NCBI RefSeq assembly: GCF_002835935.1
Contig: NZ_PJCF01000087.1
Span: forward strand, 124,001 to 188,000
Length of the DNA: 64,000 nt
DNA from: Paraglaciecola sp. MB-3u-78
GTDB taxonomy: Bacteria; Pseudomonadota; Gammaproteobacteria; Enterobacterales; Alteromonadaceae
Direction of reading: 5' to 3'
In this document: piece after piece, positions 1-64,000 of the stretch
Numbering within the stretch: position 1 is the first letter of the stretch
Layout of the letters: each line of letters opens with the position of its first letter
The notes under the pieces: model-generated
Told to the model about the DNA's origin: nothing
The model's input: only the letters and a program-made list of their open reading frames with translations
Databases searched by the model: none
Made by a program: the position numbers and the translations under genes

Positions 1-1
1 T

Positions 2-502
2 GCGTTAACCGGCATCAATAATAGACGTTTCCTAGAAGATCAGTTGGATATCCAGTGGAAAATAGCGAAGCGGCAAACGCAACTCGTCACCATCATGATG
101 ATAGATATCGATCACTTCAAAAAATATAATGATACCTACGGACACCCTGCAGGAGATCAAGCACTCAAACGTGTAGCTGAAGTTCTAAGTAGCTCGTTTT
201 TAAAATCGACAGATTTTGTGGCTCGCTATGGCGGTGAAGAGTTCATTATTTTGTCTATTGATGGTAAGCCAGAGCAAATAAGACAGTACGCTGACCGAGT
301 AGTAAAAAAAGTAGCCGACTTAGATATACTACATATTGGCTCAGAGCTTGGTAAGCTCAGTGTAAGTTTAGGATTTAGTACCTGGCAGCCAGAGGAACAC
401 GAAGCTGCGGCAGACATCATCAAGCAAGCTGACGAAGCGCTGTATCAAGCAAAAAATGCGGGACGAAATCAAGCTATCGCACATGTCGATAGCATAACTT
501 AG
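2..502 (+). CDS. Diguanylate cyclase GGDEF domain, 3' part of a gene cut by the window edge
   Basis: The reading frame is open from base 2, and the residues before the first ATG (ALTGINNRRFLEDQL) match the start of a GGDEF domain, so the true start lies outside the window. The GGDEF domain is complete: IDIDHFKKYNDTYGH is followed by the active-site loop RYGGEEF and a C-terminal ADEALYQAKNAGRN block. It should make cyclic-di-GMP from two GTP. The inhibitory I-site (RxxD five residues before GGEEF) reads KSTD, so its first Arg is replaced by Lys and product feedback may be weak. Any sensor domain is off the left edge. The link to the exopolysaccharide genes further right is only thematic. Confidence 0.93.
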   Translation, partial: ALTGINNRRFLEDQLDIQWKIAKRQTQLVTIMMIDIDHFKKYNDTYGHPAGDQALKRVAEVLSSSFLKSTDFVARYGGEEFIILSIDGKPEQIRQYADRVVKKVADLDILHIGSELGKLSVSLGFSTWQPEEHEAAADIIKQADEALYQAKNAGRNQAIAHVDSIT

Positions 503-600
503 TCCACTAGCTTGCCTTAGTCTATAGAAACACGAATCAAAACGGTGCCGGATACATTCTGCAAATACTGTTTATATCAGCCACCGCTATGTCTGCAAAT

Positions 601-634
601 GGCACCTATGCACAGAAGCTAACTATGTATAGTT
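601..634. repeat. Left inverted repeat of the RIT element
   Basis: This 34-bp sequence begins GGCACCTATGCACAGAAGCT and is the exact reverse complement of 4035-4068. It is a probable recombinase binding site. Confidence 0.9.
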
Positions 635-756
635 GTTGTTTTTGAAAATCCAAGACTCTCTATTCTATTGGGCTTCAGGCAAGGCCATGACCCATTAACT
701 TGACATAGTTTTACCCGTATTCTGAAGTGGTAATCCACCCACCTCAGGAGACTGAA

Positions 757-1998
757 ATGAACCCCAACTATCACTCAACCACTTGGCTTCTTGAAAGCCA
801 ACTGGCGGCATACGTTGACGCTTTCAAGCGTCGCTTTACGGAAGGTCGCTACGTCCCTACAACCGTTGACAATTACTTAGCCAGCATTGCCCACTTCGCT
901 CACTGGTTAACTCAATCTGGAATCGATATTCATGGAATCGATGAACAAATAGTTCATCAGTTTCTTTATGAGCACCTGCCGCATTGCGACTGCGCAAGTC
1001 GGGTATACCGTGTTCGCAGAACATTACAAACTGCACTCAACCATCTTCTCAGCGTCCTACGCGCAAATGCAGTCATCGAAAAGCCGGCAATTGGCATGAC
1101 GCCAGCAGATGAGGAATTACGCCGCTTCGATATGTATATGAGCCATGCTCGAGGGCTTGCGCCAAGTACGTGCCGACAGCGCCTTCGAGTCATTGCGCGT
1201 CTGCTGCTTGATAAATTCGCAAATAACACTGTGATAATTTCCGCGATGAATCCCGATGATGTGCGCAAGTTTGTCGCGAAGCAGAGCGAGTTGTGCAGCA
1301 CCCCACTCAGTATTACTCCCACCATCTCGGCATTGAGTGGGTATTTTCGCTATCGCGCTACGCAAGGCGATCCAGTCCATCATCTAACTGGGGTTCTATG
1401 CCGCCCAGCTAAGTGGCAACTTGCTTCGTTGCCAAAGACGCTCAATAGCGTCGAGATCGAATGTTTGATTGGGTCACTTGAGCATGACGGCCCATCTGCA
1501 CGCAGAGCTGCGGCCATCGTGCATTGTGCGTTGGGTCTTGGGCTGCGAAGTGGCGAAATAGCCAATCTCGGGCTAGATGATATCGACTGGCGTGCTGCCA
1601 CCATTGCACTGCGAAGAACCAAGGGTTGCCGCGAAGATGTCATGCCTTTACCTGCAGCGATAGGTCGCGCCATTGCCGACTACCTAAGACTTGAACGACC
1701 ACAAACCTCCAATCGTGCTGTTTTTGTGCGCAACATCGCTCCGCGCGATCAGGCAATTAGTCATCATCTAATCAGTAAAACAATACGACAGGCGTTTGCG
1801 CGAGCTGGTCTGCCGCACACACGGCCATACCTTCTGAGACACACGATGGCAAATCGTTTGCTCGAAGGTGGTAGTTCGCTCAAGGAAGTAGCGGATGTTC
1901 TGCGACATCGCTCGCTGAATACAACGATGATTTACGCCAAGCTCGACAGTAGAAATCTCGCTGCGGTCGCGCTACCTTGGCCAGGGAGCGCATTATGA
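757..1998 (+). CDS. Tyrosine recombinase, first of the RIT trio (RitA-like)
   Basis: This is a 413-residue integrase-family recombinase. The ATG at 757 is chosen over an upstream in-frame GTG at 727 because AGGAG sits six bases before it. An N-terminal SAM-like DNA-binding domain is followed by the catalytic domain. Visible catalytic pieces are the first Arg in GLRSGEIANL, YLLRHT (second Arg; the usual His of HxxR is Tyr here), LRHRSLN and the nucleophile Tyr in TMIYAKLD. The stop overlaps the next gene's ATG (ATGA at 1995-1998), which points to translational coupling. In RIT elements the three proteins are thought to act together, and their exact roles are unresolved. Confidence 0.9.
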   Translation: MNPNYHSTTWLLESQLAAYVDAFKRRFTEGRYVPTTVDNYLASIAHFAHWLTQSGIDIHGIDEQIVHQFLYEHLPHCDCASRVYRVRRTLQTALNHLLSVLRANAVIEKPAIGMTPADEELRRFDMYMSHARGLAPSTCRQRLRVIARLLLDKFANNTVIISAMNPDDVRKFVAKQSELCSTPLSITPTISALSGYFRYRATQGDPVHHLTGVLCRPAKWQLASLPKTLNSVEIECLIGSLEHDGPSARRAAAIVHCALGLGLRSGEIANLGLDDIDWRAATIALRRTKGCREDVMPLPAAIGRAIADYLRLERPQTSNRAVFVRNIAPRDQAISHHLISKTIRQAFARAGLPHTRPYLLRHTMANRLLEGGSSLKEVADVLRHRSLNTTMIYAKLDSRNLAAVALPWPGSAL

Positions 1999-2975
1999 TT
2001 ACCCACATTACGATGCAAATGCACGCAACCAATTACCTTGAAGAACGTCGCCGGCTTGGTTTTGATCTGCGCTCGGTAGGCTATTCTGTCAATAGTTTTG
2101 CAGGCTATGTTGACTCTCTTAATTTAGAGGGGCCACTGACCATCGAGGTCATGACCGCTTGGGCACAGTGCGACAAAGGAAATAGCGGCAATCCCAAGAC
2201 ATGGGCGCGGCGCCTGGGCAAGTTACGTCCATTTACCCGTTACCTGCAACAATTTGAACCGCTTACAGAAGTGCCTAACGACTTCACCTTTGGCCAAACC
2301 GGGCAGAGGCCAGCACCACATATCTATATTGAGCAGGAAGTCATCGAATTGCTGGCTGCAGCACGTAGTCTCGGCCCGTTCCCTGGATTACGAGGTGCAA
2401 CCTACGAAACACTGTTTGGCTTAATGGCTTCGACAGGACTACGTGTTTCAGAAGCAGTAAATTTACTGGAGACAGATGTTGACCTGAAGGCGGGTATGCT
2501 GATTATCCGGATGACCAAGTTCGCCAAATCACGCTATGTGCCGATGCACCCGAGCGTGGTCAACGTACTCAGACGTTATCAATCCTTACGCAATTTACAC
2601 ATTGAATTTACCGAAGAAATGCCTTTCTTTGTGGGCACTCGCGGTCGTCGTAAAGGTCATTGTTTGGGATTGCGCCAGGTACATAGAGTCTTTGCGGGCT
2701 TGCGCGATCAATTAAAATGGCTCAATCGCGGCACTAACGATGCCCCTCGCATTCACGACCTGCGACACACATTTATCGTTAATCGCGTGATGCTTTGGCA
2801 TTCTCAGGGCGTGAATGTCGATCAGCAGATGCTGGCATTGTCCACATATGTGGGGCACGCAAAGGTAACCAATACCTATTGGTATCTCAGCGGTGTACCG
2901 CAACTCATGACCGTGGTGGCAAATAAATTTGAAGCGTTTACGCAAATGCAGGGAGGTGAGCCATGTCTGAAATAA
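1995..2975 (+). CDS. Tyrosine recombinase, second of the RIT trio (RitB-like)
   Basis: This is a 326-residue tyrosine recombinase. It starts at the ATG that overlaps the previous stop; an in-frame TTG at 1977 is less likely. The catalytic set looks complete: Arg in TGLRVSEAVNL, HDLRHT, GHAKVTNT and the Tyr in NTYWYLSG. It overlaps the third recombinase by 13 bases. Its place as the middle gene of three overlapping recombinase genes is the main reason for calling it RitB-like. No partner such as an excisionase is seen. Confidence 0.9.
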   Translation: MITHITMQMHATNYLEERRRLGFDLRSVGYSVNSFAGYVDSLNLEGPLTIEVMTAWAQCDKGNSGNPKTWARRLGKLRPFTRYLQQFEPLTEVPNDFTFGQTGQRPAPHIYIEQEVIELLAAARSLGPFPGLRGATYETLFGLMASTGLRVSEAVNLLETDVDLKAGMLIIRMTKFAKSRYVPMHPSVVNVLRRYQSLRNLHIEFTEEMPFFVGTRGRRKGHCLGLRQVHRVFAGLRDQLKWLNRGTNDAPRIHDLRHTFIVNRVMLWHSQGVNVDQQMLALSTYVGHAKVTNTYWYLSGVPQLMTVVANKFEAFTQMQGGEPCLK

Positions 2976-3979
2976 TAGCGCCACGCTCTGTATCATTTGC
3001 ATCCTTGATTCAGCAATTTTTTACCGAGTACCTGGTAAAACAGCGTGCAGTGAGTCCACGTACTATTGCTTCTTACCGGGATGCGATGATGTTGTTTCTG
3101 GATTTCGCGCATGAACGTTTGGGCAAGTCTCCGACAGCACTTAGCCTGTCGGACTTTGATCCGGATTTGATTCTGGCATTTCTGGATCACTTGGAAATTG
3201 ACCGACACAATTCGGTTCGTAGTCGAAACCTCCGGCTGACCGCGTTACGTTCATTCCTGAAATTCGCGGCACGGCGTGATGTATCCTCTTTCTACTTCAT
3301 CGAGAGTGCGCTGGGTGTACCGATGAAACGTTTTGAACGACCGATGCTTGGATTTCTGTCGCGCGAGGAGATGTTGGCAGTGCTGGGTCAGCCAGGCGAT
3401 ACATGGACATCCAAGCGTGACCATTTGTTGTTGACTTTGCTATACAACACCGGAGCGAGAGTCTCGGAAATTATCGGCATACGTGTCTGTGATGTTGTTT
3501 TGGATGTAGCAGCCTGTGTACACCTACTCGGCAAGGGACGTAAGCAACGCTCAACACCTTTGTGGAAAAGCACTGTTCAGGAAATTCGGGCTTGGCTTAA
3601 ATACAACCCAACGTTTGGGAGGGATGCTGCCCTGCTGCCAAATCGTGCTGGACACGCAATGACACGCGGTAACGTATCGCAACGCCTCAATATCGCAGTA
3701 GTCAAGGCGACCGAGAAATTCAGCAGCTTATCCAAACGAAGTATTTCGCCGCACACAATTCGGCATACGACTGCAATGCATTTACTGCAATCAGGTGTCG
3801 ATTTTAGTGTGATTGCGTTATGGCTCGGGCATGAAAGCATGATCACCACCCATCGATACGTAGAGGCAAACTTGGAGATGAAAACGAAGGCGCTGGCAAA
3901 GCTTCAAGAGCCCGATACAAAAATGCATCTCTATCATCCCGCAGATGACGAACTGATGCAGTTCCTGCAGTCGCTGTAA
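2963..3979 (+). CDS. Tyrosine recombinase, third of the RIT trio (RitC-like)
   Basis: This is a 338-residue phage-integrase-type recombinase. The ATG at 2963 is preceded by a strong GGGAGGTGAG site that lies inside the end of the upstream gene. An N-terminal core-binding domain (about residues 10-95) is followed by a catalytic domain with Arg in TGARVSEIIG, HTIRHT, LGHES and the Tyr in THRYVEAN. About 35 residues follow the catalytic Tyr, a slightly long tail for the family. All three recombinases keep an intact active site, so the element may still be mobile. Confidence 0.9.
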   Translation: MSEIIAPRSVSFASLIQQFFTEYLVKQRAVSPRTIASYRDAMMLFLDFAHERLGKSPTALSLSDFDPDLILAFLDHLEIDRHNSVRSRNLRLTALRSFLKFAARRDVSSFYFIESALGVPMKRFERPMLGFLSREEMLAVLGQPGDTWTSKRDHLLLTLLYNTGARVSEIIGIRVCDVVLDVAACVHLLGKGRKQRSTPLWKSTVQEIRAWLKYNPTFGRDAALLPNRAGHAMTRGNVSQRLNIAVVKATEKFSSLSKRSISPHTIRHTTAMHLLQSGVDFSVIALWLGHESMITTHRYVEANLEMKTKALAKLQEPDTKMHLYHPADDELMQFLQSL

Positions 3980-4034
3980 AATTATGTACAGTTCGCTACC
4001 AGCAGTGTCTAGTAGCGTATGGGGTGACGGGCAA

Positions 4035-4068
4035 AACTATACATAGTTAGCTTCTGTGCATAGGTGCC
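4035..4068. repeat. Right inverted repeat of the RIT element
   Basis: This is an exact 34-bp reverse complement of 601-634. It is followed directly by a palindrome whose arms, TGCCACTATGTA (4065-4076) and TACATAGTGGCA (4083-4094), pair perfectly around a 6-base loop. That palindrome is only partly matched at the left end. Confidence 0.9.
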
Positions 4069-4261
4069 ACTATGTACAGCTATACATAGTGGCACATGGC
4101 CGACGGATAGAGAAGTTGATGTTGAAGGGTTTAAGCAGCAAAATGCACCAATATAACTCTAAGTGCTAATGACCGCTTAGTCGGAAAACCTGCCATTAGG
4201 ATACCAACCGATAAACATCAAAAAGTCTAAAGGTATACAGATTGCCTGAACGGCTCCTGAT

Positions 4262-4413
4262 CGCTCAAACCGGACGAAACCAGAATAAATCGCTACGTCC
4301 GCTATCTTGGGCATAGCAGTCATTTGGGAATTGAATCAGGCTGCTCTGAGCCTAAAAGCGGTCAGTCGAGCGTTAAGTCTGACGGTGAAGTATTTGCCAT
4401 AAGCGGTCGGTTG
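4262..4413 (+). repeat. Dispersed intergenic repeat, copy 1
   Basis: The core CTTGGGCATAGCAGTCATT, then GGAATTGAATCAGG, GCTCTGAGCCTAAAAGCGGT and GACGGTGAAG, recurs in the same order at 6071-6180 and 9237-9347. The 5' block, beginning CGCTCAAACCGGAC, recurs at 10051-10115. All copies lie in the same orientation. Confidence 0.8.
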
Positions 4414-4555
4414 GGATTGGCGGTAAGTTGAAGAAGGGCAAGGCTTTCTGGAAATCGAACATCGAACTGGGGCTGAAGTTTTGCCTTAGTGAGTTGCCTT
4501 TGTTTGGGCGCGCTTTGGTTTAGTGCAAACTTGATCAGTATGAGGCACAAGTATA

Positions 4556-5578
4556 CTAAACGAGTGATTCTGCAAAAATTCGCACTCGCTCTACACCTTC
4601 CGGCGCTGATGATAAGTCGCCGTGATCTACTCCAGGTAACTCTAAAAAATCAGCATTGGGTATTGCATCGGCCATTGCCCGGCCCAAACGTACGGGAACG
4701 GACATATCGCCAGAAAAATGTAGCACTAACGTAGGGCATTCTATTTTAGGTAGCATATCCCGTACATCAACATCTTTCATAAACTCGGTTAAGCGTTTTA
4801 TTGACTCACGCGTCGCTATTAGCCGTTCTAATGCTCGGTACGTCTTATCATCCATCATTTCCTTAGAGATACTAGGAAAGAACATATTCCTTAAGCTCGC
4901 CGTTCCCCAAGCGGGCGCTAGGGAGTCAAGCATTGCCTCTTCTATCCCACCGGGAAAGTCCGGTCTCTGTATCCAACTTGCTGTAGAACCTAAAAGAATT
5001 AGCCCTTTTACCCGTTCCGGATATTCAAGAGCGAACTTTATACACATGGCTCCGCCCTCGGATACGCCGAACAAAATCGTTTTATCTTGGCCGGCTGCAT
5101 CCATGACCGCTTCAATATCGTGTACTCGTTCATCGAGGTTAGGGACATGAGGGCACGGGTCAGATAGGCCCTGTCCTCGTTTATCAAAAGTCACTATGTT
5201 TGAGAATTCACCAATAGCCGCCGCCGTATCTCTGCTAGGGGGCAAGTGAGACGAAATATTGAGGTGGGAGATAATGCCCGGCGCAAAGAGAATATTGTGC
5301 GGGCCTTTGCCGAACTTGGCGTAGGCGATACGCAAGCCGTCGCATTCAACGTAGTGAATTGGATATGGTGCTGGTGAACTTAGCTGAGTAAGGGTGATTG
5401 GCTGGTTTTTCAAATTGGCTGTTATATCTGTAGCATTATTACGGCTATCAGTCATTTTCCGCTTCAATCTAATTAAAGCCGTCCACACTAAACCGATCAA
5501 AGCGCATATGGCAACCGCGCCGCTGAGTATAACCTCATGCTCGGTAATCCAATTTCCTATGTTGGTGAATATCTCCAT
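4556..5578 (-). CDS. Membrane-anchored alpha/beta hydrolase
   Basis: This is a 340-residue alpha/beta hydrolase. The ATG at 5578 is used; a TTG directly upstream adds only one residue. One N-terminal membrane segment (about residues 18-38, VILSGAVAICALIGLVWTAL) precedes a linker and the hydrolase fold. The catalytic triad is readable: Ser in the elbow FGVSEGG (about 173), Asp in HFSGDMSVPV and His in GVDHGD. The sequence resembles hydrolases sometimes fused to adenylate cyclases or regulators, but no such domain is present. The substrate cannot be told. It stands alone, flanked by repeat-rich intergenic DNA. Confidence 0.85.
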   Translation of the reverse strand: MEIFTNIGNWITEHEVILSGAVAICALIGLVWTALIRLKRKMTDSRNNATDITANLKNQPITLTQLSSPAPYPIHYVECDGLRIAYAKFGKGPHNILFAPGIISHLNISSHLPPSRDTAAAIGEFSNIVTFDKRGQGLSDPCPHVPNLDERVHDIEAVMDAAGQDKTILFGVSEGGAMCIKFALEYPERVKGLILLGSTASWIQRPDFPGGIEEAMLDSLAPAWGTASLRNMFFPSISKEMMDDKTYRALERLIATRESIKRLTEFMKDVDVRDMLPKIECPTLVLHFSGDMSVPVRLGRAMADAIPNADFLELPGVDHGDLSSAPEGVERVRIFAESLV

Positions 5579-6388
5579 CAAACCCTATTATTGTTATTCT
5601 AAGTGAAGTGACTAGTTAAGACGATTGTATTCAATTTGTTATAAATAGCGGTAGAAAACCACCTGACTACTTCGTCCGGTACCTGTGTATAGAATAAAAA
5701 GTCATTCTTCATAAAATCAAAATACATGTTGCCTCATATTTTCCATATTGACATCTCTTTTATGTCCTTGAGGGAGTGAAAATTGGCGATTTCTCGCCTA
5801 TTACTCAACTGTTTTCACTTAATGCGGAATTTTAAAAAAGCGCATCCCGCTGTTGTGCAAACCAGTTTTGAATATTGCTTTTGTTTATGATGATGAATGG
5901 CTTTTGCTCAAACAGACTTATCTGGGGCGGTGGCTCGATTTTCGCCGTTGTTGCGGTGTTAGATATCTGCTTTCAGCACGCAAGTGGAGTATGAACGATT
6001 GAGAAGCTAATCATTCCACCGTCTCCTTTTAGGCTCAAAGTTCCAATTGAAAGAGCCAAACGCGACTGGCAGCTATCTTGGGCATTGCAGTCACAAGGGA
6101 ATTGAATCAGACAGCTCTGAGCCTAAAAGCGGTCGGTCGCGCGTTAACCCTGACGGTGAAGTTTGTGCCAATAATGGCCGTAACTGTGGCTCGAAAAAAC
6201 TGGTTTTAACGCTCTTGTTTGCCACCATTGACGTCATTCACGAAGTCGCATGGGATCACTTCAAAGCGCGCTAAGCGGTAGCTAACAATTCGATAATCCT
6301 AACGTCTGCTTCATAAACTCAAACCCACTAGTCAGCCAATTAGGCAGTTTGGAGGCAAAGCGATCTGTCAAACTTAACGACCTAACGC
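5579..6388. other. Long intergenic stretch with repeat copy 2
   Basis: There are 810 bases with no supported gene. The second copy of the dispersed repeat occupies about 6071-6180. An open frame at 6047-6274 runs through the repeat and has no recognisable protein features, so it is not called. Confidence 0.55.
6071..6180 (+). repeat. Dispersed intergenic repeat, copy 2
   Basis: It shares the ordered blocks CTTGGGCAT, GGGAATTGAATCAG, AGCTCTGAGCCTAAAAGCGG, GCGTTAA and CTGACGGTGAAGTTTGTGCC with copies 1 and 3. Confidence 0.8.
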
Positions 6389-7390
6389 CTAGTTTTCATT
6401 TTGGAGACTGTCCAAGAATTCTATCAGCAAGGTATTCACCACTGTTGCTCGTTCACGCTGGATCCAGTGTCCCGCCTCTGGGAGAATATGACAGCCGCGT
6501 ATGCCAGGTAAGGTTGCATTGAAATTGTCGACACTAGCCATTACATTAGGAAACTTAAGTACATCATCACGCTCACCAGCAATAAACAGGGAAGGCTGAT
6601 GGATCACCTGCCCTTGCCAAGGTTTCATTAGCTCCCATGAACGGGTAATGTTGCGATACCAATTAAGCCCGCCACGAAACCCCGTTCTGCAAAACTCCGC
6701 AGCGTATTCTGCGATGTCTTGTTCGCTTAGCCAATCTGGCAGTGTTTCAGGCTCTACTGTATTGTCTAGAATGCCTTTACCAGATTGCAGCATACCAAAG
6801 GTTGTTGTGTCCGGCCCATTTCCTGATGCACTGTAATGGATTTGCCTGATTGATGCGGCTACATCTCGTTCCAATTCGGTCTCTGCCACCCCTGGCGTTT
6901 GAAAATATTGAAGATAAAAATTTTCAATACCGCCTAGGCGCAGGTTAGACAGAATATCTGTAGCACCGCTAGGTGCAAAAGGCACACTCATACCCACCAC
7001 TGCGGTAAAAAGGTCAGGCCTTAATAATGCACAATTCCAGGCCACCGGGGCACCCCAGTCGTGACCAATAATAACGGCTTGCTTTTCGCCTAATGCACCG
7101 ACCAGTTCGACCATGTCACCCACAAGATGCAGCATAGTATAATCACTTACGTCTGACGGGGCGGTGGTTCCACCAAAACCTCTCATGTCAGGTGCAACCG
7201 CTCGGTAGCCCGCGCCAGCCAAAGCAGCAATCTGGCTACGCCACGAAATCGCTAATTCAGGAAAACCATGACACAACACCACCAAAGGCCCACTGCCCAT
7301 GCTGGTGACTTTCATTGTTAAACCGTTGACCTGCAACATTTCAATGCTAGGCTCTGATAATGCTGACACTGTTGATTTACTTTGCTTCAA
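6389..7390 (-). CDS. Epoxide-hydrolase-like alpha/beta hydrolase
   Basis: This 333-residue protein is of the epoxide hydrolase/haloalkane dehalogenase type. HGFPE (about residues 41-45) forms the oxyanion hole, and the nucleophile is an Asp in GHDWGAP (about 111) rather than Ser. The acid lies in AGERDDVLKF and the His in EAGHWIQRE. Epoxide hydrolases open an epoxide to a diol through an aspartyl ester. The start is uncertain: a TTG at 7390 gives the full length, and an ATG at 7339 removes 17 residues with no loss of domain. It lies 108 bases downstream of the flavin monooxygenase on the same strand, so the pair could oxidise and then hydrolyse one compound. Confidence 0.85.
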   Translation of the reverse strand: MKQSKSTVSALSEPSIEMLQVNGLTMKVTSMGSGPLVVLCHGFPELAISWRSQIAALAGAGYRAVAPDMRGFGGTTAPSDVSDYTMLHLVGDMVELVGALGEKQAVIIGHDWGAPVAWNCALLRPDLFTAVVGMSVPFAPSGATDILSNLRLGGIENFYLQYFQTPGVAETELERDVAASIRQIHYSASGNGPDTTTFGMLQSGKGILDNTVEPETLPDWLSEQDIAEYAAEFCRTGFRGGLNWYRNITRSWELMKPWQGQVIHQPSLFIAGERDDVLKFPNVMASVDNFNATLPGIRGCHILPEAGHWIQRERATVVNTLLIEFLDSLQNEN

Positions 7391-7498
7391 AATATACTCA
7401 CTTACAATTTATACGCTCGTTACACTGCCTTAATAGACCTCAGCTGGCCCAACTCAATCAGCCAAGACAATATTCATCATAGATAGCAGCTCGGTTTT

Positions 7499-8893
7499 CT
7501 AAACAGCCGCGGCCAAACGCAGTAAATTCTCTACTGCAGCCTGAGCATTTTGACCGTAGCGTTGAAGTTGACTGTGCTTTTTATCGTCATCTGCGCTGAT
7601 GTTGGCAAACAAATGGGAAAAACCGTCGAGACGACAATCCACCAGCCACTTGGCTATGTCCGGATGAGCTCGCCACTGCCCCTCATTCATCATCCTATGT
7701 GCCTGCGATCTTAGAAAGTCTTTAACTGTGTCACTCATAGGAGTTGGATGAGTCATCGCTTGGCGCAATGCATCGTCCTGTATATTTGCCTCTATATAAG
7801 CGATTAATGCGCCGCTAAAACAAGGTTGCCATGAACGGATCATCTGCAGGTTAATTAGGTCATGTTGAAATACGGGCGTGAAATTATTGACGTTGTGCCC
7901 CAGACCGGCGGCTGTGCAATCTATATATAAACTATCTGGCTGACAACTTATCTCTCCCTGAGTTAGCTGCATTCCCTTCGAAGTGATGGCTTCAACCCGC
8001 CCAAGTCTAACAATGTTTTTTATGCGTTGAATCTGCTCAAGGTCAGCTTTTGTGATGATGGCAGCATGAAACATACTGGGCCACACATTCTTATCTAGGC
8101 GCAGCCAGTTACCCTTGGACTCCATGCCTAAACACACATCTTCAAGGCTTTTGGCTGCGGCAAAGGTTTCAGTTTGTCCGGCCAGAAACTCCAATGTCTG
8201 ATCCAGAAAGGCCTCATCGGGTTGAAATTTACTACGATCATAAAACCATGAATCTCGTGGTATCACCCAAGTGATATTATCGGCCGGATAATCATTAGCC
8301 AGTAGCCAAGTGATACTGTCGATACCTGTTTTACCACCACCGAGTACGGTGATATGTTTAAAGTTAGGCGCCAGTCGGCACAAATGGTTAGGGGGAACGC
8401 AGTTTACGCCTGCTGCTACCGCGAAATTGGGTGTATGGGTCATGGGAATTTCTGTGGTTATGTGAGTGGCGTTGACCACTTTTTTGTTCACCGTCACATT
8501 GTGTTTTTCACCTGACATCAGCGATATGATGTCACCCTCCTCTGTATATTCACATAAAGGAAGATACTGGACACGTTTAGAAGGAATAAACACCTCATCC
8601 ATAAGTGAATGGTAGTAATGAGTAATCTCAACGCCTGTTGCTAGTTCGAAGTAGCCCTTATTAAAGCCCGTTTCATCCAGCCTATTGCGTCCTAATGGAC
8701 GCGAAGCAACGCCATAAAAGCTTGATGGCTGGTGTAATCGCACAAAAGGATAGGCATCGTTCCAATGCCCGCCAACTTTTGGTCGCCGGTCAACCATCAA
8801 AAAAGTAGCGTCGGTTTCTTTGAGCATAGTGTCGACAAAAGCCATTGCCGTGGCACCACTACCAATAACAAGATAATCTGTTTTATATTCCAT
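7499..8893 (-). CDS. FAD-dependent monooxygenase-like oxidoreductase
   Basis: This 464-residue protein has two dinucleotide-binding motifs, as in flavin-containing monooxygenases. VIGSGATAMAF (about residues 8-18) binds FAD, and VLGGGKTGIDS (about residue 170) probably binds NADPH. GGHWNDAYPFVRLHQPS matches the conserved stretch after the FAD motif. The Baeyer-Villiger fingerprint (FxGxxxHxxxW) is not evident. AGGGAA before the ATG supports the start. The substrate is unknown. The epoxide-hydrolase-like gene directly downstream suggests a two-step oxidation and hydrolysis pathway; this is inference. Confidence 0.85.
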   Translation of the reverse strand: MEYKTDYLVIGSGATAMAFVDTMLKETDATFLMVDRRPKVGGHWNDAYPFVRLHQPSSFYGVASRPLGRNRLDETGFNKGYFELATGVEITHYYHSLMDEVFIPSKRVQYLPLCEYTEEGDIISLMSGEKHNVTVNKKVVNATHITTEIPMTHTPNFAVAAGVNCVPPNHLCRLAPNFKHITVLGGGKTGIDSITWLLANDYPADNITWVIPRDSWFYDRSKFQPDEAFLDQTLEFLAGQTETFAAAKSLEDVCLGMESKGNWLRLDKNVWPSMFHAAIITKADLEQIQRIKNIVRLGRVEAITSKGMQLTQGEISCQPDSLYIDCTAAGLGHNVNNFTPVFQHDLINLQMIRSWQPCFSGALIAYIEANIQDDALRQAMTHPTPMSDTVKDFLRSQAHRMMNEGQWRAHPDIAKWLVDCRLDGFSHLFANISADDDKKHSQLQRYGQNAQAAVENLLRLAAAV

Positions 8894-9617
8894 TATGTTC
8901 CCTGTGACTGTTTTTATTTTTAGAAATGCTAATAATGAGCTGTATGATTAAAGTACAATATCTTTATCATAATAAACGTTGATACACTATTAAATTCATA
9001 AACTTCAATAGGGTAGAATTCGCTGCTCTTCTCTAATTCACCTCTATAACAAGCTGGTACTCACAGGCTCCTCTAGCTCTGCTTTCATAGGTGCACGCAA
9101 TAGTTGTGTCTTTTGACACTTGTTTGAATTTGCGAACGGCCGCTTTTGTTGTACCACTTTTCAGTAGCGTTTGACTCATCCAATGACTACAACTCGCTCA
9201 TACCTCCCATACAAATGGTTTCATCGACTGTCAGCAATCTTGGGCTAAGCAGTCATTAGGGAATTGAATCAGGCAGCTCTGAGCCTAATACCGGACAGTC
9301 GAGTGTTAAACCTGAAGGTGAACTTTGTGCCAAAAGCGGTCATTGGGCACCTTTGATTGTTACTTCGGCTAAACGCCCAAAGCAGACTAACTAACTTATC
9401 AGCTCGAACGGGAAAAATGAGCGACCAAAGGACATTGGGGATATTCAGTTTATGATTGAGTTACAGCTCTAAAGCGGACATTAACGCTTTGCTCACCGGC
9501 GAGTAAATTGGTGCTGTTTTTGCTGCCTTTTTATTTTAGCAAAAAACGCGACTACTGTATCGAGTCCGCGTGCAGCAACTTGTTATGCAATATTTAAAAA
9601 TTAGAAACAGGATAGGA
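8894..9617. other. Long intergenic stretch with repeat copy 3
   Basis: There are 724 bases with no supported gene. The monooxygenase promoter is presumably near the left end. Repeat copy 3 lies at 9237-9347, and a weaker echo (AGCTCTAAAGCGGACATTAA) begins near 9464. Confidence 0.55.
9237..9347 (+). repeat. Dispersed intergenic repeat, copy 3
   Basis: It has the same ordered blocks as copies 1 and 2, including GGGAATTGAATCAGGCAGCT, CTGAGCCTAA, CAGTCGAG, GTTAAACCTGA and AAAAGCGGTCATTGGG. Confidence 0.8.
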
Positions 9618-9908
9618 TCACTTAATCTCAGCTTTGCATTCCTTTAATAATTCTTCAGCTTTTTCTTTGCCAAATTCATTTACCATCTCATCCCACAATG
9701 GGGAGTTTCTAATTTGATTTTGGTATTCTTTCGACATTTGATCAATTTCAGATGCTGTGGGTTTTACACCTTGGGAAATAACATGCATGGCTTCTTCATC
9801 TCCCCATGTAACTGGTAAATCTGAAGCGTTTTTTAGCATACAGCATTTCTTGTATTTCTGACCGCTACCACACGGACATGGATCATTTCTTCCAATTTTG
9901 TCATTCAT
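9618..9908 (-). CDS. Small SEC-C metal-binding motif protein
   Basis: This is a protein of about 96 residues. Its N-terminus is a SEC-C zinc motif, [18 protein letters not shown], like the C-terminal tail of SecA. The rest is charged, with no membrane segment ([16 protein letters not shown] at the end). The ATG at 9908 is chosen because AAGGG sits nine bases upstream; the ATG at 9917 directly abuts that site. SEC-C proteins of this size are common and mostly uncharacterised, and the motif usually binds zinc and mediates protein contacts. It stands alone among repeats, so context gives no function. Confidence 0.8.
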
Positions 9909-10314
9909 AATTAGCATCCCTTGTAACGGCAGAATATTTTTGCATAACGTTTATTATCTGTACCCTACAAGGTAGTGTATACCAGAGTCCGTTTATTGCG
10001 CGTTTGTTAACTTATTTAGGCCACCAAACAATTTTTCGAAGGTCTATAATTCGCTCAAACCGGACTAAACTACAATTAATAGCTCCGTCCGCTTACTTGG
10101 GCATAGCTGCCGTTCGACTAAGATATCTTCTATGTCTCCTGATCGCTCAAGGAGACATACGATACATTCCTTCTCTGTTCGCAATCTGTTAATTAGGGCC
10201 GTTCGTTGATTAGTTCGGCTAGCTGTCCGTTAAATCTTTATTTAAGTTTAATAGTTTACATAGGGTATACCCATAGAGACAGTCAAAGTATCCAAGGAGT
10301 TAACAGGACATCCA
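9909..10314. other. Intergenic stretch with partial repeat copy 4
   Basis: No gene is supported. The 5' block of the dispersed repeat recurs at 10051-10115. The right end runs into the intron-like sequence. Confidence 0.5.
10051..10115 (+). repeat. Dispersed intergenic repeat, partial copy 4
   Basis: CGCTCAAACCGGACTAAAC, then CTCCGTCCGCTTACTTGGGC and ATAGC, matches the 5' part of copy 1 (4262-4318). The 3' part is missing. Confidence 0.65.
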
Positions 10315-10660
10315 GTGCGCCGAGATAAATCGGTAGAAGATCGGAGCGGAGGCCGCCCCGGATGCAAGTCCTCTACTTGGTAAGGTAAGCACACCGCCAA
10401 GACCCCGAGTCATGGGCTTTGCACTGTAAGGTGTCGAGTTAAGCGTTGATAGGGGAAACCATAGGCAGAGTATTGAGCTGCGAAATCCACACTTAAGCGT
10501 GCTGACCTTGTTGGGTGAAGGGGAAGGCAATACGACCAATAGATGAAATGCCCTAAACGGCGGTGCTAGTTATTGGTTGACGCTTCGCAGTCATAGACCT
10601 TGTGCATGTGGTGATGTCTTTTATGCACAACTCGGGAGATCCAGTGGGTCGGTAGGACAT
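10315..10660 (+). ncRNA. Probable group II intron 5' fragment (ORF-less)
   Basis: The stretch opens with GTGCGCCGAGATAAATCGG, typical of a group II intron 5' end (GUGYG). It contains blocks often seen in domains I-III: GGTGAAGGGGAAGGCAATAC, ATGAAATGCCCTAAACGGCG and GTGCTAGTTATTGG. It closes with ACTCGGGAGATCC, which in complete introns often lies just before the maturase gene. No reverse transcriptase frame and no domain V hairpin follow before queA, so this would be a dead 5' remnant. The 3' limit is approximate. The call rests on recalled sequence resemblance, not on a covariance search. Confidence 0.6.
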
Positions 10661-10953
10661 AGTGTCCTACACATTACGGCGATTGTTAATTAATAACAAA
10701 GCAAGCTAAATTCCCTCTCTGTCGGCGAAGCCGGTGCTTTTGATTTACCCTCGCATTTATGTTCGCCAATTATTTTTGAGATTTTGTAGGGTGAAACTGG
10801 ATTCTTTAGAAGCACGGCTTCGTCCAGTTGAACAGCTCGACAAGGAAGTCGAGATTGGGTGCTGATTATCATGGACGTGTGAGTGAATACTTTGAAGGTA
10901 TACATCGAGTAGGAAAAAACAGTGCCCGCTAGGGCATAACTACACACTAAAAG
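10661..10953. other. Intergenic stretch downstream of queA
   Basis: No gene is supported. A small hairpin (CTCGAC, 5-base loop, GTCGAG) lies near 10836-10855. Just after the queA stop, AAAAGTTA and TAACTTTT flank the last codons and could form a weak A/T-rich hairpin. Confidence 0.4.
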
Positions 10954-12006
10954 TTAACTGCAAGCTAACTTTTTCTCTAAAAACATCGCATCACCATAAC
11001 TAAAAAAACGATACTCTTGTTCAATTGCTTGTTGGTAGGCGCTTTCAATATTTTGCTTTCCACAGAAAGCACTAACTAACATGAGCAAGGTAGATTCGGA
11101 TAAATGAAAATTGGTTAACATGGCGTCTACCAATTGAAACTCGTAGCCTGGGTAGATAAAGATATCAGTGTCCGAAATAAAGGGTACCAATTCAGTCCCA
11201 GCCTTAAGTGACGCTTGTGCTGCTGATTCTATCGAGCGCACTGAGGTAGTACCTACTGCTATAACTCGCTTACCTGCAGCCTTAGTGGCTAAAATGGCAT
11301 CAACCACTTGTTGTGATACTTCTGCGTATTCAGAATGCATTTGGTGTTCTAGAATATTATCTACTCTTACCGGCTGAAAGGTGCCTGCGCCCACGTGCAA
11401 AGTAACAAATTCTGATTTCACACCTTTCTCTTTAAGCATTTTCAGAATATCTTCATCAAAATGCAAACCAGCAGTAGGTGCCGCGACTGCACCAGGCACT
11501 TTGTTGTACACAGTTTGATAACGTTCTTTGTCTGAGTCTTCGTCGGGGCGGTCGATGTAAGGTGGCAACGGCATATGGCCAAATTGCTCAAGTAAACTTA
11601 AAACAGGCGCATCGTTCAAAAATCTTAATTCAAACAAGGCCTCGTGTCTGGCGACCATTTCAGCTTGCACAAAACCTTCGAGTATCAGTTTACTGCCCAC
11701 TTTAGGTGATTTACTGGCTCTGACATGAGCCAATACTCGGTGTTCGTCTAACACCCGTTCAATCAGTACTTCAACTTTTCCTCCCGACTCCTTTTGACCT
11801 AATAGCCTTGCAGGTATTACTCGGGTATTATTAAAAATAAGTAAATCACCTTCGTCAATCAACTCGACAATATGCGTAAATTGTTTATGAACAACATCAC
11901 CATTGTTGCCGCATAGATGCATCAGGCGACTACTACTGCGCTTTTCAGTAGGATATCGGGCGATAAGGTTTTCTGGTAAATCGAAATGGAAATCGGATAG
12001 TTTCAT
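10954..12006 (-). CDS. queA: S-adenosylmethionine:tRNA ribosyltransferase-isomerase QueA
   Basis: This 350-residue protein is the normal length for QueA. It transfers and isomerises the ribosyl part of SAM onto 7-aminomethyl-7-deazaguanine in tRNA to make epoxyqueuosine. Family blocks are clear: [19 protein letters not shown] at the N-terminus, [32 protein letters not shown] and [10 protein letters not shown]. In most gammaproteobacteria queA is followed by tgt, yajC and secDF. Here the downstream side is an intron-like remnant and repeat-bearing DNA, so the usual neighbour is absent from this position. Confidence 0.96.
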
Positions 12007-12085
12007 AGTGGTCTCAACATTATTTGATATGTATTTTACGTATATTTTTTAATACCTGCAATCAAGTATGTATACCCTATTTATA

Positions 12086-12113
12086 TTGCACATTAATTCT
12101 ACTGAATTATGAT
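12086..12113 (+). promoter_or_regulatory. Candidate sigma-70 promoter for a short leader RNA
   Basis: TTGCAC (12086-12091), a 16-base spacer and TATGAT (12108-12113) precede a strong terminator by about 50 bases. The -10 box is good and the -35 box is weak. Confidence 0.4.
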
Positions 12114-12160
12114 TACCCCACAGTTAGATTATTGACGTTATCTCCCAAAACTGTTGTTTG

Positions 12161-12196
12161 CCCGGCTCATTGATTCAATGTATCCGGGTTTTTTTT
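12161..12196 (+). terminator. Intrinsic terminator upstream of the antiporter gene
   Basis: CCCGG (12161-12165) pairs with CCGGG (12184-12188). The inner CATTGA/TCAATG arms extend the hairpin, and eight Ts follow. No gene on this strand ends upstream, so it would end a transcript of roughly 75 nt started near 12120, either a small RNA or an attenuated leader of the antiporter gene. Confidence 0.65.
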
Positions 12197-12268
12197 GCCA
12201 AGATTAACTTGTACTTTCTATCAATAACCAACAACCTACCTCCTAAACAACGATAAAAAAGACCACTT

Positions 12269-13495
12269 ATGGATATTATCCAGTTAGTTACCATGCTAAT
12301 TATTATATTGATTAGTGGATTGGCGGCCATGGTAAGTGCTCGGTACAGCAGATTACCCTTGACCTTGTGTATTTTGTTTTGGGGCATGTTGTCTTCATTT
12401 ATTATTCCCATTAGTGGTTTTGATACCGGGCTTAGATCAGATAATTTTCAAGACTTAATCTTGTTTGTGCTAATTCCTATCTTAGTATTTGAAGCCGCAC
12501 TTAATCTGAATACACAAGTCATGCGTCCTTTAATGGGCTCAATTTTATTCAGTGCCACAATAGGCATGGTATTAGCGGCATTAATCGCTGCGGGGATTTT
12601 GTTTTATTTAATTGGTCATGTCCAAGGCTTTCCTTGGATAGCGGCGTTAATTACAGGTTTAGTGATTTCTGCTACCGATCCTGTTGCCGTTGTCACTCAA
12701 CTTAAAGATGCCAAAGCCCCCGAAAAACTAGCAACCCTAATTGAAGGCGAAAGCTTATTTAACGATGCTACTGCGATTGTGTTGTATGGCATTTTGTTAG
12801 CCATTGCCTTAGGTGAACATCAAGTAACAGGTATGGGTGGTGTTTGGTTATTGTTAAAAGTTATGCTGGGTGGTTCGTTAGTAGGTGCAGTGCTGGCAAA
12901 ACTGGCGATTTTCATCCTGAAAGTTATCCCTGCAACTTCAGCTAACTTTACTGTTACTAGCCTAGCATTAGCCTATGGCAGTTTTTACCTAGCAGAACAT
13001 ATCTTACATTTATCAGGGATCATTGCTGTTTTAATCGCCGCGTTAGTCGCTAAAAATGCCTTACTGGGACTTAGAGCAGACAAAGTAGAGATTCATCAAA
13101 GTTGGGAGTTTTTGGCCTTTGTGGCTAACTTATTTGTGTTCTATTTGATGGGCTTAGTGTTTACTTTTGATATGTTTAGTGACCAATGGTTGGCCATGCT
13201 AATTGGTGTACTCGCCGCCTTTGCTTCACGTTTGGTTGCTTGTTATGTGTCAATTGGATTTGGCAAATTTGTGTTAAAAAATCCAGTTGAGTGGAATTAT
13301 GGCCCTGTTATGGTGTGGGGTGGTTTACGGGGAGTCGTCACCATAGCTTTGGTATTGTCGTTGCCTGTTGAATTAGATTACTGGTGGACAATACAATCTA
13401 TTGGATTTGGTGTAGTACTGTTTACTTTGGTCGTTCAAGCAACAACTAACCCATGGTTAGTGAGTAAAATCGACTTTAAACAGAAACCCAGTTAA
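12269..13495 (+). CDS. CPA1-family Na+/H+ antiporter (NhaP-like)
   Basis: This 408-residue protein has about 12 membrane segments and lies in the inner membrane. Signature motifs of the CPA1 exchangers are present: SATDPVAVV (about residue 130; the Asp is the ion-binding residue), EGESLFNDATAIVLYG and GGLRGVVTIALVLSLP near the C-terminus. It should exchange cytoplasmic Na+ (or K+) for H+. It has no long cytosolic regulatory tail. A terminator-like hairpin sits 70 bases upstream and may attenuate its transcription. It ends four bases from the convergent DUF6471 gene. Confidence 0.92.
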   Translation: MDIIQLVTMLIIILISGLAAMVSARYSRLPLTLCILFWGMLSSFIIPISGFDTGLRSDNFQDLILFVLIPILVFEAALNLNTQVMRPLMGSILFSATIGMVLAALIAAGILFYLIGHVQGFPWIAALITGLVISATDPVAVVTQLKDAKAPEKLATLIEGESLFNDATAIVLYGILLAIALGEHQVTGMGGVWLLLKVMLGGSLVGAVLAKLAIFILKVIPATSANFTVTSLALAYGSFYLAEHILHLSGIIAVLIAALVAKNALLGLRADKVEIHQSWEFLAFVANLFVFYLMGLVFTFDMFSDQWLAMLIGVLAAFASRLVACYVSIGFGKFVLKNPVEWNYGPVMVWGGLRGVVTIALVLSLPVELDYWWTIQSIGFGVVLFTLVVQATTNPWLVSKIDFKQKPS

Positions 13496-13498
13496 TTT

Positions 13499-13816
13499 TT
13501 ATTCTAATGGACTGCCTAAGTCGCTAAAAATTTCGATGATGTCATCCCGTTCAATTTTGCGCATATTCAACACATACATGATTTGTAACAACAAATCAGC
13601 ACCCATAATGCCCTTATTAATTTTATTTCTGAGGTTGTCTGCGCTTTGATGTATCCCTATATTAGATAGTCTGTCGCTGAGATCTTGATACTTAGTGCCA
13701 CGCTTTGACATTTCAGCCTTAAGTAGGCGCTGAACCAGTTGTCGCCAATCGGCAGCAAGCGATGGTACTGTACTATCTTTATTTTCATTTGTTGTTTCAT
13801 CATTATTTTTAGACAT
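13499..13816 (-). CDS. DUF6471-like small protein
   Basis: This is a soluble, charged protein of 105 residues. LAADWRQLVQRLLKAEMSKR is followed by a helical stretch (YQDLSDRLSNIGIHQSADNLRNKINKG) that reads like a helix-turn-helix. I place it in the DUF6471 group from memory of that pattern. The function is unknown and a small DNA-binding role is possible. It is convergent with the antiporter gene and divergent from the yjf operon. Confidence 0.65.
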   Translation of the reverse strand: MSKNNDETTNENKDSTVPSLAADWRQLVQRLLKAEMSKRGTKYQDLSDRLSNIGIHQSADNLRNKINKGIMGADLLLQIMYVLNMRKIERDDIIEIFSDLGSPLE

Positions 13817-13897
13817 ATACTAAGTTTTACCGAATAACCAAACGTGAATTATAATTTACATTTAAAACATATAAATATCAAATGTTGAAAATATAAT

Positions 13898-13978
13898 TTG
13901 ACATAATAACTTTAAACTGACTAAACTGTGACACGTAATATCACTGATGGCTAACATCTTTGAATTACAGTTTAGTCA
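13898..13978 (+). promoter_or_regulatory. Candidate promoter with overlapping 12-bp inverted repeat, yjf operon
   Basis: TTGACA (13898-13903) and TAAACT (13922-13927) are spaced by 18 bases. The perfect inverted repeat TGACTAAACTGT (13918-13929) and ACAGTTTAGTCA (13967-13978) overlaps this -10 box. A second pair, GGCTAA (13949-13954) and TTAGCC (13979-13984), could form an alternative pairing. Either an operator or a leader structure would fit. The first gene starts at 14001 behind AGGAGAG. Confidence 0.45.
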
Positions 13979-14000
13979 TTAGCCTTACAGGAGAGTAGCC

Positions 14001-14390
14001 ATGACTTGGGATCTTAACCAACTTGAGACCCTTTTAGCCGACAACCAAGATTTGGTTGTGACTAAAGAAGAAAACTGTTTGTTAATAGCAAACAGTGATG
14101 GAATAGACGCTTGGTTAGCCATTAGTGGTGAACAAATACTGGTTGAATCACTATTATTTTCCAAGGCCGAAGTCAAAAACTGTGCCCTACTAAATGAAGA
14201 AATTTTAAAAACGCACATGATATTCCCACTAACAACAGTAGGTATATCCCAGGTCGCTGGTGATGAGTATTACACCGCGTTTGGGTCATTAAGTTCACAG
14301 TCAAAAGCTGAGAGCGTGATGATTGAGTTGACCACCCTGTTTCAAAATGTAGAAGCCTTTTTAGATGCTTATCAAGATCATTTGCAATAG
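14001..14390 (+). CDS. yjfI: YjfI-like DUF2170 protein
   Basis: This 129-residue soluble protein matches the DUF2170/YjfI family (WDLNQLETLLAD at the start, GDEYYTAFGSLSSQSK in the second half). A strong AGGAG site lies before the ATG. It is the first gene of an operon in the order yjfI, yjfJ (PspA), ion channel, yjfK, yjfL, yjfM, yjfC. The biochemical role is unknown. Its constant place next to a PspA-family gene suggests a part in membrane stress. Confidence 0.85.
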   Translation: MTWDLNQLETLLADNQDLVVTKEENCLLIANSDGIDAWLAISGEQILVESLLFSKAEVKNCALLNEEILKTHMIFPLTTVGISQVAGDEYYTAFGSLSSQSKAESVMIELTTLFQNVEAFLDAYQDHLQ

Positions 14391-14431
14391 CATTTATTTT
14401 GTTTTTTTGTAAATACTAGGAGAGAAAGAAT

Positions 14432-15112
14432 ATGTCAGTTTGGAGAAAATTAGTCACTGCTGTAAAAGGCGGAGCAACTGAAGCAGCGCAATCTGTAGCA
14501 GATAGTCAGGCCATTCGTATTCTTGAGCAAGAAATTCGCGAGGCCAAAGATGAACTGCGTAAATCAGATCATGCAAGAACTCAAATATTAGCTAAATGTA
14601 AACTGGCTCAACAAAAAGTTGACAGTTTGCAAGCCTCTGTTGAGCAATACGAAGTACATGCTCGCAAGGCAATAGATACAGACCGTCAATTAGCCTTGGA
14701 TTGTGCACAAAAAGTGGGGGATTTACGCGCTGAGCAAGAAGGTGAACAGAAGTATCTTGACCAGTTTAAGCAATCTGAAAAGCAATTAGCCGTTAATATT
14801 AAGCAAGCTAAATCAAACTTAAAACGTTTAGAGCAGCAAGTTGATATGGTAAAGGCGACTGAGTCAGTACAAAAAGCTCAAGTTGCTGTGTCATCTCGTC
14901 ATTTAGGCGCTAACAGCAAAATGAAAACGGCTACTGAATCACTATCACGTATTCAAGACAAGCAGAATTTACGTAATGCTGAATTACAAGCAGCTGAAGA
15001 ACTAGCAACAGAAGAATCTAGTGATGATTTAAGCAAACGTTTAGCAGCAGCGGGTATAGCTGGCGGCAATGCATCAGCAGATGACGAACTTAGCCGTATA
15101 TTAGGCAAATAA
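14432..15112 (+). CDS. yjfJ: PspA/IM30-family protein (YjfJ-like)
   Basis: This 226-residue protein is mostly long coiled coil (about residues 25-175), as in PspA, IM30 and Vipp1, with a short acidic C-terminal tail ending DDELSRILGK. PspA proteins assemble on the inner face of the membrane and stabilise it under stress. The N-terminus (SVWRKLVTAVKGGATEAAQS) is the amphipathic anchor helix typical of the YjfJ branch. GGAGAG precedes the ATG. It is the second gene of the yjf operon. Confidence 0.9.
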   Translation: MSVWRKLVTAVKGGATEAAQSVADSQAIRILEQEIREAKDELRKSDHARTQILAKCKLAQQKVDSLQASVEQYEVHARKAIDTDRQLALDCAQKVGDLRAEQEGEQKYLDQFKQSEKQLAVNIKQAKSNLKRLEQQVDMVKATESVQKAQVAVSSRHLGANSKMKTATESLSRIQDKQNLRNAELQAAEELATEESSDDLSKRLAAAGIAGGNASADDELSRILGK

Positions 15113-15142
15113 TTCATTGGCTTTTGAAGTGAAACAAGGCAA

Positions 15143-16195
15143 ATGATGTTTCCAAGATTACGTAAGATGTTGAGTCGAGTGTTTGCCGAGATGCGCTGGT
15201 ACAGTATTGTACTGGCGCTTCTTTTTTATGGATTTACCAGTTGGATCTTATTGTATCTGGCAGGCGAAGAAACTCTCACCCAATCAGTGGATTTTATATA
15301 TTGGCTGGTCGTCACTGGCTCAACAGTCGGTTATGGTGATTTATCACCCAGCACCACTGCAGGCAAATATTTAGTCTCCTTCTACATTATTCCATTAGGT
15401 CTGAGTATTTTTGCCCTTGTCTTAGGGCGCATTGCTAATTGGGTATCGAATCAATGGCAAAAAGGAGCAAGGGGTTTGAAAAGTTTAGATGTTGAAAATC
15501 ATATTCTTGTGCTGGGTTGGAATGGTCATCGTACCATACGTTTATTAGAGCTATTAATCCGTGAACGAGCGTCCATCGAAGACGATCCCGTTATAGTGCT
15601 TTGTGTTAGAGTTGATATCACAAACCCTCTGCCCGGACAAATTGAGTTTGTCAAAGTGGCCACATTTAGTAATGACGCCGATATGGACAGGGCTTGCGTA
15701 GCCAAAGCAAGCGTGGTGTTAATGGATAACCCAGAAGACGACCTCACGATGACCACCGCATTATATTGCAGTCAACGTAACCCTGACGCACAAATGGTGG
15801 CTTATTTTAATGATGAGAGCTTAGTTGGCTTATTACAAAAACACTGCCCTAACGTGGAGTGTACTCCTAGTGTCGCAGTTGAGATGTTGGCTAAGTCGGC
15901 GTTTGATCCTGGCTCAAGCTTGTTACATCACGATCTGTTAGATATTAATCATGGACAGGCACAATATTCAGTTTGTATTCCAGCTCATATTCCACCTTTG
16001 AAAATTGAAAATATCTTTGCAACTCTAAAACGCAAGTATCGCGCTACTTTGATAGGCATGGTCAAAGCAGATGAAAAGTTAAATATTCAAGTGAATCCTG
16101 ACTTAGATTTGATGCTCTCACCCGGTGACAAAATTTTCTATATAGCCGATAAGAGGATAATTAAATTTCAGTGGAATGACTTTGAAGAAAAGTAA
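15143..16195 (+). CDS. Two-TM potassium channel with TrkA-N/RCK domain
   Basis: This 350-residue inner-membrane protein has two transmembrane helices (about residues 18-38 and 75-98) flanking a pore loop with the K+ selectivity filter TVGYGD (about 60-65). A cytosolic Rossmann-like RCK domain follows (ENHILVLGWNGHRTIRLLELL). It should form a ligand-gated K+ channel. Two adjacent ATGs (15143, 15146) are both possible. It sits between the PspA-like gene and yjfK, a position with no counterpart in the E. coli yjf cluster. A link between PspA membrane protection and K+ flux is plausible. Confidence 0.9.
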   Translation: MMFPRLRKMLSRVFAEMRWYSIVLALLFYGFTSWILLYLAGEETLTQSVDFIYWLVVTGSTVGYGDLSPSTTAGKYLVSFYIIPLGLSIFALVLGRIANWVSNQWQKGARGLKSLDVENHILVLGWNGHRTIRLLELLIRERASIEDDPVIVLCVRVDITNPLPGQIEFVKVATFSNDADMDRACVAKASVVLMDNPEDDLTMTTALYCSQRNPDAQMVAYFNDESLVGLLQKHCPNVECTPSVAVEMLAKSAFDPGSSLLHHDLLDINHGQAQYSVCIPAHIPPLKIENIFATLKRKYRATLIGMVKADEKLNIQVNPDLDLMLSPGDKIFYIADKRIIKFQWNDFEEK

Positions 16196-16207
16196 AAAGG
16201 CTCGCAT

Positions 16208-16855
16208 ATGTTTAGTAAATTATTTGGTAAAAAAGAAACCGAAACAAAACCTAAAGCCCCTGAAATCATGGGGTTGTACTTAGGAGGTTCCTTTGAAATC
16301 GATCCTCTTAAACTGCGCTTGATTGAGCCGGAACTGATGATTGAAAAAGCAGCTAGCCAACACCTTATCCAAGCAGTAGGTGAAGTAAATTTAGATACCG
16401 GTGGCAAAATTTTGCGCTTTTACACAGATGACGATGCTTTTTTGCAAGTTATCTTAGATGGTGGGGACACAGAAAATTACATCACAGATGTAAAGCTATG
16501 GTATTTTTACGAAACAAAAACCATAGGTTCAGAAGCCCAGTGGAAACAAACGATTGCCTCAGGCATATCTAAACCCACTTATCAGCTTGAAGACGAAGAA
16601 TACCAACGAGTCTGGGATGCAGTAGGAGAAGAATCGCCACCTGTTGCTATGACAGAAAAAACCTATGAACAAGATGGCGATACCAGCGAAACCGATCAAT
16701 TTGTGATGTTGTATGAACGTCAGCTTGAAGGTGACGAAATGGAAACTTTATTGGTGACAGCAGAAGAGAAATTAGTGAACAATAATTTTGATCGTTGCTT
16801 AGTCATCAGTACTGGCTTTAATATTGGCCAAGCAGATATTACAATTAACGGCTAA
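16208..16855 (+). CDS. yjfK: YjfK-like DUF2491 protein
   Basis: This 215-residue soluble, acidic protein has the DUF2491/YjfK pattern: a MGLYLGGSFEIDPLKLRLIEPEL start, then FYTDDDAFLQV and LYERQLEGDEMETLLVTAEE. The function is unknown. It lies 12 bases after the ion channel gene in the yjf operon. There is no signal peptide or membrane segment. Confidence 0.8.
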   Translation: MFSKLFGKKETETKPKAPEIMGLYLGGSFEIDPLKLRLIEPELMIEKAASQHLIQAVGEVNLDTGGKILRFYTDDDAFLQVILDGGDTENYITDVKLWYFYETKTIGSEAQWKQTIASGISKPTYQLEDEEYQRVWDAVGEESPPVAMTEKTYEQDGDTSETDQFVMLYERQLEGDEMETLLVTAEEKLVNNNFDRCLVISTGFNIGQADITING

Positions 16856-16923
16856 CGCTTACCGAATAACGATCGACACTTATGGTACGCTCAATTACAT
16901 ACCACCCAGTAAAGAAAGGATAA

Positions 16924-17343
16924 ATGATGGACGCAATAATAAATTCAATCTCGGGCTTAGGCAATTTTGCGCTGTATTTTGCAGTTTCAATCTTGTTGTT
17001 GTTTGTGTTTAAAGTGGTGTATGCCTTTGTTACTCCTCATAATGAGTGGGAATTAGTTAAGGTACATAAAAATCAAGCTGCAGCCATAGGTTTTGGTGGT
17101 GCAATGATAGGTTTTAGTATTGCCTTAGCAGGTGCTGTAGCCAACTCAGAGTTTTTAATTGATTTTGTAGTTTGGGGCGTGGTGGCCATCATTGCTCAAT
17201 CGTTGGCCTTTGCTTTATTACGTTTTACTTTTATGCCTAAAATTGCTGACAGAATTGATAAAAATGAAATATCTGCAGGCACTATTTTAGCAGCGGTTTC
17301 TATTTCTGTTGGGCTGCTTAACGCTGCTTGCATGAGTTACTAG
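16924..17343 (+). CDS. yjfL: YjfL-like DUF350 membrane protein
   Basis: This 139-residue membrane protein has about four helices. It matches DUF350, a repeated two-helix unit (GFGGAMIGFSIALAGAV in the first half, AGTILAAVSISVGLLNAACM in the second). AAAGGA precedes a double ATG (16924 and 16927). DUF350 proteins often occur next to PspA-like and ATP-grasp genes, as here. The function is unknown. Confidence 0.85.
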   Translation: MMDAIINSISGLGNFALYFAVSILLLFVFKVVYAFVTPHNEWELVKVHKNQAAAIGFGGAMIGFSIALAGAVANSEFLIDFVVWGVVAIIAQSLAFALLRFTFMPKIADRIDKNEISAGTILAAVSISVGLLNAACMSY

Positions 17344-17352
17344 GAGGGCCCT

Positions 17353-17967
17353 ATGCAATCCAATAAAACCAAACGTTCAAAATCAATCAACCTAACCAGT
17401 ATGCGCAAAAGCTTTAGTGTTAAACCTTTGGCATTAGGCGTCGCGGCTATATTTCTTTCAGCTTGTGGTGACAAACAAGACGCGGCGGTATTTACCAGCG
17501 TTAATGACTGTACTGATGCCAATCCTGAGTTTGCTGAGAAATGTAAAACTGCCTATGCAGACGCATTGAAAGAAGCACAGCGTACAGGACCTAAATACAA
17601 TTCCCAAAGGGATTGTGAGTCTGAATTTGGTAACAACCAATGTAATGTGGTTCGCAATGAATCAGGTTCATTTTTCATGCCATTGATGGCGGGCTACATG
17701 TTAAGTAATTTAATGTCGCCTAGAGGTTATTACTCACAGCCAATGTTCACATCTTTTTCTAGAAATTCATCCTATAGAAACAGGTGGATTGGTGCAGATG
17801 GTTCTGATTTTGGCGATAATCGACGCAGGACCATGCGCGTTAGTGAAAAGTCACTCAAACCAAAACCTACTGTCTCTAAAACCATGAGTCGTGGTGGATT
17901 TGGTAGCAGTGTGCGGGCCAAATCTAGTTGGGGCAGCAGCACTAAAAAAGGTGGTTGGGGTGGTTAA
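17353..17967 (+). CDS. yjfM: YjfM-like DUF1190 lipoprotein
   Basis: This is a 204-residue exported protein. After a basic N-terminus, a hydrophobic run ends in the lipobox FLSAC (about residue 38), so a lipoprotein is likely. Paired cysteines follow (NDCTDANPEFAEKC, RDCESEFGNNQC). The tail is rich in Gly, Ser and Arg (SRGGFGSSVRAKSSWGSS), as in DUF1190 proteins. GGAGGG precedes the ATG. It is part of the yjf operon, and the role is unknown. Confidence 0.82.
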   Translation: MQSNKTKRSKSINLTSMRKSFSVKPLALGVAAIFLSACGDKQDAAVFTSVNDCTDANPEFAEKCKTAYADALKEAQRTGPKYNSQRDCESEFGNNQCNVVRNESGSFFMPLMAGYMLSNLMSPRGYYSQPMFTSFSRNSSYRNRWIGADGSDFGDNRRRTMRVSEKSLKPKPTVSKTMSRGGFGSSVRAKSSWGSSTKKGGWGG

Positions 17968-18022
17968 CCTCAGTTGTAAAGGCTTTATACTGGGTGATCA
18001 ATAATAAAAGTATGCTAAGACC

Positions 18023-19186
18023 ATGTTAAGAGTCGCCATCCCTGAACGTGCTAACTGGAAAAGAAAAGCCGAAGAGTTCGGCTTTAAATTTCATACCATG
18101 CACGGAGAAGCTTATTGGGATGAGTCGGCTTATTATCAGTTCTCTCTCGAACAAATTGAACAAGACTTAGAAGCGCCCACTGAAGACATTCATCAAATGT
18201 GTTTGGCGGTGGTAGATAAGGTTGTCAACTCCCAAGAGTTGTTAGAAAAATTTCAAATTCCACAAGCCTTTTGGCAGCAGATTAGTGACTCTTGGAAAAA
18301 GCAAGATCCTAGCCTCTATTCTCGCTTAGACTTTGCTTATCACGGTAAAGGTCCTGCCAAGCTATATGAAAACAATGCCGACACACCCACATCTTTATAT
18401 GAATCAGGGTTTTGGCAGTGGTTATGGCTAGAAGAACAAGTCAATGCAGGTAAAATCCCCAAACAAGCGGATCAATTTAATTCATTACAGGAAAAGCTGG
18501 TCAATCGATTAGCCGTCATTGCTAAACATTATGATATCAGCCAGATGCATTTTGCCTGTTGCCAAGATACAGATGAAGATCGTGGCACAGTGCAGTATCT
18601 ACAGGATTGCGCCAAAGAGTCAGGATTAAACAATGACTTTGTATTTATTGAGGATATTGGCCTCGCTGAATGTGGCAGTTTTAGTGATTTACAAGACAAC
18701 AAAATCCAAACCCTGTTTAAGCTCTACCCATGGGAATTTATGCAACGGGAAGAGTTTGGCCAGTCTATCCAAAGCGCACAAGTGAATTGGCTAGAGCCTA
18801 TCTGGAAATCTATTTTATCGAATAAAGCCTTAATGCCGATGTTGTGGAAATTATTCCCCAACCACCCCAATCTACTTCCCGCTTATTTCGAAGATGAATT
18901 AAGCAAGGCTACTGAAACTAAACTGGTTAAAAAACCCATTTTTTCCAGAGAAGGTGCCAATATCAGTGTGATTGAAGATGGCAAAACCGTATTACATGCC
19001 GATGGACCATACGGTGAAGAGGGTTTTATTTATCAGGCTTATTATGCCCTGCCCCAATTTGGCAATAATCATACATTGATAGGTTCGTGGTTGGTGAATG
19101 ACCAAGCGGCAGGCATTTCAGTGAGAGAAGATTCATCGGCTATTACCCAAGACGGGTCACGTTATTTACCACATATTATTTTGTGA
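18023..19186 (+). CDS. yjfC: Glutathionylspermidine-synthase-like ATP-grasp protein (YjfC-like)
   Basis: This 387-residue protein matches the C-terminal ligase domain of glutathionylspermidine synthase (ATP-grasp). Visible blocks are RLDFAYHGKGPAKLYENNAD, TPTSLYESGFWQW, EDIGL, LYPWEFM, PIFSREGANISV and GSWLVNDQAAGISVRED. It lacks the amidase half, as YjfC and YgiC do, so it probably joins an amine or peptide to a carboxylate. The true substrate is unknown. It is the last clear member of the yjf operon. Confidence 0.88.
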   Translation: MLRVAIPERANWKRKAEEFGFKFHTMHGEAYWDESAYYQFSLEQIEQDLEAPTEDIHQMCLAVVDKVVNSQELLEKFQIPQAFWQQISDSWKKQDPSLYSRLDFAYHGKGPAKLYENNADTPTSLYESGFWQWLWLEEQVNAGKIPKQADQFNSLQEKLVNRLAVIAKHYDISQMHFACCQDTDEDRGTVQYLQDCAKESGLNNDFVFIEDIGLAECGSFSDLQDNKIQTLFKLYPWEFMQREEFGQSIQSAQVNWLEPIWKSILSNKALMPMLWKLFPNHPNLLPAYFEDELSKATETKLVKKPIFSREGANISVIEDGKTVLHADGPYGEEGFIYQAYYALPQFGNNHTLIGSWLVNDQAAGISVREDSSAITQDGSRYLPHIIL

Positions 19187-19257
19187 CAATTGGACATGAC
19201 TTTTGTAAGATTTATCAGTCACACTGTTGACATACTTTTTAATTGCAGTTTATTTCA

Positions 19258-19827
19258 ATGACCCATTCAATCGCTAGAGTTTCGAATACCAAACAACAGA
19301 TTCGCTTTGTACTGGTGATATTTTTGTTGATTAGTGCGATCGAAATAATTAACTTGCTGACAGGAAGAGTGCTCAATCAACTCGGTACGATCCCACGCTA
19401 TGTACCAGGCCTTAGAGGCATTGTGTTAGGTCCGTTTTTACATGGTAGTTTGCAGCACTATTTTTCGAATATCATACCCTTATGTATTTTCAGCTATCTA
19501 TTGTTGCAATATGGCTTTAAGCGCTATATACAATTAACCATTTGGATAATATTAATAACAGGCTTTTTGGTGTGGTTATTTGGCAGGCCAGCAACCCATA
19601 TCGGTGCAAGCGGAGTGATTTATGGCTACTTTGGATATTTAGTTTTAGCGGGATTTTTAAGCGGAAAGTTTAAACTTATGCTCATCTCTGTATTAGTTGC
19701 ATTTTTTTATGGTGGTTTAATTTTCAGCATTTTGCCTACTACCCCCTTTGTCTCTTGGGAATCTCACTTGTTTGGTTTTATTGCTGGATTAGCAGGTGCA
19801 AAATTATGGGCAAAACCTTCGCCCTAA
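19258..19827 (+). CDS. Rhomboid-family intramembrane serine protease
   Basis: This protein of about 189 residues has six predicted membrane segments. The rhomboid catalytic dyad is visible: Ser in GASGVIYG and His in WESHLFGF. HGSLQHYFSN is the conserved HxxxxHxxxN stretch in helix 2. Rhomboids cut membrane proteins inside the bilayer. The ATG at 19258 is used; an in-frame TTG at 19243 would add five residues, and neither has a clear ribosome site. It follows the yjf operon by about 70 bases and may belong to it. Confidence 0.85.
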   Translation: MTHSIARVSNTKQQIRFVLVIFLLISAIEIINLLTGRVLNQLGTIPRYVPGLRGIVLGPFLHGSLQHYFSNIIPLCIFSYLLLQYGFKRYIQLTIWIILITGFLVWLFGRPATHIGASGVIYGYFGYLVLAGFLSGKFKLMLISVLVAFFYGGLIFSILPTTPFVSWESHLFGFIAGLAGAKLWAKPSP

Positions 19828-19884
19828 GCAGTGAATACGAATATAATGCTCACAAGCAACAATATGCATAACAACGGGTAATCA

Positions 19885-20583
19885 ATGTCAGATCCTAATC
19901 CACAAAAAAAAACAGGCCTGCTAGGTAATCTAGCCTTTAATATTATTATCCCTGTGGTGATTTTAACCAATCTCAGCAGTGACGAATATTTGGGGCCAGC
20001 CTGGAGTATTGTAGCTGCGCTAATATTTCCTATTGGGTTTGGCATTTGGGATCTGAAACAAACAGCCAAAATAAACCCCTTTTCAGTATTGGGTATCGTC
20101 AGTGTTTTCTTAACTGGCGGTATAAGTTTGTTAGAACTACCTGCCGAATATATTGCGATTAAAGAAGCCACTATCCCCGCTATTATTGGCATTGCGGTGC
20201 TGATCACACAGAGAACCAGTAAGCCGTTATTGAAGGTGTTTGTGCTAAGCGAACAAATCATTAATTGGCAAAACCTCAATCAATCTTTAGAAAACTCTGG
20301 CACCAGTGGCTTATTTGAGAAAAAAATGGCAATTAGCTCCTATATTGTCGCCGGTTCTTTTTTCTTGTCTGCTGCGCTAAATTACATTTTGGCTAAAGTG
20401 ATATTAGTCAGCGCTCCTGGTACCTCTGAATACACCGAAGAGTTGGGCAGAATGACGGCCTTGAGTTATCCCGTGATTGTGATCCCAAGCATGTTAATGC
20501 TGATAACGGCGCTGTGGTATATATTTTCACAGATTAAAAAACTGACGGGTGAAGATCTAGAGAACTTTTTGGCGGACGTTTAG
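19885..20583 (+). CDS. VC0807-like multi-pass membrane protein
   Basis: This 232-residue protein has about six membrane helices. LLGNLAFNIIIPVVILTNLS, then LGPAWSIVAALIFPIGFGIWD, resembles the VC0807 family. The function is unknown. An amphipathic C-terminal tail (IKKLTGEDLENFLADV) faces the cytosol or the membrane surface. No catalytic motif is seen. Confidence 0.7.
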   Translation: MSDPNPQKKTGLLGNLAFNIIIPVVILTNLSSDEYLGPAWSIVAALIFPIGFGIWDLKQTAKINPFSVLGIVSVFLTGGISLLELPAEYIAIKEATIPAIIGIAVLITQRTSKPLLKVFVLSEQIINWQNLNQSLENSGTSGLFEKKMAISSYIVAGSFFLSAALNYILAKVILVSAPGTSEYTEELGRMTALSYPVIVIPSMLMLITALWYIFSQIKKLTGEDLENFLADV

Positions 20584-20652
20584 AACTAATACACTGTTTT
20601 AGCGTATTGTTAATAACTTTCAGAACTTTCATAGCGACATAATAAGACACAG

Positions 20653-21342
20653 ATGATTGAAGTTAGCGGCTTAGTCAAACAAATTACTGATGGTTATTCG
20701 CACAAATGTATCTTAGACAAACTCGATTTTCACCTTGGAGAGCAACAATCTGTCGCCATCGGTGGGGACTCGGGTTCGGGCAAGTCAACTTTACTCCATA
20801 TTCTTGCGGCTTTAGATAACGCTGATAAGGGTGTAGTGAAGGTCGCGGGTTTGACACTCAATTCAATGAGTGAAACTCAAGCAGATCAGTTTCGGAAAAA
20901 ACACTTAGGCATCGTTTTTCAGCAGTTTAATTTAATTGACTGTTTATCGGTGTGGGACAACATTACTTTCCCAGCCAGACTTAATGGTTTATCCATCGGC
21001 ACATACCACAATGATTTATTAGAGCAGTTGGGATTAAGCTCACACAAACACAAACTACCGGTTAATTTATCAGGTGGGGAGCAACAAAGGGTGGCCATTG
21101 CTCGCGCCTTATCCCATCAACCCAGCTTAGTATTAGCCGATGAACCTACTGGAAACCTAGACGATAATAACAGCCAAAATGTGAGTGAATTATTATTTGG
21201 GTTATGCAAGAAACTAGGTCTAACCTTAGTGGTTGTGACACATAGCCCGAAGGTCGCTGCTTTTGCTGATACCCGGTTACTGTTGCAACAAGGACGGCTG
21301 CTCAACACTCCTAATCAGACCTCAAACTTTGTATCAGCCTAA
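20653..21342 (+). CDS. ABC transporter ATP-binding protein (LolD/MacB type, AttE-like)
   Basis: This 229-residue ATPase has Walker A GDSGSGKSTL (about residues 38-47), signature LSGGEQQRVAIARA, Walker B LVLADEPTGNLD and the H-loop VVVTHS. It belongs to the LolD/MacB/FtsE group, which works with FtsX-type permeases and often drives mechanotransmission rather than transport. The FtsX-type permease starts two bases after its stop, and an AttH-like lipoprotein follows. This gives an att-type operon of ATPase, permease and lipocalin-like protein. Confidence 0.92.
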   Translation: MIEVSGLVKQITDGYSHKCILDKLDFHLGEQQSVAIGGDSGSGKSTLLHILAALDNADKGVVKVAGLTLNSMSETQADQFRKKHLGIVFQQFNLIDCLSVWDNITFPARLNGLSIGTYHNDLLEQLGLSSHKHKLPVNLSGGEQQRVAIARALSHQPSLVLADEPTGNLDDNNSQNVSELLFGLCKKLGLTLVVVTHSPKVAAFADTRLLLQQGRLLNTPNQTSNFVSA

Positions 21343-21344
21343 CC

Positions 21345-23852
21345 ATGGCACCTTTACTCAAACTTATTTGGGCAAGTTACCAACACAATACTTTACGCTT
21401 GGCACTGGTGTTTATTGCGTTAGTCACCGCTTGTGCTGGCCTCAGTGCTGTTCTGGTGATCAATAGCGCCGCAAAAAACAGCTATGCGTCTGCTAGTCAG
21501 CCATTTTTACAACAAGTCGAACAACGTATTATTGCCAGAAGTGGACACGCCTTGAGCAAAGAGGATTTTGCTTCACTTCGTCGTTTGGGTTTCTCACAAC
21601 TTATCCCAGTGTTACGTACTTCACAGCATATTGTGCATCCCATAACAGGTGGATCTCTACAAATATCCTTACTGGGCATAGACACATTTTCGGTTATCAA
21701 TTATTCCGCTAGTAACGGGCTAAAGCTCGAGCAAAATAGTTCTGAAGCGGTATCAGATGAACTAGGTCAATTATGGCGTCCTCCTTACGCTAGTGTGATC
21801 CATCCAGATTTTGCGACAGAGTTAAACCTTATTAGTGGGCAAATATTACCTCTTGAAAACACCCCGTTATTACCAAAACTGACGGTGACAAAGATCAACG
21901 GTTTAGGACGAGAGATCGTCATGGATATCGGGCAATTACAACAGGTCTTAGGCACGGATAAAATCAGTGAACTTTTGGTAGTGGGTGAGACAAATGATGT
22001 GAGCACTAGTGAGCTAAGGACCGCATTGCCCGACCACCTGCGTCTTGAAAACATCAATACTGGCGAGCAAGCACAGCAGCTCACTGGCAGTTTTCATCTT
22101 AACTTGTTGGCTATGGCATGTTTAATGTTTGTTGTGTGTATGTTTGTCGTCATGAACGCCTTACATTTGTTGATAATGAAACGCTGGCAAAATTTACGGA
22201 TCCTTCGACAGTTGGGTGTATCAAGAAAACAAATATATTGGGCCCAAGGTGCCGAATTAGTATTCATCAGCTTATTGTGCGCGCCGCTTGGAGCTATCTC
22301 TGGAATATTTTTAGCTCAATTGGCCTCACCACAAGTGTCACTTACCTTACAAAGCCTATTTGATGTGAGAATAAGTTACACACAGGTCGCTTATGTCACC
22401 TTAATTGCCCAGTGTTTTGCTGCCTGTATTTTGGGGGCATTTTCAGCGGCCATTTTACCAATGTGGCAATTAAATTCTAAGTTGGCTTTACGCAATTTAA
22501 ACGTCACGGTGAACACAAGCCATAGGTCATGGTTGTATGCCTGCATTGTATTGGGCTGTGTTGCCCTAGGGTTAGGCTTTTACTCTATCAATATGTTGAT
22601 GAGTTTTAGCGCCATCGCAATGAGTATTTTTGCCGGTTGCAGCTTGCTTATTTATGCCCTACCCAAGAGCCTAAATACACTGTTCCACTGTTTGCCAGAG
22701 CAATGGGTATTATTTCGCTGGTTGGCTGCGGACGGTGTACGTTTATCACAAAAGAGTAAAATTGCCTGTTGTGCTTTTTTTATAGCCCTCACCAGTAATA
22801 TTGGTATGAATTTGATGGTGGATAGCTTTCGTCAAGCCACACAGCAATGGTTAGGTCAGCGCTTAGTAGCTGATCAATATATTTCAACCCAATCACCCAA
22901 GGTGTTTACCCAATGGCTAGCTACCCAAGACATAGATATGCAAGTCATCGAGCGAAAAGGCCTTGATGCTGTTCTCCTAAATAAACCAGTGAGTAAACCC
23001 CAACATCGAACAACCCTAGAGCTGAGATCATATCCCAGTAGTAATCTGTATCAAGAAGCGATGTTGTTTGCTGATCAGCAAGAGGATGTTTGGCAAATAT
23101 TCACTTCCGGTCAAGGCGTGTTAGTGAATCAACAATTGGCATTACGCCATGGATTAACACTGGGTGAAACCTTAAGTTTTCAAGTTGAGTCAGCTCAGCC
23201 AGAAACGAAACAAATAGTCGGCATCTATTACGATTACGGCAATCAAAGTGCTCAGGCTCTGTTACCTTTAGAGCATTTCGCCAAATATAACGCCAACACC
23301 ACATTATTTGCTTTGCACTTTGTATCCAAGCAGCAACAAAATTTATTTGTCAATCAACTGGCATCTGCCTCGATATCAAACCAAGTCAGATCAATACAAA
23401 CTCACGAGTTAATGGCGTTGTCGATGCAAACGTTTGAACGTACCTTTGTGATTACCGATGGGTTAAACATAGTCACTTTATTAGTAGCAGCCCTGTCTTT
23501 AGCCACTTCAGTGCTGATGATTGATATGGATAATCGACCTCAAAGGGCGTTATTAAGAAGCATGGGGGTCGGTAATTATCAGATGACCGGTTTATCGCTT
23601 ATACAATATACCCTGCTCAGTTTACTGGCTTTTTTAGTGGCACTGCCTTTTGGCATCGGCTTAACTTGGCTGTTGATCAACTTAATTAACGTACAGGCAT
23701 TTAGTTGGAGTTATCCCATACTGATTACACCCTCGAAACTTTTTTCGGCTGGAGTGATGAGTGTTATGTTGATTGTAATAGTGGTAGCCCTACCTTTATA
23801 CAGATTAAGTCGTCGCAAATTAGTTGAGGATATAAAGTGTTTGAGTTTCTAG
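21345..23852 (+). CDS. FtsX-like ABC permease, duplicated two-module type (AttF/G-like)
   Basis: This is an 835-residue inner-membrane permease. One N-terminal helix (about 14-36) is followed by a periplasmic region, then three helices (about 248-370). Further helices (about 400-440) and a second periplasmic region precede a final three-helix FtsX domain (about 700-825, GLNIVTLLVAALSLATSVLM; RSMGVGNYQMTGLSLIQYT). This two-module layout is usual for att-type permeases. It pairs with the ATPase just upstream and overlaps the next gene by 16 bases. The cargo is unknown. Confidence 0.9.
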   Translation: MAPLLKLIWASYQHNTLRLALVFIALVTACAGLSAVLVINSAAKNSYASASQPFLQQVEQRIIARSGHALSKEDFASLRRLGFSQLIPVLRTSQHIVHPITGGSLQISLLGIDTFSVINYSASNGLKLEQNSSEAVSDELGQLWRPPYASVIHPDFATELNLISGQILPLENTPLLPKLTVTKINGLGREIVMDIGQLQQVLGTDKISELLVVGETNDVSTSELRTALPDHLRLENINTGEQAQQLTGSFHLNLLAMACLMFVVCMFVVMNALHLLIMKRWQNLRILRQLGVSRKQIYWAQGAELVFISLLCAPLGAISGIFLAQLASPQVSLTLQSLFDVRISYTQVAYVTLIAQCFAACILGAFSAAILPMWQLNSKLALRNLNVTVNTSHRSWLYACIVLGCVALGLGFYSINMLMSFSAIAMSIFAGCSLLIYALPKSLNTLFHCLPEQWVLFRWLAADGVRLSQKSKIACCAFFIALTSNIGMNLMVDSFRQATQQWLGQRLVADQYISTQSPKVFTQWLATQDIDMQVIERKGLDAVLLNKPVSKPQHRTTLELRSYPSSNLYQEAMLFADQQEDVWQIFTSGQGVLVNQQLALRHGLTLGETLSFQVESAQPETKQIVGIYYDYGNQSAQALLPLEHFAKYNANTTLFALHFVSKQQQNLFVNQLASASISNQVRSIQTHELMALSMQTFERTFVITDGLNIVTLLVAALSLATSVLMIDMDNRPQRALLRSMGVGNYQMTGLSLIQYTLLSLLAFLVALPFGIGLTWLLINLINVQAFSWSYPILITPSKLFSAGVMSVMLIVIVVALPLYRLSRRKLVEDIKCLSF

Positions 23853-25003
23853 TCAAATATCTACTGTTGTTGATATTAGCAACAGGTATCGTAGCTTGCT
23901 CTAAATATTCTGATGATAGTAATAATAAAAGCGCTGATGACGATGAAGTGCAACAAAGAGACACTATGTTTGATAGCTTAAGTCGGTATTCAATAGAGCA
24001 TCAAACACCATCAAATAATGATGAAGCAAACACCTCTAACAAAACCTTCCCTAAGGTAGTCCCAGGATACAAGATTACTTTTCCATTTGATCATAACAGT
24101 CACCCTGAGTTTGCAGTGGAATGGTGGTATATCACCGCTAATCTAACTGACAAACAACATAACCCCTACGCATTACAATGGACTTTGTTTCGCTTTGCCA
24201 GTGATACTCAAAGCACACCTTGGGCGAATGCTCAGCAATATATGGGGCATGTGGGTTTAAGAGACGGTAAACAGGCTTGGTTTGAAGAACGTTTTGCTCG
24301 CGGTGGCGTGGGTAATGCGGGTATATCCACTACCCCATTCAATGCATTTATTGATGATTGGCAATGGCTTGCAAAGTCATCACAGATGTTCCCCTCGACC
24401 CTTGAATTCACTATTAATACCCAGATTAGGGTTAATTTGGACTTTACAGCAGACAAACCTTTTGTAAAACATGGGGAGCAAGGTTTTAGTCGTAAGCTCA
24501 GAGACTCAGAACAAGCGTCATACTATTATAGCCAGCCACATATTCAAGTCTCTGGGGAGATTGAACTGCCAACCGGAAAAGTAGAGGTATCAGGCAATGC
24601 TTGGTTTGATCATGAATGGACCTCTCAATATCTAAGTCCACTTGCACAAGGCTGGGATTGGTTTTCTATTCACTTTGACGATGGTGCTAAGTTGATGTTG
24701 TTTAATATGCGTCACGAGCAAGCAAAAGACTTCTGGTCAGGCACGTTAGTCACTACAAATGGGGAAGTGGTGCATTTGACTGAGCATGATATTCAAGGAC
24801 AAGTGACTAAGCGCGATAAAGTTGAAGGACGTTTGTTACCCTTGTACTGGTCGATTCAATTGCCCAAGCATCAAATCGACATTCAGATCGCGCCCATGCA
24901 AACTAAACAGTGGAACCCAGGGATATTTTCATACTACGAAGGAGGGACAGTGATTTCAGGCTCCCATTCAGGAGTAGGTTTTATTGAATTGACTGGTTAT
25001 TAA
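23837..25003 (+). CDS. AttH/CrtC-like lipocalin-fold lipoprotein
   Basis: This is a 388-residue lipoprotein with a GTG start behind TGAGGA. The lipobox is at ATGIVAC (Cys about 21), followed by an Asp/Ser-rich linker. The body is the AttH/CrtC-type double lipocalin fold: EFAVEWWYITANL at the start, AWFDHEWTSQYL in the middle and GVGFIELTGY at the end. The gene overlaps the permease gene, so the three form one ABC operon. Homologues are annotated as carotenoid hydratase-like or AttH. No true hydratase role can be claimed here. Confidence 0.88.
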   Translation: MFEFLVKYLLLLILATGIVACSKYSDDSNNKSADDDEVQQRDTMFDSLSRYSIEHQTPSNNDEANTSNKTFPKVVPGYKITFPFDHNSHPEFAVEWWYITANLTDKQHNPYALQWTLFRFASDTQSTPWANAQQYMGHVGLRDGKQAWFEERFARGGVGNAGISTTPFNAFIDDWQWLAKSSQMFPSTLEFTINTQIRVNLDFTADKPFVKHGEQGFSRKLRDSEQASYYYSQPHIQVSGEIELPTGKVEVSGNAWFDHEWTSQYLSPLAQGWDWFSIHFDDGAKLMLFNMRHEQAKDFWSGTLVTTNGEVVHLTEHDIQGQVTKRDKVEGRLLPLYWSIQLPKHQIDIQIAPMQTKQWNPGIFSYYEGGTVISGSHSGVGFIELTGY

Positions 25004-25028
25004 TCATCGCCATGAGTAATTGGTATAA

Positions 25029-25052
25029 CTGGCACCTGTCGAGAAGTGCCAG
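25029..25052. terminator. Hairpin between convergent genes
   Basis: CTGGCAC (25029-25035) pairs perfectly with GTGCCAG (25046-25052). No T-run follows on either strand, though an A-run after it on this strand gives Ts on the phosphatase strand ahead of the stem. It may be a weak or shared terminator. Confidence 0.4.
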
Positions 25053-25075
25053 CTAGAAAAAAATTATAAAAAGTT

Positions 25076-26389
25076 TTACTTGTTGTCTTTTAATAATTCA
25101 AACACAGTTTGTGCAATACGAGTGTTGTCCATATGACCTCGAAAGCGCTCACTGCCCAATCCTTTAGCAAATATTTGTACGTCAACACCAGTATGTCCTG
25201 TGGTTGTCCAGCCCGTATTTGAACGGTTATCTAAAATCTTAGAAATAGCGTTATGAAATGGTCTAGGTTTATCAGACTCAATCGCGCTTATGCTGGATAC
25301 TTCATCTGTGCTCAGCTCGAATCCCAATAAATCGGATGCCAGAGCACCTCTGTCTTTAGCAGTAATTAATTGGGTGCCAATCATAGCTGGTGATACCTTT
25401 AGGTTTTTCAGCCACTTGGGGCTCCAACTATAATCGTTATTAGCACCTATACTTAACCCGCCGGTACTATGATCGGCAGTCAATACCATCAATGTGTCAG
25501 GATTTTTTACAAGGTATTGCTCTAGCCATTCGAGGGTAACCGCAAGGTCATGCATTTCAGCCATTGCAGAGCCAATATCATTACCGTGCCCTGCCCAGTC
25601 GACTTGGCTTGCTTCGATAAGTAAAAAGTAACCTTGATCATTCTCTAACTGACGGATTGCGGCTTTTGCTAATGTTGGAAGTCGCATCTGATTGGCACTG
25701 TCTAGCGCCCAAGGCATACCTGAATCTGCAAATAAGCCCAGTAAAGGAGTGCCCGCTTTCACCGTGTCTAGCTGAGTTAACTTATCCACATATTGATAAC
25801 CCGCCGCTTTAAATTGAGCAACCAAATTACGATCATCTCGAATAAAATACTTCCAGCCGCCACCTAACATCACATCTAGAACAAACTGACCATTGGTTTT
25901 TGCATCGAAATAACTGTCGGCTATTTGATTATAATTTTGACGGCTCTCATTATGAGCACCAAAACTTGCAGGCGTGGCGTGATTAATCTGTGAAGTCACA
26001 GCGATACCCGTTTTACGCCCTTGCATTTTGGCCAGCTCTAATACTGTTTGAACAGGCTTCTTGTTGGCATCTACACCAATCGCACCGTTATAGGTCTTCA
26101 CACCCGTAGACAATGCAGTGGCACCCGCGGCTGAATCAGTCACATAACCGGTGTCCATATCAGGATGTGTGCTGGCCATGCCGACTAATAATCGATCAAA
26201 CACTGTTTCTTCGACTTCAGCAGTACTAGGATCGTCTGCGAACATACGATAGGCCGTGGTATAGGATGGACCCATACCGTCACCTACAATCATGATAATA
26301 TTTTTGGGTGAATTAATATTTTCAGGTGAATCAGTAGCTAATGCAGATTGACATAAGACGGCGAATAAAAGAGTAGCAATTGGCTTCAT
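25076..26389 (-). CDS. Alkaline phosphatase (PhoA family), secreted
   Basis: This is a 437-residue periplasmic phosphomonoesterase with a clear signal peptide (MKPIATLLFAVLCQSALA). Family landmarks in order are IIMIVGDGMG (metal ligand Asp), the nucleophile Ser in TDSAAGATAL (about residue 86), INHATPASFGAH, IEASQVDWAGHGND, TADHSTGG and TGHTGVDVQIFAKG. These give the two-zinc, one-magnesium site. It would release phosphate from organic esters. No Pho box was identified upstream. It stands alone between the ABC operon and cheV. Confidence 0.94.
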   Translation of the reverse strand: MKPIATLLFAVLCQSALATDSPENINSPKNIIMIVGDGMGPSYTTAYRMFADDPSTAEVEETVFDRLLVGMASTHPDMDTGYVTDSAAGATALSTGVKTYNGAIGVDANKKPVQTVLELAKMQGRKTGIAVTSQINHATPASFGAHNESRQNYNQIADSYFDAKTNGQFVLDVMLGGGWKYFIRDDRNLVAQFKAAGYQYVDKLTQLDTVKAGTPLLGLFADSGMPWALDSANQMRLPTLAKAAIRQLENDQGYFLLIEASQVDWAGHGNDIGSAMAEMHDLAVTLEWLEQYLVKNPDTLMVLTADHSTGGLSIGANNDYSWSPKWLKNLKVSPAMIGTQLITAKDRGALASDLLGFELSTDEVSSISAIESDKPRPFHNAISKILDNRSNTGWTTTGHTGVDVQIFAKGLGSERFRGHMDNTRIAQTVFELLKDNK

Positions 26390-26523
26390 CTGGTCTCCAA
26401 TGATGAAAGGTAAATAAAAATACGCGTGAATTATACGCTAGGTAATAAGAGGATGTTCAGCTTAAATACAGTATAAATGACTTAGATGAACAAAATATGA
26501 CGGTGAAACATTTGATTAATATA

Positions 26524-27477
26524 TCAACTTTCAGGGTCTAGTATCTCGCGCATTCTCTGTTGTACAACGTCGACTAACAAGTCTGGTTGAAACTTAGAAA
26601 TAAAGCGGTTACAGCCGACCTTTTCTACCATTGCATCATTAAAGCTACCACTTAAGGATGTGTTCAGTGCGATAAAAAGATTATTCATACGGGGATCTTG
26701 TCTCACTTCTGCGGTCAGTCGGTAGCCGTCCATTGCAGGCATCTCTGCGTCGGTAAACATCATCATAATTTCGTCAGTCACTGTTTTCCCTGCATCAGCC
26801 CAACTCTTTAAAAGATTCAACGCTTTTAAGCCATCTTTTTCTTCAATAATTTCAATGCCCAACTGGGTAAGTGTTTCTCTTATTTGCCAACGTGCTGTGG
26901 ATGAGTCATCCACTATCAATATTTTTTTACCCTTGAGATGAGCAGCAACCTCTTGGTCCAAAACATCTTCAGAGATAGTCGTGTCATACTCAATAATTTC
27001 GGATAACACTTTTTCTACATCAATAATTTCAACCAATTCATTTTTATCATCAATTTCTACTTGGGTAATGGCAGTTAAATAGTTGTTTTTACCGGCCGTT
27101 GAAGGTGGGGGCTGTATATCACTCCATGAAGTGTTGATAATACGCATGACATCACCAATCAAGAACCCTTGAACACTTCGATTATATTCTGTGATGATCA
27201 CATTGACCGCTTCATACGTGTCTTCATTAGCGGTAATTTTTACTGCTGCACGCAGATCAATAACAGGAATAGAAGCGCCTCTATAATTAGTCACACCTTT
27301 GAGATTTTGGTGAGAACCGGGCATTTGACTCATTAAAGGCACGGTAATGACTTCTCTGATCTTGAATACATTTAACGCAAAAGTGTGCCGAGAGCCCAAT
27401 TTAAACATAAGCAACTCGAGTCTGTTTTCACCGACAAGTTTGGTGCGTTGATCAATTGAAGACATTAACTCTGACAT
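26524..27477 (-). CDS. cheV: Chemotaxis coupling protein CheV
   Basis: This 317-residue protein has an N-terminal CheW domain (about residues 15-165) and a C-terminal receiver domain (about 188-310). The receiver keeps the acidic pocket LIVDDSSTAR, the phospho-acceptor Asp in MMFTDAEMPAMDGY and the Lys in FISKFQPD. CheV couples chemoreceptors to CheA and adapts through phosphorylation. It is a single gene with no other che genes beside it, as is common in gammaproteobacteria. Confidence 0.94.
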   Translation of the reverse strand: MSELMSSIDQRTKLVGENRLELLMFKLGSRHTFALNVFKIREVITVPLMSQMPGSHQNLKGVTNYRGASIPVIDLRAAVKITANEDTYEAVNVIITEYNRSVQGFLIGDVMRIINTSWSDIQPPPSTAGKNNYLTAITQVEIDDKNELVEIIDVEKVLSEIIEYDTTISEDVLDQEVAAHLKGKKILIVDDSSTARWQIRETLTQLGIEIIEEKDGLKALNLLKSWADAGKTVTDEIMMMFTDAEMPAMDGYRLTAEVRQDPRMNNLFIALNTSLSGSFNDAMVEKVGCNRFISKFQPDLLVDVVQQRMREILDPES

Positions 27478-27737
27478 ACACGCTCTCTGGTTAATTGTTT
27501 AAAATAAAAGACAGGTCATATTACACCTGCAAACACTATCAACAGTAGACACATCAAAACACAATTACCTATTAAACGTATTTGCGTCTCAACACTAACA
27601 TTCACACAAACTATGATAAGAATACATTATATAGATTATAAATATACACCTTAACTATATAGGATGATTAACAACAGCAGCCCACAACACGTTATCGGTT
27701 GTTTTATTTTTTACCTTACTTTTATAGGAATATTCAA

Positions 27738-29336
27738 ATGTCACAATATCAAAATGATGTTAAACAGATTGCAGAACTAAGATCAACCAAAGCAGGTGCT
27801 TGGAACGCAATTAACCCAGATTACGCTGCTCGTATGAAAGCACAAAATCGCTTTAAGACTGGGTTGGATATTGCAAAATATACCGCAGCTATTATGCGTA
27901 AAGACATGCAAGAATATGATGCTGACTCAAGCCAATATACGCAATCATTAGGCTGCTGGCATGGCTTTATTGGACAACAAAAAATGTTGTCTGTAAAAAA
28001 ACATCAAGGTACCACGGATAAAAGTTATTTGTACTTGTCTGGCTGGATGGTTGCGGCGTTACGTTCAGAGTTTGGTCCTCTTCCCGACCAGTCAATGCAC
28101 GAAAAAACCTCGGTAGCATTATTAATAGAAGAACTCTATACCTTCTTACGTCAAGCGGATGCCCGTGAATTGGGTGATCTGTTTAGACAATTAGATGACG
28201 CCAAACAAAACGGTAGCGATACTGCCGGAATTCAAGAGTCTATTGATAATTATGAAACTCATGTAGTGCCAATTATTGCAGATATTGATGCAGGATTCGG
28301 TAATGAAGAAGCCACCTACTTGCTGGCTAAAAAACTGATTGAAGCCGGCGCATGCTGTATACAGATAGAAAACCAAGTATCTGACGCTAAACAGTGTGGT
28401 CATCAGGATGGTAAAGTCACAGTGCCACATGAAGACTTTTTGGCCAAAATCAACGCAGTACGTTATGCATTTTTAGAGCTCGGTGTTGATGATGGGGTGA
28501 TAGTTGCACGTACCGACTCACTAGGCGCAGGACTGACTCAAAAAATACCTGTATCACAAAAGCCAGGTGATTTGGCGGCTCAGTACAATGCATTTCTTGA
28601 TGCCAGCGAAGTCACATCAATCGATGATCTGGTAGATGGCGACTCTGTTCTTAAACAAAACGGTAAACTTGTAAAACCGGTACGCTTACCTAATGGATTA
28701 TACAAGTTTCAGGAAAACACCGGTATCGATCGCGTTGTGCTTGACTGCATAACCTCATTACAAAATGGTGCCGATTTATTATGGATTGAAACAGAAAAAC
28801 CACATGTTGGCCAAATTGGCGATATGGTTCGTGCCATTAGAAAGGAAATTCCTAACGCGAAGTTGGTATACAACAATTCACCCTCATTCAACTGGACCTT
28901 GAATTTCCGTCAGCAAATATTTGATATCTGGTCAGAAGCGGGTAAAGACTTAAGCCAATATACTAGAGACGAATTGATGTCAGTTAAATATGACGACACA
29001 GATTTGGCCCTTGAAGCGGATGAAAAAATTAGAACCTTCCAGGCAGATGCAGCGAGAGAAGCAGGTATTTTCCATCACCTTATAACCTTACCTACTTATC
29101 ATACAGCGGCATTGTCTACCGATGATCTAGCCAAAGGTTATTTTGGTGACCAAGGTATGTTGGCATATGTTAAAGGTGTGCAGCGTAGAGAAATTAGACA
29201 AGGCCTTGCATGTGTTAAACACCAAGCGATGGCTGGCTCTAATATGGGTGATGACCATAAAGAATACTTCTCTGGTGAACAAGCCCTTAAAGCCTCTGGC
29301 GAAGACAATACTATGAATCAGTTCGACGCGGCATAA
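27738..29336 (+). CDS. aceA: Isocitrate lyase
   Basis: This is a 532-residue isocitrate lyase of the longer proteobacterial type. It splits isocitrate into glyoxylate and succinate, the first step of the glyoxylate shunt. The ATG at 27738 is used because TAGGAA lies before it; an in-frame start at 27699 has no support. Active-site signatures are ADIDAGFGNEEATY, the catalytic KQCGHQDGKV and VARTDSLGAGL. The malate synthase gene is two genes downstream, with a LysR regulator between them. Confidence 0.95.
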   Translation: MSQYQNDVKQIAELRSTKAGAWNAINPDYAARMKAQNRFKTGLDIAKYTAAIMRKDMQEYDADSSQYTQSLGCWHGFIGQQKMLSVKKHQGTTDKSYLYLSGWMVAALRSEFGPLPDQSMHEKTSVALLIEELYTFLRQADARELGDLFRQLDDAKQNGSDTAGIQESIDNYETHVVPIIADIDAGFGNEEATYLLAKKLIEAGACCIQIENQVSDAKQCGHQDGKVTVPHEDFLAKINAVRYAFLELGVDDGVIVARTDSLGAGLTQKIPVSQKPGDLAAQYNAFLDASEVTSIDDLVDGDSVLKQNGKLVKPVRLPNGLYKFQENTGIDRVVLDCITSLQNGADLLWIETEKPHVGQIGDMVRAIRKEIPNAKLVYNNSPSFNWTLNFRQQIFDIWSEAGKDLSQYTRDELMSVKYDDTDLALEADEKIRTFQADAAREAGIFHHLITLPTYHTAALSTDDLAKGYFGDQGMLAYVKGVQRREIRQGLACVKHQAMAGSNMGDDHKEYFSGEQALKASGEDNTMNQFDAA

Positions 29337-29413
29337 CGTTCTAAGCCGAATATCGTTCTAAGCCGAATATCGTTCTAAATACGATAGCTTGCAGTATCTG
29401 CTGTGAGCTATCG
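29337..29413 (+). repeat. 17-bp tandem repeat and hairpin after aceA
   Basis: The 17-base unit CGTTCTAAGCCGAATAT occurs at 29337-29353 and 29354-29370 and is partly repeated from 29371. It is followed by a hairpin with arms CGATAGCT (29382-29389) and AGCTATCG (29406-29413) and an inner GCAG/CTGC. No T-run follows. Confidence 0.6.
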
Positions 29414-29586
29414 ATATCATTCAACAAATCAATATCAGTAATGACTTACTAACATCATTCAATTCACAAGTCCTTTCAAATAAACTATAAACAACTGTTT
29501 TTTAACAATAGTTTAATATCTGTAAAAGATATCTAATCCTGATAATATTCTAATATGATATTAATTTTCACAATGAGATAACAACC

Positions 29587-30531
29587 ATGAATATTGCTAA
29601 GGTAGATTTAAACTTATTGGTTTATTTAGATGTATTGCTGAGGGAAGGCAGTGTGACTAAAGCGGCAAACCAATTAAGTATTACTCAGCCGGCAATGAGC
29701 AATGGCTTGAGAAGACTCAGAGACTTATTCAAAGACCCATTACTGGTGCGCACCAGTGACGGCATGACCCCTACCAAACGTGCCTTAGAATTAAAACCCA
29801 TTATCCGAGATGTACTGTCTAAACTTGAAACAACGATCCAACCTGAAACTGATTTTAGCCCACTTAAAAGTGAACGTACATTTAGAATAATGGCTAGCGA
29901 TTACGCAGAATCGACCTTATTAATGGAGGTCATCGGCAGGCTAATTAAACAAGCACCAAATGTTACCCTTGATTTAATCACCCCCAGCGACGTGACCTTT
30001 CATGATGTAGAGCAAGGTAGGGTTGATATGGCGATCAATCGGTTTGAAGAATTACCTCTATCGTTTCATCAAAAAGTGGTGTGGTATGACACATTCTCTT
30101 GTGTGGTGAATAGCCACAATCCAATAGTGCATAATTTTAATCTGGAACAGTATTTAGACAACAAACATATATGGGTCAGTAAAACCGGCTTTGGGGTCGG
30201 CGTGGGTATGGATCCTAAAGAGGTACAAAAATTGGGTTGGGTGGATGCTGAGTTGACAAAAATTGGTAAACAACGGGATATACGGGTGTTTACTCGTCAT
30301 TATCACGTCGCCTTACAATTAGCCAAAGCACAAAATTTGATCGCAACCTTACCCAGTAGAGCGGCCAATATGTATAAAGATGATCCAGAGGTCGAAATAC
30401 TCGAACCTCCATTTGATATTCCTCCCATTGCATTAAAAATGGCATGGAGTGCTTTGCTGCAACACGATGCTGGACATATTTGGCTGAGAAGATTGATTGG
30501 CGAGGTGGGTGCAGAACTGACCAATACATAA
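29587..30531 (+). CDS. LysR-family transcriptional regulator
   Basis: This 314-residue protein has an N-terminal winged helix-turn-helix (NLLVYLDVLLREGSVTKAAN, then QLSITQPAMSNGLRRLRDLF, about residues 8-65). A LysR substrate-binding domain follows (about 90-305). It lies between aceA and glcB on the same strand, so it probably controls the glyoxylate shunt. The inducer is unknown. It is preceded by 250 bases holding the tandem repeat and its own promoter. Confidence 0.9.
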   Translation: MNIAKVDLNLLVYLDVLLREGSVTKAANQLSITQPAMSNGLRRLRDLFKDPLLVRTSDGMTPTKRALELKPIIRDVLSKLETTIQPETDFSPLKSERTFRIMASDYAESTLLMEVIGRLIKQAPNVTLDLITPSDVTFHDVEQGRVDMAINRFEELPLSFHQKVVWYDTFSCVVNSHNPIVHNFNLEQYLDNKHIWVSKTGFGVGVGMDPKEVQKLGWVDAELTKIGKQRDIRVFTRHYHVALQLAKAQNLIATLPSRAANMYKDDPEVEILEPPFDIPPIALKMAWSALLQHDAGHIWLRRLIGEVGAELTNT

Positions 30532-30633
30532 CATTAATTTTCTGTGTGAATGGAAAGAATAACCTACATAAATTAATACGTATAATACTAACAAGGTAAA
30601 CTGAGTCAATTGTGAATTACCAAAGAGTGAAAT

Positions 30634-32817
30634 ATGCAACTCACGCCAACCACACAAGTTGAATACGTTCAAAAAGGCCGCTTAAAGGTTGCCAAAAAGC
30701 TAGACCAGTTTATTACACAAGATGTTTTACCCGGTGTGGAGTTAACAGCTGATGATCTTTGGGCAAAGTTCGCAAACGCTCTACCGGAACTTTTGTCTAT
30801 CAATCAAAGCCTTTTGGAAAAAAGAGTCAGCCTGCAACAGCAAATCGATCAATATTGCAGCCCAAGACAATCTATTAATGTGCAAGAGTACAAAACCTTT
30901 CTTACTGACATTGGCTATTTGCAAGCTAATCCCGATGATTTTCAAATTAACACCACAAAGATCGATCCTGAAATTGCCACTATGGCTGGTCCTCAGCTAG
31001 TTGTTCCCATTAACAATGCTAGATTCGCCTTAAATGCAGCGAATGCTAGATGGGGCAGTCTGTATGACGCGCTTTATGGCTCGGATATAATTGAGCAAAC
31101 CGCTAGCAGTAAAACCAAAGGTTACGACGCGGATAGAGGGCAAAAAGTCATCGACTATGCCAGAAAATGGTTAGACATCATTGCACCACTTCAAACTGGC
31201 AGCCATATTCAGAGTAAAAAATATGTGATTGATAACGGTAAGCTATTAGTCACTTTGGTTGACGATACCGTCGTAGGATTGAAAACACCTTCGCAGTTTG
31301 CCGGCTTCCAAGGCACCATTGAACAACCTATCTGTATTCTGATTAAACACAATAACATTCATGCCGAAATTCAATTTGATCAACAGAGCGTGATTGGCCA
31401 GCAAGATACGGCGCACATCAAAGATATATTTTTAGAATCAGCATTAACCACCATTATGGACTGCGAAGATTCTGTTGCGGCGGTAGACGCAGCAGATAAA
31501 ACCTTAGTGTACAAAAACTGGTTAGGGCTCATTAAGGGCGATTTAACCGCTACAATAACCAGCGGCAGCAAACAAATAACACGTAGCTTAAATCCAGATA
31601 GACAATATGTATCAGCAGCAGGAGAAACATTGAGTCTGTCAGGCAGAAGCTTGATGTTTATTCGTAATGTTGGCCACTTGATGACAACAGACGCCATTCT
31701 GTTTGATGACAAACCTATTTACGAAGGGATCATGGATGCCCTTGTTACCAGTTTAATATCCAAACATGACTTACTGGGTAATGGTCTATTCAAAAATAGT
31801 CAGGCAGGCAGTATTTATATAGTCAAACCAAAAATGCATGGACCAGAAGAAGTCGCTTTTGCCGATTTGTTATTTTCTAAAATTGAATCTGTGCTCAGTT
31901 TACCCAGCCATAGCCTAAAAATAGGCCTGATGGATGAAGAGAGACGCACCAGTCTGAATTTAAAAGCCTGTATACAAGCAGCAAGGGACAGAGTGGTATT
32001 TATCAACACAGGCTTCTTAGACCGTACAGGGGATGAAATACACACCTCTATGCAGCTAGGCGCGTTTGCCACCAAAGCCACCATCAAAACAAGACCTTGG
32101 TTAAACGCCTACGAACAATCCAATGTGGCGACCGGCATGAACTCAGGGTTGTCTGGTAAGGCACAAATTGGCAAAGGCATGTGGCCCATCCCAGATAACA
32201 TGGCCGATATGATGCAGGCAAAAATCGCCCATGTGCGCTCAGGGGCAAACACCGCTTGGGTGCCCTCGCCTACTGCAGCCACATTACATGCACTGCATTA
32301 CCATCAGGAAAACGTATTCGACTTAAGAATGAATATGACTGCGCCAGTAGATGATTTGTTAGAAAAAATGTTAGATATACCATTACTCAATGACGAAAAA
32401 TTATCACCTGAACAGATACAACGTGAGCTGGATAATAATGTGCAAGGGATCTTGGGTTATGTAGTCCGATGGGTAAACCAGGGTATAGGTTGTTCAAAGG
32501 TGCCGGATATTAATAATGTGGGACTGATGGAAGACAGAGCCACATTGAGAATATCGAGTCAACATATCGCCAACTGGCTGATGCATGAAGTTATAACAAC
32601 AGAACAAGTTGAGCACTCTATGCAGACCATGGCTAACTTAGTAGACGCTCAAAATTCTGGGGATGCCGAATATACTGCTATGACACCTGATACCCAAAGC
32701 TCACTAGCCTTTCAAGCCGCCCAAGAGCTGATATTCAAGGGTAAGGACCAACCTAGTGGTTATACTGAGCCTTTGTTGCATGCAAAAAGAGCAGAGTTAA
32801 AACGCTCACTCAATTAA
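30634..32817 (+). CDS. glcB: Malate synthase G
   Basis: This is a 727-residue malate synthase, close to the usual length of isoform G. It condenses glyoxylate with acetyl-CoA to malate. Recognisable blocks are TTIMDCEDSVAAVDAADK, GRSLMFIRNVGHLM, KPKMHGPEEVAFADLLF, LKIGLMDEERRTSLNLKAC, NTGFLDRTGDEIHTSM and GANTAWVPSPTAATLHALHY. The start ATG follows GAGTGA. With aceA upstream it completes the glyoxylate shunt. Confidence 0.96.
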   Translation: MQLTPTTQVEYVQKGRLKVAKKLDQFITQDVLPGVELTADDLWAKFANALPELLSINQSLLEKRVSLQQQIDQYCSPRQSINVQEYKTFLTDIGYLQANPDDFQINTTKIDPEIATMAGPQLVVPINNARFALNAANARWGSLYDALYGSDIIEQTASSKTKGYDADRGQKVIDYARKWLDIIAPLQTGSHIQSKKYVIDNGKLLVTLVDDTVVGLKTPSQFAGFQGTIEQPICILIKHNNIHAEIQFDQQSVIGQQDTAHIKDIFLESALTTIMDCEDSVAAVDAADKTLVYKNWLGLIKGDLTATITSGSKQITRSLNPDRQYVSAAGETLSLSGRSLMFIRNVGHLMTTDAILFDDKPIYEGIMDALVTSLISKHDLLGNGLFKNSQAGSIYIVKPKMHGPEEVAFADLLFSKIESVLSLPSHSLKIGLMDEERRTSLNLKACIQAARDRVVFINTGFLDRTGDEIHTSMQLGAFATKATIKTRPWLNAYEQSNVATGMNSGLSGKAQIGKGMWPIPDNMADMMQAKIAHVRSGANTAWVPSPTAATLHALHYHQENVFDLRMNMTAPVDDLLEKMLDIPLLNDEKLSPEQIQRELDNNVQGILGYVVRWVNQGIGCSKVPDINNVGLMEDRATLRISSQHIANWLMHEVITTEQVEHSMQTMANLVDAQNSGDAEYTAMTPDTQSSLAFQAAQELIFKGKDQPSGYTEPLLHAKRAELKRSLN

Positions 32818-32822
32818 GTAGA

Positions 32823-33932
32823 TTAAGGTTGATCTAACTCTTTTGTAAAAACGTGTTTACCAAAGATGCTTTGTATCACTGATACACCGCCTTTACACAA
32901 CAAGTGATAAATAAGGATATGCAAGGGCATTTTTTGAAAGTGCCCTCGGATCAATACAGCAAACTCAGCGAGTGCAAAAAATTTAGGCTTACACAAAGGG
33001 TGATTAGGTTTTAAGGTCTTTTCGTAGATAAAGTCTACAAACGCTATATTCCAAGGGCAGAATTGACTTATTTCTTTTTGTACAGACTCAGGGACCTCAG
33101 TCTTCAATATTTTTTGTGTATATCGACAAGCTAAGAACAACTCCAAACCAAAATCCGTTTCTTTAGCTAAAGTAATAAGGTCTAACCAAAACGCTTCATT
33201 ATTGTTTGTGGTTATTAATGTATGTAAATCAATCAGATCCCTGTAACCTTTTTTAACCTCTTCATTAAAAAACAAATGTATCAGACTATGCAACGTCATG
33301 GCTGCAAAAGAAAGAATTTGAAAACCATCTTCAGTGGTGACCGTGTTGGTAGCAAATTTATCAGCATCTAGATGCCTACCGGAAATAATCGGTACTATAT
33401 TGTGGTGAACATCAACAATGGTGCCACGCTTGCCGTGTCTTAAGGGGGGGATTTCGTGGGCCCACTTTCGATAGTATTTTTCATCGTGTTCGGTTAACTC
33501 TTCAGACAACCAACCAATTAGACATAGTCTTTTTTCAATCGCATCGATGGATTTTTTATCAGCCAATATGTCGATATCATTATAGATACGAGTATCACCT
33601 ACTGGTGCGCCTGAAAGTGTATATCCTGCCCCCTTCAAAAAAATCAGGTATTGTGGCTTGTCAGCTAACTCTCGTTTTAGTTCAGCAGCTTCAAACACCA
33701 CTTGTTTTTTATGGTTTTGTGCAAGCACATCAGCATTTAAAAAATGTCGTTGAGTTTGCTTTGGAATTTGCTCAAAAATACCTGCTTGTTTAAACGTTGA
33801 TGAATAGCAAGCCAATAACTGTTGATGACGTAAAATCAGCACCAGTTGTTGCCATTGTTTAGGTGTAAACGCCAGTGTAGATTTTGGTGCGATAAATGCC
33901 TGGCATACATCGTCAGCAGACAGCTTATTCAA
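32823..33932 (-). CDS. HPr-rel-A locus copy 1: nucleotidyltransferase-family protein
   Basis: This 369-residue protein is of the NTP_transf_5-like nucleotidyltransferase family. The core is FLKGAGYTLSGAPVGDTRIY followed by NDIDILAD (the DxD metal site), then EKYYRKWAHEIPPLRHGKRG and TIVDVHHNI. The start is a TTG at 33932 that overlaps the kinase stop by 8 bases; AGGA lies 11 bases before it. It is last in a minus-strand operon of Tat protein, PqqD-like protein, HprK-like kinase and this gene. It is homologous to the protein at 37846-38949. A nucleotidyl-transfer role is inferred from the fold, and the acceptor is unknown. Confidence 0.82.
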   Translation of the reverse strand: MNKLSADDVCQAFIAPKSTLAFTPKQWQQLVLILRHQQLLACYSSTFKQAGIFEQIPKQTQRHFLNADVLAQNHKKQVVFEAAELKRELADKPQYLIFLKGAGYTLSGAPVGDTRIYNDIDILADKKSIDAIEKRLCLIGWLSEELTEHDEKYYRKWAHEIPPLRHGKRGTIVDVHHNIVPIISGRHLDADKFATNTVTTEDGFQILSFAAMTLHSLIHLFFNEEVKKGYRDLIDLHTLITTNNNEAFWLDLITLAKETDFGLELFLACRYTQKILKTEVPESVQKEISQFCPWNIAFVDFIYEKTLKPNHPLCKPKFFALAEFAVLIRGHFQKMPLHILIYHLLCKGGVSVIQSIFGKHVFTKELDQP

Positions 33933-34794
33933 AATCTATTATTTCCTGCTCTAAAAACGCGGCCACTTGGGCTAAATCATTATGAAATATTTCAAAGGTT
34001 TGCACGTTTTCAATAACATTGGTCAAAGTACTAAAAGCAGTTTCTCTCAATACACTGTAATTAAAAGCATTGTCTACTAACTGCATAAAAGCTTGAGTTT
34101 TATCCAGTTGATAAATTTGTAAATCTTGATTGGCACGGTAATTTGGAAAAACCACCCCCACCAGCTCTGCAGTGTTCGTTTGATTTTCCCAACTGGATTC
34201 AGGTGGTGAAAGATGGATCACGTCCCCTTTATGGGTATCTTTGGCAATATCCGAAAACTTACCATCAGGAAATAACGTCTTGGCAATATCGATAGATTGG
34301 TTTTTCAAACAAATGGGCCTTACAAAAGGTACCACTGTTTGGGTATTTGGAATGATGAGCGCCATTTCATCAGATAATAGCCGCCAGCCATTATGGGCCA
34401 AGTAGGCGGTCAGTGTGCTTTTTCCTGAGCCAGGGGGGGCAGGAAATAAAATGGCTTTATTACCTTTTGCCAATACAGCCGAATGAATAATCACATGTTG
34501 TACTTCATTACCCGCAACTGTCCAGTTCATTCCCCACTCTAAAAACGCATAAGCCTTTTGAAAACTCAGTGGTTTAAAGGGCTCTTGTTGATCGCAAAAA
34601 AACCGCGCTTGAGGCTTGATAAACGAACGAATACCAGAGGACTTTTGTACCGACAATTCATAATCTGCGACTTCCGTACTCAGCTTTCTAAAACGACTAC
34701 CATATATAGTAGACAGGTTCTGAATAACTTGAGGAAGAGCCGTATTAACTGAAAAAGAAAAAGGATGTAAATCGATAAAATAATTATCAGACAT
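33925..34794 (-). CDS. HPr-rel-A locus copy 1: HprK-related kinase A
   Basis: This 289-residue protein resembles the C-terminal kinase domain of HPr kinase/phosphorylase. The P-loop PAPPGSGKSTL lies at about residues 118-128, followed by GWRLLSDEMALI, where SDE matches the acidic pair of HprK. An N-terminal region (about 1-80) precedes AYAFLEWGMNW, a stretch shared with copy 2. It overlaps the PqqD-like gene by 8 bases and the nucleotidyltransferase gene by 8, so the three are translationally coupled. The phospho-acceptor is not known; the Tat protein upstream is a candidate substrate. Confidence 0.88.
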   Translation of the reverse strand: MSDNYFIDLHPFSFSVNTALPQVIQNLSTIYGSRFRKLSTEVADYELSVQKSSGIRSFIKPQARFFCDQQEPFKPLSFQKAYAFLEWGMNWTVAGNEVQHVIIHSAVLAKGNKAILFPAPPGSGKSTLTAYLAHNGWRLLSDEMALIIPNTQTVVPFVRPICLKNQSIDIAKTLFPDGKFSDIAKDTHKGDVIHLSPPESSWENQTNTAELVGVVFPNYRANQDLQIYQLDKTQAFMQLVDNAFNYSVLRETAFSTLTNVIENVQTFEIFHNDLAQVAAFLEQEIIDFE

Positions 34795-34996
34795 CAGTAT
34801 TTTTACAATCTAAGGGTAACAAAATATTTTTTTGGATGAGCGATCTAATTGCAATGTTTTGCGTGGTTTTTTTATCTAAAATAATCTCACCAGACAGCAC
34901 TTTTAAAATGTCAGCTTCTGACATTAAAACACTTAATGTTTCCCCGGAGTGTACGTCTAGAAACACACAACCAGATTGATCAGAAAAGGAGTGCAT
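34787..34996 (-). CDS. HPr-rel-A locus copy 1: PqqD-like small protein
   Basis: This 69-residue protein resembles the PqqD-type peptide chaperones of HPr-rel-A systems. The ATG at 34996 is chosen because AAAGGAG sits just upstream; an ATG 20 codons earlier lacks a site. The body (SGCVFLDVHSGETLSVLMSE) is the usual winged-helix PqqD fold, in which a short domain binds a leader peptide. Its stop overlaps the kinase start. In known PqqD systems the partner is a peptide-modifying enzyme. None of the radical-SAM type is seen here. Confidence 0.75.
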   Translation of the reverse strand: MHSFSDQSGCVFLDVHSGETLSVLMSEADILKVLSGEIILDKKTTQNIAIRSLIQKNILLPLDCKNTDV

Positions 34997-35040
34997 TTGT
35001 ACTCCTTTGTGTAAATAATTATTCAACACTAAATTTTTTA

Positions 35041-35598
35041 TTAAATAGCTGGGCAAATGACACTAGATCCGGACAAACTATTAGTACCGATTGTACTCCA
35101 GAGCAAGCTCGCAACACCACTTGGATCAGCAGAAGCTTGGGTATATAAGTAATCAGCAAAATTAGATGGAATGTTGTTGTGTTGAGATAATACTGGGTAA
35201 TTGATCCCATGTGAACCGTGGTTTACCGCGTTAAACAACATGATTAAAATCGCAGCATTTACATTGCTAGGATCGGGGTCTCCATCTCGCAATATATATT
35301 CAGCACTAAGGTCACCGGTGCCATTAATTGGGCTTACACCAAAACCAAAATAAGAGGAGAAGGTACCAGTAATCCGATCAGCCACCTGACATGCATCAAG
35401 TAGCATGGTTGCAGCACCACCATTAAAATCAGAACCATGGCCTGAAGCCACTATTGAACCTGCAATGCCAGCCCAAGCTGAACGCCCCGGAATAGATGCA
35501 ATCACAGCACCTGCTGCTGTACGTTTCAAAAACGTACGGCGTTGTTTGGTATTTTTAGAAACCGAAGATTCTATTCCTTTTGGATTATCAAGACTCAT
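35041..35598 (-). CDS. HPr-rel-A locus copy 1: Tat-signal secreted protein
   Basis: This is a 185-residue protein with a clear twin-arginine signal, KQRRTFLKRTAAGAVIAS, and a likely cleavage after SAWA (about residue 43). The mature part is rich in small and polar residues and has no known domain. It contains a DACQVAD segment and ends SSVICPAI. AAGGAA precedes the ATG. It is first in the operon, 44 bases before the PqqD-like gene, under a sigma-54-type promoter. It looks like the substrate or cargo of the system. It is distantly similar to the protein at 36084-36659. Confidence 0.8.
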   Translation of the reverse strand: MSLDNPKGIESSVSKNTKQRRTFLKRTAAGAVIASIPGRSAWAGIAGSIVASGHGSDFNGGAATMLLDACQVADRITGTFSSYFGFGVSPINGTGDLSAEYILRDGDPDPSNVNAAILIMLFNAVNHGSHGINYPVLSQHNNIPSNFADYLYTQASADPSGVASLLWSTIGTNSLSGSSVICPAI

Positions 35599-35640
35599 AA
35601 AATTCCTTAATTTAAATTATTTTTACTAATCCCTCATGTA

Positions 35641-35657
35641 TAGCATAAATTATGCCA
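35641..35657 (-). promoter_or_regulatory. Sigma-54 (-24/-12) promoter, HPr-rel-A copy 1
   Basis: On the minus strand, TGGCATAATTTATGCTA has GG and GC separated by exactly 10 bases. It lies about 45 bases before the ATG of the Tat protein. Confidence 0.75.
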
Positions 35658-35708
35658 GACTGCAACTCATTGAAATACATGACAAAAAAAATAACTAAAA
35701 ACCAATTG

Positions 35709-35725
35709 TGTAAAAATACCTGACA
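35709..35725 (-). promoter_or_regulatory. 17-bp upstream dyad, HPr-rel-A copy 1
   Basis: On the minus strand it reads TGTCAGGTATTTTTACA, fitting TGTCA-N7-TTACA. It starts 69 bases before the -24 GG of the copy 1 promoter. Confidence 0.7.
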
Positions 35726-35909
35726 ATATATCCATATACCGAGATCCTAGCCTTGAGTAATTGTATCTAGGGTGATCTAATTTACAATTTAACTTTTAGT
35801 GTTCGTAATTGTTTTAACTGTGCCCTAGTTGCATAAAATGAGACAACACATAAAAAAACACTTATCATAAAAATTAAAGGTAATGCAGTCATCCAAAATG
35901 AAAAGAAAC

Positions 35910-35926
35910 TGTCAGTATTTTTTACA
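35910..35926 (+). promoter_or_regulatory. 17-bp upstream dyad, HPr-rel-A copy 2
   Basis: TGTCAGTATTTTTTACA fits TGTCA-N7-TTACA. It starts 81 bases before the -24 GG at 35991, the same spacing as at the PEP-CTERM gene. Confidence 0.75.
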
Positions 35927-35989
35927 ATCTACAAGTAAAAAATTATTTTGTTTTTCATAACCTGTTGTTTTATTTAAATACATTTATTT

Positions 35990-36006
35990 TGGCGCGATTT
36001 ATGCTT
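35990..36006 (+). promoter_or_regulatory. Sigma-54 (-24/-12) promoter, HPr-rel-A copy 2
   Basis: TGGCGCGATTTATGCTT has GG (35991-35992) and GC (36003-36004) separated by 10 bases. The 3' half, ATTTATGCT, is identical to the copy 1 promoter. Confidence 0.8.
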
Positions 36007-36083
36007 ATGAATAATGTTCAAAATTTATGGCTTCATAACCTATATTCGAATTGTTTGGTTACTTGTTTATAACGGAGAAAATA

Positions 36084-36659
36084 ATGTCTACTCAAGGCGA
36101 GAATAACAAATTGGTCCAAGATTTTGGATTAACTACAACTCGACGTCAATTTGTGAAAGGAGCAGCGATTGCAGCGCCTATCATTGCAGCGGTGTCTTCT
36201 CGCCCAGTGTGGGCGAATACTGCATCAGCTGTATCGGGTAATTTATCAGGTAATCTTTCACAACCTACCGAAAAAATCGACCCTTATAATGGTAAGAGCC
36301 CCGGTTACTGGCAAGGCGGTCAACCCACTGGTGGTAGAATTGATGACCTACTAGGTGTTAATAGTAACACCCCATTTAGTTCAATCTTCACTCAAGTTAC
36401 TCCTCCAGCCTATACAGCTACTTATCCAAAGACTCTTTTAGAAGCGATTCAAGACTCAGGCGGGACTAATCAACCTGAAAGATTTGCTGCAGCTGCTTAT
36501 TTGAATTCAATCGATGATTTTAATTATCCATATACTCCTGCAGAAATTGTTGACTTTTATGGTTATTACGCTAGGGGCGAGATTACATACGCTGAAATTC
36601 ATGCTACTTTTGTTAAACTAACTCATTGCGGTACAACAGAAGCTTTAGCTACTTGTTAA
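36084..36659 (+). CDS. HPr-rel-A locus copy 2: Tat-signal secreted protein
   Basis: This is a 191-residue protein with a twin-arginine signal, TTRRQFVKGAAIAAPIIAA, and a likely cleavage after PVWA (about residue 44). The ATG at 36084 follows GGAG. The mature part includes KSPGYWQGGQPTGG, AAYLNSIDDFNYPY and a C-terminal THCGTTEALATC with two cysteines. The same layout (AAILIMLFNAVNHG, INYP) is faintly visible in the copy 1 protein. It has no known domain. As the first gene after a sigma-54 promoter it is probably the secreted product handled by the downstream genes. Confidence 0.8.
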   Translation: MSTQGENNKLVQDFGLTTTRRQFVKGAAIAAPIIAAVSSRPVWANTASAVSGNLSGNLSQPTEKIDPYNGKSPGYWQGGQPTGGRIDDLLGVNSNTPFSSIFTQVTPPAYTATYPKTLLEAIQDSGGTNQPERFAAAAYLNSIDDFNYPYTPAEIVDFYGYYARGEITYAEIHATFVKLTHCGTTEALATC

Positions 36660-36673
36660 AGTAAGTTCGGCTA

Positions 36674-36934
36674 GTGGCCAATCGAAAGTATAAGTTGAGC
36701 TCATTTGTATTAATGAGCTCTCTTAATGATTGTTTCTCGGTGTATGATGAAAAATATTCTAATACATATGTATTAGATAAACGTTATAAGTGGATTCTTG
36801 AGAATTTGAAATTTGATTGCTTTTTATTGGAAGAACTCTGTAATTCTCAGCAAGAGAGTCAATTGAGCTCTGAAGAATTGTTAAGTGTTATCGAACAATT
36901 TTTAGATTCCAATATTGTTGTGCAAATATCATAA
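36674..36934 (+). CDS. HPr-rel-A locus copy 2: PqqD-like small protein
   Basis: This protein of up to 86 residues is in the position of PqqD in copy 1. FSVYDEKYSNTYVLDKRYKW aligns loosely with SGCVFLDVHSGETLSVL of copy 1. Starts at GTG 36674 or ATG 36713 (MSSLNDCFSV) are both possible; the ATG matches the copy 1 start better, and neither has a strong ribosome site. Its TAA stop lies in ATAA, exactly where an ATGA overlap with the kinase start would be expected. Confidence 0.65.
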   Translation: MANRKYKLSSFVLMSSLNDCFSVYDEKYSNTYVLDKRYKWILENLKFDCFLLEELCNSQQESQLSSEELLSVIEQFLDSNIVVQIS

Positions 36935-37845
36935 GTAGTATTTTCGTAAATTCTCTAACTCTTAGCGAATTTGCGACTCGCTTAAGGTCAGGTATAAAAT
37001 TCAATATTGGAACTTTTGTCTTTTCACTTCGCACAGATATTTCAAACGTTGCCGCTGAGATACACAGTTTATATTCTGAATATTCGTTATTACCTCCATC
37101 CACATTTAGCGATTTTCAAATTGTTCTAAGGCGCCCTTACAATCTGCGTCGTTGGTTATATCCTAAAGTTGACTTTTATTTTGACGGTAGAAAACCTTTT
37201 AAGCCACTTCCATTAAGACAAGCTTATGCCATGTTGGAATGGGGAATGAATTGGTGTATTGCGAATCATGCACATCACTATTTAATTTTACATTCTGCAG
37301 TGCTAGAAAAAAATGGTAAAACAATTATTTTTCCAGCCCCTCAAGGTTCAGGTAAAAGCACCTTGTGTGCTGCTTTAGCGGGAAAAGGCTGGAGATTGTT
37401 TTCAGATGAATTGGCGCTAATATCATTAAAAAATGGTGAACTTCATCCCTCTACGCGCCCCATAAATCTTAAAAACAACTCTATTAAGGTCATTAAAGAA
37501 TTCATTCCAGAGAGTATTAACAGTGGTTTACATCTAGATACCCATAAAGGCACAGTTTCATTGTTTAAGCCCTCTAAAGAAAGTGTACAGTCTAGTAAAA
37601 TAGCTGGGCAAGCCCATTTTGTTGTGTTCCCAAAATATGAAGTAGGCTCACCATCTTGCATGAAAGAATTAGACGACTCCAAATCGCTTCCAATGCTAAT
37701 TGAAAATAGTTTTAATTATGATGTGTTGGGAACTGAAGGATTTACAGCTATGTGTGATTTGGTAAATAAGGTGGATTGCTATGAATTTTCTTACAGCGAC
37801 TTGAATGATGCCATTGCTACCTTCGATAAATTAATTAATGAATAA
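36931..37845 (+). CDS. HPr-rel-A locus copy 2: HprK-related kinase A with non-standard start
   Basis: The frame is open from before 36931 to 37845, about 304 residues. The N-terminal part (LTLSEFATRLRSG, then FVFSLRTDISNVAAE) aligns with copy 1, so it is real coding sequence. There is no ATG, GTG or TTG in frame before the ATG at 37231. The expected start at 36931 reads ATA, and an ATT follows at 36940. The kinase core is intact: PAPQGSGKSTLCAAL and GWRLFSDELALI. Either a rare start is used, or only a shorter protein from 37231 is made. The next gene follows the stop directly. Confidence 0.75.
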   Translation: MSSIFVNSLTLSEFATRLRSGIKFNIGTFVFSLRTDISNVAAEIHSLYSEYSLLPPSTFSDFQIVLRRPYNLRRWLYPKVDFYFDGRKPFKPLPLRQAYAMLEWGMNWCIANHAHHYLILHSAVLEKNGKTIIFPAPQGSGKSTLCAALAGKGWRLFSDELALISLKNGELHPSTRPINLKNNSIKVIKEFIPESINSGLHLDTHKGTVSLFKPSKESVQSSKIAGQAHFVVFPKYEVGSPSCMKELDDSKSLPMLIENSFNYDVLGTEGFTAMCDLVNKVDCYEFSYSDLNDAIATFDKLINE

Positions 37846-38949
37846 ATGACGTTATTAACAACCACCCTTATATCACCATTTAGCGTTACCGCTCTTTCAG
37901 AAGAAGACTGGGAGTTACTGATTAGGCAAGCAAGGGCGGCGAACCTTTTAGGGCGGCTGTATTATTTATTCAGTTTTAACAAGCTCACTCAGAATATAGA
38001 AGAGAAATACCTTTGGCATTTTGAGTCAGCATATAGACTTTCAGACCGGCTAAAAAAAAACGCGCTCCGAGAAATTGACGAACTGACTTCGGCACTGGGT
38101 CAAATTAATGTCAAACCCATATTTTTAAAAGGTGCAGCTTACCAAGCTGCCGACTTACCTTGTTCAAATGGTAGGTTAATGTCAGACATTGATTTATTGG
38201 TTGATGAAAATGTTCTTTCACAAGTACAAAGTCACTTACGAAAGCACAGCTGGATCCCCACTGCTATTGACGACTATGACGAAAAATATTACAGAGAATG
38301 GATGCACGAAATTCCGCCTCTAAAACACGCTACACGTCAGACAACACTTGATGTTCATCATAATATATTGCCTTTAACTAACAAAAACACTATTGATGCA
38401 AGTCGCTTAGAGTTTAGAAAGGTTTATCATGAATGGTTCGGCGAAGTCCAAACATTGAATCCGTTAGATACTGTGATCCACAGCTCTGTTCATCTATTTA
38501 CAGAAAGTGAATTTGATAATGGCCTGAGAGATTTGTCAGATTTAGACATGCTAATTCGACACTTCACATCTACTAATAAGAATTATGTCAACGAGCTAGT
38601 AATCAGGGCAAACGAACTTGAACTTGCTGACTATCTTAGCTTGACTCTGAGATATACAAAGATGGTTTTGAATACGCCCATTGCCCCTAACGCGATTTCA
38701 TCACTCAATATCAGGCATCAATCACGATTATCGCAAATATTCTGGGACTTTTGTTTTAAAAATATATTTAAGCCTCACCACTCATCAACTAAAAATATTG
38801 ACATGAGGTTGGCGAAATTCATCTTGTATTGGAGAGGTCATCTAATAAAAATGCCACTTCGAATTCTGCTTCCTCATTTAGCGATTAAAAGTTATATGCA
38901 ACTAAAAGACATGGTTACGCAATCCAATTCATCCAAAAAGACCGTTTAA
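37846..38949 (+). CDS. HPr-rel-A locus copy 2: nucleotidyltransferase-family protein
   Basis: This 367-residue protein is homologous to the product of 32823-33932. FLKGAAYQAADLPCSNGRLM is followed by SDIDLLVD (DxD metal site), then EKYYREWMHEIPPLKHATRQ and TLDVHHNILP. The ATG directly follows the kinase TAA. It is the last gene of the copy 2 operon and ends five bases from a convergent protease gene. The substrate is unknown. Conservation of the fourth gene in both copies argues that it belongs to the system. Confidence 0.82.
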   Translation: MTLLTTTLISPFSVTALSEEDWELLIRQARAANLLGRLYYLFSFNKLTQNIEEKYLWHFESAYRLSDRLKKNALREIDELTSALGQINVKPIFLKGAAYQAADLPCSNGRLMSDIDLLVDENVLSQVQSHLRKHSWIPTAIDDYDEKYYREWMHEIPPLKHATRQTTLDVHHNILPLTNKNTIDASRLEFRKVYHEWFGEVQTLNPLDTVIHSSVHLFTESEFDNGLRDLSDLDMLIRHFTSTNKNYVNELVIRANELELADYLSLTLRYTKMVLNTPIAPNAISSLNIRHQSRLSQIFWDFCFKNIFKPHHSSTKNIDMRLAKFILYWRGHLIKMPLRILLPHLAIKSYMQLKDMVTQSNSSKKTV

Positions 38950-38954
38950 ATGTT

Positions 38955-39731
38955 TTACAATTTAATACCTTTTTTCTTTGCCAATTCAATTAAGTATTTA
39001 ACCGGTATGGCGTAACTAATACCAGATGGTTTTTCAAGCACTGTTTCTTTCGATTCTTTTACAAAAACTTTGTTTAATATGCCAACAACCTCGCCGCTTT
39101 GAGCATCATATAACGGGCTACCACTGTTGCCAGGATACGCAGTAATATCTAGCTGATAAATCATAAATTTTTTATCCAGTCTATCTAAGATATTCATAGA
39201 CAACTGGCTTGAATGTTGTGTTGGAATAACGTCAGGTGTCGTTGCTGCAATGATGCCTCTATGTGTGGCTGGGTAAAGCCCCAACACGGCCCCTATTGGA
39301 AAACCAGTTAATAAAACCTCGGTACCATCTTCTACATAATTGGGTGACGACAGTTTGAGGGGAGTCAAAGGGCTAGGCAATTTTAAAATGGCTAAATCGT
39401 GTTCACGATCTCTAGCAATTATTTCTGCTTTGGCTATTTTGGGCTTGCTACCCGTACCTGTAAATACAATATGGTACTGCACTTTTTGTGGGTCTAGCTC
39501 TTTATCAATTACGTGATAATTGGTAGCCACTAATGTACCGTCGCCAAAAACGAAACCCGTACCTTGCAATTGATGGGTTTGAACACCTAACGCATCATAT
39601 AAACCAACTCCTACCACTGAAGGTTTTACTTTGGCTACAATTTCGGTGATTGAATGGCTATGGGCATTGGCACTTAATACCAATGAGATCCCTAGCAAAG
39701 CCTTCAAAAGCAATAATTTACGTATAAACAT
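38955..39731 (-). CDS. Secreted trypsin-like serine protease
   Basis: This is a 258-residue exported protease of the trypsin/DegP-like type without a PDZ domain. A signal peptide (MFIRKLLLLKALLGISLVLSANA) is followed by the triad: His in ATNYHVID, Asp in EHDLAILKLP and Ser in YPGNSGSPLYD. It would act in the periplasm. It is convergent with the HPr-rel-A copy 2 operon and divergent from the epimerase gene. A role in processing the nearby secreted proteins is possible but unproven. Confidence 0.88.
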   Translation of the reverse strand: MFIRKLLLLKALLGISLVLSANAHSHSITEIVAKVKPSVVGVGLYDALGVQTHQLQGTGFVFGDGTLVATNYHVIDKELDPQKVQYHIVFTGTGSKPKIAKAEIIARDREHDLAILKLPSPLTPLKLSSPNYVEDGTEVLLTGFPIGAVLGLYPATHRGIIAATTPDVIPTQHSSQLSMNILDRLDKKFMIYQLDITAYPGNSGSPLYDAQSGEVVGILNKVFVKESKETVLEKPSGISYAIPVKYLIELAKKKGIKL

Positions 39732-39838
39732 ATATTTACAATACTGTCCGTGGGATATCTGAGTATAATCACAAATATCATAGCGTTATGCGAATGATAT
39801 TTATACATTATGATTACTAGGCTACAAAGGTTCGATTT

Positions 39839-40852
39839 ATGAAGGTGTTGGTAACGGGCGCAGCAGGTTTTATCGGTTTTCACGTGGCGAAGGAGTTATT
39901 AGCACGGGGAGACACGGTTGTAGGCATAGATAATATAAATGATTATTACGATGTCACACTGAAAGAAGGTCGCTTAAACGCCCTTGCTGAAGATGCACTG
40001 TCAGGAAATTTTACATTTATTAAAATGGATATTGCTGATAGAAATCAAATGGAAATATTATTTGCGTCATCCGCTTTTGATAAAGTAGTGCACCTTGCTG
40101 CTCAGGCTGGGGTGCGTTACTCAATCGAAAATCCTCACGCTTATGTTGACAGTAACTTAATTGGCTTTATGAACATACTCGAAGGATGTCGACACAATAA
40201 AATAAAACACCTTGTTTACGCTTCTTCTAGCTCAGTTTATGGTTCAAATGAGTCAACACCGTTTGCGGTTACTGATAATGTTGACCATCCCGTTTCACTG
40301 TATGCGGCGAGTAAAAAAGCCAATGAATTGATGGCTCATACATACAGTCACCTTTATCATTTACCAACCACAGGACTACGTTTTTTTACTGTTTACGGTC
40401 CGTGGGGCCGCCCCGACATGGCGTTGTTTAAATTCACTGAAGCAATCTTGAACCAAAAACCAATCCAAGTGTTTAATTATGGCAATCACCATAGAGATTT
40501 CACTTATATTGATGATATTGTCAGTGGCGTTATTCTCTCATTGGATAATGTAGCCGAAGGCAATGAAAATTGGGACGGAAAAAACCCAGATCCAAGCAGC
40601 AGTAAAGCCCCTTGGAAAATTTATAATATTGGCGCTCATAATCCAGTAAACCTGCTTAAATTCATTGAAACCCTTGAGGCTGCCTTGGGCAAAGAGGCGA
40701 TTAAAGAGATGCTCCCTATGCAGCCAGGAGATGTTCAAAATACCTATGCTGATGTATCAGCACTAACCAAAGATACTGGATACCAACCCAAAACAGATTT
40801 AGTTGAGGGAATTGGCAACTTTGTAGCTTGGTATCACGCTTTTTATTCATAA
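39839..40852 (+). CDS. NAD-dependent epimerase, probably UDP-glucuronate 4-epimerase
   Basis: This is a 337-residue short-chain dehydrogenase-type sugar-nucleotide epimerase. [17 protein letters not shown] is the NAD-binding GxxGxxG, and Tyr and Lys are in [28 protein letters not shown] and [19 protein letters not shown] are typical of UDP-glucuronate 4-epimerases, which make UDP-galacturonate for polysaccharides. It fits the exopolysaccharide genes to the right. Confidence 0.9.
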
Positions 40853-40913
40853 GCTTCTGTAAAATCATAGCTGGCAATAGCAGCATCTCAGTTTCACTAT
40901 AAAGGATTGTCTT

Positions 40914-41669
40914 ATGACGTTAGCCTATGTTGCCTCTATTCTAAGTTCTCCTCTCATTCATGCGCCTATTCTTTTCATCATTATTAGAATTATTGGCCAT
41001 TTCAGACATAATACTAAATTATATAAGTATCTTTCGATTGGCCCTGTAGCGTGGTTGCTTTTTTGTTCTATGACCTACCCCAGCGTTCTTTTAATTAAAA
41101 AGCTAGAAGATAATTATCCAGTTGTATCGCTGCAATCAGACCAATGGAAAAAAACAGACGCAATTGTTGTGTTGGCTTGTAACCACTTTGAAGATGATGA
41201 ATTGCCTTTTGTTTCCCGCTGGCCAAATTGCTCACTGCAAAGAAACCTGCATGCCGCACTAATGTATAAAATACATCCTATGCCTATATATCTCGCTGGA
41301 GGAATTTTAGGTAAAAAAGACAATTTTTCACAGGCTAGTCACAATAAAGCCTTTTTTGAATTGATGGGAGTTGATGGTGCAGATATTTTTATTACTCCAA
41401 AAGGCTCTAATACCGAATCAGAAGCCAAAGCATTAAGCCCTCTTTTGCAAGGTAAGTGGATTTCATTGGTTACTTCTGCAAGCCACTTACCCCGTGCGGT
41501 AAAATATTTCGAAGACCTTGGGATTAAAGTACTACCGATCCCAGTTGAACATTTTAGCCGACGAAAAATAGAACCTATGATTGACTTGCCCAACGCGTCG
41601 AGTTTGTATAGAAGTGAGAGAGCCATTCACGAATATCTTGGGCTAATTTACCAAGGTTATTTTCGCTAA
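40914..41669 (+). CDS. DUF218 (YdcF/ElyC-like) membrane protein
   Basis: This is a 251-residue protein with two N-terminal membrane segments (about residues 10-30 and 42-62) and a DUF218 domain. DAIVVLACNH, IYLAGGIL, NTESEAKAL and LVTSASHLPRAVKYFEDLG are the conserved blocks. ElyC and SanA members act in envelope carbohydrate metabolism and vancomycin tolerance. AAAGGA precedes the ATG. Its likely field here is envelope or exopolysaccharide chemistry; the exact reaction is unknown. Confidence 0.85.
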   Translation: MTLAYVASILSSPLIHAPILFIIIRIIGHFRHNTKLYKYLSIGPVAWLLFCSMTYPSVLLIKKLEDNYPVVSLQSDQWKKTDAIVVLACNHFEDDELPFVSRWPNCSLQRNLHAALMYKIHPMPIYLAGGILGKKDNFSQASHNKAFFELMGVDGADIFITPKGSNTESEAKALSPLLQGKWISLVTSASHLPRAVKYFEDLGIKVLPIPVEHFSRRKIEPMIDLPNASSLYRSERAIHEYLGLIYQGYFR

Positions 41670-41736
41670 TTTATTTATTCCAGCCATACCAACTATAATG
41701 ATTAATCTAGCGTTATGATCTTTTAAGGGCAACAAC

Positions 41737-42587
41737 ATGACAAAACTGATAGTTCCGATTTTATCAGGCGGTGGAACTAAGTTAGCCGCACATATTGGAA
41801 TTTTAGATGCCATTTACACTTTGGGCATCGACTTTCAACATATAGTGGGCGTTTCTGGTGGCTCTATTGTTGCCGCTTTACATAGTAGTGGTATGCCATT
41901 AGAACAAATAAAACAATTAGCTTTGGATACAAACTTTAAAAAATTTAGAGGGTTTAGCCTCATAACGTTAATTTTTCATGGTGGTCTGAGTTCAGGAAAT
42001 GCGTTTGAACGCTGGATTGACACGCAATTACAAGGCAAACAATTTAAAGACATTAACAAAGATTTACACATTTTAGCGACAGATGTTAACGGTGGTGGTC
42101 CCATTGTTTTTAATAAACAAAATTCACCTGACTTAAAAGTGTCAAAAGCTGTCCGCTTTTCTTTAGCTTTCAGTCATATAAGGATCATATACTGGTCGAC
42201 GGTGCAGTTTTGTCAGAAGATGCCTTGTTTAAAGATTGGTCTGGCGATGGCACTAGGGTTATATGTTTTAGGCTAAAAAGCGACCAAATTACAGGTCAAA
42301 AATTTAAAAAAAGTTGGTTACCCTTAGGTCAGTATGTGATGATGCTAATAAGAACGTTTATGACTGCGATGTCTAGGGAATACGTACATGACAACTATTG
42401 GAAAAATACTATAGTTGTAAATACCGGCGCACTTTCGCCTGTTGACTTCAATATTTCAATAGAACAGAAAGAAGAGTTGTACCGAATCGGATATCAAACT
42501 GCGCTAGAATTCATCCCCAAAAGAATACGTTTGCAATTAATCGATCACGGTAAGATAGTAACGGACACACATTTTGAAGAAATTTAG
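41737..42587 (+). pseudogene. Patatin-like phospholipase broken by a frameshift
   Basis: The N-terminal part, 41737 to about 42165, carries the patatin glycine-rich loop LSGGGTKLAAH and the nucleophile elbow GVSGGS. Near 42165-42180 the frame changes. The rest continues in the frame ending at 42587, with the catalytic-dyad Asp in LVDGAVLSEDALFKDW. The first frame stops at 42276 after non-homologous residues. Some residues between AVRFSLA and SYKDHILVDGA also seem missing, so a small deletion is more likely than a one-base error. Patatins are acyl hydrolases. The gene overlaps the acyltransferase start by 14 bases. Confidence 0.75.
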
Positions 42588-43392
42588 AAAATACGCCGAC
42601 AAACCATTTATTGGACCAATAGTAAAAAAAGTCATTAATTTTGCCGTTAGCAGACAAGCGGATCAAATTTCCCAACATTTTTCAGAATACTTATCTCCGG
42701 TAGTAGCATTTAGACAAGAGCTTCAAGAAGAGTCATTTAAAATTCGTCATAATGTGTATTGTGACGAGCTGAAGTTTGAAGATAAACGGATAAATTGCAT
42801 GGAACAAGATGCTTTTGATAAACAATCAACACACTGCTTAATTCAACATTTACCCACGGGGAATTATGCAGGCACAGTAAGAATAGTGAAATCTAACAAC
42901 GACCAAGAATTATTGCCTATAGAAAAATACTGCAGTAGTTCAATAGATAATGAAAAAGTCCATCCTAAAAACTTTCCTAGACATGAAATATGCGAAATAT
43001 CGAGATTAGCCGTACCGGCACAGTTTAGAAAACGTCAAACTGACCGATATGCAGGTTCAGCGACAGGTGTCATAAATGAACAGATTTATTCTGAAAGAGA
43101 ACTAAGGTGCTTTCCTTTTATAGCCGTAGGACTATACCTCTCTGCGGCCTCTATTTGTTTACGGCAAGATATAAACCATTGTTTTGTGATGATGGAACCA
43201 AGATTAGCAAGAAGTTTGCGGTTTGTTGGGATCCCATTTGAAAAAGTCGGACCTGTTGTAGAATATCATGGCCAACGTGCCCCCTATTATATCAGCCGCA
43301 ATTTATTAATGACGGGACTTACACCTGGCTTTAAGAAAATGCTATATAACATCGATAAAAAGATAACCTGCCAATTTAAAATCAATCAATAA
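42574..43392 (+). CDS. PEP-CTERM/exosortase system-associated acyltransferase
   Basis: This 272-residue GNAT-fold protein matches the acyltransferase group that accompanies PEP-CTERM/exosortase systems, related to acyl-homoserine-lactone synthases. The blocks are EESFKIRHNVYCDELKFE, EQDAFDKQSTHCL, YAGTVRIV and EICEISRLAVPAQFRKR. The native partner is unknown. The 3' end of this gene has been copied downstream in a 156-bp tandem duplication. It directly precedes the PEP-CTERM protein gene. Confidence 0.88.
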   Translation: MKKFRKYADKPFIGPIVKKVINFAVSRQADQISQHFSEYLSPVVAFRQELQEESFKIRHNVYCDELKFEDKRINCMEQDAFDKQSTHCLIQHLPTGNYAGTVRIVKSNNDQELLPIEKYCSSSIDNEKVHPKNFPRHEICEISRLAVPAQFRKRQTDRYAGSATGVINEQIYSERELRCFPFIAVGLYLSAASICLRQDINHCFVMMEPRLARSLRFVGIPFEKVGPVVEYHGQRAPYYISRNLLMTGLTPGFKKMLYNIDKKITCQFKINQ

Positions 43393-43402
43393 TCCAAAAA
43401 CA

Positions 43403-43419
43403 TGTCAGGTTTTTTTACA
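43403..43419 (+). promoter_or_regulatory. 17-bp upstream dyad, distal, PEP-CTERM gene
   Basis: TGTCAGGTTTTTTTACA fits TGTCA-N7-TTACA. It lies in the first duplication unit, 237 bases before the -24 GG. Confidence 0.65.
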
Positions 43420-43558
43420 ATTTCGATTTTATCAAAACAACAAAAAAACATAAACCCTGTATTAATGACGGGACTTACACTTGGCTTTAAGAAAATGCTA
43501 AATAACATCGTTAAAAAGATAACCTGCCAATTTAAAATCAATCAATAATCCAAAAACA

Positions 43559-43575
43559 TGTCAATTTTTTTTACA
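43559..43575 (+). promoter_or_regulatory. 17-bp upstream dyad, proximal, PEP-CTERM gene
   Basis: TGTCAATTTTTTTTACA fits TGTCA-N7-TTACA. It starts 81 bases before the -24 GG at 43640. Confidence 0.7.
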
Positions 43576-43638
43576 GTTTCGATTTTGTAAAAACAAAATA
43601 AAAATATAACCCATTGTTTTTAATATAAATTTTATTTT

Positions 43639-43655
43639 TGGCACGATGGCTGCAT
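43639..43655 (+). promoter_or_regulatory. Sigma-54 (-24/-12) promoter, PEP-CTERM gene
   Basis: TGGCACGATGGCTGCAT matches the sigma-54 consensus, with GG (43640-43641) and GC (43652-43653) separated by 10 bases. It lies about 80 bases before the ATG at 43735. RpoN control of PEP-CTERM genes with the PrsK/PrsR pair has been reported in other bacteria. Confidence 0.85.
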
Positions 43656-43734
43656 TGTTATTTATAGAAGTCATAGTGGTCAATAGAAGTCATAGCGGTA
43701 ACAAATTAATTTAAAAGGATAAAAGGATAAAATT

Positions 43735-44646
43735 ATGAAAAACAAGTTATTTACAAACATCAAAGTTCTATCGTCTAGCGTATTGTTAGCGATGGCAGTA
43801 GCTAGTAGTGCTAATGCAGCAACATTTAACTTCGGAAACGCGGGCAACCTTAATGGTGTTGCTCAATTATCATCGGATGATTCTAAACTTACTAGTGTTA
43901 ATGTTCCCGCTAGTAATCTTACAAATGGTGCCAACGGTTTTTTCGTTGAAACTTTTGACCAAGCGACTCAAACTCTGCAACCTGATTTTTTGGCAGATGG
44001 CATCACCCCAAATCTAAGTGCAGGTGTCCCATTCCCAGGTGGTGCTACTACATTTAACGAAGGTGTTGGTTCTGCTGGTTGTGCCGTTAACGGCACTGGT
44101 GCTGGAATTACAATAACAGAAAGTAATATTGGGTCTTCTTTTGGAGTTCGTAAATTATCAGGCACCGGTGCAGCGGCTCCAGCTGGTGACACTAGTTGTT
44201 TTGGTTACACTCCTAAACAAGGTGGAACAATCCCTTCTTGGGTTGAAATTGATTACGCCCCTTTCTTACTCGGTGCAGGTGATGTAGGTATTACATTCCT
44301 TGGTTTTTATTGGGGTTCGATTGATACATTTAATGACTTTACGTTCTATGACAACCTTGGTGCTCCAATACAGACAATCACAGGTTCATCTTTGCTAACA
44401 GCATCTGGTGGTACTTCTGGTAACCAAACAGCAGACAGTTCAAACCTTTATGTAGCAATTGATTTTGCCTTAGCAGAAGCATTTACAAAACTAAGAATCA
44501 CTACAAATGGTATTGCCGGTGAATTTGACAATGTCGTAATTGGTCTACAAGGCAGACCTGGTGTTTCAGTTCCTGCTCCATCTGGTGTAGCGTTATTAGG
44601 GCTAGGTTTATTAGGCCTAGGTTTGAGAAAAAGATTACGTAAGTAA
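43735..44646 (+). CDS. PEP-CTERM sorting-domain exported protein
   Basis: This is a 303-residue secreted protein. It has an N-terminal signal peptide (VLLAMAVASSANA) and a C-terminal sorting signal: VPAPSG, the hydrophobic run VALLGLGLLGLGL and the basic end RKRLRK. The PEP motif appears as PAP. An exosortase cuts at this site and releases or anchors the protein in the exopolysaccharide-linked surface. The body is Gly/Thr/Asn rich with few cysteines and no enzyme motif. It is driven by a sigma-54 promoter, and its terminator is interrupted by an IS66-type element. Confidence 0.93.
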   Translation: MKNKLFTNIKVLSSSVLLAMAVASSANAATFNFGNAGNLNGVAQLSSDDSKLTSVNVPASNLTNGANGFFVETFDQATQTLQPDFLADGITPNLSAGVPFPGGATTFNEGVGSAGCAVNGTGAGITITESNIGSSFGVRKLSGTGAAAPAGDTSCFGYTPKQGGTIPSWVEIDYAPFLLGAGDVGITFLGFYWGSIDTFNDFTFYDNLGAPIQTITGSSLLTASGGTSGNQTADSSNLYVAIDFALAEAFTKLRITTNGIAGEFDNVVIGLQGRPGVSVPAPSGVALLGLGLLGLGLRKRLRK

Positions 44647-44660
44647 AATTATACTAGAAA

Positions 44661-44688
44661 AAAAAAGCCAACTAATGTTGGCTTTTTT
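44661..44688 (+). terminator. Intrinsic terminator of the PEP-CTERM gene
   Basis: AAAAAAGCCAAC (44661-44672), loop TAAT, GTTGGCTTTTTT (44677-44688) is a perfect 12-bp stem ending in a T-run. It can work on both strands. The insertion sequence begins at the next base. Confidence 0.9.
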
Positions 44689-46233
44689 GTAACTACTCAG
44701 CACATAATCTAGTTTATTTTTAACGATCAAAAATTAAAAAATGATCGACTTGCTTGATCATTTCTAAGCGTTATCATACTGTTTTATTTCGATAATTACG
44801 TGGCTAAATGAAAGTAAGCGGCATTGATATTGAGTCGAATATCAATAACATTAAAGCACAAATTGAAGCGGACAATACATTGTCACCTTCAATGCGTACT
44901 GCTATGGATTTATTGCTTCTTATTGTCACGTTACTCTGTCAACGGCTTGGGCTTAACAGTAATAACAGCAGTATACCGCCCTCGTCCGATCAAAATAGAA
45001 AGAAAAATTCAAAAGGCAACAGTACTAAAAAATCAGGTGGACAAAAGGGGCATAAAGGCACAACGCTACCACTTGATGACAACCCTGACATCACACATAA
45101 ATTAATCGTTGATAGCACACTTTTACCGCCCGGTAACTATACTGATATGGGTGAAGAGGTGCGGCAAGTGGTCGATATTGAGTTTAAGCGTGTCGTCACT
45201 GAATATCGCGCACAAATACTTGAGAATGAGTTAGGTCAACGCTTCGTTGCCCCATTTCCCCAAGACGTTAATAGCCGTATTCAATATGGTATTGGGTTAA
45301 AAGCTCATGCGGTTTACCTGTCCCAATATCAATTACTGCCTTATGAGCGCATTCGTGAGTATTTCACTGACCAGCTTAATATACCTTTGAGCAGCGGCAG
45401 TCTTTTCAACTTTATCAATACCGCTTTTACCAAACTGGAAGAGACGCAAGCATTAGATATTATCAAAGCGAACTTGAGAAAAGAAAAGACATTACATACC
45501 GATGAAACTGGCATCAATATCAACGGAAAAAGACAATGGCTACATAACGCTTCGTCTCTGGATTGGACGTATTTATCAGCCCATGAAAAACGAGGCCATG
45601 ATGCCATGGATGAGATTGACATATTACCCCAGTTCAACGGTGTGATGTGCCATGACCATTGGAAACCTTATTATCGTTATGAGTGCCTACATTCATTATG
45701 CAATGCGCATCACCTGCGAGAATTAACTCGAGCGTATGAGCAAGATAATCAAGCTTGGGCTGAGGAAATACGGGTGTTTTTAGTTAAGCTCAATCAAGAG
45801 GTAGATAAGGCTGGCGGGTTACTCAGTGTTGAAAGACAAGACACCTTGCGACGTCACTATCAAGCGATTTTAAAGGCAGGAGAAAAAGAAAGTCCTGCGC
45901 CGATACCAGTGAAAGGTAAGCGAGGACGGCCTAAAAGAACTCAATCACGTAACCTACTTGAGCGATTACAAAACTATGAAAGCGATGTACTTAGATTCAT
46001 GACGGATGAGGCAGTGCCATTCACTAATAATCAGGGCGAAAATGATTTGAGGATGGCAAAGGTTCAACAAAAGATATCGGGATGTTTTAGAAGTGCTAAC
46101 GGAGCCAAAATGTTTTTTGGATTACGTAGCTATCTGTCGAGCTGCAAAAAACAAGGGATCAGTGGGTCCACGGCATTAACGTTATTATTAAATGGCATGC
46201 TGCCTAATATCTTTATACCCGCTGAGTAGTTAC
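44689..46233 (+). mobile_element. IS66-family insertion sequence, complete (1545 bp)
   Basis: The 13-bp inverted ends GTAACTACTCAGC (44689-44701) and GCTGAGTAGTTAC (46221-46233) are perfect and start with GTAA, as in IS66. They are flanked by an 8-bp target duplication, GCTTTTTT (44681-44688 and 46234-46241). It carries one transposase gene and no tnpA or tnpB, as in the compact ISBst12-like group. Confidence 0.92.
44808..46229 (+). CDS. IS66-family transposase (TnpC type)
   Basis: This is a 473-residue DDE transposase. LNSNNSSIPPSSDQNRKKNS and KKSGGQKGHKGTTLP form the IS66 N-terminal region with a predicted coiled coil before it. The catalytic part has the first Asp in LHTDETGININ, the second in VMCHDHWKPYY and the Glu in FTNNQGENDLRMAK. 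SLCNAHHLRELTR is also typical. The stop codon lies inside the right inverted repeat. No frameshift is seen, so it should be active. Confidence 0.94.
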   Translation: MKVSGIDIESNINNIKAQIEADNTLSPSMRTAMDLLLLIVTLLCQRLGLNSNNSSIPPSSDQNRKKNSKGNSTKKSGGQKGHKGTTLPLDDNPDITHKLIVDSTLLPPGNYTDMGEEVRQVVDIEFKRVVTEYRAQILENELGQRFVAPFPQDVNSRIQYGIGLKAHAVYLSQYQLLPYERIREYFTDQLNIPLSSGSLFNFINTAFTKLEETQALDIIKANLRKEKTLHTDETGININGKRQWLHNASSLDWTYLSAHEKRGHDAMDEIDILPQFNGVMCHDHWKPYYRYECLHSLCNAHHLRELTRAYEQDNQAWAEEIRVFLVKLNQEVDKAGGLLSVERQDTLRRHYQAILKAGEKESPAPIPVKGKRGRPKRTQSRNLLERLQNYESDVLRFMTDEAVPFTNNQGENDLRMAKVQQKISGCFRSANGAKMFFGLRSYLSSCKKQGISGSTALTLLLNGMLPNIFIPAE

Positions 46234-46405
46234 GCTTTTTTTATGTTTAAAAAATGATGTTGCCCCATAAATCCCCCCCCCCAACCCACTCCTGATCTTA
46301 CCATCACTAAATATGAATGTTCTCCAATGAGGAGCTTGTAAAATAAATCAACAAATGTCTTAATCTTATCCAGTAGAGGATCTTCTATATGAATTTGAGA
46401 GTTTT

Positions 46406-48064
46406 ATGCACATCATTGACGCACTAAAAAAACAGTTTACTTTAGAAGACAACGTGCTTTTGATTGAGACTAAAGAAGCAACAGAACACTATGGAAAAAC
46501 AACATTTTCAACCCCAGTAAACATTGATTGTGTAATCATAATCAAAAAAGAGATAACAATAGGCAAAGTTCTGAAGCTTGCCAATGCGTTGCAGTTTAAT
46601 CTATACCCAGTAGGTACTAATAGAAATTGGGGATATGGCTCTTTTAATGTTTGCTCAGACCGCCCAAACGTCATCCTTGATCTAGGTCAATTATGTGAAA
46701 TAACTGGCACTGATAAGGAACTTGGACTGGTTACCCTTGGTCCGGGCGTAACCCAGAAGCAACTGTATGAATTTTTGATTAAGAATAATTGGGAATACAT
46801 GGTACCAGTTACGGGTGCAGGGCCAGAAGCTGGCATTGTGAGCAATGCGCTGGAAAGAGGTTATGGGATTACTCCACATAATGATCATTTTTATGCTTGC
46901 ACAGCCTTAAAAGCATTTATCCCACACCCAGAACTTTGTGAGCGCCAATATGAATCGGCTCTTTCTTCATTCGATCAATCTGATACTGATTTCATTGATA
47001 AATCCTATAAGTGGGGCTTAGGCCCCTATATTGATGGTCTTTTTACTCAAAGTAATTTAGGTATCGTTTCTGAGATGACAATTAGACTAGCGCCTAAACC
47101 TGAATATTTTAGTGCTTTTTACCTGAGAGTATTTAAAGAAGAGCAGTTTGAAAAAACAGTTGAACTGGTCAAAGATATCCTAAAAAATTATGCAGGTATT
47201 GTTGGCTCGATAAATTTAATGGATAGACGAAGACTGATATCTATCACTACAGAAAATCCAAATAGATTTGACAGCAACGTTCTCATGAGCGAACAACAAA
47301 TTCAGGATATAGCTTCAAAAAACCAGCTGCCATATTGGTTGGTGGTAGGGTCTATTTATGGTGATAAAGAAGTAGTTAAGGCAACTAAAAAAATGTTTAA
47401 AAGAAAAGCTAAAACTATTGGCACAGTGCTGTTTTCAGACTCAAAACGTATTAAAGCCGCCACATACTTTTTTAAAAGATTACCTAAAGTCACATTTGTT
47501 AAAAAAATAACGGCACAATTGGCGTCGTTGCAAGAAGGCATAGACATTATGCAGGGTATTCCAAACCAGGTAGCCCTGCCTCTCCCTTATTGGCGTAATC
47601 CAAGGATCAGACCAAATAAAAACAACGAGTTATCACCGTCGAAGGATAATTGTGGGCTACTTTGGTATGCTCCTCTGATTAAAATGACAGCATCGTCTCT
47701 AAACAATTTTGTTCGTTTTATCAGAGAAACCACACCTAAATATGGTATTGAACCACTTATAACATTTACAAATCTTAAGCATGACTGCGTTGATTCAACT
47801 GTTCCAATTGTATTTGATTTACATCAACCTGAACAAATAAAAAATGCCCATGATTGCCTCAATGAATTGATACAAAAAGGCGCCAAATACGGTTTTGTAC
47901 CTTATCGATTGGATGTAAAACAACAAGAAAATTTGGATGCAGAGCACATGTTTTGGCAAACCACGAACCTAATCAAAGATGCCTTTGACCCTAACAGAAT
48001 ATTGTCTCCTGGTCGCTACAACCCAATTGCAACGAAAGAAAATCCAATTAATTTAAAGGATTAA
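46406..48064 (+). CDS. FAD-binding oxidoreductase (vanillyl-alcohol oxidase type)
   Basis: This 552-residue flavoprotein resembles the VAO/4-cresol dehydrogenase family. An N-terminal PCMH FAD domain (about residues 35-230) contains LYPVGTNRNWGYGS, GLVTLGPGVTQKQLYEFL, GPEAGIVSNALERGYG and LFTQSNLGIVSEM. The C-terminus has the family end motif FDPNRILSPGRY. It probably oxidises an alcohol or phenol-like substrate; which one is unknown. It is the first gene after the IS and may have lost its native upstream region. A C10 tract lies 124 bases before the start. Confidence 0.85.
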   Translation: MHIIDALKKQFTLEDNVLLIETKEATEHYGKTTFSTPVNIDCVIIIKKEITIGKVLKLANALQFNLYPVGTNRNWGYGSFNVCSDRPNVILDLGQLCEITGTDKELGLVTLGPGVTQKQLYEFLIKNNWEYMVPVTGAGPEAGIVSNALERGYGITPHNDHFYACTALKAFIPHPELCERQYESALSSFDQSDTDFIDKSYKWGLGPYIDGLFTQSNLGIVSEMTIRLAPKPEYFSAFYLRVFKEEQFEKTVELVKDILKNYAGIVGSINLMDRRRLISITTENPNRFDSNVLMSEQQIQDIASKNQLPYWLVVGSIYGDKEVVKATKKMFKRKAKTIGTVLFSDSKRIKAATYFFKRLPKVTFVKKITAQLASLQEGIDIMQGIPNQVALPLPYWRNPRIRPNKNNELSPSKDNCGLLWYAPLIKMTASSLNNFVRFIRETTPKYGIEPLITFTNLKHDCVDSTVPIVFDLHQPEQIKNAHDCLNELIQKGAKYGFVPYRLDVKQQENLDAEHMFWQTTNLIKDAFDPNRILSPGRYNPIATKENPINLKD

Positions 48065-48174
48065 TCGACATGAATTGCTAATGCAACATATTTACATTCT
48101 AGACTTTAAATTAAAAAACAGTATAGTGAAATCGTTATTTTAAGACTAAGTATTAATAACAAAGGCGCATTAAT

Positions 48175-49050
48175 ATGAGATTAGAAATCGATAAAAGAAA
48201 GCTCTCTGATCTGCCGTACGAAGAGTTTGTAGAAAAGTACTTATTACCTGAAAAACCTTTGGTCATTCAGAACGTAATGACGTTTAATAAAGAAGTTTTA
48301 ACCCCAAGCTATATCTTAGAAAACTTTACCGACGAAAATAAGCGAGAAGCAGGATGGTTTGACGCCGATTTAGTCGATAATGCAATGATTAAAATACCTG
48401 AAATTGTTAAGTCAGTTTTGGATAGACAAGATATGTCCGTGCGTAAATCTCCGATGCGACTATTTATGCAGCCTGGTGGGCATGTAACTCTCCCTCACTA
48501 CGACGGCAATAGTCTGCACGGACTGAATCAACAGATTATTGGCAAAAAGAAATGGATTGTCACTTCACCGAACACTCCATTGCCAAATATTCCATTTATG
48601 TTTGCTAGTATGGTTGGGAAAAATTTTAAATACAATGCAACTGTTCATGATTTTTATGAATTTGAAACCGTACCTGGGGATCTGTTATTTTTACCTCGTT
48701 ATATGGTACACGAAGTACATTCTTTGGAGCCTGTTAACTTAAATTTAAACTGGGTTTGTACGCCAACTTACCCTAATGAATCAAGTTTACTTGGGCGTAG
48801 AGAAGTAGAAATTGTGAAGTTAAGGAAAACGCTGCCATTAATTAACAAAGCTTTTTTCCCTGATAAATTTTCAAATTATGGTGGCCAAGGGCAAGAACTC
48901 ATTGATAGATATAGTAGAGACGTAAGTACTATTAGGATGTTTAAAAGATTAGTTAAAGAATTAGCCAGGTATCCTAGACTGTTTTTGCTTGCCAAACAGT
49001 TGAAAGAACGAGCAAATGAATTTTCCAAAAACAATTTTAATGTTAAATAA
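48175..49050 (+). CDS. JmjC/cupin-8-like oxygenase
   Basis: This 291-residue protein has the cupin-like JmjC fold of 2-oxoglutarate/Fe(II) hydroxylases. The iron site is readable as LPHYDGN (His and Asp) and a distal His in YMVHEVHSL. GLNQQIIGKKKWIVTSPN and VPGDLLFLPRYMVHEV are family blocks. Such enzymes hydroxylate proteins or small molecules. The substrate is unknown. It lies between an FAD oxidase and the PrsT-like gene, so it probably modifies a component of the exopolysaccharide system. Confidence 0.82.
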   Translation: MRLEIDKRKLSDLPYEEFVEKYLLPEKPLVIQNVMTFNKEVLTPSYILENFTDENKREAGWFDADLVDNAMIKIPEIVKSVLDRQDMSVRKSPMRLFMQPGGHVTLPHYDGNSLHGLNQQIIGKKKWIVTSPNTPLPNIPFMFASMVGKNFKYNATVHDFYEFETVPGDLLFLPRYMVHEVHSLEPVNLNLNWVCTPTYPNESSLLGRREVEIVKLRKTLPLINKAFFPDKFSNYGGQGQELIDRYSRDVSTIRMFKRLVKELARYPRLFLLAKQLKERANEFSKNNFNVK

Positions 49051-49143
49051 TAGTGTTTGGATAAAAAATAGCCCCTAGTAGTGTAGATGATATTTAGGTA
49101 ATCTAGTAGCATATTAATGTTTATAAAAAAGGAGATGTTTGAA

Positions 49144-51873
49144 GTGAACGCTGGGAATATTTTAATTGTTGTATTAGTTATTTTGTTTAGTGCATGCACT
49201 CCAAAAACGACTGAAGAATACTTGCAAGAAGCGGCTTTAATGCAAGAGCAGGGGCAATTCCAGAATGCGATTATTGAGCTAAAAAACGCATTAATTGATA
49301 GCCCTTCTAACCCTAAAGCGAGAATGCTCTTAGGTAAAGTCTATTATCTTTCAGGGCAATTTGCCAACGCAGAGAAAGAACTTAGAAACGCACGAGATCT
49401 TGGAGTGACCGTTAACGACTACCTGCCACTATTAGTCAAATCTATCTATTATCAAAATGATTTTGGCAGAGCTTTTTTACTTAGTGATAATGTGGAAGGC
49501 CTGAATGAACTAGCCTTAAGTAATGTGGATTTATTTCACTATTTATCTTCACTCAGAGACGATTCCATAGAATCCCCTATGAAACCGCCTAGCAGCCTTT
49601 TAGGTGATGACAAGCTTATAGCAATAGGATTTAGTAAATTAGCTAAAAAAAGACCATCTGAAGCAGCCGACATTCTACCTCTGTTTACAGACAGTTTTCA
49701 TGAGCCAATAGAAAAAGCAATGCTTGCCGCTCTGGCATACACAGCCCTAGCTAAAACTCAAATGGCGATTGAGGAATATCAAAAAATCATTAATATTTCT
49801 CCTGAATATTACATAGCATCTTTCCAATTAATTGAATTGTATATATTTTCAGAACAGTTAGAGCAAGCAGAAGAACGTCTAAATCATTTGCTTGATATCA
49901 ACCCTAAGGGTGCTTATGTAAATTTTTTGAAAGCAAAAGTAGACTTTAAACAAAATGATTTTGCAAATGCATTACTCTATTCAGAGGTATCTACGCAAGC
50001 AGGTCTGGCTAACACAGAAATATTTTTTATTGCTGGTGTAAGCGCTTATAAAATAGATAAAATTGAAACGGCACGTCAATATTTGATGAGGATCAGCAAT
50101 AATATTTCACCAGCTCATATCGCTAATAAAATTTTAACCGAAGTCAATATTAAATTAGGATATACAGAAGCAGCGCTTGAACAAGTTGAACGTCTTGAGC
50201 TTAGCGAGAAAAATAGAGCAAGTTTACTTTCTGCAGCTGCAATCCAACAGTTTCAATCAGGCAATTTTTCAAAAGCGATAGAGTACATGGGTGAAGCCAA
50301 CCAATATGACCCAGGTAATGCAGTAAACTTACTCAGAGAAGGGTTTATAAAGTTAAGTGCTAATGATCAGTCTGGTTTAGATAATCTATCTGAAGCAATT
50401 AGGTATGATCAAAGTATTGATGAGGCTTGGATGCTTTTAGCAGAATCACATTTGAAAAATGGTGATACACGAGCCGCTTTAGAGATTGCCAAAAAATGGC
50501 GACAAATAAATCCAGTAGATGGTATGGCACTTGAGGGATATGTTTTTCTAAAAACCAATAAGATTGAACAAGCTAAAATGATTTTTGAAGAATTATTAAC
50601 CTTAGATAGTACACATCCGAGTGCGATGCGATATTTAATGCTCATCAACGCCCGTCAAGAAAATTTTGATAAAGCTCAGGTATTAAGTATTAAGTTGGTT
50701 GAAAAAAATCCAGAGCAGTTACCTAACATATTAAGCTATATCAATATTGGTATTGCCCAAGAAAAAGTCGCCATTGTCGAAGAATACCTTGGAATAATGA
50801 TCAATAAGCATCCAACTATTCAGGCTCCCATTATTGGTCTTGCTCTTTTACACTCTTGGAAAAACAAACCTAAGGAAGCCTTGGCTATACTTGACGCCAA
50901 AGGCGATGCAACCAATCCACAAATAATGATGGTAAAAGGTGATATATATAATTCACTCGGTCTTATCGATGAGGCTTTGGGTGAATATCACGCTTGGACT
51001 GAACTTTATCCCAAGGATTCAGTTGCCTGGTTTAAAAAAATTGAATTATTAGGGAAAAAGGACAATCCGTTGCTTGCGCTTCAAGCTACGCAAGAAGCTT
51101 TACGGGTATTTCCTAATGAGCCCAGACTTAGAGCACTAAATTCAGAGTTTTTAGCTAAGTCTGGAAAAGTGAAGGAAGCCAGAGAACAATTTTCCACAAT
51201 AGAAAACTACCAATCCACCATACCAGCGCTTAAAAGGTACAATGGGATAATTGCCTACAAGGAACAAAATTACGCTGAAGCTAGACGTTTGCTTACTGAA
51301 TACTATGCATTAATGCCTAGCTTTGAGGTAGCTGAAATTATCGCATACTCTATGCAGGAACTCGGAGAGGCTCCCCAGGGTGGGGAGTTTCTTGAAGAAG
51401 CTTTAACTAAATTGACCACTACTTTTAGAGATATTCACACATTAGCGGAATATTATGCAACAAACAACTTGTTGGACAAATCAGCCAAAATTTATCAAAA
51501 TTTACTTGAAAGATTTCCACAGGATTACATCACAATAAACAACTATGCTGCACTGTTAATTAGGATGAATGAATTAGATAAAGCTGAAGAGTTAGCAACA
51601 GTTGCACTACGACTAAGGCCTAAAACTGGCTATTCTTTGGATACATATGGTTGGGTTTTGTTCAAGCAAGGAAAAGTTCAAGAGGCGTTGACCTATATCA
51701 ATTTGGCAAGCGAAGCTCTTCCAAAAAATACTGAAATTCAATTACACTTAGCCGAAGTGTTACTTGCAAATGGTGACGCCGCGAAAGCTAAGAGCGTTTT
51801 GGATAGAGTTAAACCAGAGAGTTTATTTCAGCTAAGTCAGTTAAATGAACTAAAATCCAAATTAAACATCTGA
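49144..51873 (+). CDS. prsT: PEP-CTERM system TPR-repeat lipoprotein (PrsT-like)
   Basis: This is a lipoprotein of about 909 residues with many tetratricopeptide repeats (from about residue 20 to the end). The lipobox is VILFSAC, so it is anchored at a membrane. The GTG at 49144 is chosen because AAGGAG lies nine bases before it; the ATGs at 49117 and 49135 have no properly spaced site. The opening STPKTTEEYLQEA-like segment (SACTPKTTEEYLQEAALMQE) matches PrsT of PEP-CTERM/XrtA clusters. It is thought to act in exopolysaccharide assembly or export. Confidence 0.9.
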   Translation: MNAGNILIVVLVILFSACTPKTTEEYLQEAALMQEQGQFQNAIIELKNALIDSPSNPKARMLLGKVYYLSGQFANAEKELRNARDLGVTVNDYLPLLVKSIYYQNDFGRAFLLSDNVEGLNELALSNVDLFHYLSSLRDDSIESPMKPPSSLLGDDKLIAIGFSKLAKKRPSEAADILPLFTDSFHEPIEKAMLAALAYTALAKTQMAIEEYQKIINISPEYYIASFQLIELYIFSEQLEQAEERLNHLLDINPKGAYVNFLKAKVDFKQNDFANALLYSEVSTQAGLANTEIFFIAGVSAYKIDKIETARQYLMRISNNISPAHIANKILTEVNIKLGYTEAALEQVERLELSEKNRASLLSAAAIQQFQSGNFSKAIEYMGEANQYDPGNAVNLLREGFIKLSANDQSGLDNLSEAIRYDQSIDEAWMLLAESHLKNGDTRAALEIAKKWRQINPVDGMALEGYVFLKTNKIEQAKMIFEELLTLDSTHPSAMRYLMLINARQENFDKAQVLSIKLVEKNPEQLPNILSYINIGIAQEKVAIVEEYLGIMINKHPTIQAPIIGLALLHSWKNKPKEALAILDAKGDATNPQIMMVKGDIYNSLGLIDEALGEYHAWTELYPKDSVAWFKKIELLGKKDNPLLALQATQEALRVFPNEPRLRALNSEFLAKSGKVKEAREQFSTIENYQSTIPALKRYNGIIAYKEQNYAEARRLLTEYYALMPSFEVAEIIAYSMQELGEAPQGGEFLEEALTKLTTTFRDIHTLAEYYATNNLLDKSAKIYQNLLERFPQDYITINNYAALLIRMNELDKAEELATVALRLRPKTGYSLDTYGWVLFKQGKVQEALTYINLASEALPKNTEIQLHLAEVLLANGDAAKAKSVLDRVKPESLFQLSQLNELKSKLNI

Positions 51874-51920
51874 AGCTAACGGCCAAGTGCGATAATTAGG
51901 TAGTAGGTCTATTTTTTAGT

Positions 51921-53027
51921 ATGCTTGTAAATCACTATTATTTAACGAACAAGATAGAGCTTCAACAGAAGTGGACCAAACTTTACGCGGGCTCTAATCG
52001 CAATGTATTTTTAGATTGGCGCTGGATGGACGCTTGGTTAAATACAGTGCCAATAAATCCAATTATCCTAGAAGCAACCTACCAAGAGGAATGTGTGGGG
52101 CTAGGCTTAATGTGTAGTAAAACTCAGCGTATTTGTTTTGGTCTAATGAGTATCAAACAACTTTGGCTACACAAGTGTGGAAACGAAAAGCTCGACCAAA
52201 TGTGGATTGAGCATAATGATTTTTTGCTACATAGCCAATATGAAAAAGAAACTAGAGTGGCGTTTATTAACCATATTAAGAATACGTTTGCTGCATGGGA
52301 TGAATTCTATCTAGGTATGTCATCAAAAAGCATAGTCAATGCCTTTGAGTCGGTTTTAGGTAAACCTAGAGTCGTTATTACTGCATCTGACTTTGAAGTT
52401 GATCTCAACAGTATCGATAACATTGAAAGTTACTTAGGTCTGCTATCTAAAAATACACGTTCCCAGATTGTTCGATCAAAAAAACTATTATCCAAAGAAG
52501 GGGATATAAATTTACGCTTAGCGCAAACCGAACAAGACAAAAACGTATTTTTTACAGAACTCTGTAAATTACACCAAAAAAAATGGCGGCATACAGCAAC
52601 AGGGAGTGGCTTTGATAACAGGGTATTCGTTGAATTTCACAAACAGATTATATTTGGTGATATTGATAACCGTTATTCTGGTATTTATTCACTAGAAATA
52701 AATGACAAACCTCTTGCATTTATTTACCTATTAAAAAACCACGATAGCTGGTACTTTTATTTGTCAGGCATGGAAACTCACTCTGACAACAAAATTAAAA
52801 TTGGGTTGTTAACTCACACTTTATTAATTCAGCTAGCACTCAATAATGGCATTAAAACATATAGCTTTTTGGCGGGCGATGCTAGGTATAAGAAATCAAT
52901 GAGCAACAATAGTGATGGCATTCAGGAGCTAGTCTGTTACTTAAAACCGTCTAAATTAAATTATTTTTTACAAAAACTACGTCATTTGAAAAGTTTGCTA
53001 CCACTACAACATATAAGCAGAGAATAA
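51921..53027 (+). CDS. GNAT/FemAB-like acyltransferase (BioF2-like domain)
   Basis: This is a 368-residue protein with the tandem GNAT fold of the FemAB/BioF2-like acetyltransferases. Visible blocks are LDWRWMDAWLNTV at the start, SKNTRSQIVRSKKLL in the linker, FIYLLKNHDSWYFYLSGME and YSFLAGDARYKKSMS near the end. It is soluble. In polysaccharide clusters this family is often linked to acylation of sugars or peptides; the acceptor is unknown. It lies 47 bases after prsT and four bases before the RIFT-barrel gene, probably one operon. Confidence 0.82.
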   Translation: MLVNHYYLTNKIELQQKWTKLYAGSNRNVFLDWRWMDAWLNTVPINPIILEATYQEECVGLGLMCSKTQRICFGLMSIKQLWLHKCGNEKLDQMWIEHNDFLLHSQYEKETRVAFINHIKNTFAAWDEFYLGMSSKSIVNAFESVLGKPRVVITASDFEVDLNSIDNIESYLGLLSKNTRSQIVRSKKLLSKEGDINLRLAQTEQDKNVFFTELCKLHQKKWRHTATGSGFDNRVFVEFHKQIIFGDIDNRYSGIYSLEINDKPLAFIYLLKNHDSWYFYLSGMETHSDNKIKIGLLTHTLLIQLALNNGIKTYSFLAGDARYKKSMSNNSDGIQELVCYLKPSKLNYFLQKLRHLKSLLPLQHISRE

Positions 53028-53031
53028 TCAG

Positions 53032-55599
53032 TTGCAAGTCACACGAATTCCAATCCAATTAAATCGTGCATCCAATACACCATTAATTCAATTTGGTTTC
53101 CCTGCCCCTTTGGGAATGCTTCACTCACTTGAGCAATTATCAATTGAGGTCGATAACAACACTCTGAATTCGAGCGCAAAAACCACCGCCCAATGGCACG
53201 ACGGAAGCATTAAATCTGTTCATATCACTTTTCATTGTAGCGCAGAAAATATAGATTATTTTGATGTGGTTATTAAGCAGTACAAACCAGATAAACTAAA
53301 AGACACAGACTCATTACTAGTTAACGCTAGCGGCAATAGCATCGTACTAAAAAGCCATTCTTTTGAGTTTACCTATGAGTTACATAGCACTGACTTTACG
53401 TTTCAATGCCTAAAGAACAAGAGCCAGAAAAAGGGTACGATAAACTTAATAGATGATTCAAGCCTATTCTTAAAGCCTAAATTTACTAGCTATGCAACTA
53501 TCAAACACCATAGTCAAGGCTGTAAAACGATGTCGACTGTGGAACTCATAATCAATGGTTCATTCCACAATGCCAATGCGCAAGTAAGTTGTTTGTTCCA
53601 AGTGAACTTTACATTTTATGACGCGTCGGATCACATGAGTATTAAATATACTCTACATAACCCCAAAGCTGCGAAACACTATAATGGTCATTGGGATCTA
53701 GGAGATCAAAATTCGTTCTTTTTTAAATCCTTAAATTTAAAATTAGATACTCAAGAAAATGATCCTAACATCAGTTATTGGTTAGAAAACGGCCAAGATA
53801 AGCCTAAACAATCAACAGGCCTTACAACGATAAGCCAAAATGCCAGTGGTGGAATAAATTGGAATAGCCCTGCACATATCGATCACTCCGGAAAGATCCC
53901 GCTAGAAACCAATGGCTACACCTTATGTATTGATAATAAAGTTGTTTCATCAGGCTCTCGAGCCACGCCTATCATATCTATAGCATCGAATACTTTCATA
54001 ACTCAAAAGAATTTTTGGCAAAATTTTCCAGCCTCTATCAGTACAAAAAATAACGAAGTGCTGTTCTCTTTGTTTCCCGAAAAAAATAATTTCTGTCATG
54101 AGCTACAAGCGGGTGAAAGCAAAACATATGAAATTTGGCTGGCATTTGGTGCAGATAAATCAAATGTAAACTGGGTACATAAAGTTAATTCAACCGCCAT
54201 GGACAAAGACTGGCTCAACAAGTCCTTTTTTGGTCAACTTTTCAACACTCAGGATCTCAAAAAAGACTGGAAAAACCTAATTCAAAACGGAATTGAAGGC
54301 GATAATAACTTTTTTGAAAAAAGAGAAACTTTGGATGAGTTTGGATGGCGAAATTTTGGCGATCTTTATGCTGACCATGAGACAGCAAGTTATCAAGGAG
54401 CCGAAACCTTTGTATCTCATTATAATAATCAATATGACCCAATATATGGTTTTCTGAAACAATATATTGTCAGCGGAAATGCAAAATGGTTTGAACTCGC
54501 TGATGATCTAGCAAAGCATGTTATTGACATAGATATTTATCACACAACCGAAGATAAAGACGAATATAACGGGGGCCTATTCTGGCACACCGACCATTAC
54601 CTCCAAGCATATACGTCGTCACATAGGTCCTATTCAAAACATCAACCAAGTGACGCATATCAAGATCATGCGGGGGGTGGAGGTCCTGGTGGGCAACACT
54701 GCTATACCACTGGGTTGATGATGCATTATTTATTGACTGCCCATGAGCCATCTAAAGATGCGGTTCTTACCTTAACTCATTGGATAAGTAACGTATACGA
54801 AGGCTCTGGAACATGCTTAGAATTACTCTTAGCGCTTAAAAACAGACAGATGGCAGGCTTTAAAAATCACTTTTCTGGACAATATCCACTCGATAGAGGC
54901 ACAGCTAATTATGTGGTCGCTTTACTAGACAGTTACGAACTGACCAACAACATCGAATATTTAACCCGAGCAGAACAAGTATTACTATTTAGCTTTCACC
55001 CTAATGAAGATATTAATAATCGTAATTTACAAGACGTCGAAAACACTTGGTTTTATACCGTTTTTCTACAAGCTGTTTGCCGCTATTTAGGCATCAAAGA
55101 AAGACTACATCAACTGGATGATCCCTTCTATTATTGTAGAGATAGTCTACTTAACTTTGCCCGTTGGATGACAATATTTGAAGTGCCCTATTTAACTAAT
55201 CCAGACATACTTGAATACCCCAATGACACGTGGACAGGTCAAGACTTGAGAAAAGTCCATATTTTTGCAGCGGCTTATTACTATAGCGCTCAGAATAACC
55301 CAGTCTACTTGGATAAAGCCCTATATTTTGAAAATGATATACTCAACAGACTTAACAGTTCGTCTACCAAAACGTATACTCGAATAATGGCGTTAGTTTT
55401 ACAAAATTATGGCGCTTTAGATTTCTATAAGAATAAAATTAATATTTCGTGTTTCAAATGCCCCAGATTTGTTTGGCCCAGAGCTCACTATGAAGGAAAG
55501 CCTGTGTTATTGGCTTTCCTAACTGTGATGTTAAAAAGAATTTCAAAATTTTCTTTAATGAACGAAGTTAATTGGCTGAAAAAACGCTTAAAAAAATAG
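53032..55599 (+). CDS. RIFT-barrel protein (YetA/PcRGLX-like), possible polysaccharide lyase
   Basis: This 855-residue protein has no signal peptide. The N-terminus, with FGFPAPLGMLHSLEQLSIEV and WHDGSIKSVHITFHC, matches the RIFT-barrel domain of PcRGLX/YetA, the exo-rhamnogalacturonan lyases. A large alpha/alpha-like region follows, with HTDHYLQAYTSSHR, DHAGGGGPGGQHCYTTGLM and TANYVVALLDSYE. The start is a TTG at 53032; later starts would remove the barrel. Its place among glycosyltransferases suggests it acts on the cluster's own polymer. The lyase activity is inferred from the family only. Confidence 0.72.
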   Translation: MQVTRIPIQLNRASNTPLIQFGFPAPLGMLHSLEQLSIEVDNNTLNSSAKTTAQWHDGSIKSVHITFHCSAENIDYFDVVIKQYKPDKLKDTDSLLVNASGNSIVLKSHSFEFTYELHSTDFTFQCLKNKSQKKGTINLIDDSSLFLKPKFTSYATIKHHSQGCKTMSTVELIINGSFHNANAQVSCLFQVNFTFYDASDHMSIKYTLHNPKAAKHYNGHWDLGDQNSFFFKSLNLKLDTQENDPNISYWLENGQDKPKQSTGLTTISQNASGGINWNSPAHIDHSGKIPLETNGYTLCIDNKVVSSGSRATPIISIASNTFITQKNFWQNFPASISTKNNEVLFSLFPEKNNFCHELQAGESKTYEIWLAFGADKSNVNWVHKVNSTAMDKDWLNKSFFGQLFNTQDLKKDWKNLIQNGIEGDNNFFEKRETLDEFGWRNFGDLYADHETASYQGAETFVSHYNNQYDPIYGFLKQYIVSGNAKWFELADDLAKHVIDIDIYHTTEDKDEYNGGLFWHTDHYLQAYTSSHRSYSKHQPSDAYQDHAGGGGPGGQHCYTTGLMMHYLLTAHEPSKDAVLTLTHWISNVYEGSGTCLELLLALKNRQMAGFKNHFSGQYPLDRGTANYVVALLDSYELTNNIEYLTRAEQVLLFSFHPNEDINNRNLQDVENTWFYTVFLQAVCRYLGIKERLHQLDDPFYYCRDSLLNFARWMTIFEVPYLTNPDILEYPNDTWTGQDLRKVHIFAAAYYYSAQNNPVYLDKALYFENDILNRLNSSSTKTYTRIMALVLQNYGALDFYKNKINISCFKCPRFVWPRAHYEGKPVLLAFLTVMLKRISKFSLMNEVNWLKKRLKK

Positions 55600-55611
55600 G
55601 ATAACATCAAT

Positions 55612-56562
55612 TTGGCTCTTATCTCATTTATCATTCCCCACAAGGGAAGATTCGAAATGTTACTAGAAACAATAGGATCTGTGGGACAACAAAACTTTGA
55701 TTTAGCAAACATTGAAATCATTGTAGTGAGTCAAACGCCAAGTATCAGTGAAGTTACATTACCCAGTTTAGGCGTAGAGATTAAAACCTTTATCAGGCCA
55801 GAGTGCGAAACCATCTCTGCTCTTAGAAATTTTGGTGTAAAGAATTCAACGGGAGAGTTTTTGGCGTTTCTCGATGCAGACATATTTTTGTCTAATAACT
55901 GGGTTGAAAGCATGTTGTCGGAACTTTCGACAAACCCAAATAGAATCATTACCAGCGCGGTGCAAATTTGCAAACAATCATCCCCTCCACTTGAGAAGAT
56001 CAGAACACACCTGAGTAACGTAGAGGTGGACAAAAATGTGAGTTTTTTGCCTGGTAGAAACCTTTTCATGAGCAAACAATCGTTTTATAAAATAGGTGAA
56101 TTTCCAGAACATTTAGTCACCTGTGAGGATTATTTTTTTACTGACAAAGCCGCCAAGATAGGTGAGTTATTTTACTCATCGGCTGCAAGTTACACCCATT
56201 TAGGAGAAGATAAACAATTTGCTGCCATGTTTTCTAAGGAAGTATGGCGAGGTCAATCAAATTTGCGGTCATTAGAAGGAAGAAAAATTCCAATACGGGA
56301 ATGGCCAAGTATTATCGTTCCTCCCGTTATTCTGATATGTTTATTAGTGTCTCTATTGAGCCTAATTTTAGGCTTTACGGGTGTGTTTGTTACATCATTA
56401 TTACTAGCGTTAATACCGCTGTGTGCTTATACAATAAGGTTATGGCGCATTGCCAAAGCAGATGTATCTTTTCTGAATATATTGTTATTTTATATCACTT
56501 ACTTTCCTGCAAGGGCGTTAGGCACTTTTTTAGGCCTTTTCAAAACAATAACTGTCAAATAA
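55612..56562 (+). CDS. Glycosyltransferase family 2 with C-terminal membrane helices
   Basis: This is a 316-residue GT-A enzyme. ISFIIPHKGRFEMLLETIGS opens the fold, and FLDADIF holds the DxD that binds the metal and nucleotide sugar. GRNLFMSKQSFYKIG and CEDYFFTDKA are acceptor-side blocks. Two or three membrane segments (about residues 240-310) anchor it in the inner membrane. The start is a TTG at 55612 with AGGA ten bases upstream. It should add a sugar to a lipid-linked exopolysaccharide precursor. Confidence 0.88.
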   Translation: MALISFIIPHKGRFEMLLETIGSVGQQNFDLANIEIIVVSQTPSISEVTLPSLGVEIKTFIRPECETISALRNFGVKNSTGEFLAFLDADIFLSNNWVESMLSELSTNPNRIITSAVQICKQSSPPLEKIRTHLSNVEVDKNVSFLPGRNLFMSKQSFYKIGEFPEHLVTCEDYFFTDKAAKIGELFYSSAASYTHLGEDKQFAAMFSKEVWRGQSNLRSLEGRKIPIREWPSIIVPPVILICLLVSLLSLILGFTGVFVTSLLLALIPLCAYTIRLWRIAKADVSFLNILLFYITYFPARALGTFLGLFKTITVK

Positions 56563-56578
56563 GGGTAGGAACGATTTA

Positions 56579-57700
56579 GTGAATAGAACAATTAATGTGT
56601 TGCAGTTTATTTGTCCTACTGGATTTTATGGTGCAGAGCGCTGGGTGCTTGCGTTAGCGAAACACTTGCATACTGATAAAGTTAGATGTGAATTAGCTGT
56701 CACCATGGAACCTATGCAGAAAGAGCTTGAACTGGTAAACGAATATCAAAAATTAGGATTGCCCTGCCATCAAATATCAATGAAGCATAAAGCTGATTTC
56801 GCTGCTATCAGCCTTTTAGTAGAGCTAATTCACAAAAATAATATCGATATTATTCATAGCCACGGTTACAAGTCAGACATTATTGGTGTGTTAGCGGCCA
56901 AAAAAGCGGGTATAAAATGTATTGTGACACCACATGGCTTTGAGAATGCTAAAGACTTCAAGCTACGTTTGTTTATTTGGTTAGGTTGCCAAGCAATGCG
57001 ATTTGCTGATCTTGTGGTGCCTTTGTCTCAGCAACTATTAGCAGACTGTAAAAGAATTGGCGTCAAGCAGTCAAAGACGGTGTATATCCAAAATGGTGTA
57101 GACTTGTCAGAAGTTGAACAGACTTTAACGCCGCAAAGAACAGCGCCAAACGAAAAACGCATTGGTTTTGTTGGGCAAATGATCAGTCGTAAAAACATTT
57201 TCGACTTATTAGATGTGTTCGATAACATCAATAAGAAGCACCCCAACACTCGCCTAGTTTTATTGGGTGACGGAGACGCACGCAAAAAATTAGAAGCCTA
57301 TGCGGCGACATTAAAAAGCAAAGATAAAATTGAATTTTTAGGGTTTAGAGACGACCGTCTAGAGTTGTTAAAATCATTCGATCTGTTTGCGATGACGTCC
57401 ACATTAGAAGGGATCCCAAGATGTTTAATGGAAGCAGCAGCAGCCAACATCCCAGTCGCAGCTTATGATATTCCAGGTATTGATCAGATCATTAAACATA
57501 ATAAAACAGGGCTTTTAGCGACCCTTGGAGACAAAAAGACATTAGAACAACATTGGGAAAGTATTTTGTTTAATCCTGATATTGCTCAAAAAGTGGCGCA
57601 AAATGCTAAAGACTATGTGTATAAGCATTATTCAGCCAATCGTATGGCAGAAGAATATACGTCCCTATTTACAAGCAGTTTGGGCATAACCCATGAATAA
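56579..57700 (+). CDS. Glycosyltransferase family 4
   Basis: This is a 373-residue GT-B glycosyltransferase. LQFICPTGFYGAERWVLALA opens the N-terminal domain. The C-terminal domain has FVGQMISRKNIFDLLDVF and the nucleotide-sugar site STLEGIPRCLMEAAAANIPV, the EX7E motif. The start is a GTG at 56579 behind AGGAACG. Its stop overlaps the deacetylase start by 8 bases. It is probably an exopolysaccharide chain enzyme; the sugar is unknown. Confidence 0.9.
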   Translation: MNRTINVLQFICPTGFYGAERWVLALAKHLHTDKVRCELAVTMEPMQKELELVNEYQKLGLPCHQISMKHKADFAAISLLVELIHKNNIDIIHSHGYKSDIIGVLAAKKAGIKCIVTPHGFENAKDFKLRLFIWLGCQAMRFADLVVPLSQQLLADCKRIGVKQSKTVYIQNGVDLSEVEQTLTPQRTAPNEKRIGFVGQMISRKNIFDLLDVFDNINKKHPNTRLVLLGDGDARKKLEAYAATLKSKDKIEFLGFRDDRLELLKSFDLFAMTSTLEGIPRCLMEAAAANIPVAAYDIPGIDQIIKHNKTGLLATLGDKKTLEQHWESILFNPDIAQKVAQNAKDYVYKHYSANRMAEEYTSLFTSSLGITHE

Positions 57701-58685
57701 AGCTGGCCAAGCTAAAAAACCAATAATATTCGTTTTATCTATAGATACTGAGGAAGAGTGGGATTGGTCTGGTCCATTTCCTCAAAGACATGGAGATGTG
57801 CAAAATATTCTTCAAGTTCCAGCCTTTCATACTGTTGTATCGTCATTCAATATTCGGCCTACGTATTTCGTCGACTATGCCGTGCTAGAAACAGCCCAAT
57901 CGGTTGAAAATATGCAACGGATAATACAGCAACAAAACTGTGAAATAGGTGCACATATGCATCCATGGTGTAACCCTCCTTACTTTGATGATGTCGGTGA
58001 GGCACAATCCCACGTAGTCAATTTACCTGTGCAGGAAGTGGAAGTAAAAGTTAAAGCCTTAGTATCAAAAATTGAACAAACCCTAGATGTCACGCCTAAA
58101 TCCTTTAGATCCGGTAGATGGGGTATAGATGGAAAAGTCATGAATTTACTCTTCCAAAATGGATTCAATGTAGACTCCAGCGTTTACCCTTACTACAAAA
58201 ATGAGTTTTTCAGTTGTTTTGGTGCTCCGCCAACACCTTATTGGGCTGCATTAGATAAACCACTTGAAGAGACAACTCAGCAAGATATGTTTGAAGTCCC
58301 CGTAACGGTTGGCTTTAACAGGGGGAATTTTGATTTTTGGAATAGAATTCATTATTTATTTACTCAGCCTAACCTTAGTTGGACGCGATTTAATGGACTG
58401 GCTTGGCATACAAGAATAATGAGAAAAAATTATTTATGTCCAGAATTGTCATCGGTTGCAGATATGATTAATCTTTGCGACATAGTCATTGATAAGGGCT
58501 ATCCGGTGCTACATATGTACATGCATAGTTCCAGTTTATTGGATAATAGTAATAATATACTTGGACAAAACAATGCGTTTAATCACCTATGTAGATCAAT
58601 AGAGCAAGTCGTCGGATACTTAGAAAAACACTATGAAGTAGAGTTTTGTACCATCTCTGAAGCCGCGAATAAACTGAAATCATAA
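57693..58685 (+). CDS. XrtA-associated polysaccharide deacetylase (DUF3473 type)
   Basis: This 330-residue NodB-like deacetylase is of the XrtA/PEP-CTERM-associated kind. FVLSIDTEEEWDW holds the metal Asp, PTYFVDYAVLE the barrel strand, IGAHMHPWCNPPY the metal His pair and SFRSGRWGID the Arg site. The C-terminus (VLHMYMHSSSL) is the DUF3473-like region. It would remove acetyl groups from the polysaccharide. It overlaps the upstream GT gene and lies two bases from the FemAB gene. Confidence 0.9.
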   Translation: MNKAGQAKKPIIFVLSIDTEEEWDWSGPFPQRHGDVQNILQVPAFHTVVSSFNIRPTYFVDYAVLETAQSVENMQRIIQQQNCEIGAHMHPWCNPPYFDDVGEAQSHVVNLPVQEVEVKVKALVSKIEQTLDVTPKSFRSGRWGIDGKVMNLLFQNGFNVDSSVYPYYKNEFFSCFGAPPTPYWAALDKPLEETTQQDMFEVPVTVGFNRGNFDFWNRIHYLFTQPNLSWTRFNGLAWHTRIMRKNYLCPELSSVADMINLCDIVIDKGYPVLHMYMHSSSLLDNSNNILGQNNAFNHLCRSIEQVVGYLEKHYEVEFCTISEAANKLKS

Positions 58686-58687
58686 AC

Positions 58688-59746
58688 ATGCAAACACTAA
58701 CTCACTATACTATTGCACCTGCTACTAAGCATACGCTTGCAGATTGGGATGAATATGTAGAAAATCATCCGCAAGCTTCACCCTATCAGAGGTTTGCTTG
58801 GGTAAAATCGGTAAATGACGCTTACGAGCACGACAATGTGAGTCTTATAGCTTATGAATCACAAAAAGTTGTGGGTGTTATGCCATGCATAAAGATGCAG
58901 CGCCCTTTTTCTAAACCCCTTTACTGCGCATTACCTTTTTGTGATTTAGGCTTTTGTTTAGCTGACAATGAGACAATCAAACAAGCTTTAATCACTAAGT
59001 CTCTTGAGTTATTGCAAAGCGAAGGTGGTATCAATTTCGAATATCGAGACTCATATACGTTATCTGATAGTGAAAGTTTGGCCGGTAAAAAAGTGCGAAT
59101 GCTTTTAGCTTTACCAGAAAACTCAGCAGCACTGATGGCTGGATTCAAATCTAAATTGCGTAGTCAAATTCGTAAAGCTGAAAAAAATGGGCTGATTTAT
59201 TTAATCGATAATAGTCAAAAACAAATTGATGACTTCTATCAAATATTTGCAATTAATATGCGCAAACTTGGCTCTCCCGTCCATAGCAAAAAATGGTTTG
59301 AGTCTCTATTTGAACATTATGCTGATAACATCTTTCTATCCGTTGTTTATAGTGAAGATATTCCAGTGGGAGCAGGGATAGTGCTGCGCAATGCAAATAA
59401 AATATCCATTCCTTGGGCATCAACCGTAGCAGATTACAACAGGCTAGCACCCAACATGATGTTGTATTGGTCTCTGTTACAGCATGTGTGTGATCTGGGC
59501 TGTACCGAATTCGACTTTGGTCGCTCTACCTATGATGAGGGAACATACAAGTTCAAACGTCAATGGGGAGCTGAGCCAGTGCCATTAGCATGGTCAAACC
59601 TGGCGCAAAGCAACACCTTATATGACAGTGAACCTGACGATAATGTTAGTAAAATCAGAAGTTTGGTTGAAAAAACATGGTCAAAATTGCCGCTAGGTCT
59701 CACAACTATGCTTGGCCCTAAAATTCGTAAACATATAAGTCTTTAA
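58688..59746 (+). CDS. FemAB family XrtA/PEP-CTERM system-associated protein
   Basis: This 352-residue protein has the double GNAT fold of FemAB. NHPQASPYQRFAWVKSVNDA, LPFCDLGFCLADN, KSKLRSQIRKAEKNGL, MRKLGSPVHSKKWFESLF, GAGIVLRNANKISIPWAST and FDFGRSTYDEGTYKFKRQWG match the group found in XrtA clusters. FemAB enzymes add amino acids to peptides; here the acceptor may be a sugar or lipid. It is part of the same operon as the deacetylase and the amidotransferase. Confidence 0.92.
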   Translation: MQTLTHYTIAPATKHTLADWDEYVENHPQASPYQRFAWVKSVNDAYEHDNVSLIAYESQKVVGVMPCIKMQRPFSKPLYCALPFCDLGFCLADNETIKQALITKSLELLQSEGGINFEYRDSYTLSDSESLAGKKVRMLLALPENSAALMAGFKSKLRSQIRKAEKNGLIYLIDNSQKQIDDFYQIFAINMRKLGSPVHSKKWFESLFEHYADNIFLSVVYSEDIPVGAGIVLRNANKISIPWASTVADYNRLAPNMMLYWSLLQHVCDLGCTEFDFGRSTYDEGTYKFKRQWGAEPVPLAWSNLAQSNTLYDSEPDDNVSKIRSLVEKTWSKLPLGLTTMLGPKIRKHISL

Positions 59747-59795
59747 TCATAAAAATAAACTATTGAATATTTAATTAAGAACGGGAATTAATTTA

Positions 59796-61679
59796 ATGTG
59801 TGGAATTGCTGGTTTTACCCATTTTTCAGGGAATATGGGTGATAAAGACATGCTGAAAAAAATGGGCGATAGCATTTATCACCGTGGCCCCGATGCGGGT
59901 GGCGAATACATCAACGAGCATATCGGTCTAGCTCATCGTAGGTTAGCGATTATAGATTTGTCAGATGCCGGTATCCAACCTATGACCTCCCATGATGGCA
60001 AATACATCATCGTATTTAATGGCGAAATCTATAATTTCCAGACAATAAGAGATGAGCTAAGCGCCGCAGGTTACCCGTTTAAAACCCATACAGATACAGA
60101 AGTCATCTTGGCACTTTATGCCACCGAAGGCGAAAAAATGCTAAGCAAGTTAAACGGCATGTTTGCTTTTGCTTTGTGGGACACCACCTCAGAAAAACTA
60201 ATGATAGCCAGAGATCGTATGGGCAAAAAGCCTTTATACTATCTGCAAACTGAAACCCAGTTTGCCTTTGCTTCAGAAATAAAAGCCTTACTGACCTTAC
60301 CCAATGTACCAAGAGATATTCGCTTAGATGCGGTTTACGATTTTTTTGCTTACCAATATGTACCTGATCCTAAAAGTATTTTTACCCACATTCATAAACT
60401 CCCCCCCGGCCACTATATGACCATCGATGCCTCGGGTGTTAATATTCAACAATACTGGGATGTATCCTTTAAACATACCAGCGATGAAAGTGAAGAGGTA
60501 CTAACACAGAAACTTCGCGAGCTAGCTACTCACTGTACCAAACAGCGCATGGTGAGTGACGTGCCACTAGGCGCATTTTTAAGTGGAGGGGTTGACTCCA
60601 GTGGTGTTGTAGCCATGATGGCCACTAACAGTAAAACACCTGTCACCACCTGTTCAATTGGTTTCGACGAAAAAAAATTCAACGAAACTGAATTTGCCAA
60701 AGAAGTCGCGAATAAATATCACACTGACCACCACGAATTTACGGTCCATCAAAATGTTGCTGATAATTTAGAAAAAATTGTCGCTTATTTTGATGAACCC
60801 TTTGCAGACCCTTCATTAGTCCCTACTTTTTTTGTATCAGAGCTGGCTCGCCAACAAGTCACAGTGGCCATTGCTGGTGATGGTGGCGACGAAGTATTTG
60901 CCGGTTATGAAAAATACACCACAGACGCCACAGAGAATCGTTTACGCAATAAATTTCCTAAATTTATACGCAAACACCTTTTTCCAAAACTCGCGGACTT
61001 ATTATCTAACAGTAATGCGACTGTTTTTCGCAAAGGTAAATCGCTGCTTACCAGTTTAAGCCAAGAACCAGCAATGGGCTTTTATACCACCAACTCACAG
61101 ATTGATGACAGACAGTGGCAAAAGTTAGCCAAACAAGAAGTAAAAGAAAAGCTAGGTGACTATCACCCATCTAAAATTACTATCGACGCCTATGAAAAGT
61201 CAGACGGCCCAGACCATCTAGCAAAAATACTCTACACCGATATGAAAACCTATTTGCCCGGCGGTATATTGGTTAAAGTAGACCGTATGAGCATGGCTAA
61301 TTCATTAGAGGTTAGAGCGCCGTTACTCGACAAAGACGTGGTAGAGTTTTCTGCCACTGTACCTTCAGAAATGAAATTTAAAAACGGCGAAAAAAAACAT
61401 ATTCTAAAAGAAGCCTTTAAGCCTATGTTGCCCGATGACATATTATATCGTAAGAAAATGGGCTTCTCGGTACCTTTAGCAAGCTGGTTCAGACATGAAA
61501 TTAAAGACTTAGCCCAACGCCATTTAATAGAGCAAGCTCAAGGTCTTAAAAGCATTTTCAACCACAACCAAGTAGTGACGCTTTGGAATGAACATCAAAA
61601 TGGTAACGCCGACCACAGTGCATTGCTGTGGAGTATGTTAATGTTTGAAATGTGGTGGGTAAAGTATGCACATGGCTAA
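59796..61679 (+). CDS. XrtA/PEP-CTERM system amidotransferase (AsnB-like)
   Basis: This is a 627-residue class II glutamine amidotransferase fused to an asparagine-synthetase domain. The nucleophile is Cys2 in MCGIAGF. The glutaminase part ends near residue 190, and the synthetase PP-loop is FLSGGVDSSGV (about residues 260-270). AIAGDGGDEVFAGYEKY and MANSLEVRAPLLD follow. In XrtA clusters it is thought to amidate a sugar acid of the exopolysaccharide rather than make free asparagine. That fits the UDP-glucuronate epimerase nearby. Confidence 0.93.
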   Translation: MCGIAGFTHFSGNMGDKDMLKKMGDSIYHRGPDAGGEYINEHIGLAHRRLAIIDLSDAGIQPMTSHDGKYIIVFNGEIYNFQTIRDELSAAGYPFKTHTDTEVILALYATEGEKMLSKLNGMFAFALWDTTSEKLMIARDRMGKKPLYYLQTETQFAFASEIKALLTLPNVPRDIRLDAVYDFFAYQYVPDPKSIFTHIHKLPPGHYMTIDASGVNIQQYWDVSFKHTSDESEEVLTQKLRELATHCTKQRMVSDVPLGAFLSGGVDSSGVVAMMATNSKTPVTTCSIGFDEKKFNETEFAKEVANKYHTDHHEFTVHQNVADNLEKIVAYFDEPFADPSLVPTFFVSELARQQVTVAIAGDGGDEVFAGYEKYTTDATENRLRNKFPKFIRKHLFPKLADLLSNSNATVFRKGKSLLTSLSQEPAMGFYTTNSQIDDRQWQKLAKQEVKEKLGDYHPSKITIDAYEKSDGPDHLAKILYTDMKTYLPGGILVKVDRMSMANSLEVRAPLLDKDVVEFSATVPSEMKFKNGEKKHILKEAFKPMLPDDILYRKKMGFSVPLASWFRHEIKDLAQRHLIEQAQGLKSIFNHNQVVTLWNEHQNGNADHSALLWSMLMFEMWWVKYAHG

Positions 61680-61697
61680 AGACCAGAAGTCTAGTAG

Positions 61698-62807
61698 ATG
61701 AGTAAAACGTCAATACTGCACCTTACCTATGACATGCGCATAGGCGGTACCGAAATGGTGATTAAAAACCTGATTGAAGGCTCAGATCCGGACCTTTTTG
61801 ATATGTCGATATTTTGTATTGAAACCCCTATTGGTCCTTGGGGTATTGAAATGCAAAATGCAGGTTTACCTATTACAGCCACATCACGTAAACCCGGCTT
61901 TGATATCTCATTAATATTCGCGATCCGCAAGCACCTTAAAGCTAACAATATAAACCTACTGCATTGTCACCAATATACCCCCTGGGTTTACGGTGTTTTG
62001 GCAGCCTTTGGCACCAAAACCAAGGTTGTTTTTACCGAGCATGGGCGATTCTATCCTGATTCAAGCACGTGGAAACGCAAATTAATTAACCCTTGGTTAG
62101 CTCGAATAACCAAACATATTACAGCCATTTCACAAGCAACCAAACAAGCCTTGGTCGACTTTGAAAACCTACCAAAAGAGCGTGTTGAGGTTATTTATAA
62201 CGGCATAGCTCCGCTAACCCCGCCTTCTACGCTCGAACTTCTGGAACTACGGCGAGAGCTTGGATTAAGCTCAAAAGAAATCTGTATTGGCACAATTGCT
62301 CGCTTTGATCCTATAAAAAACCACCTAATGATGCTGCAAGCATTCAAATTATGTTTGGACTCTGGTCTGCCATTAAAACTGCTGATTGTTGGGGATGGTG
62401 AAATGCGCGAAACGATAGAAGCTGAAATTGTCACTCTTGATATCCAAGATAAAGTTATTCTAACCGGTTACAAAGATAGTCCACAAACTTACCTCGCTCT
62501 AATGGATATTTTCCTTTTGTCTTCCTTTAGCGAAGGAACATCTATGACATTACTTGAAGCGATGTCACTAGGTAAACCCTGCATAGTGACAGACGCGGGA
62601 GGCAATAAAGAAGTAATTCAAAACGGTGAAAATGGCACCGTCACTGAAAATGACAGCACGCAACAATTTGCTAAAGCTATTTTAACTTTAATAAATGATT
62701 CCTCGCTCTATAATCAATATCATCAAGCAAGTCATCGTCGATTTGACTTATGTTTCGAAGCATCAATAATGGTGAGTCAGTTTGAAAAAATGTATCAGAA
62801 ACCATAA
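61698..62807 (+). CDS. Glycosyltransferase family 4, PEP-CTERM/EpsH1-associated type
   Basis: This is a 369-residue GT-B enzyme. ILHLTYDMRIGGTEMVIKNL opens the N-terminal domain. VVFTEHGRFYPDSSTWKRKL, IGTIARFDPIKNHLMMLQAF and SEGTSMTLLEAMSLGKPCIV (EX7E) match the sugar transferases found beside XrtA. It lies 18 bases after the amidotransferase gene. The sugar and acceptor are unknown. It is the last plus-strand gene of the cluster in the window. Confidence 0.9.
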   Translation: MSKTSILHLTYDMRIGGTEMVIKNLIEGSDPDLFDMSIFCIETPIGPWGIEMQNAGLPITATSRKPGFDISLIFAIRKHLKANNINLLHCHQYTPWVYGVLAAFGTKTKVVFTEHGRFYPDSSTWKRKLINPWLARITKHITAISQATKQALVDFENLPKERVEVIYNGIAPLTPPSTLELLELRRELGLSSKEICIGTIARFDPIKNHLMMLQAFKLCLDSGLPLKLLIVGDGEMRETIEAEIVTLDIQDKVILTGYKDSPQTYLALMDIFLLSSFSEGTSMTLLEAMSLGKPCIVTDAGGNKEVIQNGENGTVTENDSTQQFAKAILTLINDSSLYNQYHQASHRRFDLCFEASIMVSQFEKMYQKP

Positions 62808-63222
62808 AAATTCTAGTAGCTATTCAGCTGAAGGAAAATATTTACTCGTGTTCATTTCTAAAAATCATCTAAGACGTGACCTGAGTAAATCCTGTTTCAA
62901 TAGTACATATAAAAATGTGATTCTAGCTTGTTGCTTATTCATTCCCTTGGCTAAAATATGAGCAACATTAAATAGTTGGCTAGTAGGGTATAACTACTAC
63001 CGTCCAAAATCTATGAATAGATAAATCAGGAAAACTGTCTATAGATAGAGCATTTTAGATTCTGCCAAGGTTTAAGTATCGTTAATATCCCTATATTTCC
63101 GAATTACTCAAATCCAATTATAGTTTTTACTGTTAGGGTAATATCAATGGATTGAGTTGCGTTCTTATAATTTTCCACCATAAGAATCAAGCTAATAAAA
63201 AAGAACGATATAATTTCCGACA
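62808..63222. other. Intergenic stretch between convergent genes
   Basis: These are 415 AT-rich bases between the last glycosyltransferase and the convergent acyltransferase gene. No gene and no strong terminator hairpin were found. Confidence 0.5.
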
Positions 63223-64000
63223 CTATTTCCGAGTTCGTGAAAATGACCATCTTATTTTTTCTAGTGGACTAAATAGCATACCCAAAATGACCGTAAACAT
63301 AATTGCAATGAGCCACGTGATCACAACGTTTAGGTCAAACTGACTTTGCATAGCTTTAGCAGAGGCATAGCCAACGCCTTGCCATAAATACAGTGAATAG
63401 CCATTTTTGACAAATAGTGATACGAATTTGTTTTCAGAAAGATAATTTATCACATTTGGAGAAATATAATTACAGGCCATAAAAATGATGGCAACCCAAA
63501 TACAACTAAACCACAAAAACATTAAATTAGGTGGGAATTTATTTAACTGCATATTTAAACTTTGATTTAAAAATACTACGCCTATTCCAAGCATGGAAAT
63601 GGCAATAGCTATAACAATCAATAAAGTATTACTTTTTAGCGTCAGTCCTCCCCCTAGTTTAAAACCAACATATGCCCAAAAGAAGTAAAATACTGGGGTA
63701 GCCAATCTAGCTTCTATATACCAATTGGCAAAATAAAGAAAAAAGCACAACAGTAAAAAACACAATACTAGTGGTAATTTTTTAATCCATTTATAAGTTA
63801 CAACGGGTAAAAGAAGGGTAACGATTAAAAAAGGGGGGATAAACCATAAGTGCCATGATAACGAAGAAACACTATGACCTTGACCGCGAGTAAAGGGATT
63901 TAACCAGGCAAAAAGGTTTTCCTGAATGTTGATATTCCCTTGAAGCATAGTGACTACGATAGCGCATACTAGTGCATAGGCAAAATAAGGAATATAAATT
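63223..64000 (-). CDS. Acyltransferase-3 family membrane protein, 5' end outside the window
   Basis: The frame runs without a stop to the right edge, so the true start lies outside; an ATG at 63948 is internal. The visible 259 residues are a multi-pass membrane protein with the acyltransferase-3 block SSLSWHLWFIPPFLIV, followed by several helices and a basic C-terminal tail. These enzymes O-acylate sugars of surface polysaccharides. It is convergent with the glycosyltransferase gene, so it may be a separate unit that still serves the same polymer. Confidence 0.85.
   Translation of the reverse strand, partial: IYIPYFAYALVCAIVVTMLQGNINIQENLFAWLNPFTRGQGHSVSSLSWHLWFIPPFLIVTLLLPVVTYKWIKKLPLVLCFLLLCFFLYFANWYIEARLATPVFYFFWAYVGFKLGGGLTLKSNTLLIVIAIAISMLGIGVVFLNQSLNMQLNKFPPNLMFLWFSCIWVAIIFMACNYISPNVINYLSENKFVSLFVKNGYSLYLWQGVGYASAKAMQSQFDLNVVITWLIAIMFTVILGMLFSPLEKIRWSFSRTRK

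Follow-up and report, generated by a model that had tools for sequence, protein, structure and literature searches.

The tailoring systems closest to the locus reported here are those of the linear polyphosphorylated peptides, LPP (Nat Commun 2026, PMC13381572), and the lasso peptides of the paeninodin and pseudomycoidin type (PMC9266682, PMC8498205). LppK is described as phosphorylating Ser3 of the core peptide (PMC13381572), PsmK as a phosphorylating enzyme and PsmN as adding a hexose (PMC9266682). The HPr-rel-A system is represented by the models TIGR04352 (HprK_rel_A) and TIGR04353 (PqqD_rel_X), whose titles name no substrate, and a literature search on the names of the system found no paper. 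We take the PF14907 nucleotidyltransferase partner to be a defining part of this system.

Analysis of a 64,000-nucleotide stretch of the Paraglaciecola sp. MB-3u-78 genome (the window) revealed two divergent four-gene operons of this type (Table 1). The coordinates given for them in an earlier note proved correct and both operons are real, including the two 8-base overlaps in copy 1, provided that the listed starts are used. The assignment to HPr-rel-A made in that note also holds; both kinases score above the TIGR04352 cut-off and both nucleotidyltransferases above that of PF14907. As claimed, the enzymes of the two copies are homologous yet diverged (36% identity for the kinases, 35% for the nucleotidyltransferases). 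Identity between the PqqD-like proteins is 17%, and the alignment of T1 with T2 is confined to the signal (E 0.084). For K2, the reading frame is open from 36874 to 37845 and offers ATG, GTG or TTG only from 37231 on; the apparent start is the ATT at 36940, because the start of its relatives aligns there. A TTG at 36051 is a possible alternative start for T2. Promoter prediction in the intergenic region gave 6 hits for 3.7 expected, which is not clearly above shuffled sequences.

Table 1. Features of the two operons and of their surroundings, in window coordinates
Feature	Position	Strand	Evidence
Copy 1 nucleotidyltransferase N1	32823..33932	-	PF14907 NTP_transf_5 122.5 bits (cut-off 31.2); FLKGA, DIDIL, DVHHNI retained
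Copy 1 HprK-related kinase A, K1	33925..34794	-	TIGR04352 304.4 bits (cut-off 200); H104, K125, D142, E143 are invariant columns
Copy 1 PqqD-like / putative RRE protein P1	34787..35056	-	Leave-window-out HMM 20.0 bits; AlphaFold model
T1, Tat protein of copy 1 (candidate substrate)	35041..35598	-	RR signal; Tat family model E 9.0e-10 in own genome
T1 serine motif SIVASGHGS (S48, S52, S56)	35431..35457	-	Aligned with Tat family columns 68, 72, 76
Divergent intergenic region between both operons	35599..36083	.	
T2, Tat protein of copy 2 (candidate substrate)	36084..36659	+	Tat family model E 7.1e-33 in own genome
T2 serine motif SGNLSGNLS (S51, S55, S59)	36234..36260	+	S51, S55 are nearly invariant columns of the Tat alignment
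Copy 2 PqqD-like / putative RRE protein P2	36674..36934	+	Leave-window-out HMM 15.5 bits
Copy 2 HprK-related kinase A, K2	36940..37845	+	TIGR04352 367.6 bits (cut-off 200); H118, K139, D156, E157; apparent ATT start
Copy 2 nucleotidyltransferase N2	37846..38949	+	PF14907 148.8 bits (cut-off 31.2)
Serine protease of the trypsin type, outside the core set but recurring next to it and marking the site	38955..39731	-	PF13365 90.2 bits
Asn-synthase-like gene	59796-61679		Best fit XrtA amidotransferase TIGR03108, 712.1 bits (cut-off 816.9)

The profile searches proposed in the earlier note identified the kinase and the nucleotidyltransferase in both copies, but with a threshold as lax as E 10 the curated PqqD models still gave no match to P1 or P2. 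TIGR04353 recognizes 55 of 58 scanned PqqD-like proteins, P1 and P2 being among the misses; an HMM built from the PqqD-like proteins of other loci scores them at 20.0 and 15.5 bits. An RRE fold is tentatively suggested by a single AlphaFold model of modest confidence, that of P1 (pLDDT 70.9, beta-beta-beta-alpha-alpha), whose best PDB matches are lasso RREs at weak scores (E 0.03-0.1, TM about 0.4). The kinase profile aligned with HPr kinase 1jb1 (E 0.001), with coincidence of the His, the P-loop Lys and the Asp. These H, K and D residues are invariant in 18 aligned kinases and the residue next to D is an invariant E; the motif described for kinases of phosphorylated lasso peptides is His-Lys-Asp-Asp (PMC9266682).

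Kinases above the cut-off were found in samples at three ranks that overlap in part: order, 33 of 394 genomes; class, 41 of 369; phylum, 61 of 398. HPr-rel-A loci regularly include the Tat gene as their fourth component. Its family is present in 113 of the 121 loci read, comprising all 34 order loci with an over-cut-off kinase and 79 of 80 named loci, and is absent from all seven weak-kinase loci read, four of which carry genes for a lasso-type cyclase and/or PqqD (best models, all below cut-offs). The earlier note had proposed that the Tat protein belongs with the kinase/PqqD pair and had named a lack of co-occurrence as evidence to the contrary; the opposite was observed, with matches to the family in 30 of 33 kinase genomes versus 8 of 361 kinase-free genomes (Fisher p 2.8e-34). 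Among these eight, seven matched on the C-terminal domain only and one on the signal only. In 112 of 115 cases, the Tat gene lies upstream of the kinase gene on the same strand, with 1016-1521 bases between the ends of the two genes. The remaining three are located downstream, in rearranged loci, including two tandem Tat genes in locus L138.

All 115 family members contain the twin arginine, which was demanded only of the 29 seeds. With this signal and a TatC encoded in the genome, T1 and T2 are predicted to be exported as Tat substrates; the TIGR01409 scores of T2 (16.0 bits) and T1 (12.8 bits) are both below the 16.7-bit cut-off. In most members the signal is directly followed by the motif C[ST]xSGxxSGNxS, the middle serine of which (alignment column S72) is kept in 114 of 115 sequences, S68 in 110 and S76 in 99. 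Signal likeness alone was rejected as the cause of the family matches for the main set, because conservation is not confined to the signal: further conserved columns cover the serine motif, SPGYW, W99 and the LNA segment. Matches limited to part of the protein were seen in G369 (signal only) and, at the family level, in G1088 and G1147 (signal and motif only, E near 1e-3). The proteins are mostly about 180-300 residues long. In the predicted structure of T2, the C-terminal part is helical, the signal and motif are of low confidence, and the domain fold had no PDB match at E 0.001. NCBIfam gave only Tat-signal or stray matches, no Pfam model matched any of 78 members at E 0.01, and the homologues are annotated as "hypothetical protein" or nameless among the 120 listed of 212. 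As judged from these libraries, the family is undescribed. The [YW]xxP motif for RRE binding occurs upstream of the RR in none of the 115 members, and between the RR and the second cysteine column in two.

Distance correlations (Mantel) were computed for 15 loci occupying one chromosomal site in the genus. The serine motif correlated with the kinase (r 0.72) and far less with the flanking protease (0.23), giving a partial r of 0.73; the partial values for the signal (0.66; r 0.76) and the C-terminal domain (0.57) follow in a ranking by size only. Since the signal and the C-terminal domain also track the kinase, the correlation is due in part to the genes being inherited together as one operon. 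In the comparison with locus L210, the kinase is 96% and the motif 100% identical, versus 41% for the downstream domain.

The earlier note had also read the two operons as a duplication, which was not borne out: local duplication of one operon was rejected, because K1 and K2 fall into separate, well-supported clades of the kinase tree and a single cassette was found at the same site in 12 of 16 genus loci. Copy 1 occupies this usual site of the lone cassette in the genus; copy 2, on the same two grounds, looks like a distant lineage added beside it. The protease lies next to this lone cassette in the genus. Homologues of it were counted in 12 of 34 order loci, one of them the window locus, and in 25 of 80 named loci.

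Both operons lie at the edge of an XrtA/PEP-CTERM exopolysaccharide locus (window 42574-62807), and XrtA itself is encoded about 61 kb away on this contig. Markers of XrtA loci were detected in 19 of 34 order loci and 38 of 80 named loci, and XrtA in all 16 kinase genomes of a 124-genome sample. By library scans, the Tat family is not of the PEP-CTERM type; it has a Tat signal. The Asn-synthase-like gene of this region, 21 kb from the operons, scored 318.8 bits with the lasso model (cut-off 525).

Regarding the "secreted-protein modification or signalling module" of the earlier note, a modification module fits best, although the modification itself is what we infer. Each operon is probably a substrate-plus-modifier cassette, in which an RRE-guided kinase and a nucleotidyltransferase would mark the Tat protein before export. 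What was observed is the set of four genes, the conservation of the serine motif, the co-variation of motif and kinase, the synteny and the XrtA link; binding, phosphorylation, the second modification and the role we infer. The PqqD-like protein, as a RiPP recognition element, would hold the Tat precursor in the cytoplasm while the kinase phosphorylates a serine of the segment just past the signal peptide, the likeliest sites being S52 of T1 and S55 of T2. The NTP_transf_5 protein would then add a hexose or a nucleotide onto the phosphate. Following export by the Tat pathway, signal cleavage would leave the modified serine near the new N terminus, and the modified protein is likely to act in the exopolysaccharide system linked to XrtA. 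The nucleotidyltransferase step appears to be the weakest of this mechanism, because lppN deletion led to no change in the LPP work (PMC13381572). The serine motif could also be structural, bracketed as it is by two cysteines in 92 of 115 members. Further points against this reading are the missing [YW]xxP motif upstream of the RR, the failure of P1 and P2 to match curated models and the weak RRE fold match.

The XrtA markers would also suit a scheme in which the substrate of the three enzymes is a small molecule or exopolysaccharide precursor, which they synthesize or modify, while the Tat protein serves it as a periplasmic partner in binding, transport or assembly. We consider this unlikely, since PqqD/RRE proteins are modules that recognize peptides, the serine motif is the Tat segment whose link to the kinase depends least on the flank, and the rapid divergence of the C-terminal domain is not what a conserved partner would show. 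Still less probable is a proofreading pair akin to redox-enzyme maturation chaperones, in which the PqqD-like protein and the kinase would hold or phosphorylate the signal peptide while the cargo folds and leave no lasting mark. Conservation of the end of the signal (columns 53-61) and the signal-kinase correlation speak for such a pair, which nevertheless leaves the serines past the cleavage site and the nucleotidyltransferase unexplained and would act on a cargo devoid of known domains in the Pfam search. The pairing of kinase and nucleotidyltransferase genes and the occupation of a single site by different lineages within the genus also recall toxin-antitoxin systems, the NTP_transf_5 protein being a toxin checked by the kinase and the Tat protein a passenger; the regular presence of PqqD and Tat partners and the resemblance of the kinase to those of lasso-type loci make this highly improbable.

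An extension of the cassette reading, doubtful as a whole, is that HPr-rel-A represents a novel type of system for protein phospho-glycosylation. Its targets would be folded proteins exported by Tat, whose C-terminal domain diverges rapidly; the RRE-guided kinase and nucleotidyltransferase would mark them on a serine loop that is usually bracketed by cysteines. The system would function only with the exopolysaccharide machinery of XrtA, and the polymer may have its protein anchor or primer here. Swapping of cassettes at one chromosomal site would then generate serotype-like surface variation.

The candidate cassette resembles LPP in its HprK-like kinase, putative discrete RRE (with the PqqD-model reservation for P1 and P2) and NTP transferase (the window nucleotidyltransferases being those with the PF14907 match), in a serine near the start of the core as the phosphate site (proposed here), and in loci adjoining polysaccharide genes. 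However, LPP belongs to Bacillota and has precursors of 35-200 residues, a YxxP leader motif, a SipW-like peptidase and an MsbA-like exporter (PMC13381572). No SpI-like (SipW) peptidase or MsbA-like exporter was found among the eight genes, the protease and the further window genes scanned with Pfam and NCBIfam. Paeninodin- and pseudomycoidin-type lasso peptides share phosphorylation of a peptide serine by a kinase and addition of a hexose by a nucleotidyltransferase homologue, but the site described there is the C-terminal serine of a macrolactam lasso (PMC9266682, PMC8498205). No lasso macrolactam cyclase or B2 protease was found with the four-gene set. On the best reading, the HPr-rel-A cassette would work like paeninodin and LPP tailoring yet not be a member of either: the searches turned up neither the leader motif nor a SipW-like peptidase, an exporter or a cyclase. 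A gene set of unknown purpose thereby gains a concrete candidate substrate family and a candidate serine, an annotation label becomes a proposal testable by mass spectrometry, and the system is tied to exosortase/exopolysaccharide biology. If true, the proposal would mean that phosphorylation guided by an RRE is not limited to short peptides but also reaches exported proteins.

The eight genes of the two copies lie where the earlier note had placed them, with coordinates that agree with the open reading frames (ORFs) of the window (see table), and the two 8-base overlaps reported for copy 1 are correct provided that the listed starts are used. Kinases and nucleotidyltransferases (NTases) had likewise been named correctly, as K1 and K2 scored 304.4 and 367.6 bits against the curated HprK_rel_A model (cut-off, 200) and N1 and N2 scored 122.5 and 148.8 bits against the NTP_transf_5 model PF14907 (cut-off, 31.2). 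The match expected with the HPr-rel-A PqqD model was not obtained for either window protein, P1 and P2 matching no curated model even at an E value of 10. The enzymes are homologous but well diverged, as described, with identities between copies of 36% for the kinases and 35% for the NTases; the PqqD-like proteins are 17% identical and the alignment of T1 with T2 is confined to the signal. In the K2 frame, the first ATG, GTG or TTG is found only at 37231, corresponding to residue 98 of the homologous protein. The start of its relatives aligns to an ATT at 36940, which 5 bases separate from the PqqD stop codon (36932-36942) and which is a rare start codon unless it stems from a mutation or from an error in the sequence.

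Positions of genes, motif serines and other features (window positions unless a locus is named)
Feature	Position	Strand	Motif serines
NTase N1, copy 1	32823-33932	-	
Kinase K1, copy 1	33925-34794	-	
PqqD-like P1, copy 1	34787-35056	-	
Tat protein T1, copy 1	35041-35598	-	S48, S52, S56
Tat protein T2, copy 2	36084-36659	+	S51, S55, S59
PqqD-like P2, copy 2	36674-36934	+	
Kinase K2 frame, copy 2	36874-37845	+	
NTase N2, copy 2	37846-38949	+	
Trypsin-like protease	38955-39731	-	
Two overlapping ORFs	41737-42587		
IS66-family transposase	44808-46229		
Tandem Tat-family genes	L138:2541-4043		
TPGYWK/SPGYW domain in C-terminal part of other proteins	L172:1043-1876		
Same	L175:1342-3594		
Same	L176:1685-2503		

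Over-cut-off kinases were found in 33 of the 394 genomes of the order sample (35 matches), all located in the window and the 33 loci read; 7 of the 11 weaker matches were also read as loci, and a scan of named genomes supplied 80 more (the best 80 of 271 relatives). A Tat profile was built on 29 seed ORFs of the named loci, picked by RR and SPG[YFW][YFW], the serine motif playing no part. It detected 115 ORFs, spread over 113 of the 121 loci read, comprising 34/34 over-cut-off order loci, 79/80 named loci and 0/7 weak loci. Just 361 bases precede the kinase in the sole named locus devoid of a match (L130). Most of the Tat ORFs (112/115) are located upstream of the kinase on the same strand, with 1016 to 1521 bases between the end of the Tat gene and that of the kinase gene; of the remaining three, all downstream, L122 has one and L138 a tandem pair. 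The tandem genes of L138 lie 3' of a single kinase/NTase pair, as expected if several substrates were served by one enzyme set; in L140, one Tat gene is flanked by two kinase-NTase sets.

An alignment model of the Tat family matched 38 of the 394 genomes, 30 of the 33 with a kinase versus 8 of the 361 without (Fisher P = 2.8e-34), the opposite of the lack of co-occurrence with the kinase/PqqD pair that the earlier note had set against its own proposal. In the three kinase genomes that this model missed (G098, G172 and G282), the locus profile found a member (L044, L064 and L052). Among the eight kinase-less matches, seven cover only model positions within 77 to 185, the SPGYW domain, and the eighth (G369) covers the signal only. 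Of the domain-only matches, three were read; these proteins are longer or of a different architecture, carry no serine motif ahead of the domain and, on visual inspection, lack a Tat-type signal. A search of 147 genomes at the level of the taxonomic family had 60 matches to the Tat protein. Going beyond the earlier note, the Tat protein can be regarded as a regular component of the system, with a pinpointed candidate site.

This site lies just past the signal. The RR pair, demanded of the 29 seeds only, is invariant over the 115 members, and is followed by conserved columns C65 (104/114), S68 (110/115), S72 (114/115), S76 (99/115) and C84 (93/114), then by GxSPGYW, W99 (95/100) and N147 in an LNA segment (105/113). 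Of the 115 members, 93 have the full set of three serines. The two cysteines go together (Fisher P = 8.6e-8), 92 members having both, 10 having neither and 13 having a single one; T1 and T2 have no cysteine at either column and serine at all three positions. None of 78 members matched Pfam at an E value of 0.01, NCBIfam gave stray or Tat-signal matches only, and the 120 homologues listed of 212 are named "hypothetical protein" or nothing. The predicted structure of T2 (mean pLDDT, 69.5) is of low confidence through residue 60, including signal and motif, and has helices at 118 to 190 (best-scored part, 131 to 180); comparison with the PDB gave nothing at an E value of 0.001 (best, 3.6).

A kinase match was present in 19 of 22 genomes of the genus, and two matches in that of the window alone. 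Tat genes occur in all 16 genus loci read (L189 and L203 to L217), and in 12 of these the cassette lies in the same orientation between lysR/aceB and the trypsin-like protease, the others being L209, L212, L215 and L217 (truncated by its contig). Copy 1 holds this usual place and orientation, and copy 2 lies between copy 1 and the protease. In a tree of 116 kinase rows, the bootstrap of which had not settled, the copies belong to separate clades, one of 9 rows for copy 1 (100/99) and one of 4 rows for copy 2 (100/93). The copies are therefore not a local duplication, contrary to the earlier note, and a distant lineage is the most likely source of copy 2. For the 15 genus loci with a protease compared (L215, with none, was dropped, and L189 and L217, on short contigs, were left out), serine-motif distance correlated with kinase distance at a Mantel r of 0.72 (P = 0.0001), or 0.73 in the partial test, and much less with protease distance (r = 0.23, P = 0.044). 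Signal and C-terminal domain track the kinase as well (partial r of 0.66 and 0.57, respectively), so that linkage accounts for part of the motif-kinase correlation. The sharpest single case of coupling is L210, identical to copy 1 at 96% for the kinase, 81% for the NTase, 92% for the protease, 100% for the motif and 41% for the C-terminal domain. The chimeric-looking Tat ORF of L207 combines a T1-like signal with a mature part of another type (kinase identity, only 44%), which suggests recombination within the signal.

Next to the operons lies an XrtA/PEP-CTERM exopolysaccharide locus in which exosortase acyltransferase, PrsT and FemAB exceed their cut-offs and an amidotransferase stays below its own; XrtA is on the same contig, ~61 kb away. 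At least one of eight markers of this locus (raw matches, E value of 1e-25) was present in 19/34 order loci, 38/80 named loci and 31/58 named loci at least 12 kb long, counts that include by construction the window, L042, L044, L046 and L093, which supplied a marker. XrtA was over cut-off in 20 of 124 genomes, comprising 16/16 kinase genomes and 4 without a kinase (P = 8.9e-17), a comparison that assumes the 124 to be the first 124 genome handles, 66 of the misses being not listed individually. The XrtA locus also contains an IS66-family transposase (283.5 bits). Two overlapping ORFs of 179 and 125 residues may represent, from their resemblance, one patatin-like gene split over two frames.

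TIGR04353, the HPr-rel-A PqqD model, matched 55 of 58 PqqD-like members, the three misses including both window proteins, and a model built from the PqqDs of other loci, the window left out, gave 20.0 bits for P1 and 15.5 for P2. In the predicted structure of P1 (mean pLDDT, 70.9), strands and helices succeed one another as in RiPP recognition elements (RREs), beta-beta-beta-alpha-alpha; the top PDB matches of P1 (5v1u, 5v1v and 6jx3, all lasso RREs with leader peptides) are weak (E values of 0.03 to 0.1; TM, ~0.4). The kinase profile matched HPr kinase 1jb1 (E value, 0.001) over the stretch holding the His, the P-loop Lys and the Asp. In the weak loci, lasso cyclase was the best model for genes of L068, L069, L071 and L072 and lasso PqqD for genes of L068, L069 and L072, all under cut-off; thus, some of the nearest other kinases of the order sit in lasso-type loci. 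A small Tat-peptide arrangement characterizes the remaining three weak loci.

A second, smaller set (L066, L067, L070, L178 to L182 and L184) encodes an HprK-like kinase of ~390 residues in 9 of the 147 family genomes. In six of the nine, it is preceded by a Tat-type peptide of 59 to 69 residues ending in a short core, e.g., APKSCRGNG; the two form a minimal pair.

Full-text literature searches, with most subscription journals outside coverage, found no paper on the HPr-rel-A system by name or on an exosortase with PqqD. The finding of the earlier note is real; it gains the Tat protein as a regular component and loses the local duplication. Identity with a lasso cluster was rejected since no cyclase accompanies the gene set. 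According to PMC13381572, the pathway of linear polyphosphorylated peptides (LPP) uses the three tools of the window system, a discrete RRE, an HprK-like kinase and an NTP transferase; LPP loci lie among polysaccharide genes, the kinase adds phosphates to core Ser3, and deletion of the NTP transferase caused no change in the host used. The system was not identified as LPP, because the [YW]xxP leader motif is found in 0/115 Tat members and neither a SipW-like peptidase nor an exporter was among the window genes scanned. For pseudomycoidin, PMC9266682 and PMC8498205 describe phosphorylation of the C-terminal serine by the kinase and addition of hexoses there by a nucleotidyltransferase homologue. 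By analogy with these pathways, the Tat protein would be the precursor and a motif serine the target. If the chemistry inferred in this way holds, the gene set would be a new variant of RRE-guided phosphorylation.
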